Source of the DNA: Bacteroidaceae bacterium
Lineage (GTDB): Bacteria; Bacteroidota; Bacteroidia; Bacteroidales; Bacteroidaceae
Direction: 5' to 3'
Length of the DNA stretch: 44,384 nt
NCBI GenBank assembly: GCA_017557635.1
Contig: JAFYYH010000012.1
Coordinates: 1-44,384 of the forward strand
Shown here: positions 1-44,384 of the stretch, one piece after another
Layout of the letters: each line of letters begins with the position of its first letter
Position numbering within the stretch: position 1 is the first letter of the stretch
Notes under the pieces: generated by a model
The model's input: only the letters and a program-made list of their open reading frames with translations
Database searches by the model: none
Told to the model about the DNA's origin: nothing
Program-made: the position numbers and the translations under genes

Positions 1-198
1 AACTACGCGCTTCGCGCTATCCCTCCCATCCCTAATAAGACGCTCTGAAAGGCATGAGTAAACTCCTACCTTCCAGAGCATCTTCTTAGGCACGGGCCCC
101 TCCCGTTCACAAGCCCACGGGCGGCCATGGTTTCTGATACCTATACCCCAAATTCTTTCACTGAAAGAACCTCCGTTCCTTGTGTCTGCAGATGGGGA
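1..198 (-). other. Gene-free GC-rich segment with RNA-like hairpins
   Basis: I see no credible gene here. Read on the minus strand, downstream of folB, it holds several hairpins: TTCTTTC/GAAAGAA with a 3-base loop (153-169), ACGGG/CCCGT with a 5-base loop (92-106), and a long imperfect hairpin at 37-84. In the long hairpin about 20 positions pair, and three of the changes are G-U compatible only on the minus strand. That points to a transcribed minus-strand RNA, but I do not recognise the family. It lacks a clear U-run, so it is not an obvious intrinsic terminator. The composition is more GC-rich than other intergenic regions of the window. Confidence 0.4.
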
Positions 199-567
199 CT
201 ATCTCTCAACTGCTAGGGTAAAGCCTGAGGCTGCGCATGGGGCGCAGACGGGTGGGTTTTCCTTGCAGACTTTTACTGTCAGTGAGTTGATTGCGGGGAA
301 GTCTTTGAGCAGAGCATTGGCAATCCTACCGGCTACATGTTCAAGCAGGGCGGAGCGGATTTGCATCTGCTGTTTTATGACTTCGGTGACTTTGGCGTAG
401 TTGATTGTTCCGCTCAAATTGTCGTTGAGTATGGCATCGGTGGCATCGGCTGTTATGCTGACGTCTACCGTGTACCATGCACCGACGATGGCCTCCTGCG
501 GTTCTGCTCCGTGGTAGGCGTAGAACCGCAGGGTGTCAAGGGTGATGGTCTGTTCTTTTATTTTCAT
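199..567 (-). CDS. folB: Dihydroneopterin aldolase
   Basis: FolB converts 7,8-dihydroneopterin to 6-hydroxymethyl-7,8-dihydropterin and glycolaldehyde in cytosolic folate synthesis. The 122-residue length is normal for this small tunnel-fold enzyme. Visible family features are the N-terminal start of the fold with FYAYHGAEPQE, the INYAKV segment that carries the conserved active-site tyrosine, and the C-terminal KVCKENPP stretch with the conserved lysine. The start codon lies one base after the nrdJ stop, so the two genes are almost certainly co-transcribed, with folB as the last gene. I see no independent promoter. The coupling of deoxynucleotide and folate synthesis makes metabolic sense, because folate feeds thymidylate synthesis, but that link is inference. 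Confidence 0.93.
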   Translation of the reverse strand: MKIKEQTITLDTLRFYAYHGAEPQEAIVGAWYTVDVSITADATDAILNDNLSGTINYAKVTEVIKQQMQIRSALLEHVAGRIANALLKDFPAINSLTVKVCKENPPVCAPCAASGFTLAVER

Positions 568-568
568 T

Positions 569-3148
569 TTATCCGCAACGTGATGATCCGCAGTTCTTGC
601 AGATGAGGCAGCCCTCCTGGTAAACCAGCGACTCGCTTCCGCAGACGGTACACTTTTCGCCCTTTACGGCGGTGCCGTCCTGAACGTATTTCTTGAGAGC
701 GCGCTCAACACCGTTCTTCCAGTTGTTGATGTTCTCTGATCCAAGGTCAAGTGAGCCGATGAGCTTGATGCAGAGGTCAATGGGCATCTGGTAACGGAGT
801 ACGCCCGATATCAGTTTGGCGTAGTTCCAGTACTCCTTGTCAAACTTCTCGGACAGGCCCTCGATGGTAACCTTGTATCCGCGTTTGTTGGTGAACTGGA
901 AGTCGTAGCGCTTACGGCCCTCCTCATCTATGTTTTTGATTATCCAGCCTTTCTCGACGGTCTTGGGCAGTACAATACCCTCTTCGTCATCCTGCAGACC
1001 GGTGAATATTTCGTATGGACGGCCATCCAGGATTCCCACGAATGCCACCCATTTCTCCTTGTTGTTCTGGAAACGGACCACATCGGCCTCAAGTATGCGG
1101 GGACGAACCTCGACAACCTGACGCGGCTCACAGTCGCATGGTGCCAGGGTGGGTTCCTTGCCGTCCTTCTGGGTCTTATCGGCCTTCTTGTCACTCTTGG
1201 CGTCAACCAGGACACCGTCACGTGAACCGTCACGGTATACTGTGCAGCCCTTGCATCCGCTCTTCCATGCCTCGACGTAGAGTTCGTTTACAAGTTCCTC
1301 GGAAACGTCGTTCGGCAGGTTGATGGTAACGCTGATCGAGTGGTCAACCCATTTCTGCATGGCGCCCTGCATCTTGACCTTGTTGACCCAGTCAACATCC
1401 TGGGCGGTAGCCTTGTAGTAGGGTGAGCGTGCCACCAGTTCATCGACCTCCTCGGGGGTGAATCTCTGTGCGGGGTTGATGCCGTTCACTATCATCCACT
1501 CCACGAACTTGTGGTGGAATACGATGAACTCCTCGAATGCATCGCCGTTCTCATCGGTAAAGGTGATATTGGCGTTCTCGTCATCGCGGTTGACCTTGCG
1601 GCGGCGCTTGTAGACAGGCATGAACACGGGCTCCAGACCAGAGGTGGTCTGAGTCATCAGACTTACGGTGCCGGTAGGTGCGATGGTTAGACATGCAATG
1701 TTACGGCGGCCGTATTTCTTCATATCCTCATAAAGTTCAGGATCGGCCTCCTTGAGACGCAGGATGAAGGGGTTCTTCTGCTCGCGTTTCCAGTCGAATA
1801 TCTCGAATGCGCCGCGCTCCTTTGCCATCTCGACCGATGAACGGTAAGCGGCAAGAGCCAGAGTACGCTGAACCTTCTCGGCAAACTCGGTGGCCTCGTC
1901 TGTTCCGTAGCGCAGTCCCAGAGCGGCAAGCATGTCACCTTCGGCAGTGATGCCCACACCGGTACGGCGGCCCATGGTGCTCTTGCGCATGATCTTCTCC
2001 CAGAGGCGTTTCTCGGTATACTTGGTCTCGTCATCCTCGGGGTCACTTGCAATCTTGGCCTGGATCATGTCAATCTTCTCGATTTCAAGGTCGATGATAT
2101 CGTCCATGATGCGCTGTGCAATTGCAACGTGCTTCTTGAAGAGGTCAAAGTCAAACTTGGCCTTGGGGGTGAACGGATTCTTTACGTATGAGTAGAGGTT
2201 GATGGCCAGCAGACGGCAGCTGTCATAGGGGCAGAGAGGAATCTCACCGCAGGGGTTGGTGCTGACGGTACGGAAGCCCAGGTCTGCATAGCAGTCTGGA
2301 ACGGACTCGCGCAGGATGGTGTCCCAGAACAGTACGCCGGGCTCGGCCGATTTCCATGCGTTGTGAACTATCTTCTTCCAAAGTTCGCTGGCATCGATCT
2401 CCTTCTTGTAAATGGGTTTCTTTGAATCGATGGGGTAGGTCTGGAGATATTTGCGACCCTCGATGGCTGCCTTCATGAACTCATCGTCGATCTTGACCGA
2501 TACGTTGGCGCCGGTAACCTTGCCGCTCTCCATCTTGGCGTCGATGAATGACTCTGAATCGGGGTGCTTGATAGATACGCTGAGCATCAGGGCACCGCGA
2601 CGTCCGTCCTGAGCAACCTCACGGGTGGAGTTTGAGAAACGCTCCATGAACGGAACCAGTCCGGTCGATGTAAGGGCGGAGTTCTTTACTGGAGATCCCT
2701 TGGGACGGATGTCTGAAAGGTCATGACCCACACCGCCACGGCGTTTCATCAGCTGAACCTGCTCCTCGTCAATCTTCATGATTGCACCGTAAGAGTCAGC
2801 TGAGCCCTCGTTTCCTATTACGAAACAGTTGGAAAGCGAGGCGATCTGATAATTGTTGCCTATGCCCGTCATGGGACTTCCCTGCGGAACGATATACTTG
2901 AATCCCTTGAGCAGTTCATGAAGTTGAGCCGCCGTCATGGGGTTCTTGTACTTTTTCTCCACGCGTGCAATCTCATTGGCTATACGCCAGTGCATGTCAT
3001 CGGGAGTCTTCTCATAAATTTTTCCGAAGGAGTCCTTTACTGCGTACTTGTTCACCCAGACTTTGGCTGCAAGTTCGTCACCTCCGAAATAGTCCACTGA
3101 GGCCTTGAATGCCTCATCGAAAGTGTAGGTTAGTTTTTTGTCGTCCAT
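569..3148 (-). CDS. nrdJ: Adenosylcobalamin-dependent (class II) ribonucleotide reductase
   Basis: This 859-residue enzyme reduces ribonucleotides to deoxyribonucleotides using a B12-generated radical, with or without oxygen. Key features are the redox cysteine in SNCFVIG (C108), the radical-site motif NPCGEIPL (N298, C300, E302), the phosphate-binding APTGTVS segment, and a lysine-rich linker before the C-terminal domain. The C-terminus ends in a CxxC...CxxC ribbon (CTVCGS...CLICKNCG) expected to act in substrate reduction or metal binding. The gene is the first of an nrdJ-folB unit. A TACATTTG -7 element lies at 3214-3221, followed by a leader with a short hairpin. I looked for a cobalamin riboswitch in the leader and did not find a B12-box-like sequence, which is notable for a B12-dependent enzyme. 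Confidence 0.95.
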   Translation of the reverse strand: MDDKKLTYTFDEAFKASVDYFGGDELAAKVWVNKYAVKDSFGKIYEKTPDDMHWRIANEIARVEKKYKNPMTAAQLHELLKGFKYIVPQGSPMTGIGNNYQIASLSNCFVIGNEGSADSYGAIMKIDEEQVQLMKRRGGVGHDLSDIRPKGSPVKNSALTSTGLVPFMERFSNSTREVAQDGRRGALMLSVSIKHPDSESFIDAKMESGKVTGANVSVKIDDEFMKAAIEGRKYLQTYPIDSKKPIYKKEIDASELWKKIVHNAWKSAEPGVLFWDTILRESVPDCYADLGFRTVSTNPCGEIPLCPYDSCRLLAINLYSYVKNPFTPKAKFDFDLFKKHVAIAQRIMDDIIDLEIEKIDMIQAKIASDPEDDETKYTEKRLWEKIMRKSTMGRRTGVGITAEGDMLAALGLRYGTDEATEFAEKVQRTLALAAYRSSVEMAKERGAFEIFDWKREQKNPFILRLKEADPELYEDMKKYGRRNIACLTIAPTGTVSLMTQTTSGLEPVFMPVYKRRRKVNRDDENANITFTDENGDAFEEFIVFHHKFVEWMIVNGINPAQRFTPEEVDELVARSPYYKATAQDVDWVNKVKMQGAMQKWVDHSISVTINLPNDVSEELVNELYVEAWKSGCKGCTVYRDGSRDGVLVDAKSDKKADKTQKDGKEPTLAPCDCEPRQVVEVRPRILEADVVRFQNNKEKWVAFVGILDGRPYEIFTGLQDDEEGIVLPKTVEKGWIIKNIDEEGRKRYDFQFTNKRGYKVTIEGLSEKFDKEYWNYAKLISGVLRYQMPIDLCIKLIGSLDLGSENINNWKNGVERALKKYVQDGTAVKGEKCTVCGSESLVYQEGCLICKNCGSSRCG

Positions 3149-3185
3149 TTATAATAACTTGTTTGATGTATGCGCATAGAAGACG

Positions 3186-3203
3186 ACCAATCGGGGGATT
3201 GGT
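3186..3203 (-). promoter_or_regulatory. Hairpin in the nrdJ leader
   Basis: ACCAATC and GATTGGT pair perfectly around a GGGG (CCCC on the transcript strand) loop, just downstream of the nrdJ -7 element, so it would sit near the 5' end of the nrdJ mRNA. It has no U-run, so it is not a terminator. It may stabilise the mRNA or serve as a protein-binding palindrome such as an operator. I cannot tell which from sequence. Confidence 0.4.
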
Positions 3204-3213
3204 AACGGTATGA

Positions 3214-3221
3214 CAAATGTA
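3214..3221 (-). promoter_or_regulatory. Predicted nrdJ-folB promoter (-7 TACATTTG)
   Basis: Read on the minus strand, TACATTTG is a perfect match to the Bacteroidetes -7 consensus TAnnTTTG. It lies 66 bases upstream of the nrdJ start codon. I do not see a convincing -33 TTTG at the usual spacing. Confidence 0.55.
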
Positions 3222-3419
3222 AATAATGTGTCCGATAAAAACTAATGTTTGCAAAATAAAAATTCATCTAAAAACAAAGTTTTCCGTTTCAAAAGGTTAA
3301 ATAGCTAATAAACAAACAAATACAATTTTTGAATTCCTGAAAAGTTTTCCAAAACGGGATAACTGTCGTGTTTTTTGGCTATTCGGATAGTTTGAATAAG
3401 TGATGTATAAAAACAAAAA
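3222..3419. other. AT-rich spacer between nrdJ promoter and dnaA terminator
   Basis: About 200 bases without an ORF or recognisable RNA. The sequence is rich in A and T, as expected between two minus-strand transcription units. I see no riboswitch or repeat array in it. Confidence 0.5.
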
Positions 3420-3444
3420 AAAGCGGTGAATGAATCACCGCTTT
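3412..3444 (-). terminator. Intrinsic terminator of dnaA
   Basis: On the minus strand AAAGCGGTGA and TCACCGCTTT form a perfect 10-bp stem around a 5-base loop (3420-3444), followed by a run of eight or more T. It begins about 24 bases after the dnaA stop codon. Confidence 0.85.
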
Positions 3445-3468
3445 AATCAACCTCTACATCCTAAGGAC

Positions 3469-4866
3469 TCAGCAGCGAAGTCCGCTTTCGATATTTTCCA
3501 TATCGGCCTTGAAGTTCTTGTCTACCTGAATCTGGTCACGAACCATGTTGCAGGCGTGGAGAACTGTGGCATGATCGCGCTTTCCGATGTACGCTCCGAT
3601 CTTTGAAGTTGAGAAATCCAGATACTTCTTGGCCAGATACATGCTTATCTGTCTTGCCTGGACGATCTCGTGCTTTCTTGATTTGGACTGTACGGATGTC
3701 TCGTCGATGTTATAATAGTCACAGACTTTAGAGATAATTGATTCGATTGTGATGGGTTTCTGTTCGTGATGCTGGCTCTTGTCTATTACCTCATGGGTAA
3801 GATTCAGGTCAACCTCCTTGCCGTAGATTGTCGAATAGGCCATGAGTGAGACAATCACACCCTCCAGGTCACGTACGTTATCCCTAACCTTGTCGGCTAT
3901 GTAATCAATTACCGGCTCCGGGAATTTGATACCGTCGCGTCTTGTCTTGTCGCGAAGGATATCCTTACGGAGATTCAGGTCCGGACGCTCCAACTCAGCC
4001 ACCAAGCCCCATTTGAAGCGGGTGATCAGACGCTCTTCAAGGTCTTTCATATCCTTGGGAGGACGGTCGCTCGTCATGATGAGCTGCTTGTGGTTAAGGT
4101 GCAGATAGTTGAATATATGGAAGAATGTATTCTGAGTCTTGGTATATCCGGACAGCTCCTGCATGTCATCGATTATCAGTACGTCTATTGACTGATAGAA
4201 ATGGATGAAATCATTTACAGCGTTGTTTCTGGCGGCATCCGTATACTGAACCATGAACAGGTGTGCAGATACGTAAAGGACTCTCTTTTCGGGATGGAGC
4301 TCCTTAACCTTGCGGCCGATAGCGGTAGCCAGGTGAGTCTTGCCTACGCCGGATGAACCGTATATGAACAGAGGGTTGAAAGCGCTGCCTGCAGGATTTA
4401 GGGCGATGGTCTCACCGGCTGTGCGTGCAAGCTTGTTGCTGATACCCTCGACGAAATTGTCAAAACTGTAGTTTGGATCAAGCTGGGGATTGAGATCCTG
4501 TACCAGCGGAGCATCTGTTACGGAGGGAGCCTTGTTGCCGATTTCGGCGGTACCCTTGATATTATATAAGGTATCGGCGGAACTTACGTTCTGGCTGATG
4601 TTGTTTTCCTTATCTGTAAGGATGCTGTATGCGAGTTTTGTGCCCTTTCCGAATACCTTTGTAAGAGCTGCCTTTATGACGTCAAGACAGTTCTGCTCAA
4701 GATACTCATATACGAACGGGCTGGGGATCTGGATAAGGAGTTCGCCGTTTTCCAATGATACCGGTTCTGTTACAGAGAACCACGTATCGAAAACTGCTTT
4801 CGACACGTTGTCACGGATGAAATCCAGACATAAGCTCCATTGGTTTTTTAGTTCAGTCCCTATCAT
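3469..4866 (-). CDS. dnaA: Chromosomal replication initiator protein DnaA
   Basis: DnaA binds DnaA boxes at oriC, melts the origin and loads the helicase. The 465-residue protein shows all four domains: an N-terminal interaction domain (about 1-85, starting MIGTELKNQW), a variable linker (about 86-130), the AAA+ ATPase with Walker A GSSGVGKT (170-177) and Walker B LIIDDMQ, and a C-terminal DNA-binding domain. The latter carries the signature region around IGKRDHATVLHAC. It is transcribed alone, with a terminator right after the stop and a candidate promoter at 4919-4950. Only one DnaA-box-like sequence (TTATCAACA, minus strand, about 5080) is visible upstream, so this gene neighbourhood is not clearly the origin. 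Confidence 0.96.
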   Translation of the reverse strand: MIGTELKNQWSLCLDFIRDNVSKAVFDTWFSVTEPVSLENGELLIQIPSPFVYEYLEQNCLDVIKAALTKVFGKGTKLAYSILTDKENNISQNVSSADTLYNIKGTAEIGNKAPSVTDAPLVQDLNPQLDPNYSFDNFVEGISNKLARTAGETIALNPAGSAFNPLFIYGSSGVGKTHLATAIGRKVKELHPEKRVLYVSAHLFMVQYTDAARNNAVNDFIHFYQSIDVLIIDDMQELSGYTKTQNTFFHIFNYLHLNHKQLIMTSDRPPKDMKDLEERLITRFKWGLVAELERPDLNLRKDILRDKTRRDGIKFPEPVIDYIADKVRDNVRDLEGVIVSLMAYSTIYGKEVDLNLTHEVIDKSQHHEQKPITIESIISKVCDYYNIDETSVQSKSRKHEIVQARQISMYLAKKYLDFSTSKIGAYIGKRDHATVLHACNMVRDQIQVDKNFKADMENIESGLRC

Positions 4867-4918
4867 ATTTTTAGGCGGGTTGGGTCGGACTATCGGTGTC
4901 TTTCCATCAACTGCTTTG

Positions 4919-4950
4919 CAAAGTTGACAATCTTATTTCAATAAAACAAA
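4919..4950 (-). promoter_or_regulatory. Candidate dnaA promoter
   Basis: On the minus strand a TTTG (4947-4950) is followed after 20 bases by CAACTTTG (4919-4926), one mismatch from the TAnnTTTG consensus. The spacing fits Bacteroidetes sigma-ABfr promoters. The -7 element is 52 bases upstream of the dnaA start. Confidence 0.45.
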
Positions 4951-5179
4951 CCGGTTCGGTCAGCCGGAAAAATGGGCTTTCGTAAAATGCTGGGAATCAG
5001 GCCTTTGGAAAAAGGTATTAAAATAGTTGAAAATACCCTATTGATTTTTACTACACTCCTGAATATCAAAGGATTAACCTGTTGATAACTCTGAAACGAG
5101 TCCTGTTTTAGGGCCCGCTTCATCCTTTTTCAACGCATCCTAAAAGGCGATTGCATATTGGCCAATATTAAAAACCGAA
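4951..5179. other. Intergenic region between amidase terminator and dnaA promoter
   Basis: No gene is visible. It is AT-rich with one DnaA-box-like sequence (TGTTGATAA on the plus strand near 5080). One imperfect box is too little to call an origin. A 61-codon minus-strand frame crosses it but has no family resemblance or start context. Confidence 0.4.
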
Positions 5180-5218
5180 ACAGCGTCATATTTAGACGAA
5201 ATCTAAATATGACGCTGT
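5180..5218 (-). terminator. Strong hairpin after the amidase gene
   Basis: A perfect 17-bp inverted repeat (5180-5196 and 5202-5218) surrounds a 5-base loop. It begins about 25 bases after the amidase stop codon on the minus strand and is followed there by TTTCGGTTTTT, giving a terminator-like tail. The stem is long and AT-rich in its centre, so it may also stabilise the transcript end. Confidence 0.65.
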
Positions 5219-5242
5219 GGGCGACTGTATAATTTCGGAATA

Positions 5243-6355
5243 TTATTTGATTTTTGAGCTAATTTCCTGCGCCTTTTTTACGCTTATTTTTTTGCCTTCA
5301 TAGACGGCAATTACGAACGCGTCCTTATACTTTTTTTGGACATCCTTCTTCGTCTGTTGGATGGCGTCATAATCGGTGGTGTCACCGCAGGTGTACTTGC
5401 ACATTCCGCCTTCGGAATAGTAGCTTACATTGGGGTATGCAGTGAGACGTTTGTCATTCTTCTTGAGCGGATTCTTTATGCTCATGAACTGTACCTTATA
5501 TATAGGCAGCTCTACGTCGGCTCCGCGGTTGCCGATGGCCTGCGCCGTGGGAACCGCTTTCTCCAGAGTCTTGTTGTGGTAATCCAGATACTCGCTGAAT
5601 GCCTTGTAGAGACTTTGAGACATCTCATCGACGCCTTTCTGTGAAACCAGGTACTTGCACTCGGCGTCGTTTGATATGAATCCCAACTCAATGAGAATGC
5701 TGGGCATGGTGCTTTTCCAGAGAACCAGATATCCTGCCTGGTGGACACCGCGGTCAGGACGTTTTGCGAAACCTACCATCTGGTTCTGGGTGAACTGGGC
5801 CATTTTGAGGCTCTCCTTCTGATACTCGTTCTGCATGAACTCGAATATGATCATGCTTTCCGGGCTGTTGGGATCATAGCCTTCGTAATGCGCCTGGTAG
5901 TCATTCTCCAGAAGAATGGCCTTGTTCTCCTCAAGTGCGGCGTTCAGATTTGCGCTGGTACGGTTCTCCTCCACACCGAGAAGATATGTCTCGGCTCCGT
6001 TGGCGCTCTTGCTCTTGGCTGAGTTGGTGTGAACCGATATAAACATGTCGGCCCCGGCTTTGTTGGCTATGTCGGCGCGTTTGTACAACTCCACAAACAC
6101 ATCGGTCTTGCGGGTATAGATGACCTTGACATTCTTGCAGTTCTCCTCGATGAGCTGGCCCATCTTGAGCGCCACGTTCAGGTTTATGCTCTTCTCCTGG
6201 TTCTTGCCGTTGACGGCTCCGGGGTCCTTGCCTCCGTGGCCGGCGTCAATCACCAGCACGAACCGGCCTTGGTCATCAATGGCATTTGAACTGAACGGGA
6301 ATAACAGAAGTGCCGCCAGAAGTAATGATTTGCAGTAAATGTGTTTGCTTTTCAT
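5243..6355 (-). CDS. N-acetylmuramoyl-L-alanine amidase with C-terminal SPOR-like region
   Basis: This predicted periplasmic zinc amidase cleaves the bond between N-acetylmuramic acid and L-alanine in peptidoglycan. Residues 1-25 form a signal peptide. The Amidase_3 domain (about 32-255) carries the expected zinc ligands: H40 in DAGHGG, E54 in NQEKSINL and H109 in SVHT. The catalytic glutamate is E223 in IELGF. An insertion of about 60 residues (126-185) precedes the last catalytic residue, as in regulated cell-division amidases. The last 85 residues (from about 283, YKVQF...) resemble a SPOR-type peptidoglycan-binding domain. It is the third gene of an operon with the PD40 lipoprotein (17-base gap). 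The 370-residue length is typical of Bacteroidales homologues. Confidence 0.92.
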   Translation of the reverse strand: MKSKHIYCKSLLLAALLLFPFSSNAIDDQGRFVLVIDAGHGGKDPGAVNGKNQEKSINLNVALKMGQLIEENCKNVKVIYTRKTDVFVELYKRADIANKAGADMFISVHTNSAKSKSANGAETYLLGVEENRTSANLNAALEENKAILLENDYQAHYEGYDPNSPESMIIFEFMQNEYQKESLKMAQFTQNQMVGFAKRPDRGVHQAGYLVLWKSTMPSILIELGFISNDAECKYLVSQKGVDEMSQSLYKAFSEYLDYHNKTLEKAVPTAQAIGNRGADVELPIYKVQFMSIKNPLKKNDKRLTAYPNVSYYSEGGMCKYTCGDTTDYDAIQQTKKDVQKKYKDAFVIAVYEGKKISVKKAQEISSKIK

Positions 6356-6372
6356 CCGATAGTCATATTATT

Positions 6373-7863
6373 TTATTTGCCTCTTTTGGACTCATATCGT
6401 GCCGGAGCGGCTTCAGTTCCGGAAATGAATGAGGCGAACTTTTTGGGTGATATCCTTACCGGCTCCTTCATGAATTCCGGAATATTGAAAGAGTACAGGA
6501 ATTCTTTGTTGAAATCCGGATCGCGTTGCGGAAGTGCAAACGGTTTTGAGAATGTGCCGTCAGCCTCTAGATGTGAAATGTAAAGGCGGGTGTATGCTCC
6601 GTCCTCACGTCTTGTGCTGAATATTACCCACTTTCCGTTTGACGACCATGAGTGGTAACTTTCCACTTCAGGGCTGTTGATTTCATCTGCACATCGCATG
6701 GAGCCGTCCTTAAGATCCATAACCCACAGGTTTGACTGGCGATGCCATATGTGGAATACGCCGTACGGTGCCATCGAGAACATAAGCCAACGTCCGTCGG
6801 GAGATACTCTGGGCAGGGTGGCACTCATTCCATCAAGGGAGCATTCGTAGAGCATCTCTGACTCACCCCAGGTACGGGTGTCTGGATCAAACGGCTTGCG
6901 GTAGAGGTCATATCTTATCTCGCTGCTGTTAATGAATACCTGATCCTTGCGTTTGCTGTCAAAGGGAGCGTCATAGCGGGCCGATACATAATACAGCATG
7001 CGCCCGTCGGGTGACCATGCTGGGTAACACTCAAACTGGCTGGAATCGTTTTCGATTACGCTTACTGCGTTATTCCTGATATCGTAAAGTATAAGGTCGC
7101 TCTCCTCATCGGTCACCTCCACACGGTTGTGATCAGCCGAACGTATAGACTGGTGTGTCTTGTTGGTGGAGTAGGCTATGTAATCATGTGTGGGATGCCA
7201 TGCGGGGTATACACCTGCGGATATGGTGGAGTCTGTCTTAAGGTTGACCTTGCGGAGATCATTGTCAATGACCATTATCGTACCTCCCAGATATTGGCGG
7301 GCGTGGAACTGCATGTTGCTTGTAGTGTAGTTCCTGTAATGGTGGCAGTTGATACACTGTCCATTATCGGAGTCCTGAACCATCTGGTTGGCATAGATGA
7401 CCTTCTCCCGGAATGAGGTTACATCACGTTGGTTTATGCTGAGCCTTTCGTAACTCTCAATGGAGGGCATTATGACACGGTAGGAGATGTAAGGATCAAT
7501 CTCATCCGATAAAGTTATCGTAAACGGATTGAACGCGTTCCACTGACCGTCGTTGTAAACGTAAATCTCTACTCCTATCTTACCTTGCTGCTTGAGCTTG
7601 TTCCACTTGCGTGCGGGTATTACAACCTTGTTGCTGCCAGTTACATATTTTTCTGTACCACCGGTCATGACTGTCAGGTATCTGCTTCCATTCTGGGTGA
7701 TACTGAAATTGAGAGGAGCTATGTTTGACGGGACTGTAACATCGGTGTAATCGGGGAATATGACCGGAGCGCAATTCTGGGGCCTGGCAGAATCCGGAAC
7801 ATGCGGTGAACAGGCTGCCAATACCAAAAGCGACATTAAAGGCAATATATTTTTCAGTCTCAT
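6373..7863 (-). CDS. PD40/TolB-like lipoprotein with CxxCH motif
   Basis: The 496-residue protein starts with a lipoprotein signal (MRLKNILPLMSLLVLAAC), so it is probably anchored in the outer membrane or periplasm through C18. The C-terminal two thirds contain several WD40-like PD40 repeats (YPAWHPTHDYIAYS, YPAWSPDGRMLYYVS, PRVSPDGRWLMFS, SYHSWSSNGKWVIFS), which should form a beta-propeller like TolB. Before the propeller lies CINCH (C170-H174), a perfect c-type heme attachment motif. Homologues are sometimes annotated as TolB-like or cytochrome c related; the exact role is unknown. It follows the upstream membrane protein by two bases, suggesting that they act together. Whether heme is really attached cannot be known from sequence. 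Confidence 0.8.
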   Translation of the reverse strand: MRLKNILPLMSLLVLAACSPHVPDSARPQNCAPVIFPDYTDVTVPSNIAPLNFSITQNGSRYLTVMTGGTEKYVTGSNKVVIPARKWNKLKQQGKIGVEIYVYNDGQWNAFNPFTITLSDEIDPYISYRVIMPSIESYERLSINQRDVTSFREKVIYANQMVQDSDNGQCINCHHYRNYTTSNMQFHARQYLGGTIMVIDNDLRKVNLKTDSTISAGVYPAWHPTHDYIAYSTNKTHQSIRSADHNRVEVTDEESDLILYDIRNNAVSVIENDSSQFECYPAWSPDGRMLYYVSARYDAPFDSKRKDQVFINSSEIRYDLYRKPFDPDTRTWGESEMLYECSLDGMSATLPRVSPDGRWLMFSMAPYGVFHIWHRQSNLWVMDLKDGSMRCADEINSPEVESYHSWSSNGKWVIFSTRREDGAYTRLYISHLEADGTFSKPFALPQRDPDFNKEFLYSFNIPEFMKEPVRISPKKFASFISGTEAAPARYESKRGK

Positions 7864-7865
7864 GA

Positions 7866-9821
7866 TCAGTATGTCTTAAGATTACGGATAAAGTAATAAT
7901 AGTATTGGAAGGTCTTTCCGAACTTCAGCGAATAGGGGTACATTGATTCCTCCATGGAGCGTATTGGATGTGAGCTCACGTATTTGTTGAAGTTGTTGTA
8001 ACCGTCCGTTACTGATTTGTCATAAGGCAGCTCCATACCGTCTTTTTCCAAGCTGCTGTAAAGCAGGGCGGCTTCCTGAACTGGAATGGGAAGTTTATTG
8101 ATCTTGTTGGAGTTGATGTAGTAATAAAGACGTTCCCAGAATTTGGAAATGTCCTGCGAGCGCATGGCAAACAACAGGGCTGCGCGGTCATACTCGGCAG
8201 TTGCATTGTCCGGCTGTGCTTTTGCAAAATGATTCATGACGAACAACTCGGGCTTAGCCATGTCGTTTGACATGTGGTCATCAAAACAAAGCATGGGCAG
8301 GATTCCTTTGTATGGTTCAGTCTGTGCCAACAAGGACCTGTCGGACAGAAGTTTTTCCTGTGACTTGGCCCATTTGCGGTAGAAAAGCGTCTTTGACAAT
8401 TTGCCGATATGCTTCAATGCAAGTTCCTTCTCTCCAGTGACAACGGCGTACATTGTCATATACTTGTGTGTGCCGTAGCTCCAACCATGCTCTATGATGT
8501 CCTCCATGCACCATCGGTAGCACATGTTTTCCAGTCCGTAATTGAGATAGAACTGCTTGCCTGACTGATATGCCATGGTTATCTGGGTGCGTGACTTTTG
8601 CTGGCGTCCTCCGTCCTTCATGGTGAATGAGAGGTTCAGAGCCTTATCAAGTTTAAGAAGTGCCAGGTCGCGGTACATGACCATGGTGCGTGTGGGCTCA
8701 AAGAAACGGTTCTGGTATCTTTCTACGATATCTGATATCTGATCGTTTCCACCGGCCTTGTCTATCTTGGCTGTACGTGATTTATATGCTCTTGCATCGG
8801 AACGTGCATGTTTCTTTGTGGCATCCGTAAACAGGTTGACTGTCTGCTGCCATTCTGCGTTATCCACCGCAATGGACATGGAAAGCTCTGTGCGGAAATT
8901 GGAATCATTGAACCAGAATATCCAGACAAACAGCACATATACGGCAGCGGGAATGGCATGCCACAGTATGCTGTCTTTAAGATCTGAGTCCTTTTTTGTG
9001 AGTTTGGGAACTATAATCGGAATTACAATGCTGAAAACTATTGCAAGGTAGTACGGAGCCCTGACGGCGCTCATCCAATTGTCATCCGATATTTCAGGCA
9101 ATCCTGCCGTCCATGCGTCTGCCAGTCGGAGGGACGTGTACAGATTGTAATACAGGATGGGTATGATAATGAATGATGCTGCAGATGCTGACAGTACGGC
9201 AATGCGCTTACCTCTGCCGGGCTGTGATGATGTAAGCACGCAAACTCCTGCTGCAAGTGTGCCTGCCAAAGCCCAGATTCCGGCAAAAGGATACATGATG
9301 GCAGCCCAGAGTACAACCGTGGCCAGTGGCATGATAAAACCGGCAGATGCCTGATGGTTGCAGGAGAGTTCCTTCCTGACGGCAATAACCGGAACGAGTG
9401 AGAGCAGATATCCCAGGGTGGGACTGAAGAAATGGTCCTGGACCCTCATGATAAATATGCCGTATCCCAAAGAGGTGTTGCTGATTATTAAAAGTATGGC
9501 GGGTATGAAGGAGAGGAACCTGAACCGTTCCGGAATTTTGAATGCCTTTGATGTAAGTGCGGCACTTGCGATAAGCAGCAGAACCCATATCAGGGATCCT
9601 AGCCACGGCAGATGCAGGAACTGTGTCAGAAAAGAACCGGCCAATCCCAGAAGACCTCCGGGAACCCTTAATGTTTCGATAACGAACAGTCTGTCAAACA
9701 GGAAAAGTGAAAGGTCTTCAATTTTTCTCAGATAAGAGGTCTCATGGAAAGCCAGCACGGCCCAAAGCAGTGCTGCAAGCATGAGCGGCAGATACTTAGT
9801 GACTTTTTTGTTTATGGACAT
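7866..9821 (-). CDS. Polytopic membrane protein, DUF6057-like
   Basis: The 651-residue protein has roughly ten hydrophobic segments in its first 310 residues, starting with YLPLMLAALLWAVLAF near residue 10, and then a soluble, mostly helical C-terminal half. The latter contains repeated helix pairs reminiscent of TPR-like folds and should face the periplasm, if the N-terminal segment is inside-to-outside. It resembles the Bacteroidetes family annotated as DUF6057, which I recall from memory and cannot verify here. No catalytic motif is recognisable. It is the first gene of a three-gene operon with the CxxCH lipoprotein and the amidase, so a role in envelope maintenance is plausible but unproven. 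Confidence 0.75.
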   Translation of the reverse strand: MSINKKVTKYLPLMLAALLWAVLAFHETSYLRKIEDLSLFLFDRLFVIETLRVPGGLLGLAGSFLTQFLHLPWLGSLIWVLLLIASAALTSKAFKIPERFRFLSFIPAILLIISNTSLGYGIFIMRVQDHFFSPTLGYLLSLVPVIAVRKELSCNHQASAGFIMPLATVVLWAAIMYPFAGIWALAGTLAAGVCVLTSSQPGRGKRIAVLSASAASFIIIPILYYNLYTSLRLADAWTAGLPEISDDNWMSAVRAPYYLAIVFSIVIPIIVPKLTKKDSDLKDSILWHAIPAAVYVLFVWIFWFNDSNFRTELSMSIAVDNAEWQQTVNLFTDATKKHARSDARAYKSRTAKIDKAGGNDQISDIVERYQNRFFEPTRTMVMYRDLALLKLDKALNLSFTMKDGGRQQKSRTQITMAYQSGKQFYLNYGLENMCYRWCMEDIIEHGWSYGTHKYMTMYAVVTGEKELALKHIGKLSKTLFYRKWAKSQEKLLSDRSLLAQTEPYKGILPMLCFDDHMSNDMAKPELFVMNHFAKAQPDNATAEYDRAALLFAMRSQDISKFWERLYYYINSNKINKLPIPVQEAALLYSSLEKDGMELPYDKSVTDGYNNFNKYVSSHPIRSMEESMYPYSLKFGKTFQYYYYFIRNLKTY

Positions 9822-9826
9822 AGACC

Positions 9827-9848
9827 CGTGTGCGTGCGCGTATGCGCG
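9827..9848. repeat. Alternating purine-pyrimidine tract
   Basis: Twenty-two consecutive bases alternate strictly between pyrimidine and purine, mainly CG and TG/CA steps (starting CGTGTGCGTGCG). Such tracts can adopt Z-DNA. It lies between the -7 element and the start codon of the membrane-protein gene, so it makes up most of that gene's 5' untranslated region. Confidence 0.7.
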
Positions 9849-9856
9849 ATTTTTCC

Positions 9857-9864
9857 CAAAGGTA
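9857..9864 (-). promoter_or_regulatory. Predicted promoter of membrane protein-PD40-amidase operon
   Basis: TACCTTTG on the minus strand matches the TAnnTTTG consensus and lies 35 bases upstream of the start codon at 9821. No clear -33 element is visible. Confidence 0.55.
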
Positions 9865-9907
9865 CGAAAAAGATGAATTCCATAGCAGGGGAAGGCAAAA
9901 AAACAAT

Positions 9908-9915
9908 TACTTTCG
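9908..9915 (+). promoter_or_regulatory. Candidate GH2 gene promoter
   Basis: TACTTTCG differs by one base from TAnnTTTG and lies 25 bases upstream of the GH2 start codon at 9941. It is the only plausible plus-strand -7 element in this 119-base divergent region. Confidence 0.35.
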
Positions 9916-9937
9916 CGGATAGAAAAAATAACCCTGA

Positions 9938-13647
<3,710 letters not shown>

Positions 13648-13733
13648 TCCTCCAGAGAGGTCCCAAACAGCACTTTTACTATTAAAAATTCTGAAAACAG
13701 CCCCGCGTGTGCGCTTGTGTGAGGTTTTATGGG

Positions 13734-13741
13734 TACTTTTG
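13734..13741 (+). promoter_or_regulatory. Predicted lptD-asnA-ung promoter
   Basis: TACTTTTG matches TAnnTTTG exactly. Transcription from it would start near 13748, which excludes the upstream in-frame start codons of the lptD reading frame and supports initiation at the GTG at 13772. A CG/TG-rich segment (13704-13720) precedes it. Confidence 0.6.
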
Positions 13742-13771
13742 CAGTTTGATACGCAGAAAGCTCATCAGCAA

Positions 13772-16519
13772 GTGAGGGGAAATAACAGAAAAAGATGGCT
13801 TGCAGTCCTGTGCGGACTGTTTATTCCGGTCGCAGTGGCAGTGGCTCAGGCCCCTGTTGATTCCCTTTCAAACGTATCCGTTCCGTCGGATTCCCTTCAG
13901 GCAGTCCAGGATACGGTTCCCAAAGGTCCCAAGACAAAGAAAGATTCACTGGAGGATCCGGTCCATTATGAGTCAAACGACTCCATGGTCTGGAATAACG
14001 GCGGTTATGCCTCACTTTACGGTAACGGTCGTGTAAACTATCAGAACGTCCAGCTTACTGCAGCGGTAATCAAGATGCAGATGGACAGCAGTCTGGTATA
14101 TGCCGACGGCGTCCGTGACTCGTCGGGTGAATGGTCCGGAAGCCCGGTCTTTGTGGACGGCTCCACTCCCTATGAATCCAATCACATCAGTTACAACTTC
14201 AAGACCGAGAAGGGTTACATAAATGAGATCATCACCCAGCAGGGCGAGGGCTATATGACCAGCCAGGAGGCCAAGAAAGGTCCCGACGGAGAGTACTACA
14301 TAGCCGACGGTGTATACACCACCTGTGACCAGCATGACGATCCCCACTTCAACATACGCATTACCCGTGCCAAGGTACGTCCCGGACGTGACGTGATATT
14401 CGGCCCGGCCTATCTGGAGGTCATGGGTGTTCCTCTGCCTCTGTTCGTACCGTTCGGATTCTTCCCGTTCCTGGAGGGTGACTATGCATCGGGCATAATC
14501 GTGCCGACATACGGTGATGAGATGGAGAGAGGTTTCTATCTCAAGGACGGCGGTTATTATTTCGCCCTGTCCGATTACTTTGACCTCAAGATACTGGGTG
14601 AGATATTCACCAAGGGCTCATGGGGTATATCGGGTGAGAGCCGATACAGAAAGCGCTACAAGTTCTCGGGTGACGTATATGCCAGTTCGCTTACCACGAA
14701 AACGGGCGACAAGGGACTGCCGGACTACTCGGTTACAAAGAACTTCAAGATCCGATGGACACACCGTCAGGATCCCAAGGCCAATCCCTACCAGAACTTC
14801 TCGGCCAGCGTGAACTTTGCCACTCAGAGTTACGAACGCTCCAACTTGAGCAGCCTGTACAACCCGTCGCTTACATCGCAGAGTACCCGTACGTCAAGTA
14901 TAAGCTACTCAAGGAACTTCCCCTCGATAGGTCTTTCACTCTCCAGTTCAATGAACCTGTCGCAGAACATGCGTGATTCAACGCTGTCGGTAAGCCTGCC
15001 GTCACTGAGCATCTCACTGCAGCGCTTCTATCCGTTCAAGCGCAAGAAGGTGGTTGGAACCCCCAAGTGGTATGAAAAGATCTCGATGTCCTACTCGGGC
15101 TCATTGAGCAACAGCATCGTGAGCAAGGAGGATGAGATATTGGAAAAGAACCTGCTCCGTGACTGGAACAACGGAATGAGGCACTCCATACCCATCAGCG
15201 CCACATTCCAGATACTCAAAAGCATTAACGTAACTCCGTCGTTCAATTACAACTCACGTTGGTACACATACAAGATCAACCAGTCGTGGGATGCGCAGGA
15301 GATGAAGGTTGCCAGAGATACCGTTTACGGTTTCAGCCGCGTCTATAACTACAACTTCAGCGTGAGCGCCAATACCAAACTCTACGGTATGTATGAGCCC
15401 ACCAATCTGTGGAGAAAGATGTTCGGCGACAAACTGATTGCGGTCCGACACGTGTTCACGCCTTCGGTAAGTTACAGCATGGCTCCCGATTTCAGCGCTG
15501 CACGTTACGGCTATTATGACACTTACACCTACACCGACGAAAACGGTCAGGTACGTACGGTCGAGTATTCGCCTTACTCGGGCTCGATGTACGGAGTTCC
15601 CGGAAAGGGCAAGTCCGGTACTCTGTCACTGAGTGTCGGCAACAACCTTGAAATGAAGGTGATCAACAAACTGGGCCGTGACACCGTGCACAGCCTGATT
15701 GACGAGTTGGGAGCCTCCATGTCGTATAATTTCGCGGCTAAGACCAGGCCTTGGAGCAACCTCAACACAAGACTCCGACTCAAACTGCCCAGGAACCATA
15801 CATTCAGTCTGAACGCCACATGGGCCACATACGCCTATGAGTTCAATGAGCAGGGCAAGGTTGTCGTCGGTGACCGTACGGAGTACTCCTACGGCAGGTT
15901 CGGCCGATTCCAGGGTATGAGCCAGAACTTCTCATATACGTTCTCCAACAACACGCTGACGGAATGGAAGGGCAAGTGGAACAAGCTGTTCCATCGAAGT
16001 TATGTTGAAGATGAGGAGTCCGATGAGGAGGAGTTCAACGAGAACCCCAATGCAGACAGGACGGCTTCGGTTGGCAGAACCCAATCGGCCCCCGGCAAGA
16101 GCGGCGGCGTGGGTGCCGTCGATGAGGACGGATATCTGAGCTACTCGCTGCCTTGGTCGTTCTCCATCTCGTACGGTATAACGATGCGAGAGGATACAAG
16201 GGCGCAGATCAACGTGGAGCGCATGCGTTACCCGTGGGCCCTGTCACACAGCCTCAACATGTCGGGAAACATGAAACTCACCAACAAGTGGAACATCAAC
16301 TTCTCGTCAGGTTGGGATTTCACCTGGCACGATTTCACTACAACCACAATGAGTGTGACACGTGACCTGCACTGCTTCAACATGTCGTGCAGCGTCGTGC
16401 TCAAACCGTATACGTCATACAACTTTACGGTCAAGGCCAATTCGCAGATGCTGGCTGACCTGCTCAAGGTCAAGAAACGTTCCAGCTCGAACAGTTACGT
16501 AAACTGGTATAATGAGTAA
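13772..16519 (+). CDS. lptD: LPS-assembly outer-membrane protein LptD
   Basis: LptD is the outer-membrane barrel that inserts lipopolysaccharide into the outer leaflet. The protein is 915 residues from the GTG start. I chose this start because it puts a proper signal peptide (about RGNNRKRWLAVLCGLFIPVA) at the N-terminus and because the predicted promoter lies inside the longer frame. The N-terminal OstA-like domain (about 75-230, with YGNGRVNYQN and DPHFNIRITRAKV) is followed by a long series of amphipathic beta strands rich in Ser, Tyr and Asn. A charged acidic loop (DEESDEEEFNENP) lies in the barrel region. A 15-base gap to asnA indicates an operon. The partner LptC-like gene lies elsewhere in the window (34637). 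Confidence 0.88.
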   Translation: MRGNNRKRWLAVLCGLFIPVAVAVAQAPVDSLSNVSVPSDSLQAVQDTVPKGPKTKKDSLEDPVHYESNDSMVWNNGGYASLYGNGRVNYQNVQLTAAVIKMQMDSSLVYADGVRDSSGEWSGSPVFVDGSTPYESNHISYNFKTEKGYINEIITQQGEGYMTSQEAKKGPDGEYYIADGVYTTCDQHDDPHFNIRITRAKVRPGRDVIFGPAYLEVMGVPLPLFVPFGFFPFLEGDYASGIIVPTYGDEMERGFYLKDGGYYFALSDYFDLKILGEIFTKGSWGISGESRYRKRYKFSGDVYASSLTTKTGDKGLPDYSVTKNFKIRWTHRQDPKANPYQNFSASVNFATQSYERSNLSSLYNPSLTSQSTRTSSISYSRNFPSIGLSLSSSMNLSQNMRDSTLSVSLPSLSISLQRFYPFKRKKVVGTPKWYEKISMSYSGSLSNSIVSKEDEILEKNLLRDWNNGMRHSIPISATFQILKSINVTPSFNYNSRWYTYKINQSWDAQEMKVARDTVYGFSRVYNYNFSVSANTKLYGMYEPTNLWRKMFGDKLIAVRHVFTPSVSYSMAPDFSAARYGYYDTYTYTDENGQVRTVEYSPYSGSMYGVPGKGKSGTLSLSVGNNLEMKVINKLGRDTVHSLIDELGASMSYNFAAKTRPWSNLNTRLRLKLPRNHTFSLNATWATYAYEFNEQGKVVVGDRTEYSYGRFGRFQGMSQNFSYTFSNNTLTEWKGKWNKLFHRSYVEDEESDEEEFNENPNADRTASVGRTQSAPGKSGGVGAVDEDGYLSYSLPWSFSISYGITMREDTRAQINVERMRYPWALSHSLNMSGNMKLTNKWNINFSSGWDFTWHDFTTTTMSVTRDLHCFNMSCSVVLKPYTSYNFTVKANSQMLADLLKVKKRSSSNSYVNWYNE

Positions 16520-16534
16520 AACAACATAAATGCT

Positions 16535-17572
16535 ATGAGCTATCTTATCATTCCTGAAAAGTACAAGCCGCTCATGTCCATGCAGCAGACAGAGCAGGGT
16601 ATCAAACTCATCAAAGAGTTCTTCCAACAGAATCTCTCAACCGGATTGCAGTTGAGACGTGTCACCGCCCCTCTTTTCGTTCTCAAGGGCATGGGTATCA
16701 ACGATGACCTCAACGGAGTTGAGCGTGCCGTTACATTCCCCATCAAGGATCTTGGCGACGCCAAGGCCGAAGTTGTTCATTCACTTGCCAAGTGGAAACG
16801 TCTTACCCTGGCCGAGTATGAGGTAAAACCCGGCTACGGAATCTATACCGATATGAACGCCATCCGTGCCGATGAGAGCCTGGGCAACCTGCACTCTCTC
16901 TACGTTGACCAGTGGGACTGGGAGCGTGTGATTACGGCCGATGACCGCAACATTGATTTCCTTAAGCGTATTGTACGCAAGATATATTCAGCAATGCTCC
17001 GCACAGAGTACCTGATCAACGAGACCTATCCTCAGCTGGAGCCGTTCCTGGCCCGCGAGGTATTCTTCATTCACTCCGAGGAACTGCGCCGTCTCTATCC
17101 CGGCAAGACTCCCAAGGAGCGTGAGGACTCCATCTGCCGCGAGCACGGTGCCGTATTCATCATGGGTATCGGCGGTAAACTGGGTGACGGTCAGGAGCAT
17201 GACCTGCGCGCACCTGACTACGATGACTGGACCACTCCCAACCAGGACGGTTTCCTGGGACTTAACGGTGACCTTCTTGTATGGAATCCCATACTGGGCC
17301 GCGCCATGGAGCTCTCATCAATGGGTATCCGTGTTGACAAGGAGTCCATGCTCCGTCAGTTGGAACTCTGCGGCAAGGAGGAGCGCAAGGAACTCTATTT
17401 CCACAAGAAACTGCTGACTGGCGAACTGCCCCTGTCAATCGGCGGCGGCATAGGTCAGTCTCGTCTTTGCATGCTGTTCCTGCAGAAGGCTCACATAGGT
17501 GAGATCCAGGCAAGCATCTGGCCCGATGATATGAGGGCACAGTGCGCTAAGGCAGGCATTCAGCTGATATAA
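16535..17572 (+). CDS. asnA: Aspartate-ammonia ligase (asparagine synthetase A)
   Basis: AsnA makes asparagine from aspartate, ammonia and ATP in the cytosol. The 345-residue length is slightly longer than the about 330 residues of the E. coli enzyme. The fold is related to class II aminoacyl-tRNA synthetases. Signature stretches include QQTEQGIKLIKEFFQ near the N-terminus, RAVTFPIKDLGDAKAEVVHSLAKWKR, and the C-terminal LSIGGGIGQSRLCMLFLQK, a motif-3-like ATP site with its arginine. It sits between lptD and ung in one predicted operon. The stop codon is embedded in a heptamer repeat array that leads directly to the ung start. Confidence 0.95.
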   Translation: MSYLIIPEKYKPLMSMQQTEQGIKLIKEFFQQNLSTGLQLRRVTAPLFVLKGMGINDDLNGVERAVTFPIKDLGDAKAEVVHSLAKWKRLTLAEYEVKPGYGIYTDMNAIRADESLGNLHSLYVDQWDWERVITADDRNIDFLKRIVRKIYSAMLRTEYLINETYPQLEPFLAREVFFIHSEELRRLYPGKTPKEREDSICREHGAVFIMGIGGKLGDGQEHDLRAPDYDDWTTPNQDGFLGLNGDLLVWNPILGRAMELSSMGIRVDKESMLRQLELCGKEERKELYFHKKLLTGELPLSIGGGIGQSRLCMLFLQKAHIGEIQASIWPDDMRAQCAKAGIQLI

Positions 17573-17592
17573 TTGAGAATTGAGAGTTGAGA
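17572..17592 (+). repeat. Heptamer tandem repeat between asnA and ung
   Basis: Two copies of ATTGAGA are followed by one GTTGAGA, then T and the ung ATG. The last base of the asnA stop codon starts the array. The same array with one extra copy lies between ilvB and ilvN (40398-40425) in the same relation to stop and start codons. Confidence 0.85.
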
Positions 17593-17593
17593 T

Positions 17594-18256
17594 ATGGAGG
17601 TTAGGATTGACCAGAGCTGGAAGGAGCATCTCCAGACGGAGTTTGACAAGCCTTATTTCAAGACCCTGACGGATTTTGTCCGCCATGAGTACGGCACGTC
17701 CACTGTCTATCCTCCAGGGAAACTCATATTCAACGCCTTTGACCTCTGTCCGTTTGACAAGGTCAAGGTGGTGATAATAGGACAGGACCCTTATCATGAA
17801 CCCGGTCAGGCTCACGGACTCTGCTTCTCGGTTCAGGACGGAACGCAGTTCCCGCCTTCACTTAGGAATATCTTCAAGGAGATAAGTGACGATCTGGGCA
17901 AGCCGGTTCCCGCGAGCGGTGACCTTACACGATGGGCTCAGCAGGGCGTGCTTCTTCTTAACGCAACCCTTACTGTACGTGCCGGTCAGGCAGGCTCACA
18001 TCAGGGAAAGGGCTGGGAAGAGTTCACCGATGCTGTGATACGTGAACTCAACGCCTCACGTGACGGCCTTGTATTCATCCTCTGGGGAAGTTATGCCAAA
18101 AAGAAAGGAGCCGTCATAGACCGCTCCCGTCACCTGGTTCTCTCATCCGCCCATCCATCCCCCCTCTCAGCCTACAACGGTTTCTTCGGCAACCACCACT
18201 TCAGCCTAACGAACAAATGGCTCGCCGAACACGGGGTAACTCCGATAGAATGGTAA
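17594..18256 (+). CDS. ung: Uracil-DNA glycosylase, family 1
   Basis: Ung removes uracil from DNA to start base-excision repair. The 220-residue protein has the family 1 motifs: water-activating GQDPYHEPGQAHGLCFSV with the catalytic aspartate, the FKEI...D segment, LLLNATLTVRAGQAGSH, and the DNA-intercalation loop HPSPLSAYNGFF with the catalytic histidine. It is the last gene of lptD-asnA-ung and is followed by a strong bidirectional terminator. The start ATG lies two bases after the heptamer array, with no Shine-Dalgarno sequence other than the GA-rich repeat itself. Confidence 0.96.
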   Translation: MEVRIDQSWKEHLQTEFDKPYFKTLTDFVRHEYGTSTVYPPGKLIFNAFDLCPFDKVKVVIIGQDPYHEPGQAHGLCFSVQDGTQFPPSLRNIFKEISDDLGKPVPASGDLTRWAQQGVLLLNATLTVRAGQAGSHQGKGWEEFTDAVIRELNASRDGLVFILWGSYAKKKGAVIDRSRHLVLSSAHPSPLSAYNGFFGNHHFSLTNKWLAEHGVTPIEW

Positions 18257-18262
18257 AAATCG

Positions 18263-18327
18263 TCCCAACGGGATAACACAAAACGGCGGTCGCCCAAGCG
18301 ATCGCCGTTTTTGTGACCCCGTTGGGA
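18263..18327. repeat. Extended palindrome overlapping the tRNA 3' end
   Basis: TCCCAACGGG (18263-18272) is perfectly complementary to CCCGTTGGGA (18318-18327), which is part of the tRNA T-arm and acceptor stem. CACA (18277-18280) also pairs with TGTG (18312-18315). Together with the terminator stem this gives a nearly continuous palindrome of about 65 bases with small internal bulges. Confidence 0.7.
18280..18312. terminator. Bidirectional intrinsic terminator between ung and tRNA-Arg
   Basis: A 14-bp stem (18280-18293 with 18298-18311, one G-T pair) surrounds the 4-base loop CCAA. A-runs on the left and T-runs on the right make it usable in both directions. An outer inverted repeat extends it into the tRNA gene (see separate feature). 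Confidence 0.85.
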
Positions 18328-18387
18328 TTCAAACCCAAGACCTGCAGAACCGGAATCTGACGCTCTATTCAACTGAGCTACGGGGCC
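18314..18387 (-). tRNA. tRNA-Arg (anticodon CCG)
   Basis: On the minus strand the 74-base sequence folds as a full cloverleaf: acceptor GGCCCCG/CGGGGTC with a G-U pair, D-stem GCTC/GAGC, anticodon loop TTCCGGT giving anticodon CCG, T-arm TTGGG-TTTGAAT-CCCAA, and discriminator A. The anticodon stem has a mismatch at its first pair (27-43). CCA is not encoded; it would be added after transcription. A candidate promoter TAACTTCG (one mismatch from consensus) lies at 18398-18405. Confidence 0.93.
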
Positions 18388-18397
18388 ATAGTGGCCG

Positions 18398-18405
18398 CGA
18401 AGTTA
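18398..18405 (-). promoter_or_regulatory. Candidate tRNA-Arg promoter
   Basis: TAACTTCG on the minus strand differs by one base from TAnnTTTG and lies 10 bases upstream of the mature tRNA 5' end. Confidence 0.4.
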
Positions 18406-18449
18406 CGTAATTATTTCGTGAATTATTTTCTTACTGAGTAAGAAAGGAT

Positions 18450-18457
18450 TATTTTTG
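18450..18457 (+). promoter_or_regulatory. Predicted promoter of the barrel protein-GH97 unit
   Basis: TATTTTTG matches TAnnTTTG; a TTTC lies 19 bases upstream (18427-18430) as a possible -33 element. It overlaps the start of the longest reading frame, so the true translation start must lie downstream, at 18503. Confidence 0.55.
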
Positions 18458-18502
18458 CATGGCCAAACAAGTTCTAATCAAATAGATAAATCCTTTTTAA
18501 AT

Positions 18503-19354
18503 ATGAGAAAAATAGTTCTATCCCTATTTGCCGCCTTTATTGCATGCAGTGCCTGGGCACAGGACAATATGGAAGCCTTCCGCCACTTCTCGGTAGGAGC
18601 CGAGGTGGGTCTGCATGGATTCGGCGTGGAACTGGCAATGCCGGTCCAGAAGCATCTTGTAATAAAGGCAGGTTACAACTGGGCACCGGCCGGTGACCTT
18701 CTCAGAACTGACCTGGTTCTGGATACCAAGGATCTCCGCGAGGCTCAGGAACAATATACAGCCGTTACGACACAGGAGTTCGAGCATAAGTTCGGAGATG
18801 AAGCGATAATCAATGCCGGTCTGGGACTTAATCTGACCAATTTCAAGGCGATGATAAACTGGTATCCGTTTGCGTTCGGACGCTTCTATGTAGCAGGAGG
18901 CGTATATTACACACCCTCTTCAAAGCAGAATGATCCCTTCCTGAAAGTGAGCGGTAATACTACGGAGAATGACTGGGAGGCGCTCAAGGAACTCAACAGC
19001 AAATATCCCGGACAGGAAAAGGAACTTGCACTCACAATAGGAGACGAGAAATATCCCGTGATAGAGAAGGACGGCTGCGGTTATATGCAGGCGGATTTCA
19101 GAATGGATCCCCTGAAGTATTACCTTGGTCTGGGTCTTGGCCGATGCATTCCCAACAAGATAATCGGTATGCAGATGGAGGCCGGAGCAATGATCTACCA
19201 CAATTCAATACTCTATTGTCAGGACAAGCAGGTGGGCTCCATTACAGATGCCGCCGAGGGACTTGACAATGATGCCAAGGAGATACTTGAATACGTTGAC
19301 AAGTATCCCATCTATCCGCAGATAACCCTGCGTCTGAGTTTCCGTGCCCTTTAA
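18503..19354 (+). CDS. Putative outer-membrane beta-barrel protein
   Basis: The 283-residue protein begins with a signal peptide (MRKIVLSLFAAFIACSAWAQD) and shows alternating beta strands (HFSVGAEVGLHGFGVELAMP, NAGLGLNLTNFKAMINWYPF, RFYVAGGVYYTP) that end in a typical C-terminal barrel strand (PQITLRLSFRAL). An outer-membrane location is therefore likely. The middle part (about 140-200) is hydrophilic and may form an extracellular loop. I do not recognise a specific family or substrate. It is followed by the GH97 gene after 42 bases and may share its transcript. I chose the start at 18503 because the predicted promoter overlaps the upstream in-frame TTG. Confidence 0.7.
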   Translation: MRKIVLSLFAAFIACSAWAQDNMEAFRHFSVGAEVGLHGFGVELAMPVQKHLVIKAGYNWAPAGDLLRTDLVLDTKDLREAQEQYTAVTTQEFEHKFGDEAIINAGLGLNLTNFKAMINWYPFAFGRFYVAGGVYYTPSSKQNDPFLKVSGNTTENDWEALKELNSKYPGQEKELALTIGDEKYPVIEKDGCGYMQADFRMDPLKYYLGLGLGRCIPNKIIGMQMEAGAMIYHNSILYCQDKQVGSITDAAEGLDNDAKEILEYVDKYPIYPQITLRLSFRAL

Positions 19355-19378
19355 TCTTACAGAACTTATTAACCTGAA

Positions 19379-19398
19379 AACTTACAATAACTTACAAT
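19379..19398 (+). repeat. Tandem decamer at the GH97 start codon
   Basis: AACTTACAAT occurs twice in direct tandem (19379-19388 and 19389-19398). The second copy supplies the first two bases of the GH97 start codon. It looks like a recent duplication within the translation initiation region. Confidence 0.75.
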
Positions 19399-21412
19399 GA
19401 AGAAAATTTTTGCATTTGCACTCGGATCAATGCTGGCTTTCGCTGGCACCTTTGCTCAGGAAAACCAGAGTATTCCGGACCTTTCAAGTCCTGACGGACG
19501 CCTTGTTGTCTCTTTCAACCTTGCAGGTACAGAGAACCCTACCTATTCAGTCAAATATGACGGCAAACAGATGCTTGAGGACTCACCTATAGGCATCATG
19601 CTTGACCTGGGTTCCAAACCCACCCTTGAGGGACTTCCCCAGGGTCGTGAGGCCGGTAACGGTGATTTCACCAAGAACCTGACACTGGTCAGCGCACTTA
19701 CCGACAAGGGTACCGTTGACTATACCATGGACCGCATCAAGACTGCTCATGTAAACCACGAGTACAGCCTTGGAGTCTACAAGCTGCAGAATGCCTCACG
19801 CGAGACCATAGAGTTTGAGTTCCGCGTAAGCAACAATGACATAGCCATCCGCTATAACATTCCCAAACCCCGCCAGCGCGCAAGCACCCGCGTTCTCTTT
19901 GAGAATACCGGATTCCGTTTCCCCGACGGCACCACCACATTCCTCACGCCGCAGAGTGACGCCATGATAGGCTGGCAGCGCAGCAAGCCCAGCTATGAGG
20001 AGGGCTACTCAAATGACGGTCAGATGAACGTACGCTCACAGTACGGTCACGGCTACACATTCCCCGGTCTGTTCCATGTAGGAGAGAGCGGTTGGGTACT
20101 GCTTTGCGAGACCGGTGTAAGCAGCAGCTACTGCGCATCACGTTTGGGTGACTGCAAGGACAACACCTACAAGGTTGAGTTCCCCATGCCCGATGAGAAC
20201 AACGGCATCGGCACCGTATGCCCCGCATTCCGTCTTCCGGGTTCAACACCATGGCGTACCATCACCGTGGGTGCCGACCTCAAGCCCATCGTGGAGACAA
20301 CCGTCATGTGGGACTATGTAGAGCCCCTCTATGCTCCCTCACGCGAGTATGTTTACGGCCGCAGCACATGGAGCTGGATCGTATGGCAGGATGCATCATG
20401 CAACTGGGATGACCAGATCAAGTTCATTGACCTGGCATCAGAGATGGGATGGGAGTATATCCTGATCGATGCAGGCTGGGACCAGAACATAGGCTACGAG
20501 CGCATGGAAGAGCTCATCAAGTATGCCAATTCAAAGAAGGTTGACGTATTCCTGTGGTACAGCTCAAGCGGCTACTGGAACGACATAGTACAGAGCCCCA
20601 TCTGCAAGATGGACAACTCCATCATCCGCAAGCAGGAGATGGCATGGCTTGAGAAGGTAGGCTGCAAGGGAATCAAGGTTGATTTCTGGGGCGGTGACAA
20701 GCAGGAGACCATCCGTCTTTACGAGGAGGTATTGTCCGATGCAAACGACCACGGAATCATGTGCATATTCCACGGCTGCACACTGCCGCGCGGATGGGAG
20801 AGAATGTATCCCAACTACGTAGGTTCAGAGGCTGTCCTGGCATCTGAGAACATGTATTTCGGTCAGGGCTCATGCGATGAGGAGGCTTTCAAGGCAACCC
20901 TGCATCCCTTTATCCGCAACACCGTTGGCTGCATGGAGTTCGGCGGCTGCTTCATGAACCGTATCCTGAACAAGACCAACAGCGGTCGCGGTTCACAGCT
21001 CAAGACCACTCCGATCTTCCAGATTGCAACCGAGGTTATTTTCCAGAACCCCATTCAGAACATAGCCATCTGCCCCAACAACCTGGAGGATGCTCCCAAG
21101 ATCTGCATGGACTGGCTGCGTGACGCTCCCACCACCTGGACCGAGACCCGTTTCCTGGACGGTTATCCCGGCAAGTACGTGATCCTGGCACGCAAGAGTA
21201 CAGACGGCCGCTGGTTCGTAGCCGGACTGAACGCCACTAAGGAGGTTATCAAGTCAAAGATTGACCTTTCATTCCTGGGTGACGGCGAGGTTCAGTTCTA
21301 CACCGATGACAAGAAGACAATGGAGCCTTCATTGAGCACTCTCAAGCTCAAGACCAAGAAGCCTTATCAGTTTGAGATGCAGCCCAGCGGAGCCACTATG
21401 ATAATGAAGTGA
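19397..21412 (+). CDS. Glycoside hydrolase family 97, retaining alpha-galactosidase type
   Basis: This 671-residue secreted enzyme (signal peptide MKKIFAFALGSMLAFAGTFAQ) shows the GH97 architecture: N-terminal beta-sandwich (about 25-290), TIM barrel (about 310-590) and short C-terminal beta domain. GH97 contains inverting alpha-glucosidases (SusB type) and retaining alpha-galactosidases. The strand GIKVDFWGG carries an aspartate (D429) at the position of the retaining nucleophile, where inverting members have glycine. A candidate acid/base is E478 or E484, both near the GSEAVLASEN stretch. I therefore infer a retaining, probably alpha-galactosidase-like enzyme in the periplasm. Downstream follows a small lipoprotein gene; no transporter genes of a polysaccharide locus are adjacent. 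Confidence 0.9.
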   Translation: MKKIFAFALGSMLAFAGTFAQENQSIPDLSSPDGRLVVSFNLAGTENPTYSVKYDGKQMLEDSPIGIMLDLGSKPTLEGLPQGREAGNGDFTKNLTLVSALTDKGTVDYTMDRIKTAHVNHEYSLGVYKLQNASRETIEFEFRVSNNDIAIRYNIPKPRQRASTRVLFENTGFRFPDGTTTFLTPQSDAMIGWQRSKPSYEEGYSNDGQMNVRSQYGHGYTFPGLFHVGESGWVLLCETGVSSSYCASRLGDCKDNTYKVEFPMPDENNGIGTVCPAFRLPGSTPWRTITVGADLKPIVETTVMWDYVEPLYAPSREYVYGRSTWSWIVWQDASCNWDDQIKFIDLASEMGWEYILIDAGWDQNIGYERMEELIKYANSKKVDVFLWYSSSGYWNDIVQSPICKMDNSIIRKQEMAWLEKVGCKGIKVDFWGGDKQETIRLYEEVLSDANDHGIMCIFHGCTLPRGWERMYPNYVGSEAVLASENMYFGQGSCDEEAFKATLHPFIRNTVGCMEFGGCFMNRILNKTNSGRGSQLKTTPIFQIATEVIFQNPIQNIAICPNNLEDAPKICMDWLRDAPTTWTETRFLDGYPGKYVILARKSTDGRWFVAGLNATKEVIKSKIDLSFLGDGEVQFYTDDKKTMEPSLSTLKLKTKKPYQFEMQPSGATMIMK

Positions 21413-21429
21413 CTTTAAACGTGATATTT

Positions 21430-22023
21430 ATGAAAAAGTTTTTTGGATTCGTATTTTGTTTTGCAGTATGCCTGATGACATCATCATGCGGCATATTCGG
21501 TATCGGAACAAAGAACGGCAGCGCATCGGTCAGCGGACAGCAGTCAGGCGCAGCTCTTAAGAGTCTTTATTCCCAGTACAAGACTGACGGTCAGATTGAC
21601 GTTACCAATCTGAACAACATCATCATGCTGGCTCAGTTGAGCAACGGCATCCAGGGCCTTAAGGGCGTTGATGACAAGAGTGCTTTCTACAATGAGTTTG
21701 CCGAGGGTCTTATCCTTGGTTCAGACCGTCTTGTGACAAAGAATACGGCAAGCACCGTTACCAATACTCTCCAGTCTCTGGCATCAGGTACTGATTTGTC
21801 AACCATAGCCGCAGCAGGTGTTCTTGCCGTGGCAGGAACAGAGGATGCCGCCCAGAGCACAAGCAAGAGTGCAAAGCAGACAGTCCAGGAAACCACTACC
21901 CAGGTCAGCGCTGCTGCTCAGGAGACAGTCTCAGAGGCTGTTGAGATGATTGAGGATGCCACCGATGAGGTATCAAGCACAATCTCTTCACTGACCAGCA
22001 TTTTCGGCCTTCTGGGCAAGTAA
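21430..22023 (+). CDS. Small lipoprotein of unknown function
   Basis: The 197-residue protein starts with a lipoprotein signal (MKKFFGFVFCFAVCLMTSSCG), which supports the internal Met at 21430 rather than the longer frame that overlaps the GH97 stop. After a Gly/Ser-rich linker it has a mostly helical middle part with a conserved-looking LYSQYKTDGQIDVTNLNNI segment. From about residue 140 a long Ala/Ser/Thr/Glu/Gln-rich amphipathic stretch (AQSTSKSAKQTVQETTTQVS) resembles apolipoprotein-like or coiled-coil helices. I do not recognise its function. A terminator follows at 22057. Confidence 0.75.
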   Translation: MKKFFGFVFCFAVCLMTSSCGIFGIGTKNGSASVSGQQSGAALKSLYSQYKTDGQIDVTNLNNIIMLAQLSNGIQGLKGVDDKSAFYNEFAEGLILGSDRLVTKNTASTVTNTLQSLASGTDLSTIAAAGVLAVAGTEDAAQSTSKSAKQTVQETTTQVSAAAQETVSEAVEMIEDATDEVSSTISSLTSIFGLLGK

Positions 22024-22056
22024 TACATATTGACTCCGAAGGAGTTAAGATAATGT

Positions 22057-22094
22057 AATAGTGGCGCGTTACGCGCCATTATTATTTTATTTTT
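22057..22094 (+). terminator. Intrinsic terminator before lysS
   Basis: A 12-bp stem (22057-22068 with 22072-22083, one G-T pair) with loop TTA is followed by ATTTTATTTTT. It ends the GH97-lipoprotein unit, right next to the lysS promoter. Confidence 0.8.
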
Positions 22095-22096
22095 AC

Positions 22097-22104
22097 TACC
22101 TTTG
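22097..22104 (+). promoter_or_regulatory. Predicted lysS-gpsA-pgi promoter
   Basis: TACCTTTG matches TAnnTTTG and lies 27 bases upstream of the lysS start codon, immediately after the preceding terminator's T-rich tail. Confidence 0.6.
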
Positions 22105-22131
22105 CGGGCTGTATATCGAATATAAATAACA

Positions 22132-23640
22132 ATGGAATTAAGCGATCAGGAACAATTCAGGAGAGAGAGTTTGAAGGAGTTGCGTGAAATGGGTATCGAT
22201 CCGTATCCCGCAGCGATGTATCCCACAAACGCTTTTGCCGCCGAGATAAAAGAGAACTTCAAGGATGAGGATGAACCCCGCCAGGTATGCGTAGCCGGCC
22301 GTATGATGAGCCGCCGTATCATGGGTAAGGCATCATTCATTGAGCTGATGGATTCAACAGGCCGTATCCAGGTCTACATCACCCGTGACGACATCTGCCC
22401 CGATGAGGAGGATAAGGAGATGTACAACAAGGTTTTCAAGAAACTCCTTGACATAGGTGATTTCATCGGCATTGAAGGTTTTGTATTCCGCACCCAGATG
22501 GGTGAGATTACCATCCACGCCAAGAAACTCACGGTGCTCTCCAAGTCACTGCGTCCGCTGCCTATCGTAAAGTACAAGGACGGCGTTGCCTATGACAAGT
22601 TCGATGATCCCGACCTGCGTTACCGTCAGCGTTACGTTGACCTGGTGGTTAACGAGGGCGTAAAGGAGACCTTCCTGAAGCGCACCAAGGTTATCCGCAC
22701 CCTGCGTTCAGTTCTGGACGAGGCCGGTTACACCGAGGTTGAGACTCCCATTCTGCAGTCAATCCCCGGCGGTGCAAGCGCACGTCCGTTCATCACACAC
22801 CATAACACCCTTGACATAGACCTCTATTGCCGTATCGCAACCGAGCTCTATCTGAAGCGTCTTATCGTCGGCGGCTTTGAGGGCGTTTATGAGATAGGCA
22901 AGAACTTCCGTAACGAGGGTATGGACCGCACCCATAATCCTGAGTTCACCTGCATGGAGCTCTACGTAGCCTACAAGGACTACAACTGGATGATGGATTT
23001 CACAGAGAAACTGCTCGAGAAGATAGCCATTGAGACCAACGGCACCACCAAGGTAATGGTAGGTGAGAACGAGGTTGATTTCAAGGCTCCCTACCGCCGT
23101 CTTCCTATCCTGGATGCCATCAAGGAGAAGACAGGCTATGACCTGAACGGCATGTCAGAGGATGAGATGCGTGAGGTTGCAAAGAAGTGCGGCGTTGAGG
23201 TTACACCTTCCATGGGCAAGGGCAAGCTCATTGACGAGATATTCGGCGAGACCTGCGAGGGCACATTCATACAGCCCACATTCATCACAGACTATCCCGT
23301 TGAGATGTCACCCCTTACCAAGATGCACCGCAGCAAGCCCGGTCTTACCGAGCGCTTTGAGCTGATGGTCAACGGCAAGGAGCTGGCCAACGCATACAGC
23401 GAGCTTAACGATCCCATTGATCAGTACGAGCGTTTCCAGGATCAGCTGCGTCTCAGCCAGAAGGGTGATGACGAGGCTATGTTCATTGATCAGGATTTTG
23501 TACGCGCATTGGAGTACGGTATGCCTCCCACAAGCGGTATCGGCATCGGCATAGACCGTCTGGTTATGCTCATGACCGGTCAGCAGGCCATCCAGGAGGT
23601 TCTGTTCTTCCCGCAGATGAAACCTGAAAGCAAGGATTAA
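22132..23640 (+). CDS. lysS: Lysyl-tRNA synthetase, class II
   Basis: LysRS charges tRNA-Lys with lysine using ATP. The 502-residue protein has an N-terminal OB-fold anticodon-binding domain (about 45-150, with [19 protein letters not shown]) and the class II catalytic domain. Motif 1 is around [17 protein letters not shown], motif 2 is [15 protein letters not shown], and motif 3 is [13 protein letters not shown]. From memory, several Bacteroides LysRS carry a C-terminal extension of about 70 residues; it is absent here, where the protein ends soon after motif 3, like the E. coli enzyme. It heads a lysS-gpsA-pgi-HAD operon with gaps of 9-11 bases and has its own promoter. Confidence 0.96.
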
Positions 23641-23651
23641 AAACAAAAACT

Positions 23652-24653
23652 ATGGCAATTCCACAGGGAAAACTGGCAATTATGGGTGGCGGCAGCTGGG
23701 CTACAGCTATAGCCAAGATCCTGCTCTCCACCGAGGATTCCATAAACTGGTACATCCGTCGTGATGACCGCATAGAGGATTTCAAGCGTCTGGGTCACAA
23801 CCCCGCATACCTTACCGGCGTGCAGTTCGATGTGAACCGTATCAACTTCTCATCCGATATCAACAAGATTGTCGAAGAGTCTGACGTATTGGTGTTCGTA
23901 ACCCCGTCACCGTACTTCAAGAGCCACATGAAGAAACTCAAGGTGAAACTCCGTGACAAGTTCGTGGTATCGGCCATCAAGGGTATCGTGCCCGATGACA
24001 ACCTGCTTATGTCTGACTATTTCCACCGCTACTACGGCGTTCCCATGGAGAACATCGCAGTTGTGGCCGGTCCCTGTCATGCCGAGGAGGTTGCACTGGA
24101 ACGTCTTTCATATCTGACCGTAGGATGTCAGGAACTTGAGAACGCACAGGATATAGCACGCAAACTCACCAACTCATACGTAAAGACATCGGTCTCAGAG
24201 GATGTGGCCGGCATCGAGTTCAGCTCAGTCCTCAAGAACGTATACGCCATAGCCGCAGGTATCTGCAGCGGACTCAAGTACGGTGACAACTTCCAGGCCG
24301 TGCTTATGTCAAATGCCATCCAGGAGATGAACAGTTTCCTGGCAACCGCACGTCCCATGCCCAACCGCGCCGTGAATGACTCGGTTTACCTGGGTGACCT
24401 GCTGGTAACCGGTTATTCAAACTTCAGCCGTAACCGCGTGTTCGGTACAATGGTGGGTAAGGGTTACTCGGTAAAGGCCGCACAACTTGAGATGGAGATG
24501 ATTGCCGAGGGTTACTACGGTACCAAGTGCATGAAGGAGATCAATGAGCATTACAGGGTTAACATGCCTATCCTGGATGCCATGTACAACATTCTGTACG
24601 AACATATTTCACCGGTAATAGAGATCAAGCTCCTTACCGACTCATTCAAATAA
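23652..24653 (+). CDS. gpsA: Glycerol-3-phosphate dehydrogenase [NAD(P)+]
   Basis: GpsA reduces dihydroxyacetone phosphate to sn-glycerol-3-phosphate for phospholipid synthesis. The 333-residue length is normal. The N-terminal Rossmann motif is a GGGSWATAIAK variant of GxGxxG. Further conserved stretches are VFVTPSPYFKSHMK, SAIKGIVPD, VVAGPCHAEEV and the catalytic-lysine segment SSVLKNVYAIAAGICSGLKYGDN. It lies between lysS (11-base gap) and pgi (9-base gap), so it is probably co-transcribed. Both this gene and the next use dihydroxyacetone phosphate- or hexose phosphate-level intermediates. Confidence 0.96.
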   Translation: MAIPQGKLAIMGGGSWATAIAKILLSTEDSINWYIRRDDRIEDFKRLGHNPAYLTGVQFDVNRINFSSDINKIVEESDVLVFVTPSPYFKSHMKKLKVKLRDKFVVSAIKGIVPDDNLLMSDYFHRYYGVPMENIAVVAGPCHAEEVALERLSYLTVGCQELENAQDIARKLTNSYVKTSVSEDVAGIEFSSVLKNVYAIAAGICSGLKYGDNFQAVLMSNAIQEMNSFLATARPMPNRAVNDSVYLGDLLVTGYSNFSRNRVFGTMVGKGYSVKAAQLEMEMIAEGYYGTKCMKEINEHYRVNMPILDAMYNILYEHISPVIEIKLLTDSFK

Positions 24654-24662
24654 TCAGGGACT

Positions 24663-26006
24663 ATGATTAAGGTTGACATCTCACAGGTTCAGAGTTTCGT
24701 ATCGGCCAATGATGTAAAGTCACTTGAGCCGGAGGTAAAGGAGGCAATCCTTAAACTTGAGAAGGGCACCGGTGCCGGCAATGATTTCATCGGCTGGACG
24801 GATCTTGCCTCAAAGACACCTGCCAGTCTGCTGGATGCGATTGAGGAGACAGCACAAGTTCTGCGTGAGAACTGTGAAGTGGTTGTGGTTGCCGGCATAG
24901 GCGGCAGTTACCTTGGCTCACGTGCCGTGATTGAGGCATTGGGCAACAGCCTTTCACAGCTTATCCAGGACAAGAAGAACCCGCAGATACTGTTTGCAGG
25001 TCACAACATCAGTGAGGATTATCTCTTTGAGCTCACTGATTACCTCAAGACAAAGAAGTTCGGAATAATCAACATATCCAAGTCAGGTACTACAACCGAG
25101 ACCGCCCTTGCATTCCGTCTGCTCAAGAAGCAGTGCGAGGATCAGCGCGGCAAGGATGTGGCCCGCAAGGTCATCGTTGCCATAACCGATGCCAAGCGCG
25201 GTGCCGCACGCGTATGTGCCGACAAGGAGGGATACCGCAGTTTCATCATCCCCGACAACGTGGGCGGACGTTTCTCGGTACTCACTCCGGTAGGCCTGCT
25301 GCCAATTGCAGTAGCCGGTTTTGACATCCGTCAGCTGGTTAAGGGTGCAGCCGATATGGAGGGCCTGACAACATCGGGCGCAAAGTTTGAGGATAATCCC
25401 GCAGCCGTATATGCAGCCGTCCGCAACGCCCTGTACCGCAGCGGCAAGAAGATAGAGATTCTGGTCAACTTCCAGCCCAAGCTGCATTACCTGAGCGAGT
25501 GGTGGAAGCAGCTTTACGGAGAGTCCGAGGGTAAGGAGAACAAGGGTATATTCCCTGCATCGGTCGATTTCTCGACAGACCTTCACTCCATGGGCCAGTG
25601 GATCCAGGAGGGTGAGCGTACCATATTCGAGACGGTGATATCGGTCGATAAGGTTCAGCACTCAGTGCTTGTTCCTTCAGATGACGAGAACCTGGACGGC
25701 CTGAACTTCCTGGCCGGAAAGCATGTGGATGAGGTCAACAAGATGGCTGAACTGGGTACCCAGCTGGCACATGTTGACGGCGGCGTTCCCAATATCCGCA
25801 TCACTGTTCCCGAGCTCAATGAGTATTGGATTGGACAACTCATCTATATGTTTGAGAAGGGCTGCGGCATAAGCGGTTATGTGCTTGGCGTTAACCCGTT
25901 CAACCAGCCGGGCGTAGAGGCCTACAAGAAGAACATGTTCGCTCTTCTGGGCAAACCCGGATATGAGGAGGAGTCAAAGAAGATTCTTTCAAGGATAAAG
26001 AAGTAA
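24663..26006 (+). CDS. pgi: Glucose-6-phosphate isomerase
   Basis: Pgi interconverts glucose-6-phosphate and fructose-6-phosphate. At 447 residues it belongs to the shorter bacterial form (about 450) rather than the E. coli form (about 550). Visible features are the phosphate-binding [12 protein letters not shown] and [17 protein letters not shown] segments, the PGI signature [17 protein letters not shown], a catalytic glutamate in the LYGESEGK region, and the C-terminal signature [20 protein letters not shown] with the catalytic lysine. It is third in the lysS operon with a 9-base gap on each side. Confidence 0.97.
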
Positions 26007-26015
26007 TCAAAGTAA

Positions 26016-26699
26016 ATGGCATTCTCATTCCATAACAAAAGCGCCATCCTGTTTGACATGGATGGCGTTTTGTATGATTCCATGCCCAACCACTCCAAGG
26101 CGTGGAGTCAGGCAATGGAACGCTTCGGCATGCATATGACACCCCATGACGTCTATCTGAACGAGGGTGCCACCGGTCATGACACAGTGGTACGCATAAG
26201 TCTGCGTGACAGGGGTTATGAGGCATCGGAGCAGGAGATAAATGACATTTACGGATACAAGGCATCACTGTTCCGTTCCATGCCCGAGGCACGTGTCATG
26301 CCGGGAGCACTTGAGGTGTTCCGCAAGGCCGCCGCTGCCGGACTCAAGATACTGATAGTGACCGGCTCGGGACAGAAGAACCTGATAGAGCGTGTGCAGA
26401 GGGATTATGAGGGATACATCACCCGTGACCGCATGGTGACCGCCTTTGAGGTAAAGCGCGGCAAGCCCTATCCCGATCCCTATCTGAAAGGCCTGCAGAT
26501 TGCAGGCGTACCCGCCAGTGAGGCTGTGGTGGTTGAGAATGCACCGCTTGGCATACGTGCCGCAGTGGCTGCCGGAATAGACACCATAGCAGTCAATACC
26601 GGCCCGCTTGAGGATGAGATCCTGCTGGCCGAAAACCCCGTACTGCTACTTCACTCCATGCAGGAGCTGGCAGACAATCTGGAAAACTTATTTGCTTGA
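26016..26699 (+). CDS. HAD-superfamily phosphatase/phosphomutase
   Basis: The 227-residue protein has the HAD motifs in order: motif I DMDGVLYDS (nucleophile D14, acid/base D16), a helical cap domain (about 25-90), motif II VTGSG, motif III lysine in KRGKPYPDPY and motif IV around VVENAPLGIRAA. The cap type and motif III-IV spacing place it with beta-phosphoglucomutase-like and phosphoglycolate-phosphatase-like enzymes. The substrate is uncertain; its place after pgi suggests a sugar phosphate. Its last 12 bases overlap the end of the convergent aroC gene. Confidence 0.87.
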   Translation: MAFSFHNKSAILFDMDGVLYDSMPNHSKAWSQAMERFGMHMTPHDVYLNEGATGHDTVVRISLRDRGYEASEQEINDIYGYKASLFRSMPEARVMPGALEVFRKAAAAGLKILIVTGSGQKNLIERVQRDYEGYITRDRMVTAFEVKRGKPYPDPYLKGLQIAGVPASEAVVVENAPLGIRAAVAAGIDTIAVNTGPLEDEILLAENPVLLLHSMQELADNLENLFA

Positions 26700-27758
26700 G
26701 AGGTATTGGTCAAGAATGACCAGTGCCGTAAGTGATTCCACAACCGGAACCGCGCGCGGAACCACGCACGGATCGTGACGTCCCTTGGCTGCGATGGTTG
26801 TCTCGCGTCCGTCACGTGTAACGGTGTTCTGCTCCTGACCGATGGTGGGGGTGGGCTTGAACGCTACGCGGAACCTGATGGGCTGACCGTTGCTGATACC
26901 GCCCTGAATGCCGCCGCTGTGGTTGGTTGCGGTTGTAATATTATCGCCCTCCATGCGGAAAGCGTCGTTATGCTCTGAACCGCGCTGTGATGCTGACAGG
27001 AATCCGTCACCGTACTCAAAACCCTTGCAGGCGTTGATGCCCAGCATGGCCTTGGCCAGTGATGCCTCCAGTTTGTCAAACACCGGATTGCCTATGCCTG
27101 CGGGCAGACCATCAACAATGCATGTAACGCAGCCGCCGGTTGAATCCTGCTCCTTGCGCAGCTCCTTGATATACTCCTCCATCCTGGAAGCCAGCTGCTC
27201 ATCAGGGCATCTTACGGCATTCGTCTCTACGTTGACACCCGCATACTCCATATCCTTGGCCGGATCAGTGGAGTAGGGGCCAATCTGTGATGTGAATGCC
27301 TTTATCTTAAGACCTGGCAGCAGTTTGCCGAATGCCAGTGTTGCCAGCGCACCAGCCACGCAGATGGGAGCGGTCACACGGGCCGATGAACGTCCGCCGC
27401 CGCGCCAGTCACGGATGCCGTAACGCTGCTCCCATGCATAGTCTGCATGTGAGGGGCGGAACAGGTCCTTGAGTTCATCATAGTCCGATGAGTGATGGTC
27501 TGTATTCCTTATGATAAATGCTATGGGCGCTCCTGTGCTGACTCCGTCAAGAAGTCCTGACAGGAACTCTACCTCATCCTGCTCCTGACGGCCGGTAGTC
27601 ACGGTACTCTGACCGGGACGGCGGCGCTGCATGCACTCGCGTACATATTCAAGATTAACGGTTATTCCTGAGGGGAATCCGTCAAGCACACCACCTATTG
27701 CGGGGCCGTGGCTCTCGCCGAAAGTGGTCAGGGTAAGGTTCTGGCCCAGAGTATTCAT
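26688..27758 (-). CDS. aroC: Chorismate synthase
   Basis: AroC converts 5-enolpyruvylshikimate-3-phosphate to chorismate, the last step of the shikimate pathway, using reduced FMN. The 356-residue protein contains all three chorismate synthase signatures: GESHGPAIGGVLDGFPSGI near the N-terminus, the RDWRGGGRSSARVTA segment, and GSEHNDAFRMEGDNI towards the C-terminus, with the conserved histidine of GESHG. It starts six bases after the FKBP stop codon, so the two form an operon. The 3' end overlaps the HAD gene by 12 bases, leaving no space for a terminator between the convergent genes. Confidence 0.96.
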   Translation of the reverse strand: MNTLGQNLTLTTFGESHGPAIGGVLDGFPSGITVNLEYVRECMQRRRPGQSTVTTGRQEQDEVEFLSGLLDGVSTGAPIAFIIRNTDHHSSDYDELKDLFRPSHADYAWEQRYGIRDWRGGGRSSARVTAPICVAGALATLAFGKLLPGLKIKAFTSQIGPYSTDPAKDMEYAGVNVETNAVRCPDEQLASRMEEYIKELRKEQDSTGGCVTCIVDGLPAGIGNPVFDKLEASLAKAMLGINACKGFEYGDGFLSASQRGSEHNDAFRMEGDNITTATNHSGGIQGGISNGQPIRFRVAFKPTPTIGQEQNTVTRDGRETTIAAKGRHDPCVVPRAVPVVESLTALVILDQYLSSK

Positions 27759-27764
27759 AAATGA

Positions 27765-28304
27765 TTATTTTTTGCAGTCGCCACCGCAGTCACCGCCTTT
27801 GCAGTCACCGCCGCAACCCTTGCATTTGGGATGCAGGATAGCGTCGATTTCCTCCTGTGTGGCAGGACGTGACTCGAGGATGACACCCTTGAAGGTGAGG
27901 TTCTCACCGGCCAGGGGGTGGTTCAGGTCAACTGTGACCTTATCGTCTGTGATGTTGGTTACTGTAGCGTTGAATGTCTGCTGACCGTCGCTCAGAGGTA
28001 TGATGGCGCCAATCTTTACATGCTCGTCATCAAATACGCCGTCACGCAGGAATATGCCTTTGTCCAGGTCAAGTACGTTCTCCTTGCTGTACTCGCCGTA
28101 AGCCTTATCAGAGGGTATCTCGAACTCGAAAGAGTCACCTACGTTAAGGGAACCTACGTTGCTCTCAAAGAGATCCAGGGCGTAACCTATTCCGGTTATG
28201 AACTTGAAAGGTCTCTCACGGGTAGCGCTCTCGTACTTGTACAACTGACCGTCTGCGTCTTTCAGCATCAGATCATAGGTAAGGCTGATATATTTCTTTT
28301 CCAT
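27765..28304 (-). CDS. FKBP-type peptidyl-prolyl isomerase, SlyD-like
   Basis: The 179-residue cytosolic protein resembles SlyD: an FKBP half at the N-terminus (MEKKYISLTYDLMLKDADG, FKFITGIGYALDLFESNVGSL), an inserted IF chaperone domain (about 70-125), and the rest of the FKBP fold. The last 25 residues form a Cys/Gly-rich tail (CKGCGGDCKGGDCGGDC) with several potential metal ligands, like the nickel-binding tail of E. coli SlyD but with cysteines instead of histidines. Roles would be proline isomerisation, chaperoning and metal storage. It is transcribed with aroC from a well-formed promoter at 28324-28354. Confidence 0.9.
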   Translation of the reverse strand: MEKKYISLTYDLMLKDADGQLYKYESATRERPFKFITGIGYALDLFESNVGSLNVGDSFEFEIPSDKAYGEYSKENVLDLDKGIFLRDGVFDDEHVKIGAIIPLSDGQQTFNATVTNITDDKVTVDLNHPLAGENLTFKGVILESRPATQEEIDAILHPKCKGCGGDCKGGDCGGDCKK

Positions 28305-28323
28305 ATTAGTTTGTTACGTGTCG

Positions 28324-28354
28324 CAAAGTTAGTCATATTTTGGGAGTTGACAAA
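28324..28354 (-). promoter_or_regulatory. Predicted FKBP-aroC promoter
   Basis: On the minus strand TTTG (28351-28354) is followed after 19 bases by TAACTTTG (28324-28331), an ideal Bacteroidetes -33/-7 pair, 19 bases upstream of the start codon. The -33 element directly abuts the inverted-repeat element at 28355-28429. Confidence 0.8.
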
Positions 28355-28429
28355 GGGGACAGTTCTGTTTGGCACGTGCTTAAATTGGTGACAATGGGAA
28401 CAGTCCTTGCGCCAAACAAAACCGTCCCC
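28355..28429. repeat. MITE/REP-like inverted-repeat element
   Basis: GGGGACAGTTCTGTTTGGC (28355-28373) and GCCAAACAAAACCGTCCCC (28411-28429) are inverted repeats with 17 of 19 positions matching. Both differences become G-U pairs on the minus strand. The 75-base element fills the space between the stop codon of the fusion gene (28433) and the FKBP promoter. Inside, GGGAACAGTCC repeats the theme of the outer GGGGACAGTTC. The GGGGAC...GTCCCC type recalls palindromes mobilised by REP-associated tyrosine transposases, but no transposase gene is in the window. It may also terminate the upstream gene. Confidence 0.65.
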
Positions 28430-28432
28430 TGT

Positions 28433-31186
28433 TCACTTCAGGTTCTTAAGTGGGACTGAGGAGCAGGCGTTGGGCGGGTCGTTGCGGGTTATCAGGGAGA
28501 TGGTGGGCGCAAGGACGCTGATGGAGATGGGCTCGTGGTTGACCTCGGCGCGGATACCGTTTCCGTAGAGAATCATGGGAACCGGTTTTGCCACGGGCTT
28601 GCGGTAGATGACCGTTCCGGCCTTCTCATCGGATATGCCCCAACCGGGAATGGCGTCAATGATTATGTCGCCTGACCATGAGGCGTTCAGGCCGTTGCGT
28701 TTGCGTACCGCCTCCATGTCGGGAACGGTTGACATAAGGTCACGCATAAGCAGTACGCTGCGGATTCCCGTAACCTGAACCAGCAGGTCCACGCAGCTCT
28801 CCAGTATCTCATGCAGGGCTAGTCCCTTGTCCTCGATAAGGTCGTGGTTCAGATAGATATGGTTGTGGTAGAAGGTCTTGACCCAGGTGCCGCTTCCGTA
28901 TTTTGCCGACAGGTAGAGGCTGAGAAGTGCCGTGGCGCGTTCCATGCTCACCTGTCCCGTAGGAATGCGGGTGCCACCCAGTTCGGGAGTGGCGTTCTCG
29001 ACATATCCGGTCGATGTCAGGAAGAACAGGACGTTGTCCAGACCTATCTTTGAAGTTATGGTGCTTACCAGTTTCTCGATTGTCTGGTCCAGACGCACGT
29101 AGATGTCCTGCTGCTCCAGTGACCATACGGTGTTGGGAGTGTGGCGGAAATTGCCTGCGTAGTATGTCAGGGTAAGCAGGTCGGGGGTGTCGTCATCGCC
29201 CAGTTCCATGCCTTCGATGGATGCCAGTGCCATGTCGGTGATCTTGTCGTTCGCGAAGGGGGTGGTGAGATAGTCGTTTATCTCACCCTTTCGGAGTACA
29301 TAGAAAAAAGGGCGGAAACGCTCGTGGTCTGAAACGGGTATGTATGAACTTGTGGGGAGGGTGGGCCTCCAGTCCTTCAGGAACCAGGTGCTGTCGTTAT
29401 ATGCATCGGCCCATTTGGGTATAGCGCCGTAGTAGTCCGATGAGCTCCAACTGCCGTCATCGTTGTTCATCCACAGGACCACGTCGGGGTCATGACCGCC
29501 GGCCAGTATGGCGGCATCCCTCTCGATGGCGATGGAGCAGACCTTGGAACGGCTGCCCGAACCCAGTTTCATCTCATCGGCCAGGTTGGTGGCCAGGAGT
29601 TTGCGGGGTGATGACATCTCGATGGTATTGATACCCTTGTAGTTGCTGTCATCGACCGGAGGGGCGGGCATCAGGGTCTTGGGGTTCATCCAGCGGTTTG
29701 CCACAATTCCGTGCTGGAAAGGGGATGCGCCGGTATGTATAGATGCCACGGCCGATGCACGGTCCATGTCGTCATAGTCAAAAGTTGCGTTGGTGCGGTT
29801 GTATCCGTCGGTCCAGAGGCGTTTCAGGCCGCCTGTACCCATGATGGGCAGGAGTTTTTCAAGACACTCCTCGTCAAGCTGGTCGACAACTATTCCCACC
29901 ACCAGTTTGGGGCTCTTCTCGGGTTTGGCCTGGAGAGTGGCCGACATTGAAAGGGCTGCTAACAGAACAAAGGTGAAACGTCCGCCGAAACTTGCGGGCG
30001 CGGGTTCTTTGCGAAGTCTTGCAGTCAGCTGGAATACGGATGTGCTCATTGCCCTGAAGGCGAATGTGCCTATCAGGATCATCATGGCAGGCTCAATCAC
30101 CTGCGGGATGGCGGGTGAGAAGAGCAGGAAGGCGGTGCATACCACAGCCTCGCCGATAATGAATATGGAAACCTTGCCCTGACGGCACTTCTTAAGGAAG
30201 AAGGGTATGAGAATCAGGGGCAGGGGGTTGAGTACTATTACCAGCCAGTTGGTATCGAGGGTGGGGTGCTCCGAGAAGAAATACATGAGTGCCACAATGA
30301 TTCCTCCCAGGCCCTGTATGCCGAAAAGGATGGTGTCCACCAGACGGAAAGTCCTGTTCTTGTACCAGCCTATGAGAGTGATGAAGAGAATCACCATGAA
30401 GAGTATCCACATGACCTGAATGGGGGTCAGGATGGGGTTGCCAAAGTCAACTCCGTGGCTGGGGTTGACCAGACGAAGGGTGGTCTTGACCAGGGGTCTC
30501 TGAACTCCGGCGGTATCGGTTATGACGGCAGTCTCGGCCAGTTTCTTGAGGTACAGCGGTGCAAAGGCTTCCTGACGGTAGCCGGTGGGCTCGTCACCTG
30601 AGGCGCCGATGATGAGGTCAACGGCAAACTCACTCCAGGGACGTACCTGAGTATGTGCGGTAAGTATGTCTCGGAAGGTTTGCGTAGAATCGGGGCTGTC
30701 GTAGGTTACCGTGCCGGTTATGCTCTCCTCAATCTTGTCCAACGCCATGGTGGCGCAGTTGTTGTAGAGGAAATTGTAACGGTAGACCCTGTTTTCGGGA
30801 CGGCTGTTCTCCAAGAGAAGCTGATATAGCGTGCGGGCCTCGTCATTGGTCAGGTTGAGAGGCTGGGCGAACACCTCCGATCCGCGCTCGCTGTATTCGC
30901 GCAGGAATGAACGCAGACGTGTGTAGCCGAGAATGTAATCGGTCTTGCCCAGAGTGAAACGCCATACGAAATGGGGTGTGTTGAAATCGAACAGACCGTA
31001 GTTGAACACCACGTCGTTGCCGGTTCCGGTATCCTCGATCCAGATGGCCGTATGGCCGTAAAGCTCATAGATGGCCTTGCCGGGTTCGCAGGTAAGGAGG
31101 TATGCGTTTATGCTGTCATTCTGTGCCTTGGCTCCGGGAATAAGGAACATGAAGGCGGCCAGAATGGAGAATAGTTTCTTATGCAT
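28433..31186 (-). CDS. Lnb-type lipoprotein N-acyltransferase fused to degenerate phosphatase domain
   Basis: The 917-residue protein appears to be a fusion. Residues 1-21 are a signal peptide, 22-250 a DUF4105/Lnb periplasmic domain with candidate catalytic H45 (YELYGHTAIW) and C144 (YNNCAT), and 255-382 about five membrane segments, as in Bacteroides Lnb, which N-acylates lipoproteins. Residues 403-420 (FTFVLLAALSMSATLQA) look like a relic signal peptide. They are followed by an alkaline-phosphatase-superfamily domain (about 425-917, LVVGIVVDQLD). In that domain the nucleophile position of the usual TAxGHxS motif is DRASAVAS, with Arg for Thr, and the later DxxxH and DHG metal motifs are missing. 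I chose the start at 31186 over the upstream ATG because it gives the signal peptide. Confidence 0.82.
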   Translation of the reverse strand: MHKKLFSILAAFMFLIPGAKAQNDSINAYLLTCEPGKAIYELYGHTAIWIEDTGTGNDVVFNYGLFDFNTPHFVWRFTLGKTDYILGYTRLRSFLREYSERGSEVFAQPLNLTNDEARTLYQLLLENSRPENRVYRYNFLYNNCATMALDKIEESITGTVTYDSPDSTQTFRDILTAHTQVRPWSEFAVDLIIGASGDEPTGYRQEAFAPLYLKKLAETAVITDTAGVQRPLVKTTLRLVNPSHGVDFGNPILTPIQVMWILFMVILFITLIGWYKNRTFRLVDTILFGIQGLGGIIVALMYFFSEHPTLDTNWLVIVLNPLPLILIPFFLKKCRQGKVSIFIIGEAVVCTAFLLFSPAIPQVIEPAMMILIGTFAFRAMSTSVFQLTARLRKEPAPASFGGRFTFVLLAALSMSATLQAKPEKSPKLVVGIVVDQLDEECLEKLLPIMGTGGLKRLWTDGYNRTNATFDYDDMDRASAVASIHTGASPFQHGIVANRWMNPKTLMPAPPVDDSNYKGINTIEMSSPRKLLATNLADEMKLGSGSRSKVCSIAIERDAAILAGGHDPDVVLWMNNDDGSWSSSDYYGAIPKWADAYNDSTWFLKDWRPTLPTSSYIPVSDHERFRPFFYVLRKGEINDYLTTPFANDKITDMALASIEGMELGDDDTPDLLTLTYYAGNFRHTPNTVWSLEQQDIYVRLDQTIEKLVSTITSKIGLDNVLFFLTSTGYVENATPELGGTRIPTGQVSMERATALLSLYLSAKYGSGTWVKTFYHNHIYLNHDLIEDKGLALHEILESCVDLLVQVTGIRSVLLMRDLMSTVPDMEAVRKRNGLNASWSGDIIIDAIPGWGISDEKAGTVIYRKPVAKPVPMILYGNGIRAEVNHEPISISVLAPTISLITRNDPPNACSSVPLKNLK

Positions 31187-31204
31187 GTTTTTAGAATTGT
31201 GATG

Positions 31205-31212
31205 CAAAGTTA
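31205..31212 (-). promoter_or_regulatory. Predicted promoter of the Lnb fusion gene
   Basis: TAACTTTG on the minus strand matches TAnnTTTG and lies 18 bases upstream of the start at 31186. It is separated by a single base from the -7 element of coaX on the other strand. Confidence 0.6.
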
Positions 31213-31213
31213 C

Positions 31214-31221
31214 TATTTTTG
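31214..31221 (+). promoter_or_regulatory. Predicted coaX promoter
   Basis: TATTTTTG matches TAnnTTTG and ends only eight bases before the coaX ATG. With a start site about seven bases downstream the coaX mRNA would be leaderless or nearly so. Confidence 0.6.
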
Positions 31222-31229
31222 CGGTCATT

Positions 31230-31919
31230 ATGATACTATTGGCTGATTTTGGAAATACCAGGGTGAAAGCCGCCGTTCTTGAAAACGGTCGCCTGCGTCA
31301 TGTGGATGACATGATGAAGGCCGATGTGGACGGAGGCATGTGGTGCTCCGTACATCCCCTGGATCCCAAGGTCACGGAATGGATGACGGCACACGGCATG
31401 AAACAGTTTACGGCCGATACCCCCATCCCGCTCAAAAACGCATATTCATCGCCCCGTACACTGGGCATGGACCGTCTTGCCGCCGCTGTGGGAGCATGGT
31501 CCATGAAACCCGGTCACAACCTTCTGGTGGTTGATGCCGGAACAGCGGTTACATATGATTTCGTATCGGCTGACGGTACATACAAAGGAGGAAACATAGC
31601 GCCCGGCATAGAACTGAGACTCAAATCGTTACATGATCACACCGGTGCCCTGCCGCTGGTATCGGCCCAGGGTGACGCCCCTATGTTCGGCCATGACACC
31701 GAAACGGCTATCCGGAGCGGAGTTGTAAACGGCATCCGAAAGGAACTTGAAGGCTACGTTAACGAATTATCCTCCATATATCCCTCTGTTTTGGTTTTTT
31801 TAACCGGAGGCGATGCCGAATTCTTTGATATAAAAGCCAAAAGCACTACTTTTGCAGTTCCGGATCTGGTTCTTCGCGGACTGGCTCGGATTACAGAATT
31901 CAATGAGAAGGGTATTTGA
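31230..31919 (+). CDS. coaX: Type III pantothenate kinase
   Basis: CoaX phosphorylates pantothenate, the first committed step of coenzyme A synthesis, and unlike CoaA is not inhibited by CoA. The 229-residue protein has the ASKHA-fold motifs: phosphate-binding DFGNTRVK with the conserved aspartate at the N-terminus, GMDRLAAAVGAW, and VVDAGTAVTYDFV with the catalytic aspartate. GGNIAPGIELRLKSLHDHTGALP follows as expected. The next gene starts inside its last codons (overlap 31903-31919). Its 3' end also contains a promoter-like TTTG-N19-TACTTTTG. It heads a conserved Bacteroidales cluster of envelope genes. Confidence 0.94.
   Translation: MILLADFGNTRVKAAVLENGRLRHVDDMMKADVDGGMWCSVHPLDPKVTEWMTAHGMKQFTADTPIPLKNAYSSPRTLGMDRLAAAVGAWSMKPGHNLLVVDAGTAVTYDFVSADGTYKGGNIAPGIELRLKSLHDHTGALPLVSAQGDAPMFGHDTETAIRSGVVNGIRKELEGYVNELSSIYPSVLVFLTGGDAEFFDIKAKSTTFAVPDLVLRGLARITEFNEKGI
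31824..31854 (+). promoter_or_regulatory. Promoter-like site within the 3' end of coaX
   Basis: TTTG (31824-31827) followed after 19 bases by TACTTTTG (31847-31854) is a full -33/-7 match. It lies 48 bases upstream of the next start codon (31903) although inside the coaX reading frame. It could give the downstream envelope genes expression independent of coaX. Confidence 0.6.
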
Positions 31920-33162
31920 GAACATAACTGCCGTTTTGGTTTTCTCTTTGTTGTGCCTGCCGTCAGTAACGGCTAAGGCCCAAACCGGCGTCAATTCACC
32001 GTATTCGAGATATGGAATGGGTCAGTTGTCTGATCCGTCGTCAGGTATGATCAAGGCCATGGGTGGCATTGGTGCAGGTTTCCGTTATCCCAATACAGTG
32101 AATATCAAGAACCCCGCATCATACTCATCGGTTGATACCCTTACCTTCATTGCAGACCTGGGATTCGCAATCCAGAACGGAAACTACAATGAGAACGGTG
32201 TCAGCATCAACGCCCGCAACGCATACATCGATCACCTGACAATGCAGTTCAGGATACTGCCCAAGGTGGGAATGACTGTAGGTTTCATGCCCTTTGCCAA
32301 CGTGGGTTACGGTTTCTCTAAGACCGAGCCGGTACGCCGTGACGAGGACGGTGAAATCACATCAACCATAACCAACTCAGGAACAGGTGGCGTGCGTCAG
32401 TTCATGGGCGGACTCGGATGGAGACCTACCAAGTGGCTGTCAGTGGGTGCCAACGCCTATTATCTGAGTGGTGACATCAACCATTACATCACCAACACCT
32501 ACTCATCGTCAGAGGTTCAGTCCAGAGAAAAGTCATACTATGCCGAGATGTCGGCCTTCAGGTATGATATGGGTATTCAGGGAACCATAAACCGCGGTGA
32601 GAGAAGCCTGGTGCTGGGTGCTACGTTCGCTCCCGCCCAGACCCTTAAAAGCGAGACATACAAGACTGACAGACATTCGGTCAGCGATACCACCTTCATA
32701 ACCGATGCCTTCTCAATGCCGGAACTCATGTCGGCAGGTTTCACTTACAAATGGAACAAGGGAATGATCGGAGCCGATGTCTCTTACCAGACATGGTCCA
32801 AGGCCAGTTTCTTTGGCGAGAAGACCGGCAGTGACAGGATATCGGCCGCAATAGGATACATGCGCAGACCTGATGATATGAGCAGGAACATCCTGAAACG
32901 TACGGCATACGAGTTCGGTGTGAACTTCTCACAGGCCTATTATAAAGTAGGTAACAACAACGGACCGTTGCAGTTCGGAGTCAGCGCAGGTTTCTCGCTT
33001 CCCTTCAGTTCGGCTTATAACAGCATGTCATATCTGCATGTTTCGGGAGAATTCGTGAGAGTGCAGCCTATGGCTAAGGGAATGATTACCGAAAACTATG
33101 TCAGGATCAACATAGGAGTGACTTTTATGGAGCGTTGGTTCATGAAACTTATGGTTGACTGA
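31903..33162 (+). CDS. Putative outer-membrane protein, FadL/PorV-like barrel
   Basis: The 419-residue protein starts with a signal peptide (MRRVFENITAVLVFSLLCLPSVTAKAQ) and continues with GVNSPYSRYGMGQLSDPSSG, a start shared by many Bacteroidetes outer-membrane barrel proteins related to the OMPP1/FadL superfamily. Repeated amphipathic strands (FGVNFSQAYYKVGN, LSVGANAYYLSGD) and a terminal strand (YVRINIGVTFMERWF) support a barrel. Function is unknown; FadL-like proteins carry hydrophobic compounds. It overlaps coaX by 17 bases, and the internal start (31903) was chosen because it gives a proper signal peptide. Confidence 0.8.
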   Translation: MRRVFENITAVLVFSLLCLPSVTAKAQTGVNSPYSRYGMGQLSDPSSGMIKAMGGIGAGFRYPNTVNIKNPASYSSVDTLTFIADLGFAIQNGNYNENGVSINARNAYIDHLTMQFRILPKVGMTVGFMPFANVGYGFSKTEPVRRDEDGEITSTITNSGTGGVRQFMGGLGWRPTKWLSVGANAYYLSGDINHYITNTYSSSEVQSREKSYYAEMSAFRYDMGIQGTINRGERSLVLGATFAPAQTLKSETYKTDRHSVSDTTFITDAFSMPELMSAGFTYKWNKGMIGADVSYQTWSKASFFGEKTGSDRISAAIGYMRRPDDMSRNILKRTAYEFGVNFSQAYYKVGNNNGPLQFGVSAGFSLPFSSAYNSMSYLHVSGEFVRVQPMAKGMITENYVRINIGVTFMERWFMKLMVD

Positions 33163-33229
33163 CGATTGACGGATTTAACTTATTGATTATTTTACATATC
33201 TTATTATTGAGAATTCTAAACTAAACGAT

Positions 33230-34609
33230 ATGAAAAAGATTGGATTGATTGCATTGGCGCTTGTTACAGTATCAGGTGTTTATGCACAGAAAGGCGTAGA
33301 AGACGGTTCTCGCTATGGACATGGACAGGATAGTATCAATACTTTAAGAAACATCAGTATCTATTCTGAGTTTGCCAAGACCAAGAATTACAAGGAGGCT
33401 TACGAGTCAGGTTGGAAGGAGGTCTTCCACGATGCACCTCTTGCTTCAGTTAATACCTATACTTATGGTATCCAGATCCTTCAGTTCATGTACAATGAGG
33501 CCAAGAAGGAGAAGAACACTGAACTCATGACTCAGTATTCAAACGAACTGTTCGAGGTATTCGAGCAGCGTCTCAAGTATCTGGATAAGTTGAACGCAAT
33601 GGCCAAGAACAAGGTTACAGAGGGTGAAATCTACGGCCAGTACGGTCATGCATACAGGATATATAACCCCAGAGTATCTGTAAGCAGGGCTTATGAGCTG
33701 CTCCGCAAGGCAGTTGATCTGGGTAAGGGTAACACACAGTACTATGTCCTGGATGACCTGATGGCAGTTTCTGCACAGCGTTATACCAACAAGAAGGACA
33801 ATGAGGAGTACCGCGACGCCCTGATTCAGGACTATCTGGATTGCGCCGGTTATATCGATGAGTTCATCGCAAATCATCAGGATGACGAGAAGATCCTTGC
33901 TAACGCAACTACAGTTAAGGAGAACATCGACGGTCACTTTGTAAAGAGCGGTGCCGCTGACTGCGAGTCACTTCAGAACATCTACGGTCCCAAGATTGAG
34001 GCCAACAAGGATAATCTGGAGTATCTGACCAAGGTAGTTAAGATCATGCAGATGTTCGAGTGCAACTCAAGCGACGCTTACTTTGCAGCTTCAGAGTATG
34101 CTCACGCCATCCAGCCTTCTGCAAGAACCGCTAAGGCTCTGGGTGCTCTCTACTACAAGCAGCGTGACGATACCGATAAGGCTATCGAGTACTACAACCA
34201 GGCTATCGAGCTTGATGATGACAAGAACAGCATCGCAGGTACCTATTATCTTATGGCTACCCTTTACTTCGCAAAGGATAACTACGACCGCAGCCGTTCA
34301 TGCCTGCAGAAGTGCATACAGAACAACCCCAACAGAGGTGATGCATACATCCTCTTGGCACAGCTCTACGCTGTAAAGCATGACTGGTCAAACGAGCCCG
34401 CTCTGAACCGTTGCGCATACTTTGCAGTAATCGACAAGCTGGAGCAGGCTAAGAAGGTTGATTCTTCAGTTGCTGCAAAAGCCAACGAACTTATCAACTC
34501 ATATAAGAAACAGTGCCCGGATGCCAACGACCTGTTCATGCTTGGTTACAAGGTAGGTGATCAGATCGAGATCAAGGGCTGGATCAACGAGACTACCACT
34601 ATCAGATAA
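33230..34609 (+). CDS. Secreted tetratricopeptide-repeat protein
   Basis: The 459-residue periplasmic protein has a signal peptide (MKKIGLIALALVTVSGVYAQK) and several TPR-like helix pairs, the clearest near residues 300-390: AKALGALYYKQRDDTDKAIE, GTYYLMATLYFAKDNYDRSR and GDAYILLAQLYAVKHDW. TPRs mediate protein interaction, here probably in envelope assembly because the neighbours are lptC, a CNNM protein and ppiD. The function is unknown. The upstream 67-base gap holds one copy of the ATTGAGA heptamer motif. The lptC-like frame begins right after its stop codon. Confidence 0.85.
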   Translation: MKKIGLIALALVTVSGVYAQKGVEDGSRYGHGQDSINTLRNISIYSEFAKTKNYKEAYESGWKEVFHDAPLASVNTYTYGIQILQFMYNEAKKEKNTELMTQYSNELFEVFEQRLKYLDKLNAMAKNKVTEGEIYGQYGHAYRIYNPRVSVSRAYELLRKAVDLGKGNTQYYVLDDLMAVSAQRYTNKKDNEEYRDALIQDYLDCAGYIDEFIANHQDDEKILANATTVKENIDGHFVKSGAADCESLQNIYGPKIEANKDNLEYLTKVVKIMQMFECNSSDAYFAASEYAHAIQPSARTAKALGALYYKQRDDTDKAIEYYNQAIELDDDKNSIAGTYYLMATLYFAKDNYDRSRSCLQKCIQNNPNRGDAYILLAQLYAVKHDWSNEPALNRCAYFAVIDKLEQAKKVDSSVAAKANELINSYKKQCPDANDLFMLGYKVGDQIEIKGWINETTTIR

Positions 34610-34636
34610 ATGATACAAACCACCGGTCTCGAACCG

Positions 34637-35200
34637 ATGATAAAGAGAACGTACCTGGCAACCGTCATACTGGCGGTTGTCTCGTCGTTTTTCTGCCTAT
34701 CCTGCGGAAACCGGGACAAGCAGTTCGGACCGGCCGTGACCAGTCGTGATTCGACATCGGTCGTAACCACTTACGGAGTGGATATGCTCATTTCCGAGCA
34801 GGGCATGATAAGATATCACGTGATTGCCGAGGAGTGGAAGATATTCGACAAGATGGAACCCCCGTTCTACAGCATGGAGAAGGGTGTCCTGCTTGAGATT
34901 CTGGACACCCTCCAGCAGGTGGAGTCAAAACTGCGTGCTGACACCGCGTACTATCTTTCCATGGATGAGATATGGCATCTTATCGGTAATGTCCATGCCG
35001 AGAACATCAATAACGAAGAGTTTGATACTCCTGACCTGTTCATAAACAACCATACGAACAGGATGTACTCCGACAGCATCATCCATATCAAACAGGAAAA
35101 GCAGATCATAGTAGGCCGCGGTTTCAATTCAAACCAGAAACTGACCGAATACACTATCCGTAAGACCGAAGGTATTTTCCCGATCACTGAGACCAAATGA
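34637..35200 (+). CDS. lptC: LPS export protein LptC, lipoprotein form
   Basis: LptC forms part of the periplasmic bridge that moves lipopolysaccharide from the inner membrane to LptD. The protein is 187 residues from the Met at 34637; a longer frame starts at 34610, directly after the TPR stop. I prefer 34637 because MIKRTYLATVILAVVSS gives a cleaner signal, ending in the lipobox LSCG. The rest is the typical beta-jellyroll-like domain (ISEQGMIRYHVIAEEWKIFD, NVHAENINNEEFDTPDLFI, GRGFNSNQKLTEYTIRKTEG). The start of the CNNM gene overlaps its stop by four bases. Together with lptD in the window it represents the LPS-transport pathway. Confidence 0.85.
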   Translation: MIKRTYLATVILAVVSSFFCLSCGNRDKQFGPAVTSRDSTSVVTTYGVDMLISEQGMIRYHVIAEEWKIFDKMEPPFYSMEKGVLLEILDTLQQVESKLRADTAYYLSMDEIWHLIGNVHAENINNEEFDTPDLFINNHTNRMYSDSIIHIKQEKQIIVGRGFNSNQKLTEYTIRKTEGIFPITETK

Positions 35201-36456
35201 GCCACACTCTCATCATAATGCTTGTCGCGCTGTTCTTCTCGGCGCTTTTCTCAGGGCTTGAGATAGCCTTTGTATCGGCCGACAGGCTCAGGTTCGAGAT
35301 GGATGTGGAGCGTCATACTTTCAGCTCACGTCTTCTGGAAAGGTTCTTCCGTAACCCCAACATCTACATCTCCACCATGCTTGTGGGCAACAATATCGCG
35401 CTGGTGCTTTACAGTACGATGATGGCCCATCTGATAGAGATGATCATCCCTGATGGAATCATTGCCAATGAGTTCCTGCTGATTGTGATTGAGACACTGG
35501 TATCGACCGCCATCGTCATAGTGGTAGGAGAGTTCGTTCCAAAGACCGTTTTCCGTTTCAACCCCAACGGCAAGCTCAATTTCCTGGCATTCCCCATCTA
35601 TCTGATTTACATTATCCTCTATCCCATATCGCTGTTTACCACCTGGCTTTCAAGGATGCTGCTCAGAATGCTGGGCGTCCGCATTGACAAGGAAAACACT
35701 GCGAAGGCCTTCTCAAAGGTCGATCTGGATTACTTTGTCCAGTCAGCCCTGTCGGGAAACGAGGAGAGCAGCGAGCCGGACCAGGAGGTGCGTATTTTCC
35801 AGAACGTGCTTGATTTCTCAAATGTCAAGACCCGTGACTGCATGGTTCCGCGCAATGAGATATGCGCCGTCGAGAAGGGAGTTTCCTGGAACGCACTCAG
35901 GGAGAGGTTCATAGAGACCGGCTATTCCAAGATCCTGGTCTATGACGAGGATATGGACCATATCATCGGCTACATACACTCATCGGAGCTGTTCAGACAT
36001 AAGAATGATTGGCACGAGCACATACAGATGGTGCCATTCGTACCCGAGACGCTTGCCGCCCAGAAACTTATGAAGCAGCTCATGGCGCGCAAGAAGAGTC
36101 TTGCCGTAGTGGTTGACGAGTTCGGCGGAACATCGGGAATCGTGTCGCTTGAGGATATCATCGAGGAGATACTGGGCGAGATAGAGGATGAACACGATGT
36201 TCAGAATCTCATTGCCAAGAAAACCGATGACGGATACCTGCTGTCAGGACGTATGGAGATTGACCGCGTCAATTCGATGTTCGGACTGGATATCCCCGAG
36301 TCCGACGAGTACATGACTGTGGGTGGACTGATACTGACCAAGACCAAGGGTTTTCCCAAGGTCAACGAGAAGATAAACGTAGGAGATTATTCATTCAGGA
36401 TACTCAAACGCGGTGATACCAAGATTGAGCTGGTGGAACTTACGTTAAATAAATAA
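35197..36456 (+). CDS. CNNM/HlyC-CorC family transporter with CBS pair
   Basis: The 419-residue inner-membrane protein has a DUF21/CNNM membrane domain (about 1-180, with SALFSGLEIAFVSADRLR, a signature of these magnesium-related transporters), a pair of CBS domains (about 200-325) and a C-terminal CorC_HlyC domain (about 335-415). The CBS segments include TRDCMVPRNEICAVEKG and DEFGGTSGIVSLEDIIEEILGEI. Members export or sense divalent cations, chiefly magnesium; older annotation as hemolysin is misleading. It overlaps lptC by four bases (ATGA), which points to translational coupling. Confidence 0.9.
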   Translation: MSHTLIIMLVALFFSALFSGLEIAFVSADRLRFEMDVERHTFSSRLLERFFRNPNIYISTMLVGNNIALVLYSTMMAHLIEMIIPDGIIANEFLLIVIETLVSTAIVIVVGEFVPKTVFRFNPNGKLNFLAFPIYLIYIILYPISLFTTWLSRMLLRMLGVRIDKENTAKAFSKVDLDYFVQSALSGNEESSEPDQEVRIFQNVLDFSNVKTRDCMVPRNEICAVEKGVSWNALRERFIETGYSKILVYDEDMDHIIGYIHSSELFRHKNDWHEHIQMVPFVPETLAAQKLMKQLMARKKSLAVVVDEFGGTSGIVSLEDIIEEILGEIEDEHDVQNLIAKKTDDGYLLSGRMEIDRVNSMFGLDIPESDEYMTVGGLILTKTKGFPKVNEKINVGDYSFRILKRGDTKIELVELTLNK

Positions 36457-36487
36457 GTCCTTATTGGAGTTTTAGAACATTTTTTAG

Positions 36488-36495
36488 TAATTTTG
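36488..36495 (+). promoter_or_regulatory. Predicted ppiD promoter
   Basis: TAATTTTG matches TAnnTTTG; TTGG 20 bases upstream (36464-36467) may serve as the -33 element. A short hairpin (CCGC-ATTA-GCGG, 36507-36518) lies in the leader. Confidence 0.55.
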
Positions 36496-36556
36496 TGCGC
36501 TTTTACCCGCATTAGCGGCTTTTGACAGGCAAAAACGAATAAAAACAACAATAAAA

Positions 36557-38695
36557 ATGGCAACATTACAGAAAATCAGAAGCAAAGGACCACTGCTTCT
36601 TATCGTTATCGGTCTTGCTATGCTCGCCTTCATTCTCGGTGATGCATGGAAGATTATCCGTCCCAACCAGGGAATCCAGTATGTCGGCACCATCGCAGGT
36701 GAGGATATCACAGCTATGGATTTCCAGGAAGAACTTGAGGTTTACACAGACGTAGTCAAGTTCGCTAACCAGATTCAGGACTTCACAGAGGAGGAGCAGA
36801 ACTCACTCAAGGATGAGGTTTGGGCTACCATGGTACGTAACCGTATCCTCGAAAAGGAGGCAAAGGGTATCGGCCTTACTGTTTCTGACGCAGAGGTTAG
36901 GGATGTGATTGAGCGTGGCTCTGATCAGATGCTTGCCAGAACTCCGTTCAGCAACGCTGACGGCAGTTTCGACGCAGATGCTCTCAAGAACTTCCTTGCT
37001 TTCTACAACGAGGTTAGCCCTGAGACAGTTCCCGCCGAGGAGTATCAGTACTACAAGAGCATGTATAACTACTGGCTTTTCATCGAGAAGAGCATCAAGA
37101 GCAACCTGCTCTATGCAAAGTACGGTGCCCTTGTAAACGGTGCTATCATCAGCAATCCCGTTGCTGCTAAGGATGCATTCAAGAACCGCATCATGAGAAC
37201 CGATGTCATAATGGCCCTGCTGCCTTATTCATCAGTTAACGATGCTGACGCCAAGGTTACCACATCGGACGTAAAGAAAGTTTATGACGAACTCAAGCCC
37301 GCTCTCTTCAACTACGCAGAGAGCCGCGACATCGTATATATCGACTATGAGATCCTTCCCACACAGGCTGACCGTGACGCTCTGCTTGTTGAGGTTAATG
37401 AGATTGTTGACCAGTTGGAGTCAGAGGTAGATGATTACGCTGCATTCGTACGTCGCTCTGGTTCAATAGTATCATTCAGCGAGGTTCCACGTTCTGCAAA
37501 GAACCTGCCGGAGGATGTAGCTGCAAGACTTGACTCAGTTAAGGTCGGCGGCGTTTTCGGTCCTTACTACAACGCTGATGACGATACTTACAACACATTC
37601 AAGTACATCTCAACCGCTAACGGTTATGACTCAATCCAGTATGCAATGATCCAGGTGGTAATTGCTGACGAGGAGGTGGCCGACAAGCGTGCTGACAGTA
37701 TCCTTACCGCTGCCCAGAAGAGAGGTGCAGACTTTGCTGCCATTGCTCAGAACTACGGTCAGACTGCTCCTGAGCAGTGGATCGCAGCCGATTCATATGA
37801 GCCCGCCGTTATCACCGGTGACAACGCTGACTTTGTAAACACCCTGAACAGTATGAAGAAGGGCGAAGTTTCAAAGGTTAAGGTTGCCGGCGGTATCCTT
37901 ATCATCAAGGTTGTTGATGTTAAGAATCCCGTTAAGAAGTACAACCTGGCAGTCGTTAAGCGTCCCGTTGAGTTCAGCGAGGAGACCAGCAATGCCGCTT
38001 ACAACAAGCTGAGCGCATTCCTGTCACAGAATACTACAGTTGAGGATCTGAGAAACAACGCTGAGGATTCAGATTTCCGTCTGCTCTACTATCCCAACTA
38101 TGAGAACTACAACCACACTATCGGTGGCGTAGCCAAGTCACGTGAGGCTATCCGTTGGGCTTTCGATGCTGAGGAAGGTGAGGTATCACGTATATATGAG
38201 GTTGGCGATGCAAACGATCATCTGCTTGCTGTAGGTGTTGAGAAGATTCATCAGCGCGGTACCCGCAGCCTTGAAGATGTTACTCCCACTCTGACACTCA
38301 GAGCTCTCAACAACAAGAAGTTTGAGATTCTGAAGGGCCAGATGGCAGGTAAGAGCTTCAATGAGGTTAAGGCCATGGAGGGTGCTAAGATTGATACCAT
38401 CAAGTTCGTTAACTTCAACAATGACGCCTTCATCGCTTCTATCTACGGAAACGAGGCTATCGTTGGTGCCAGCGTATTCTATCTTGATGAGAACGAACTT
38501 ACCGTTCCTATGAAGGGTGAGAACTGCGCATTCGTTGCCAAGAAGATCTCAGAAGATTCATATTCAGCTGAGTTCGATGACAAGTCTGAGGAGCTGCGTA
38601 CACGTTCTATGGCTTCAAGCCGCATCATGAGTTCTATGCTTGAGGAGCTTTACTTCCAGGCAAAGGTGGTTGACAACCGTTACGAGATCTTCTGA
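36557..38695 (+). CDS. PpiD/SurA-like membrane-anchored periplasmic chaperone
   Basis: The 712-residue protein has one N-terminal membrane anchor (about residues 12-32, LLLIVIGLAMLAFILGDAW), then a SurA-N-like chaperone region (about 40-215), a parvulin-like rotamase region (about 350-460, with a degenerate second half) and a C-terminal helical domain. This arrangement is that of PpiD, which helps proteins leaving the Sec translocon fold on the way to the outer membrane. Compared with E. coli PpiD (about 620 residues) it is longer, as usual in Bacteroidetes. It is the last gene of the envelope cluster but has its own promoter, and ends at a strong bidirectional terminator. Confidence 0.88.
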   Translation: MATLQKIRSKGPLLLIVIGLAMLAFILGDAWKIIRPNQGIQYVGTIAGEDITAMDFQEELEVYTDVVKFANQIQDFTEEEQNSLKDEVWATMVRNRILEKEAKGIGLTVSDAEVRDVIERGSDQMLARTPFSNADGSFDADALKNFLAFYNEVSPETVPAEEYQYYKSMYNYWLFIEKSIKSNLLYAKYGALVNGAIISNPVAAKDAFKNRIMRTDVIMALLPYSSVNDADAKVTTSDVKKVYDELKPALFNYAESRDIVYIDYEILPTQADRDALLVEVNEIVDQLESEVDDYAAFVRRSGSIVSFSEVPRSAKNLPEDVAARLDSVKVGGVFGPYYNADDDTYNTFKYISTANGYDSIQYAMIQVVIADEEVADKRADSILTAAQKRGADFAAIAQNYGQTAPEQWIAADSYEPAVITGDNADFVNTLNSMKKGEVSKVKVAGGILIIKVVDVKNPVKKYNLAVVKRPVEFSEETSNAAYNKLSAFLSQNTTVEDLRNNAEDSDFRLLYYPNYENYNHTIGGVAKSREAIRWAFDAEEGEVSRIYEVGDANDHLLAVGVEKIHQRGTRSLEDVTPTLTLRALNNKKFEILKGQMAGKSFNEVKAMEGAKIDTIKFVNFNNDAFIASIYGNEAIVGASVFYLDENELTVPMKGENCAFVAKKISEDSYSAEFDDKSEELRTRSMASSRIMSSMLEELYFQAKVVDNRYEIF

Positions 38696-38711
38696 TCTTA
38701 GAACAGACAAT

Positions 38712-38751
38712 AAAAAAGAATCCCTCGGAGATTTCCGAGGGATTCTTTTTT
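38712..38751. terminator. Bidirectional terminator between ppiD and ilvC
   Basis: A perfect 18-bp stem (38712-38729 with 38734-38751) surrounds a 4-base loop, with A-run and T-run flanks on both sides. It terminates both the plus-strand ppiD and the minus-strand ilv operon. Confidence 0.92.
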
Positions 38752-38767
38752 GTATGTGTCTTAAGGA

Positions 38768-39808
38768 TCAGTTGTTCTCAGGACGGAGCTTGCGAACTAC
38801 TGCACCGGTCTGCCACATCTCGCTGTCGCGCAGGGCAGCCAGCTCCTTCTCAAGTCCCTCGCGATAGCCGGGCTTTGAGTTGCTGTCGATTGAGATCTGA
38901 GCCTCGTTACCGCTCTTAACGCTTGCATAGAGCTTCTGAACAACGGGCTTGATAGCATCGTGGAACGGGCCCATCCAGTCAAGAGCACCGCGCTGTGCAG
39001 TGGTTGAGCAGTTGGCGTACATCCAGTCCATACCCTTCTGTGCGAACAGAGGCATGAGTGACTGAGTGAGTTCCTCGACTGTCTCGTTGAATGCCTCAGA
39101 AGGAGTGTGACCGTTCTCACGGAGAACCTCATACTGAGCCAGGAGCAGACCCTGGATGGCACCCATCAGTGAACCGCGCTCACCGGTGAGGTCTGATGTA
39201 GCCTCGCGGATGAATGTGGTCTCGAACAGGTAACCTGAACCGATACCGATACCGAATGCAAGAACCTTCTCAAGAGCCTTGCCGGAAGCGTCCTGGTAAA
39301 CAGCGTATGAGCTGTTCAGACCGCGACCCTCGAGGAACATGGTACGCAGTGATGTACCTGAACCCTTGGGAGCAACCATGATAACATCGATATCCTTGGG
39401 AGGAACAACGCCTGTGCGGTCGTTCCAGGTGATAGCGAAACCGTGTGAGAAGTAGAGAGTCTTGCCTGCGGTCAGGTAAGGCTTGATGTTGGGCCACTGC
39501 TGCATCTGAGCTGCGTCAGACAGAAGCATGCAGATGATGGTACCCTTCTCAGCAGCCTCCTCGATTGAGAACAGAGTCTTGCCGGGAACCCAACCGTCAG
39601 CGACAGCCTTGTCATAGGTCTTGCCCTGACGCTGGCCAACGATTACGTTGAAACCGTTGTCGCGAAGGTTGCAAGCCTGTCCAGGACCCTGAACGCCGTA
39701 ACCGATAACTGCAATTGTCTCATTCTTGAGCACCTCGCGGGCTTTCTCCAGCGGGAACTCCTCACGTGTCATTACCTCTTCAATGACACCGCCGAAATTC
39801 ATTTTCAT
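38768..39808 (-). CDS. ilvC: Ketol-acid reductoisomerase
   Basis: IlvC turns acetolactate or acetohydroxybutyrate into the dihydroxy acids of the valine, leucine and isoleucine pathway, using NADPH and magnesium. The 346-residue protein has the Rossmann motif VIGYGVQGPGQACNLRDNG, the APKGSG segment, and the C-terminal knotted domain with GERGSLMGAIQGLLLAQYE (conserved metal-binding glutamate/aspartate environment) and CSTTAQRGALDW. It is the last gene of the ilvD-ilvB-ilvN-ilvC operon, 34 bases after ilvN, and is followed by a bidirectional terminator. Confidence 0.96.
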   Translation of the reverse strand: MKMNFGGVIEEVMTREEFPLEKAREVLKNETIAVIGYGVQGPGQACNLRDNGFNVIVGQRQGKTYDKAVADGWVPGKTLFSIEEAAEKGTIICMLLSDAAQMQQWPNIKPYLTAGKTLYFSHGFAITWNDRTGVVPPKDIDVIMVAPKGSGTSLRTMFLEGRGLNSSYAVYQDASGKALEKVLAFGIGIGSGYLFETTFIREATSDLTGERGSLMGAIQGLLLAQYEVLRENGHTPSEAFNETVEELTQSLMPLFAQKGMDWMYANCSTTAQRGALDWMGPFHDAIKPVVQKLYASVKSGNEAQISIDSNSKPGYREGLEKELAALRDSEMWQTGAVVRKLRPENN

Positions 39809-39842
39809 AGTTTCTAGTAGTTTTATGTAGTTAAATACTCGT

Positions 39843-40394
39843 TTACTTCTTTCCGTATCTGGCTTCCATCTTGTCCAGATACTCGTTTACATGCTCAATG
39901 CGTGCGCGGGTGATGGCCACGCGGCCTGAGCTTACGAACTGGAGCATACCGCCCTGGGCGGAGAGCTCGCGGTTAAGTGCCGTGATATCCTCGGTGCGTC
40001 CGGTCTTCTCGATTACTGAGAAGGTGGAGTTGACCTCGATCAGTTTTGCGCCGTAGCGGCGTATGATCCTGGACATCTCGGGGTTCTCGGTAAGCACGCT
40101 GGTGACAACCTTGTAGAGGGCTACCTCCTGCATGAATATCTCATCGTCGGTAAAGTACTGGCACTGCAGTACATCGACCTTCTTCTCAATCTGGTCCACA
40201 ATCTTGACTATGGTCTCGGCATCGGCCATGGCGGTGATTGTGTAGCGGTGAACGCCCGGTATTGAGGAGGCCGATACGTTCAGACTCTCAATGTTGACCT
40301 GACGGCGCGTGAACACTGCGGTAACCTGGTTAAGGATACCGGCGATGTTCTCTGAATGAACTATCAGTGTGTATAACTTCTTCTCGTTCTCCAT
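39843..40394 (-). CDS. ilvN: Acetolactate synthase, small regulatory subunit
   Basis: This 183-residue ACT-domain protein is the regulatory subunit of acetolactate synthase (IlvB) and confers valine feedback inhibition in most bacteria. The N-terminal ACT domain (about 5-80) contains TLIVHSENIAGILNQVTAVF, and the C-terminal half the second ferredoxin-like domain of the family. I chose the ATG at 40394; a TTG nine bases upstream would fall inside the repeat array. The array of four heptamers occupies the entire space between the ilvB stop and this start codon. Confidence 0.93.
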   Translation of the reverse strand: MENEKKLYTLIVHSENIAGILNQVTAVFTRRQVNIESLNVSASSIPGVHRYTITAMADAETIVKIVDQIEKKVDVLQCQYFTDDEIFMQEVALYKVVTSVLTENPEMSRIIRRYGAKLIEVNSTFSVIEKTGRTEDITALNRELSAQGGMLQFVSSGRVAITRARIEHVNEYLDKMEARYGKK

Positions 40395-40397
40395 AAT

Positions 40398-40425
40398 TCT
40401 CAACTCTCAATTCTCAATTCTCAAT
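40398..40425 (-). repeat. Heptamer tandem repeat between ilvB and ilvN
   Basis: On the minus strand three copies of ATTGAGA are followed by one GTTGAGA, then ATT and the ilvN ATG. The ilvB TGA stop lies inside the second copy. The order and the terminal GTTGAGA unit match the asnA-ung array exactly. Confidence 0.88.
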
Positions 40426-42123
40426 TGAAAAGATCATCTGGTCAACAGAGTTGCCCGGCTTGATCATAGGCATGACGTTCTCCTCCTCCTGTACGGCTGC
40501 CTCGAGCAGGAACGGGCCCTTGGCGCTGATCATCTGCTTGACGGCATCGGCCAGCTGACTGCGGTCGGTAACCAGCTGGTAGGGGATACCATATGCTGAG
40601 GCAATCTTGCTGTAGTCGGGGTTCATCATGTGGGTGCATGAGTATCGGCTGTCGAACATCATCTGCTGCCACTGGCGTACATTGCCCAGGTAGGTGTTGT
40701 TCATCAGGATCATCTTGACGGGTGCCTGGTTCTCCATTATGGTACCCAGTTCCTGGATGTTCATCTGGAAACCTCCGTCACCGAAGAATGCCAGTACCAT
40801 ACGCTCGGGAGCACCGAATGTGGCGCCGATGGCTGCGGGCATGCAGAATCCCATTGTTCCAAGTCCGCCTGATGTCACGATGCTGCGCGGTGAGCGGTAC
40901 TTGAAGTAACGTGATGCGAACATCTGGTTCAGACCTACGTCAGTTACAAGTACAGAATCGGCAGGTGACTGCTTGCTTACCTCAGTTACAACCTCACCCA
41001 TCTTGAGGGGGCCATCCTTGGGATTTACGGCTATATTGATGACTTTGTCGAATTCCTCCTTGTCAAGCGGCTTGAAGCTCTCGATCCACTCCTTGTGATC
41101 GGCCTTTTCCATGCGCTCGGTGATGAGCTGCAGTGTCTGGCGGCAGTCACCCAGTACGGTTACATCGGGCTTTACGTTCTTGCCGAACTCAGACTTGTCA
41201 ATGTCAAGGTGTATGATCTTGGCCTGCTTGGCGTATGTGTTCAGGGTGCCTGTTACGCGGTCGTCAAAACGCATGCCGACTGCAATCAGGACATCGCACT
41301 CGTTGGTCTTTACATTGGGAGCCAGGTTACCGTGCATGCCGAGCATACCCATGTTGAGCGGGTGGTCGCTTGGCAGTGCTGCAAGTCCCAGAAGGGTGCG
41401 TGCTGCGGGCAGGTTTCCCTTCTCAATGAATGCGGCTAGTTCCTTTTCGGCATTACCCAGTTCTACGCCGTGGCCTACCAGTACAAGGGGCTTTTTGGCG
41501 TTGTTGATCAGTGCTACGGCCTCATTTATCTGTGAATCAATGGGGTCAGGTGCGGGTATGTAACTGCGTACATAGTCTATCTTGGCAGGCTTGAAGTCAA
41601 TCTGCTGCATCTGGGCGGTCTTGGTAAAGTCAAGCACTACGGGACCCGGACGGCCTGAGCCTGCAATATAGAATGCACGTGCCACTGCCCAGGCAATATC
41701 CTCGGCGCGGCGTATCTGATAACTCCACTTGGTGATAGGCTGGGTTACGCCTACCAGGTCAATCTCCTGGAATGCGTCGGTGCCAAGGGCATCGGTCCCT
41801 ACCTGTCCGGCAATTACAACGATTGGGGTGCTGTCAAGCATGGCATCGCTGATACCGGTGATGGTGTTGGTGGCACCAGGTCCGCTGGTTACGATGGCCA
41901 CACCTGTACGGCCCGATACGCGGGCGTAACCCTGAGCGGCGTGGGTGGCACCCTGCTCATGGCGTACCAGGATCTGGCGCAGGTCGGTGCGGTGACCGTA
42001 GAGTGCGTCGAACACCTTGATGATTGAGCCGCCGGGATATGCAAATACCGTATCTACGTTCTCGGCAAGCAGTGAACGGAGCAATGCTTCAGCTCCAGTG
42101 ATATGTTCTGTCATAACGTTCAT
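40414..42123 (-). CDS. ilvB: Acetolactate synthase, large catalytic subunit
   Basis: IlvB is the thiamine-diphosphate enzyme that condenses pyruvate with pyruvate or 2-oxobutyrate at the start of valine/leucine and isoleucine synthesis. The 569-residue protein contains the catalytic glutamate E56 ([16 protein letters not shown]), the FAD/central domain, and the TPP motif [15 protein letters not shown]...NN at the C-terminal domain. The start at 42123 overlaps the ilvD stop by four bases (ATGA); a second Met lies three codons downstream. It is followed by the repeat array and ilvN, its regulatory partner. Confidence 0.95.
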
Positions 42124-43922
42124 TCAATAATTCTGACACCTCCCTTATCGGCTGAGCTTACCATGTTGGCGTAAGCCTTGAGGCTCTTGGCAACTACACG
42201 CTTGCGTGTGAGCGGACGCATGGGGCGAGCTGCGAGTTCTGCATCGCTCAGGCGTACGTTGATGCTGCGTGCGGGTATGTCAATTTCAATTATGTCACCG
42301 TCAACAACCTTACCGATTGCACCGCCGTTGGCAGCCTCGGGTGATATGTGGCCGATGCTCAGACCTGATGTGCCGCCGCTGAAACGTCCGTCGGTGATCA
42401 GAGCGCACTCCTTACCCAGGTGACGTGACTTGATGTATGAGGTGGGGTAGAGCATCTCCTGCATGCCGGGACCTCCCTTGGGGCCCTCATGGGTGATGAC
42501 AACTACGTCGCCGGCTACAACCTTGCCTCCCAGTATGCCGTCAACGGCATCCTCCTGTGAGTCGAATACCTTGGCGGGACCTGAGAACTTCCAGATGCTC
42601 TCATCAACACCTGCGGTCTTTACAACGCAGCCGTCAACGGCAATGTTTCCTTTCAGTATTGCCAGACCGCCGTCCTTGGTGTAGGCGTGCTGCAGGTCGC
42701 GGATGCACCCTGAAGCGCGGTCGGTATCAAGCTCGCTGTATGTGCAGTCCTGTGAGCCCAGCTCTATGTTGAACTTACGTGCAGGTGCGGTTGAGTATAT
42801 GCGCTTGGCCTCGGGGTCGATATCGGCCTTGAGTATGCTGTACTTCTCAATGAGTTCACCGTAAGTCATTCCTGTCACGCTCTTGGCGTCAGTGTGCAGC
42901 AGACCGCCCTTGGCAAGTTCGGCCAGGATGTTGAGTACACCGCCTGCGCGGCCTACATCCTGTACGTGATACTTCTGGGTGTTGGGTGCTACCTTGCACA
43001 GACAGGGCACGTGACGTGACAGACGGTCTATGTCATCCATCTTGAAGTCAACGCCGGCCTCATATGCAACAGCCAGAAGGTGAAGTATGGTGTTGGTGGA
43101 TCCGCCCATGGCGATATCCAGGTTCATTGCGTTCTCAAAGTTGATCTTCTTTGCTATGCTGCGGGGCAGTACGCTCTCGTCACCCTCCTCGTAGTACTTG
43201 AGGGCGTTCTTTACAACCAGGGCGGCTGCGTCCTTCATCAGTTGCACGCGGTTCTTGTGTGTTGCCAGGATTGTTCCGTTGCCGGGCAGTGACATACCCA
43301 GGGCCTCGGTAAGGCAGTTCATTGAGTTTGCGGTGAACATACCTGAGCAGCATCCGCAACCGGGGCAGGCTGCACGCTCAATTGCCTCTACATCGGCGTC
43401 CGATACGCTCTCATCGGCCGATTTGATCATGGCGTCGATCAGGTCCAGACGGGCGCTTCCCATCTCACCGGCCTCCATGGGGCCGCCGCTTACGAATACG
43501 GTGGGGATGTTCAGACGCATGGCTGCCATCAGCATGCCCGGAGTGATCTTGTCGCAGTTGCTTATGCAGACCAGGGCATCGGCCTTGTGGGCGTTTACCA
43601 TGTACTCTACGCTGTCGGCGATTATGTCGCGTGAGGGGAGTGAATAGAGCATTCCGTCGTGACCCATTGCAATACCGTCATCCACGGCAATTGTATTGAA
43701 CTCGGCGGCAAAACAGCCCAGGCGTTCAATCTCGGCCTTGACAATCTGACCGGCCTCATGCAGATGGGTGTGACCCGGGACAAACTGTGTGAATGAGTTT
43801 GCAATTGCTATGATAGGTTTGCCCAGCTGACCGGGTTTCATGCCGTTGGCAACCCAGAGGGCTCTGGCTCCTGCCATGCGGCGTCCTACGGTACACTGGT
43901 CACTGCGTAATGGAATTCTCAT
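42120..43922 (-). CDS. ilvD: Dihydroxy-acid dehydratase
   Basis: IlvD is an iron-sulfur dehydratase that makes the 2-oxo acids preceding valine and isoleucine. The 600-residue protein shows the cluster-ligand motifs [11 protein letters not shown] and [17 protein letters not shown], plus the [11 protein letters not shown] substrate segment. The start ATG at 43922 has a rare Shine-Dalgarno-like AGGAG two bases upstream. It is the first structural gene of the operon and lies behind a leader peptide and attenuator, so its expression should follow the charging of branched-chain tRNAs. The length and motif order are normal. Confidence 0.96.
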
Positions 43923-43958
43923 ATCTCCTGTTTATTGTTTTTGTATATATATTCAATC

Positions 43959-43987
43959 AAAAGCCCCTCTCCTTGTGGGAGAAGGGC
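43959..43987 (-). terminator. Attenuator terminator in the ilvD leader
   Basis: On the minus strand GCCCTTCTCC and GGAGAGGGGC form a 10-bp stem with one G-U pair and a 5-base loop (43963-43987), followed by TTTT. It lies between the leader ORF and ilvD, 37 bases ahead of the ilvD start. Confidence 0.85.
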
Positions 43988-44018
43988 CTGTATCAAAATG
44001 TCAGGTATAACCTCTCCC
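43977..44018 (-). promoter_or_regulatory. Alternative antiterminator pairing of the ilv leader
   Basis: GGGAGAGG (44011-44018), beginning right after the leader stop codon, pairs with CTTCTCCC (43977-43984), which is part of the terminator's left arm; one pair is G-U. The two structures are mutually exclusive. A ribosome at the leader stop codon would cover GGGAGAGG and so allow the terminator to form. Confidence 0.7.
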
Positions 44019-44081
44019 TTAGCGCGCCGGCCCAACGACCACCACGTCCACAATAAAGGTAATGACTGACATGTTATACAT
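44019..44081 (-). CDS. Leader peptide of the ilv operon
   Basis: A 20-codon ORF encodes a peptide ending VITFIVDVVVVGPAR, with six valines and two isoleucines. Four valine codons in a row (GTG GTG GTC GTT) occupy 44034-44045. The composition matches leader peptides of enterobacterial ilv operons, and the VVVVG run recalls the ilvB leader of E. coli. It begins about 16 bases after the predicted transcription start, and its stop codon directly precedes the antiterminator arm. It is too short for an ordinary gene call; the function is inferred from position, codon content and RNA structure together. Confidence 0.75.
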   Translation of the reverse strand: MYNMSVITFIVDVVVVGPAR

Positions 44082-44103
44082 AACTCGTTCCAAAATGTGA
44101 CCG

Positions 44104-44133
44104 CAAAGATACCTATTTTATAAATAGCACAAA
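44104..44133 (-). promoter_or_regulatory. Predicted ilv operon promoter
   Basis: TTTG (44130-44133) is followed after 18 bases by TATCTTTG (44104-44111), a good Bacteroidetes -33/-7 pair on the minus strand. Transcription from it would produce a leader of about 175 bases before ilvD that includes the leader ORF and attenuator. Confidence 0.75.
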
Positions 44134-44175
44134 ACATTTTTATGCAAAATATGTTATAAGAATGTACGATTCAGA

Positions 44176-44202
44176 GAACCGGTCAAAAATTTTGACCAGT
44201 TC
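44176..44202. promoter_or_regulatory. Palindrome upstream of the ilv promoter
   Basis: GAACCGGTCAAAA and TTTTGACCAGTTC form a 13-bp inverted repeat with one mismatch around a single central base. It lies about 43 bases upstream of the ilv -33 element. The symmetry and position fit a binding site for a dimeric regulator. Confidence 0.5.
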
Positions 44203-44384
44203 GGGAATGTTTCCATTTGCAGGAGCTGGAACAATGGATTCGGGAGCGTTAGTGGAGAGGCGTTGGGAGGGGCCCACGGAGGATCCCGTTAAGAACGGCG
44301 CATGTTTGACGAACGTTAGGCCCCGTAGGGGACTATAAGGAGGAGTTCGACGTTTAGGGTCCGGAGGGGTCCCGAGTAGACTCG
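44203..44384 (+). other. GC-rich gene-free segment with serial hairpins
   Basis: I see no recognisable gene. The sequence changes from AT-rich to GC-rich near 44222. Short perfect hairpins follow: CCGTT/AACGG (44286-44298), CCCC/GGGG (44321-44331) and CGAGT/ACTCG (44373-44384). GGGGCC (about 44268) can also pair with GGCCCC (about 44320). A 34-codon frame (44234-44338) has no recognisable family. The segment could be a structured RNA cut off by the window edge. Confidence 0.35.

Follow-up and report, generated by a model that had tools for sequence, protein, structure and literature searches.

The ilvGMEDA and ilvBN (ivbL) operons of enterobacteria are controlled by leader-peptide attenuators, characterized by a short leader rich in valine, isoleucine and leucine (ILV) codons. 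The ilvDBNC operon described here, from a Bacteroidaceae bacterium, resembles these systems in that an ILV-rich short leader, together with a mutually exclusive antiterminator and intrinsic terminator, precedes the ilv genes. It differs from them in its phylum, in its gene order and in a 20-codon leader dominated by valine, and the systems are likened here by layout only.

Leader-based attenuation of an ilv operon outside the Enterobacteria is also reported for ilvBNC of Corynebacterium (PMC11857589, PMC10272879); unlike the element studied here, that attenuator belongs to Actinobacteria and is located upstream of ilvB. Within the phylum of the window, strong clues to leader-peptide attenuation upstream of amino acid operons are reported for Flavobacterium psychrophilum, which however belongs to the Flavobacteria (PMC9723704; the terms 'ilv' and 'branched-chain' are absent from the main text of that paper), and 5' UTR small ORFs reminiscent of leader peptides are described in B. 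thetaiotaomicron (PMC7366714, with 'ilv' absent from the main text). A search of the open-access literature for ilv attenuation in Bacteroidetes or Bacteroidota found no paper on this element and, as far as that literature shows, precedent for classical attenuation in the phylum is sparse.

The ilvDBNC leader of the window

The window, that is, the whole stretch of DNA that was analysed, is 44,384 nucleotides long and coincides with an entire contig. Four genes on its minus strand, in the order ilvD-ilvB-ilvN-ilvC, had their identities confirmed with NCBIfam (Table 1). Upstream of ilvD, the promoter that the sequence-only reading had described as TTTG-N18-TATCTTTG is present in its place and, read from the sequence, is of the Bacteroidota type: TATCTTTG agrees with the -7 box TAnnTTTG given in PMC9723704. 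A core resembling it is found upstream of many ilvD genes of the window's genus, leader-less ones included. The right end of the contig (44244-44384) is a dispersed repeat, whose 141 nt recur without a mismatch at the ends of two other contigs, with six more copies elsewhere in the genome that are 80-92% alike; by eye, sequence resembling it can also be seen ahead of ilvD in several relatives, where both orientations occur.

Table 1. Position and basis of the features of the ilvDBNC locus and of the leuA operon of the same genome
Feature	Position	Strand	Basis
ilvD, dihydroxy-acid dehydratase, first structural gene	42120..43922	-	NF009103 1023.6 bits, TIGR00110 772.6
ilvB, acetolactate synthase large subunit	40414..42123	-	TIGR00118 671.2 bits
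ilvN, acetolactate synthase small subunit	39843..40403	-	TIGR00119 83.2 bits
ilvC, ketol-acid reductoisomerase	38768..39808	-	TIGR00465 323.1 bits
Promoter-like sequence: TTTG 44133-44130, 18-nt spacer, TATCTTTG 44111-44104	44104..44133	-	sequence
Leader ORF, 20 codons + TAA: MYNMSVITFIVDVVVVGPAR; ATG at 44081, TAA at 44021-44019	44019..44081	-	sequence; counterparts of equal length in six related genomes
Control codons: four consecutive Val, GTG GTG GTC GTT	44034..44045	-	sequence
Segment 1 core AUGUCAG, pairs with 44004-43998	44066..44072	-	fold; order-wide 1:2 swap test
Segment 2 (AGGGAGAGGUUAUACCUGA), antiterminator half; octamer GGGAGAGG 44018-44011	44001..44019	-	pairing energies, caller, swap test, covariation
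Segment 3 (GGCCCUUCUCCC), common to antiterminator 2:3 and terminator 3:4	43977..43988	-	fold, energies, covariation
Segment 4 (GGAGAGGGGC), terminator 3' arm	43963..43972	-	fold, energies, covariation
U-rich tail UUUUGAUU, weak	43955..43962	-	sequence
leuA-leuC-[LeuD + citramalate-synthase-like]-leuB operon	L250:3844-9938, contig C15	-	profile matches

The ORF with four consecutive valine codons to which the same reading had drawn attention is confirmed: valine and isoleucine account for 8 of its 20 codons, the VVVV run included, so that cognate codons stand ahead of ilvDBNC. Its stop codon directly adjoins the octamer GGGAGAGG, as had been claimed. The octamer, in turn, pairs with the left arm of the downstream hairpin with one bulge, and the resulting antiterminator 2:3 (-18.3 kcal/mol) and the terminator 3:4 (-20.5 kcal/mol, 39 nt upstream of ilvD) exclude one another, as predicted. 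The terminator-like hairpin itself, AGGCCCTTCTCCC-ACA-AGGAGAGGGGCTT, spans about 43989-43961, and TTTTGATT runs up to 43955. Of the terminator with a T run proposed before ilvD, the hairpin is thus present, while the T run is short, consisting of TTTT (43962-43959) followed by GATT; presumably for this reason, a simple terminator scan did not list the hairpin. The 3' part of segment 2 (from 44004) can also pair with segment 1, and this protector helix, AUGUCAG/CUGACAU, is present in the window fold. The leader RNA as a whole folds into helices 1:2 and 3:4 at -59.5 kcal/mol, below 200 of 200 dinucleotide shuffles (z -5.07).

It is highly likely that a classical ribosome-mediated transcription attenuator controls ilvDBNC, and the leader very probably would let the bacterium switch on its valine/isoleucine genes only when valine is short. 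RNA polymerase would start near 44100, with a ribosome behind it reading the valine-rich leader. When charged tRNA-Val is scarce, the ribosome would stall on GUG GUG GUC GUU with its front edge just short of segment 2; segment 2 would then pair with segment 3, the terminator 3:4 would be blocked and the operon transcribed. When valine is plentiful, the ribosome at the stop codon would cover segment 2, 3:4 would form and transcription would end near 43959. Following ribosome release, helix 1:2 would keep segment 2 away. In this scheme we infer where transcription starts, that the leader is translated, that termination occurs in the cell and that the system responds to charged tRNA-Val, as well as the steps that would lead from codon stalling to gene expression. 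The nucleotide changes of the leader in seven close genomes show no third-position bias (variable columns 12, 7 and 11 of 21 by codon position) and therefore do not independently prove, at the codon level, that it is translated.

Riboswitches and T-boxes likewise make use of terminator/antiterminator pairs ahead of amino acid genes. It could be argued from this that a ligand-binding riboswitch or a T-box controls the terminator, a possibility that we regard as extremely remote: with 4227 models of Rfam release 15 at their gathering cut-offs, no family is reached in the leader, where five sub-threshold matches are to unrelated families, and in the window only a tRNA elsewhere does reach its cut-off. 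Moreover, the ORF explains the conserved parts. A riboswitch or T-box identity was rejected on the absence of a match at gathering score in the leader. The Bacteroid-trp RNA motif (RF01692), which has its role at trp genes, was also considered. It is listed in PMC2864571 among the candidate cis-regulatory RNAs of Bacteroidetes, to which the window leader can likewise be counted; membership was rejected, as the leader is no member and the window's genome (G000) has no match. RF01692 matches (L227-L230) were found in 4 of 41 searched genomes at E 0.001, three of them over the cut-off, and two of these four genomes belong to the window's genus.

Distribution and covariation across Bacteroidales

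IlvD matches were obtained in 50 of 61 relatives and in 108 of 247 genomes of the order, the latter including some partial or paralogous matches. From these, 128 ilvD upstream regions were extracted, of which 35 belong to the window's genus and 93 to other genera of Bacteroidales; paralogous, partial and second-copy matches were left out of the order-wide set, which omits eight IlvD places (G276, G197, G149, G280, G260, G068, G062 and G224). The attenuator layout was then called with rules that ignore codon content, namely a terminator of at most -10 kcal/mol within 250 nt, a 2:3 duplex of at most -10 kcal/mol, and an ATG ORF of 10-50 codons with its stop between -12 and +25 nt from segment 2. 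Of the 128 regions, which are related to one another so that the counts are not independent trials, 83 gave a call, compared with 33 of 1280 dinucleotide-shuffled regions. Over the last 15 codons of the 83 calls, Ile, Leu and Val make up 57% in frame versus 22% and 13% in the other frames, and an ILV content of at least 50% is found in 61 of the 83 real calls versus none of the 33 shuffled ones.

Five doubtful calls (L013, L022, L056, L073 and L145) were dropped before the geometry and codon-share counts, leaving 78, of which 11 are in the genus and 67 outside it. Relatives were also checked for lack of the ORF or of the covariation, and neither is lacking: the layout is present in 67 of the 93 other-genus regions, and compensatory changes, discussed below, are found in both 2:3 and 3:4. 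The remaining 26 of these 93 regions were not accepted by the caller; some of them show nothing, others a leader by eye, and uncalled regions of the latter kind number several (e.g., L026, L076 and L086).

Of 80 named IlvD loci (51 Bacteroidota and 29 others, by record title), 27 pass the strict caller, among them those of Bacteroides graminisolvens DSM 19988, Phocaeicola faecalis, B. propionicigenes, Odoribacter laneus and Labilibaculum sp. K2S. Specifically, 24 of the 51 Bacteroidota loci pass, 19 with at least 40% ILV, although two of the 24 (L157 and L160) look spurious. The 29 non-Bacteroidota loci served as a negative control; among them, three of which had less than 200 nt upstream, 3 pass with 8-20% ILV and no ILV-rich leader was found.

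These data bear on an alternative, according to which the hairpin is an ordinary terminator or serves to stabilise the 5' end, and the short ORF has arisen by chance. The weak T run speaks for it, and so do six genomes of the genus that keep the hairpin alone behind the promoter, where it may have a use of its own. On the other hand, the composition of the ORF, the spacing and the complementarity of segment 2 are maintained throughout the order, and the 33 layouts arising among the 1280 shuffles include no ILV-rich ORF; we therefore consider a fortuitous ORF very improbable, and retain attenuation as the explanation.

The pairing of the segments was further examined by swapping partners among 52 representatives, with L073 and L145 dropped; four of these come from the window's genus, and every other family or genus label is represented once. 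When the stretch upstream of the hairpin was paired with segment 3 (2:3), own partners gave a mean of -15.1 kcal/mol versus -10.9 for swapped ones, and 0 of 1000 trials reached the own-partner mean. When the leader was paired with the stretch after the stop codon (1:2), the means were -11.0 and -8.3 kcal/mol, and again 0 of 1000 trials reached the observed one; this helix is the weakest, since 22% of foreign partners give the median genome a more stable pairing than its native one does. The 3:4 swap (0 of 200) is biased, the arms having been taken from each genome's own fold. In a MAFFT alignment of 35 of the 52 representatives, from which 17 were omitted by hand in a way that favours simple-layout rows and whose pair columns were taken from one row, 86.1% of the 2:3 cells and 91.8% of the 3:4 cells are paired, with 19 and 32 both-side changes, respectively; the covariation score of either helix was reached by 0 of 500 shuffles, and slid registers gave at most 70% pairing. 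A count of the pairs that show a both-side change at all is a weaker measure, reached by 58 (2:3) and 24 (3:4) of 500 shuffles.

Spacing of the control codons and codon content of the leaders

The sequence-only reading described a minimal design with a stop codon abutting the antiterminator. This is true in the window and common elsewhere, but it is not the conserved rule: the position of the stop codon is variable (sd 6.7) and lies at least 10 nt past the start of segment 2 in 10 of the 78 leaders. A conserved adjoining stop was therefore rejected. What is conserved instead is the distance from the first base of the last ILV-block codon to segment 2, with a median of 13 nt, a 5-95% range of 7-17 and an sd of 3.5 (n=78), a ribosome-length spacing at which a stalled ribosome would leave segment 2 free. 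This regularity is not imposed by the caller, which constrains the position of the stop and not that of the ILV block, and permuting stop offsets among genomes gave a mean sd of 9.8, with 0 of 10000 trials at or below 3.5. A ribosome is described as reaching up to 12 nt beyond the stop codon (PMC4833913). With a control-codon spacing of about 13 nt, a ribosome stalled there would therefore just free segment 2, and one reading on would cover it. Leader-peptide attenuation of the ilv operon, as originally proposed, is supported by comparison in its ORF and layout, in its mutually exclusive pairings and their covariation, in its spacing and in its cognate codons.

Further leaders were sought with a covariance model built on segments 2 to 4. 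The window's genome gave two matches at E values up to 1, a strong one on another contig (E 7.8e-4) and a weak one at E 0.59; the window's own ilvD leader was not reported, and the model is therefore not sensitive. Run on 15 other Bacteroidales genomes with a limit of E 0.01, it gave 17 matches, spread over 12 of them; by place and reading, these matches lie before ilvD (12), leuA (4) and ilvB (1). The strong match in the window's genome also lies before leuA, at the head of an operon that encodes LeuD fused to a citramalate-synthase-like domain in a single ORF of 713 aa. Assignment of the fused domain as citramalate synthase (cimA-like) is a lead, its NF042433 score of 640.9 bits being below the cut-off of 950. 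The leader of this operon, MRLQGFIIISIIIPDCRCEEA, contains six Ile, one Leu and no Val.

By reading, 25 of 27 leuA loci of the genus have an Ile-rich leader, 22 of the MRL type, and nine further loci with a less similar LeuA (52-66%) have no leader by the caller; outside the genus, a leuA leader was accepted at 6 of 12 loci. After two of 32 calls (L274 and L285) were dropped as spurious and the partial leuA of G050 was left out, 30 leuA leaders remained. At least three Val are found in 68 of the 78 ilvD leaders versus none of these 30, and the codons therefore track the operon, with the caution that 24 of the 30 are from the window's genus, many as near copies, so that p values of this comparison are overstated. 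A third operon type is seen in G222, where an Ile/Val/Leu-rich leader and a terminator (L243) stand before ilvB; the same genome also has a leader before ilvD (L106).

The leader peptides are short and very hydrophobic, and a stalled codon and an arrested chain are not separable by sequence alone. Either property would fit nascent-peptide arrest, or a functional hydrophobic peptide (e.g., membrane-active), in place of tRNA-dependent codon stalling. However, the peptide sequences vary widely while the ILV codons are kept, as is their distance from segment 2, and the codons are for Val in ilvD leaders but for Ile/Leu in leuA leaders, as expected for a codon sensor. Action through the peptide thus appears most unlikely, and tRNA-dependent stalling remains the preferred reading.

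Taken together, these findings would suggest that Bacteroidales probably possess a widespread, unannotated attenuation regulon for branched-chain amino acids, in which ilvD(BNC) leaders are mainly valine leaders and leuA leaders carry Ile and Leu, the spacing implies close following of RNA polymerase by the ribosome, and the codons report the product. If confirmed, isoleucine at a leuA operon carrying a citramalate-synthase-like domain would be a case of a codon reporting the operon product.

Probable loss within the genus and implications

The genus set comprises 37 genomes, of which 35 were classed by reading, G004 and G010 having only 3' fragments of ilvD. The attenuator upstream of ilvD is intact in 12, reduced to a hairpin right behind the promoter in 6 and absent in both parts in 17. 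It is therefore dispensable in the 23 genomes without an intact copy, 15 of which keep the leuA leader. On an ilvD tree of 30 genus genomes and one leader-bearing outgroup, the minimum for the three states is 8 changes, versus a shuffled mean of 14.1, and the well-supported branches alone force at least 4 changes for the intact state. Because leaders occur in most other genera, repeated loss of the ilvD leader is the likely direction, with several forks left open.

At the hairpin-only loci (L012, L014, L015, L016, L033 and L037) the terminator stem comes immediately after the promoter and the leader ORF is missing; placed so near the start of the transcript, such a hairpin may fail to cause termination, and it might act as a 5' stabiliser. 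Near-perfect short palindromes around AAAGGGGnCAGnCCCCTTT were noticed just upstream of the ilvD promoter in L013, L022, L024, L028 and L056. They lie roughly 100-200 nt upstream of ilvD in leader-less members of the genus and look like small mobile or REP-like repeats.

As judged from comparative sequence, the attenuator is ordinary in mechanism and broad in distribution, and it is new chiefly as a comparative result: the new points are its wide occurrence in the order, the split between valine and isoleucine sensing and the ribosome-sized spacing. Classical attenuation depends on transcription and translation being tightly coupled. The fixed distance between control codons and antiterminator would imply that ribosomes keep close behind RNA polymerase in this phylum. 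Attenuation with such ribosome-sized spacing at branched-chain operons throughout an order of gut bacteria makes coupling in Bacteroidota directly testable. The absence of the attenuator in many members of one genus provides natural leader-less controls. In addition, the codons of the leaders may predict pathway products, valine at ilvD and isoleucine at leuA/cimA, and the leaders would represent ready-made amino-acid sensors for gut commensals.
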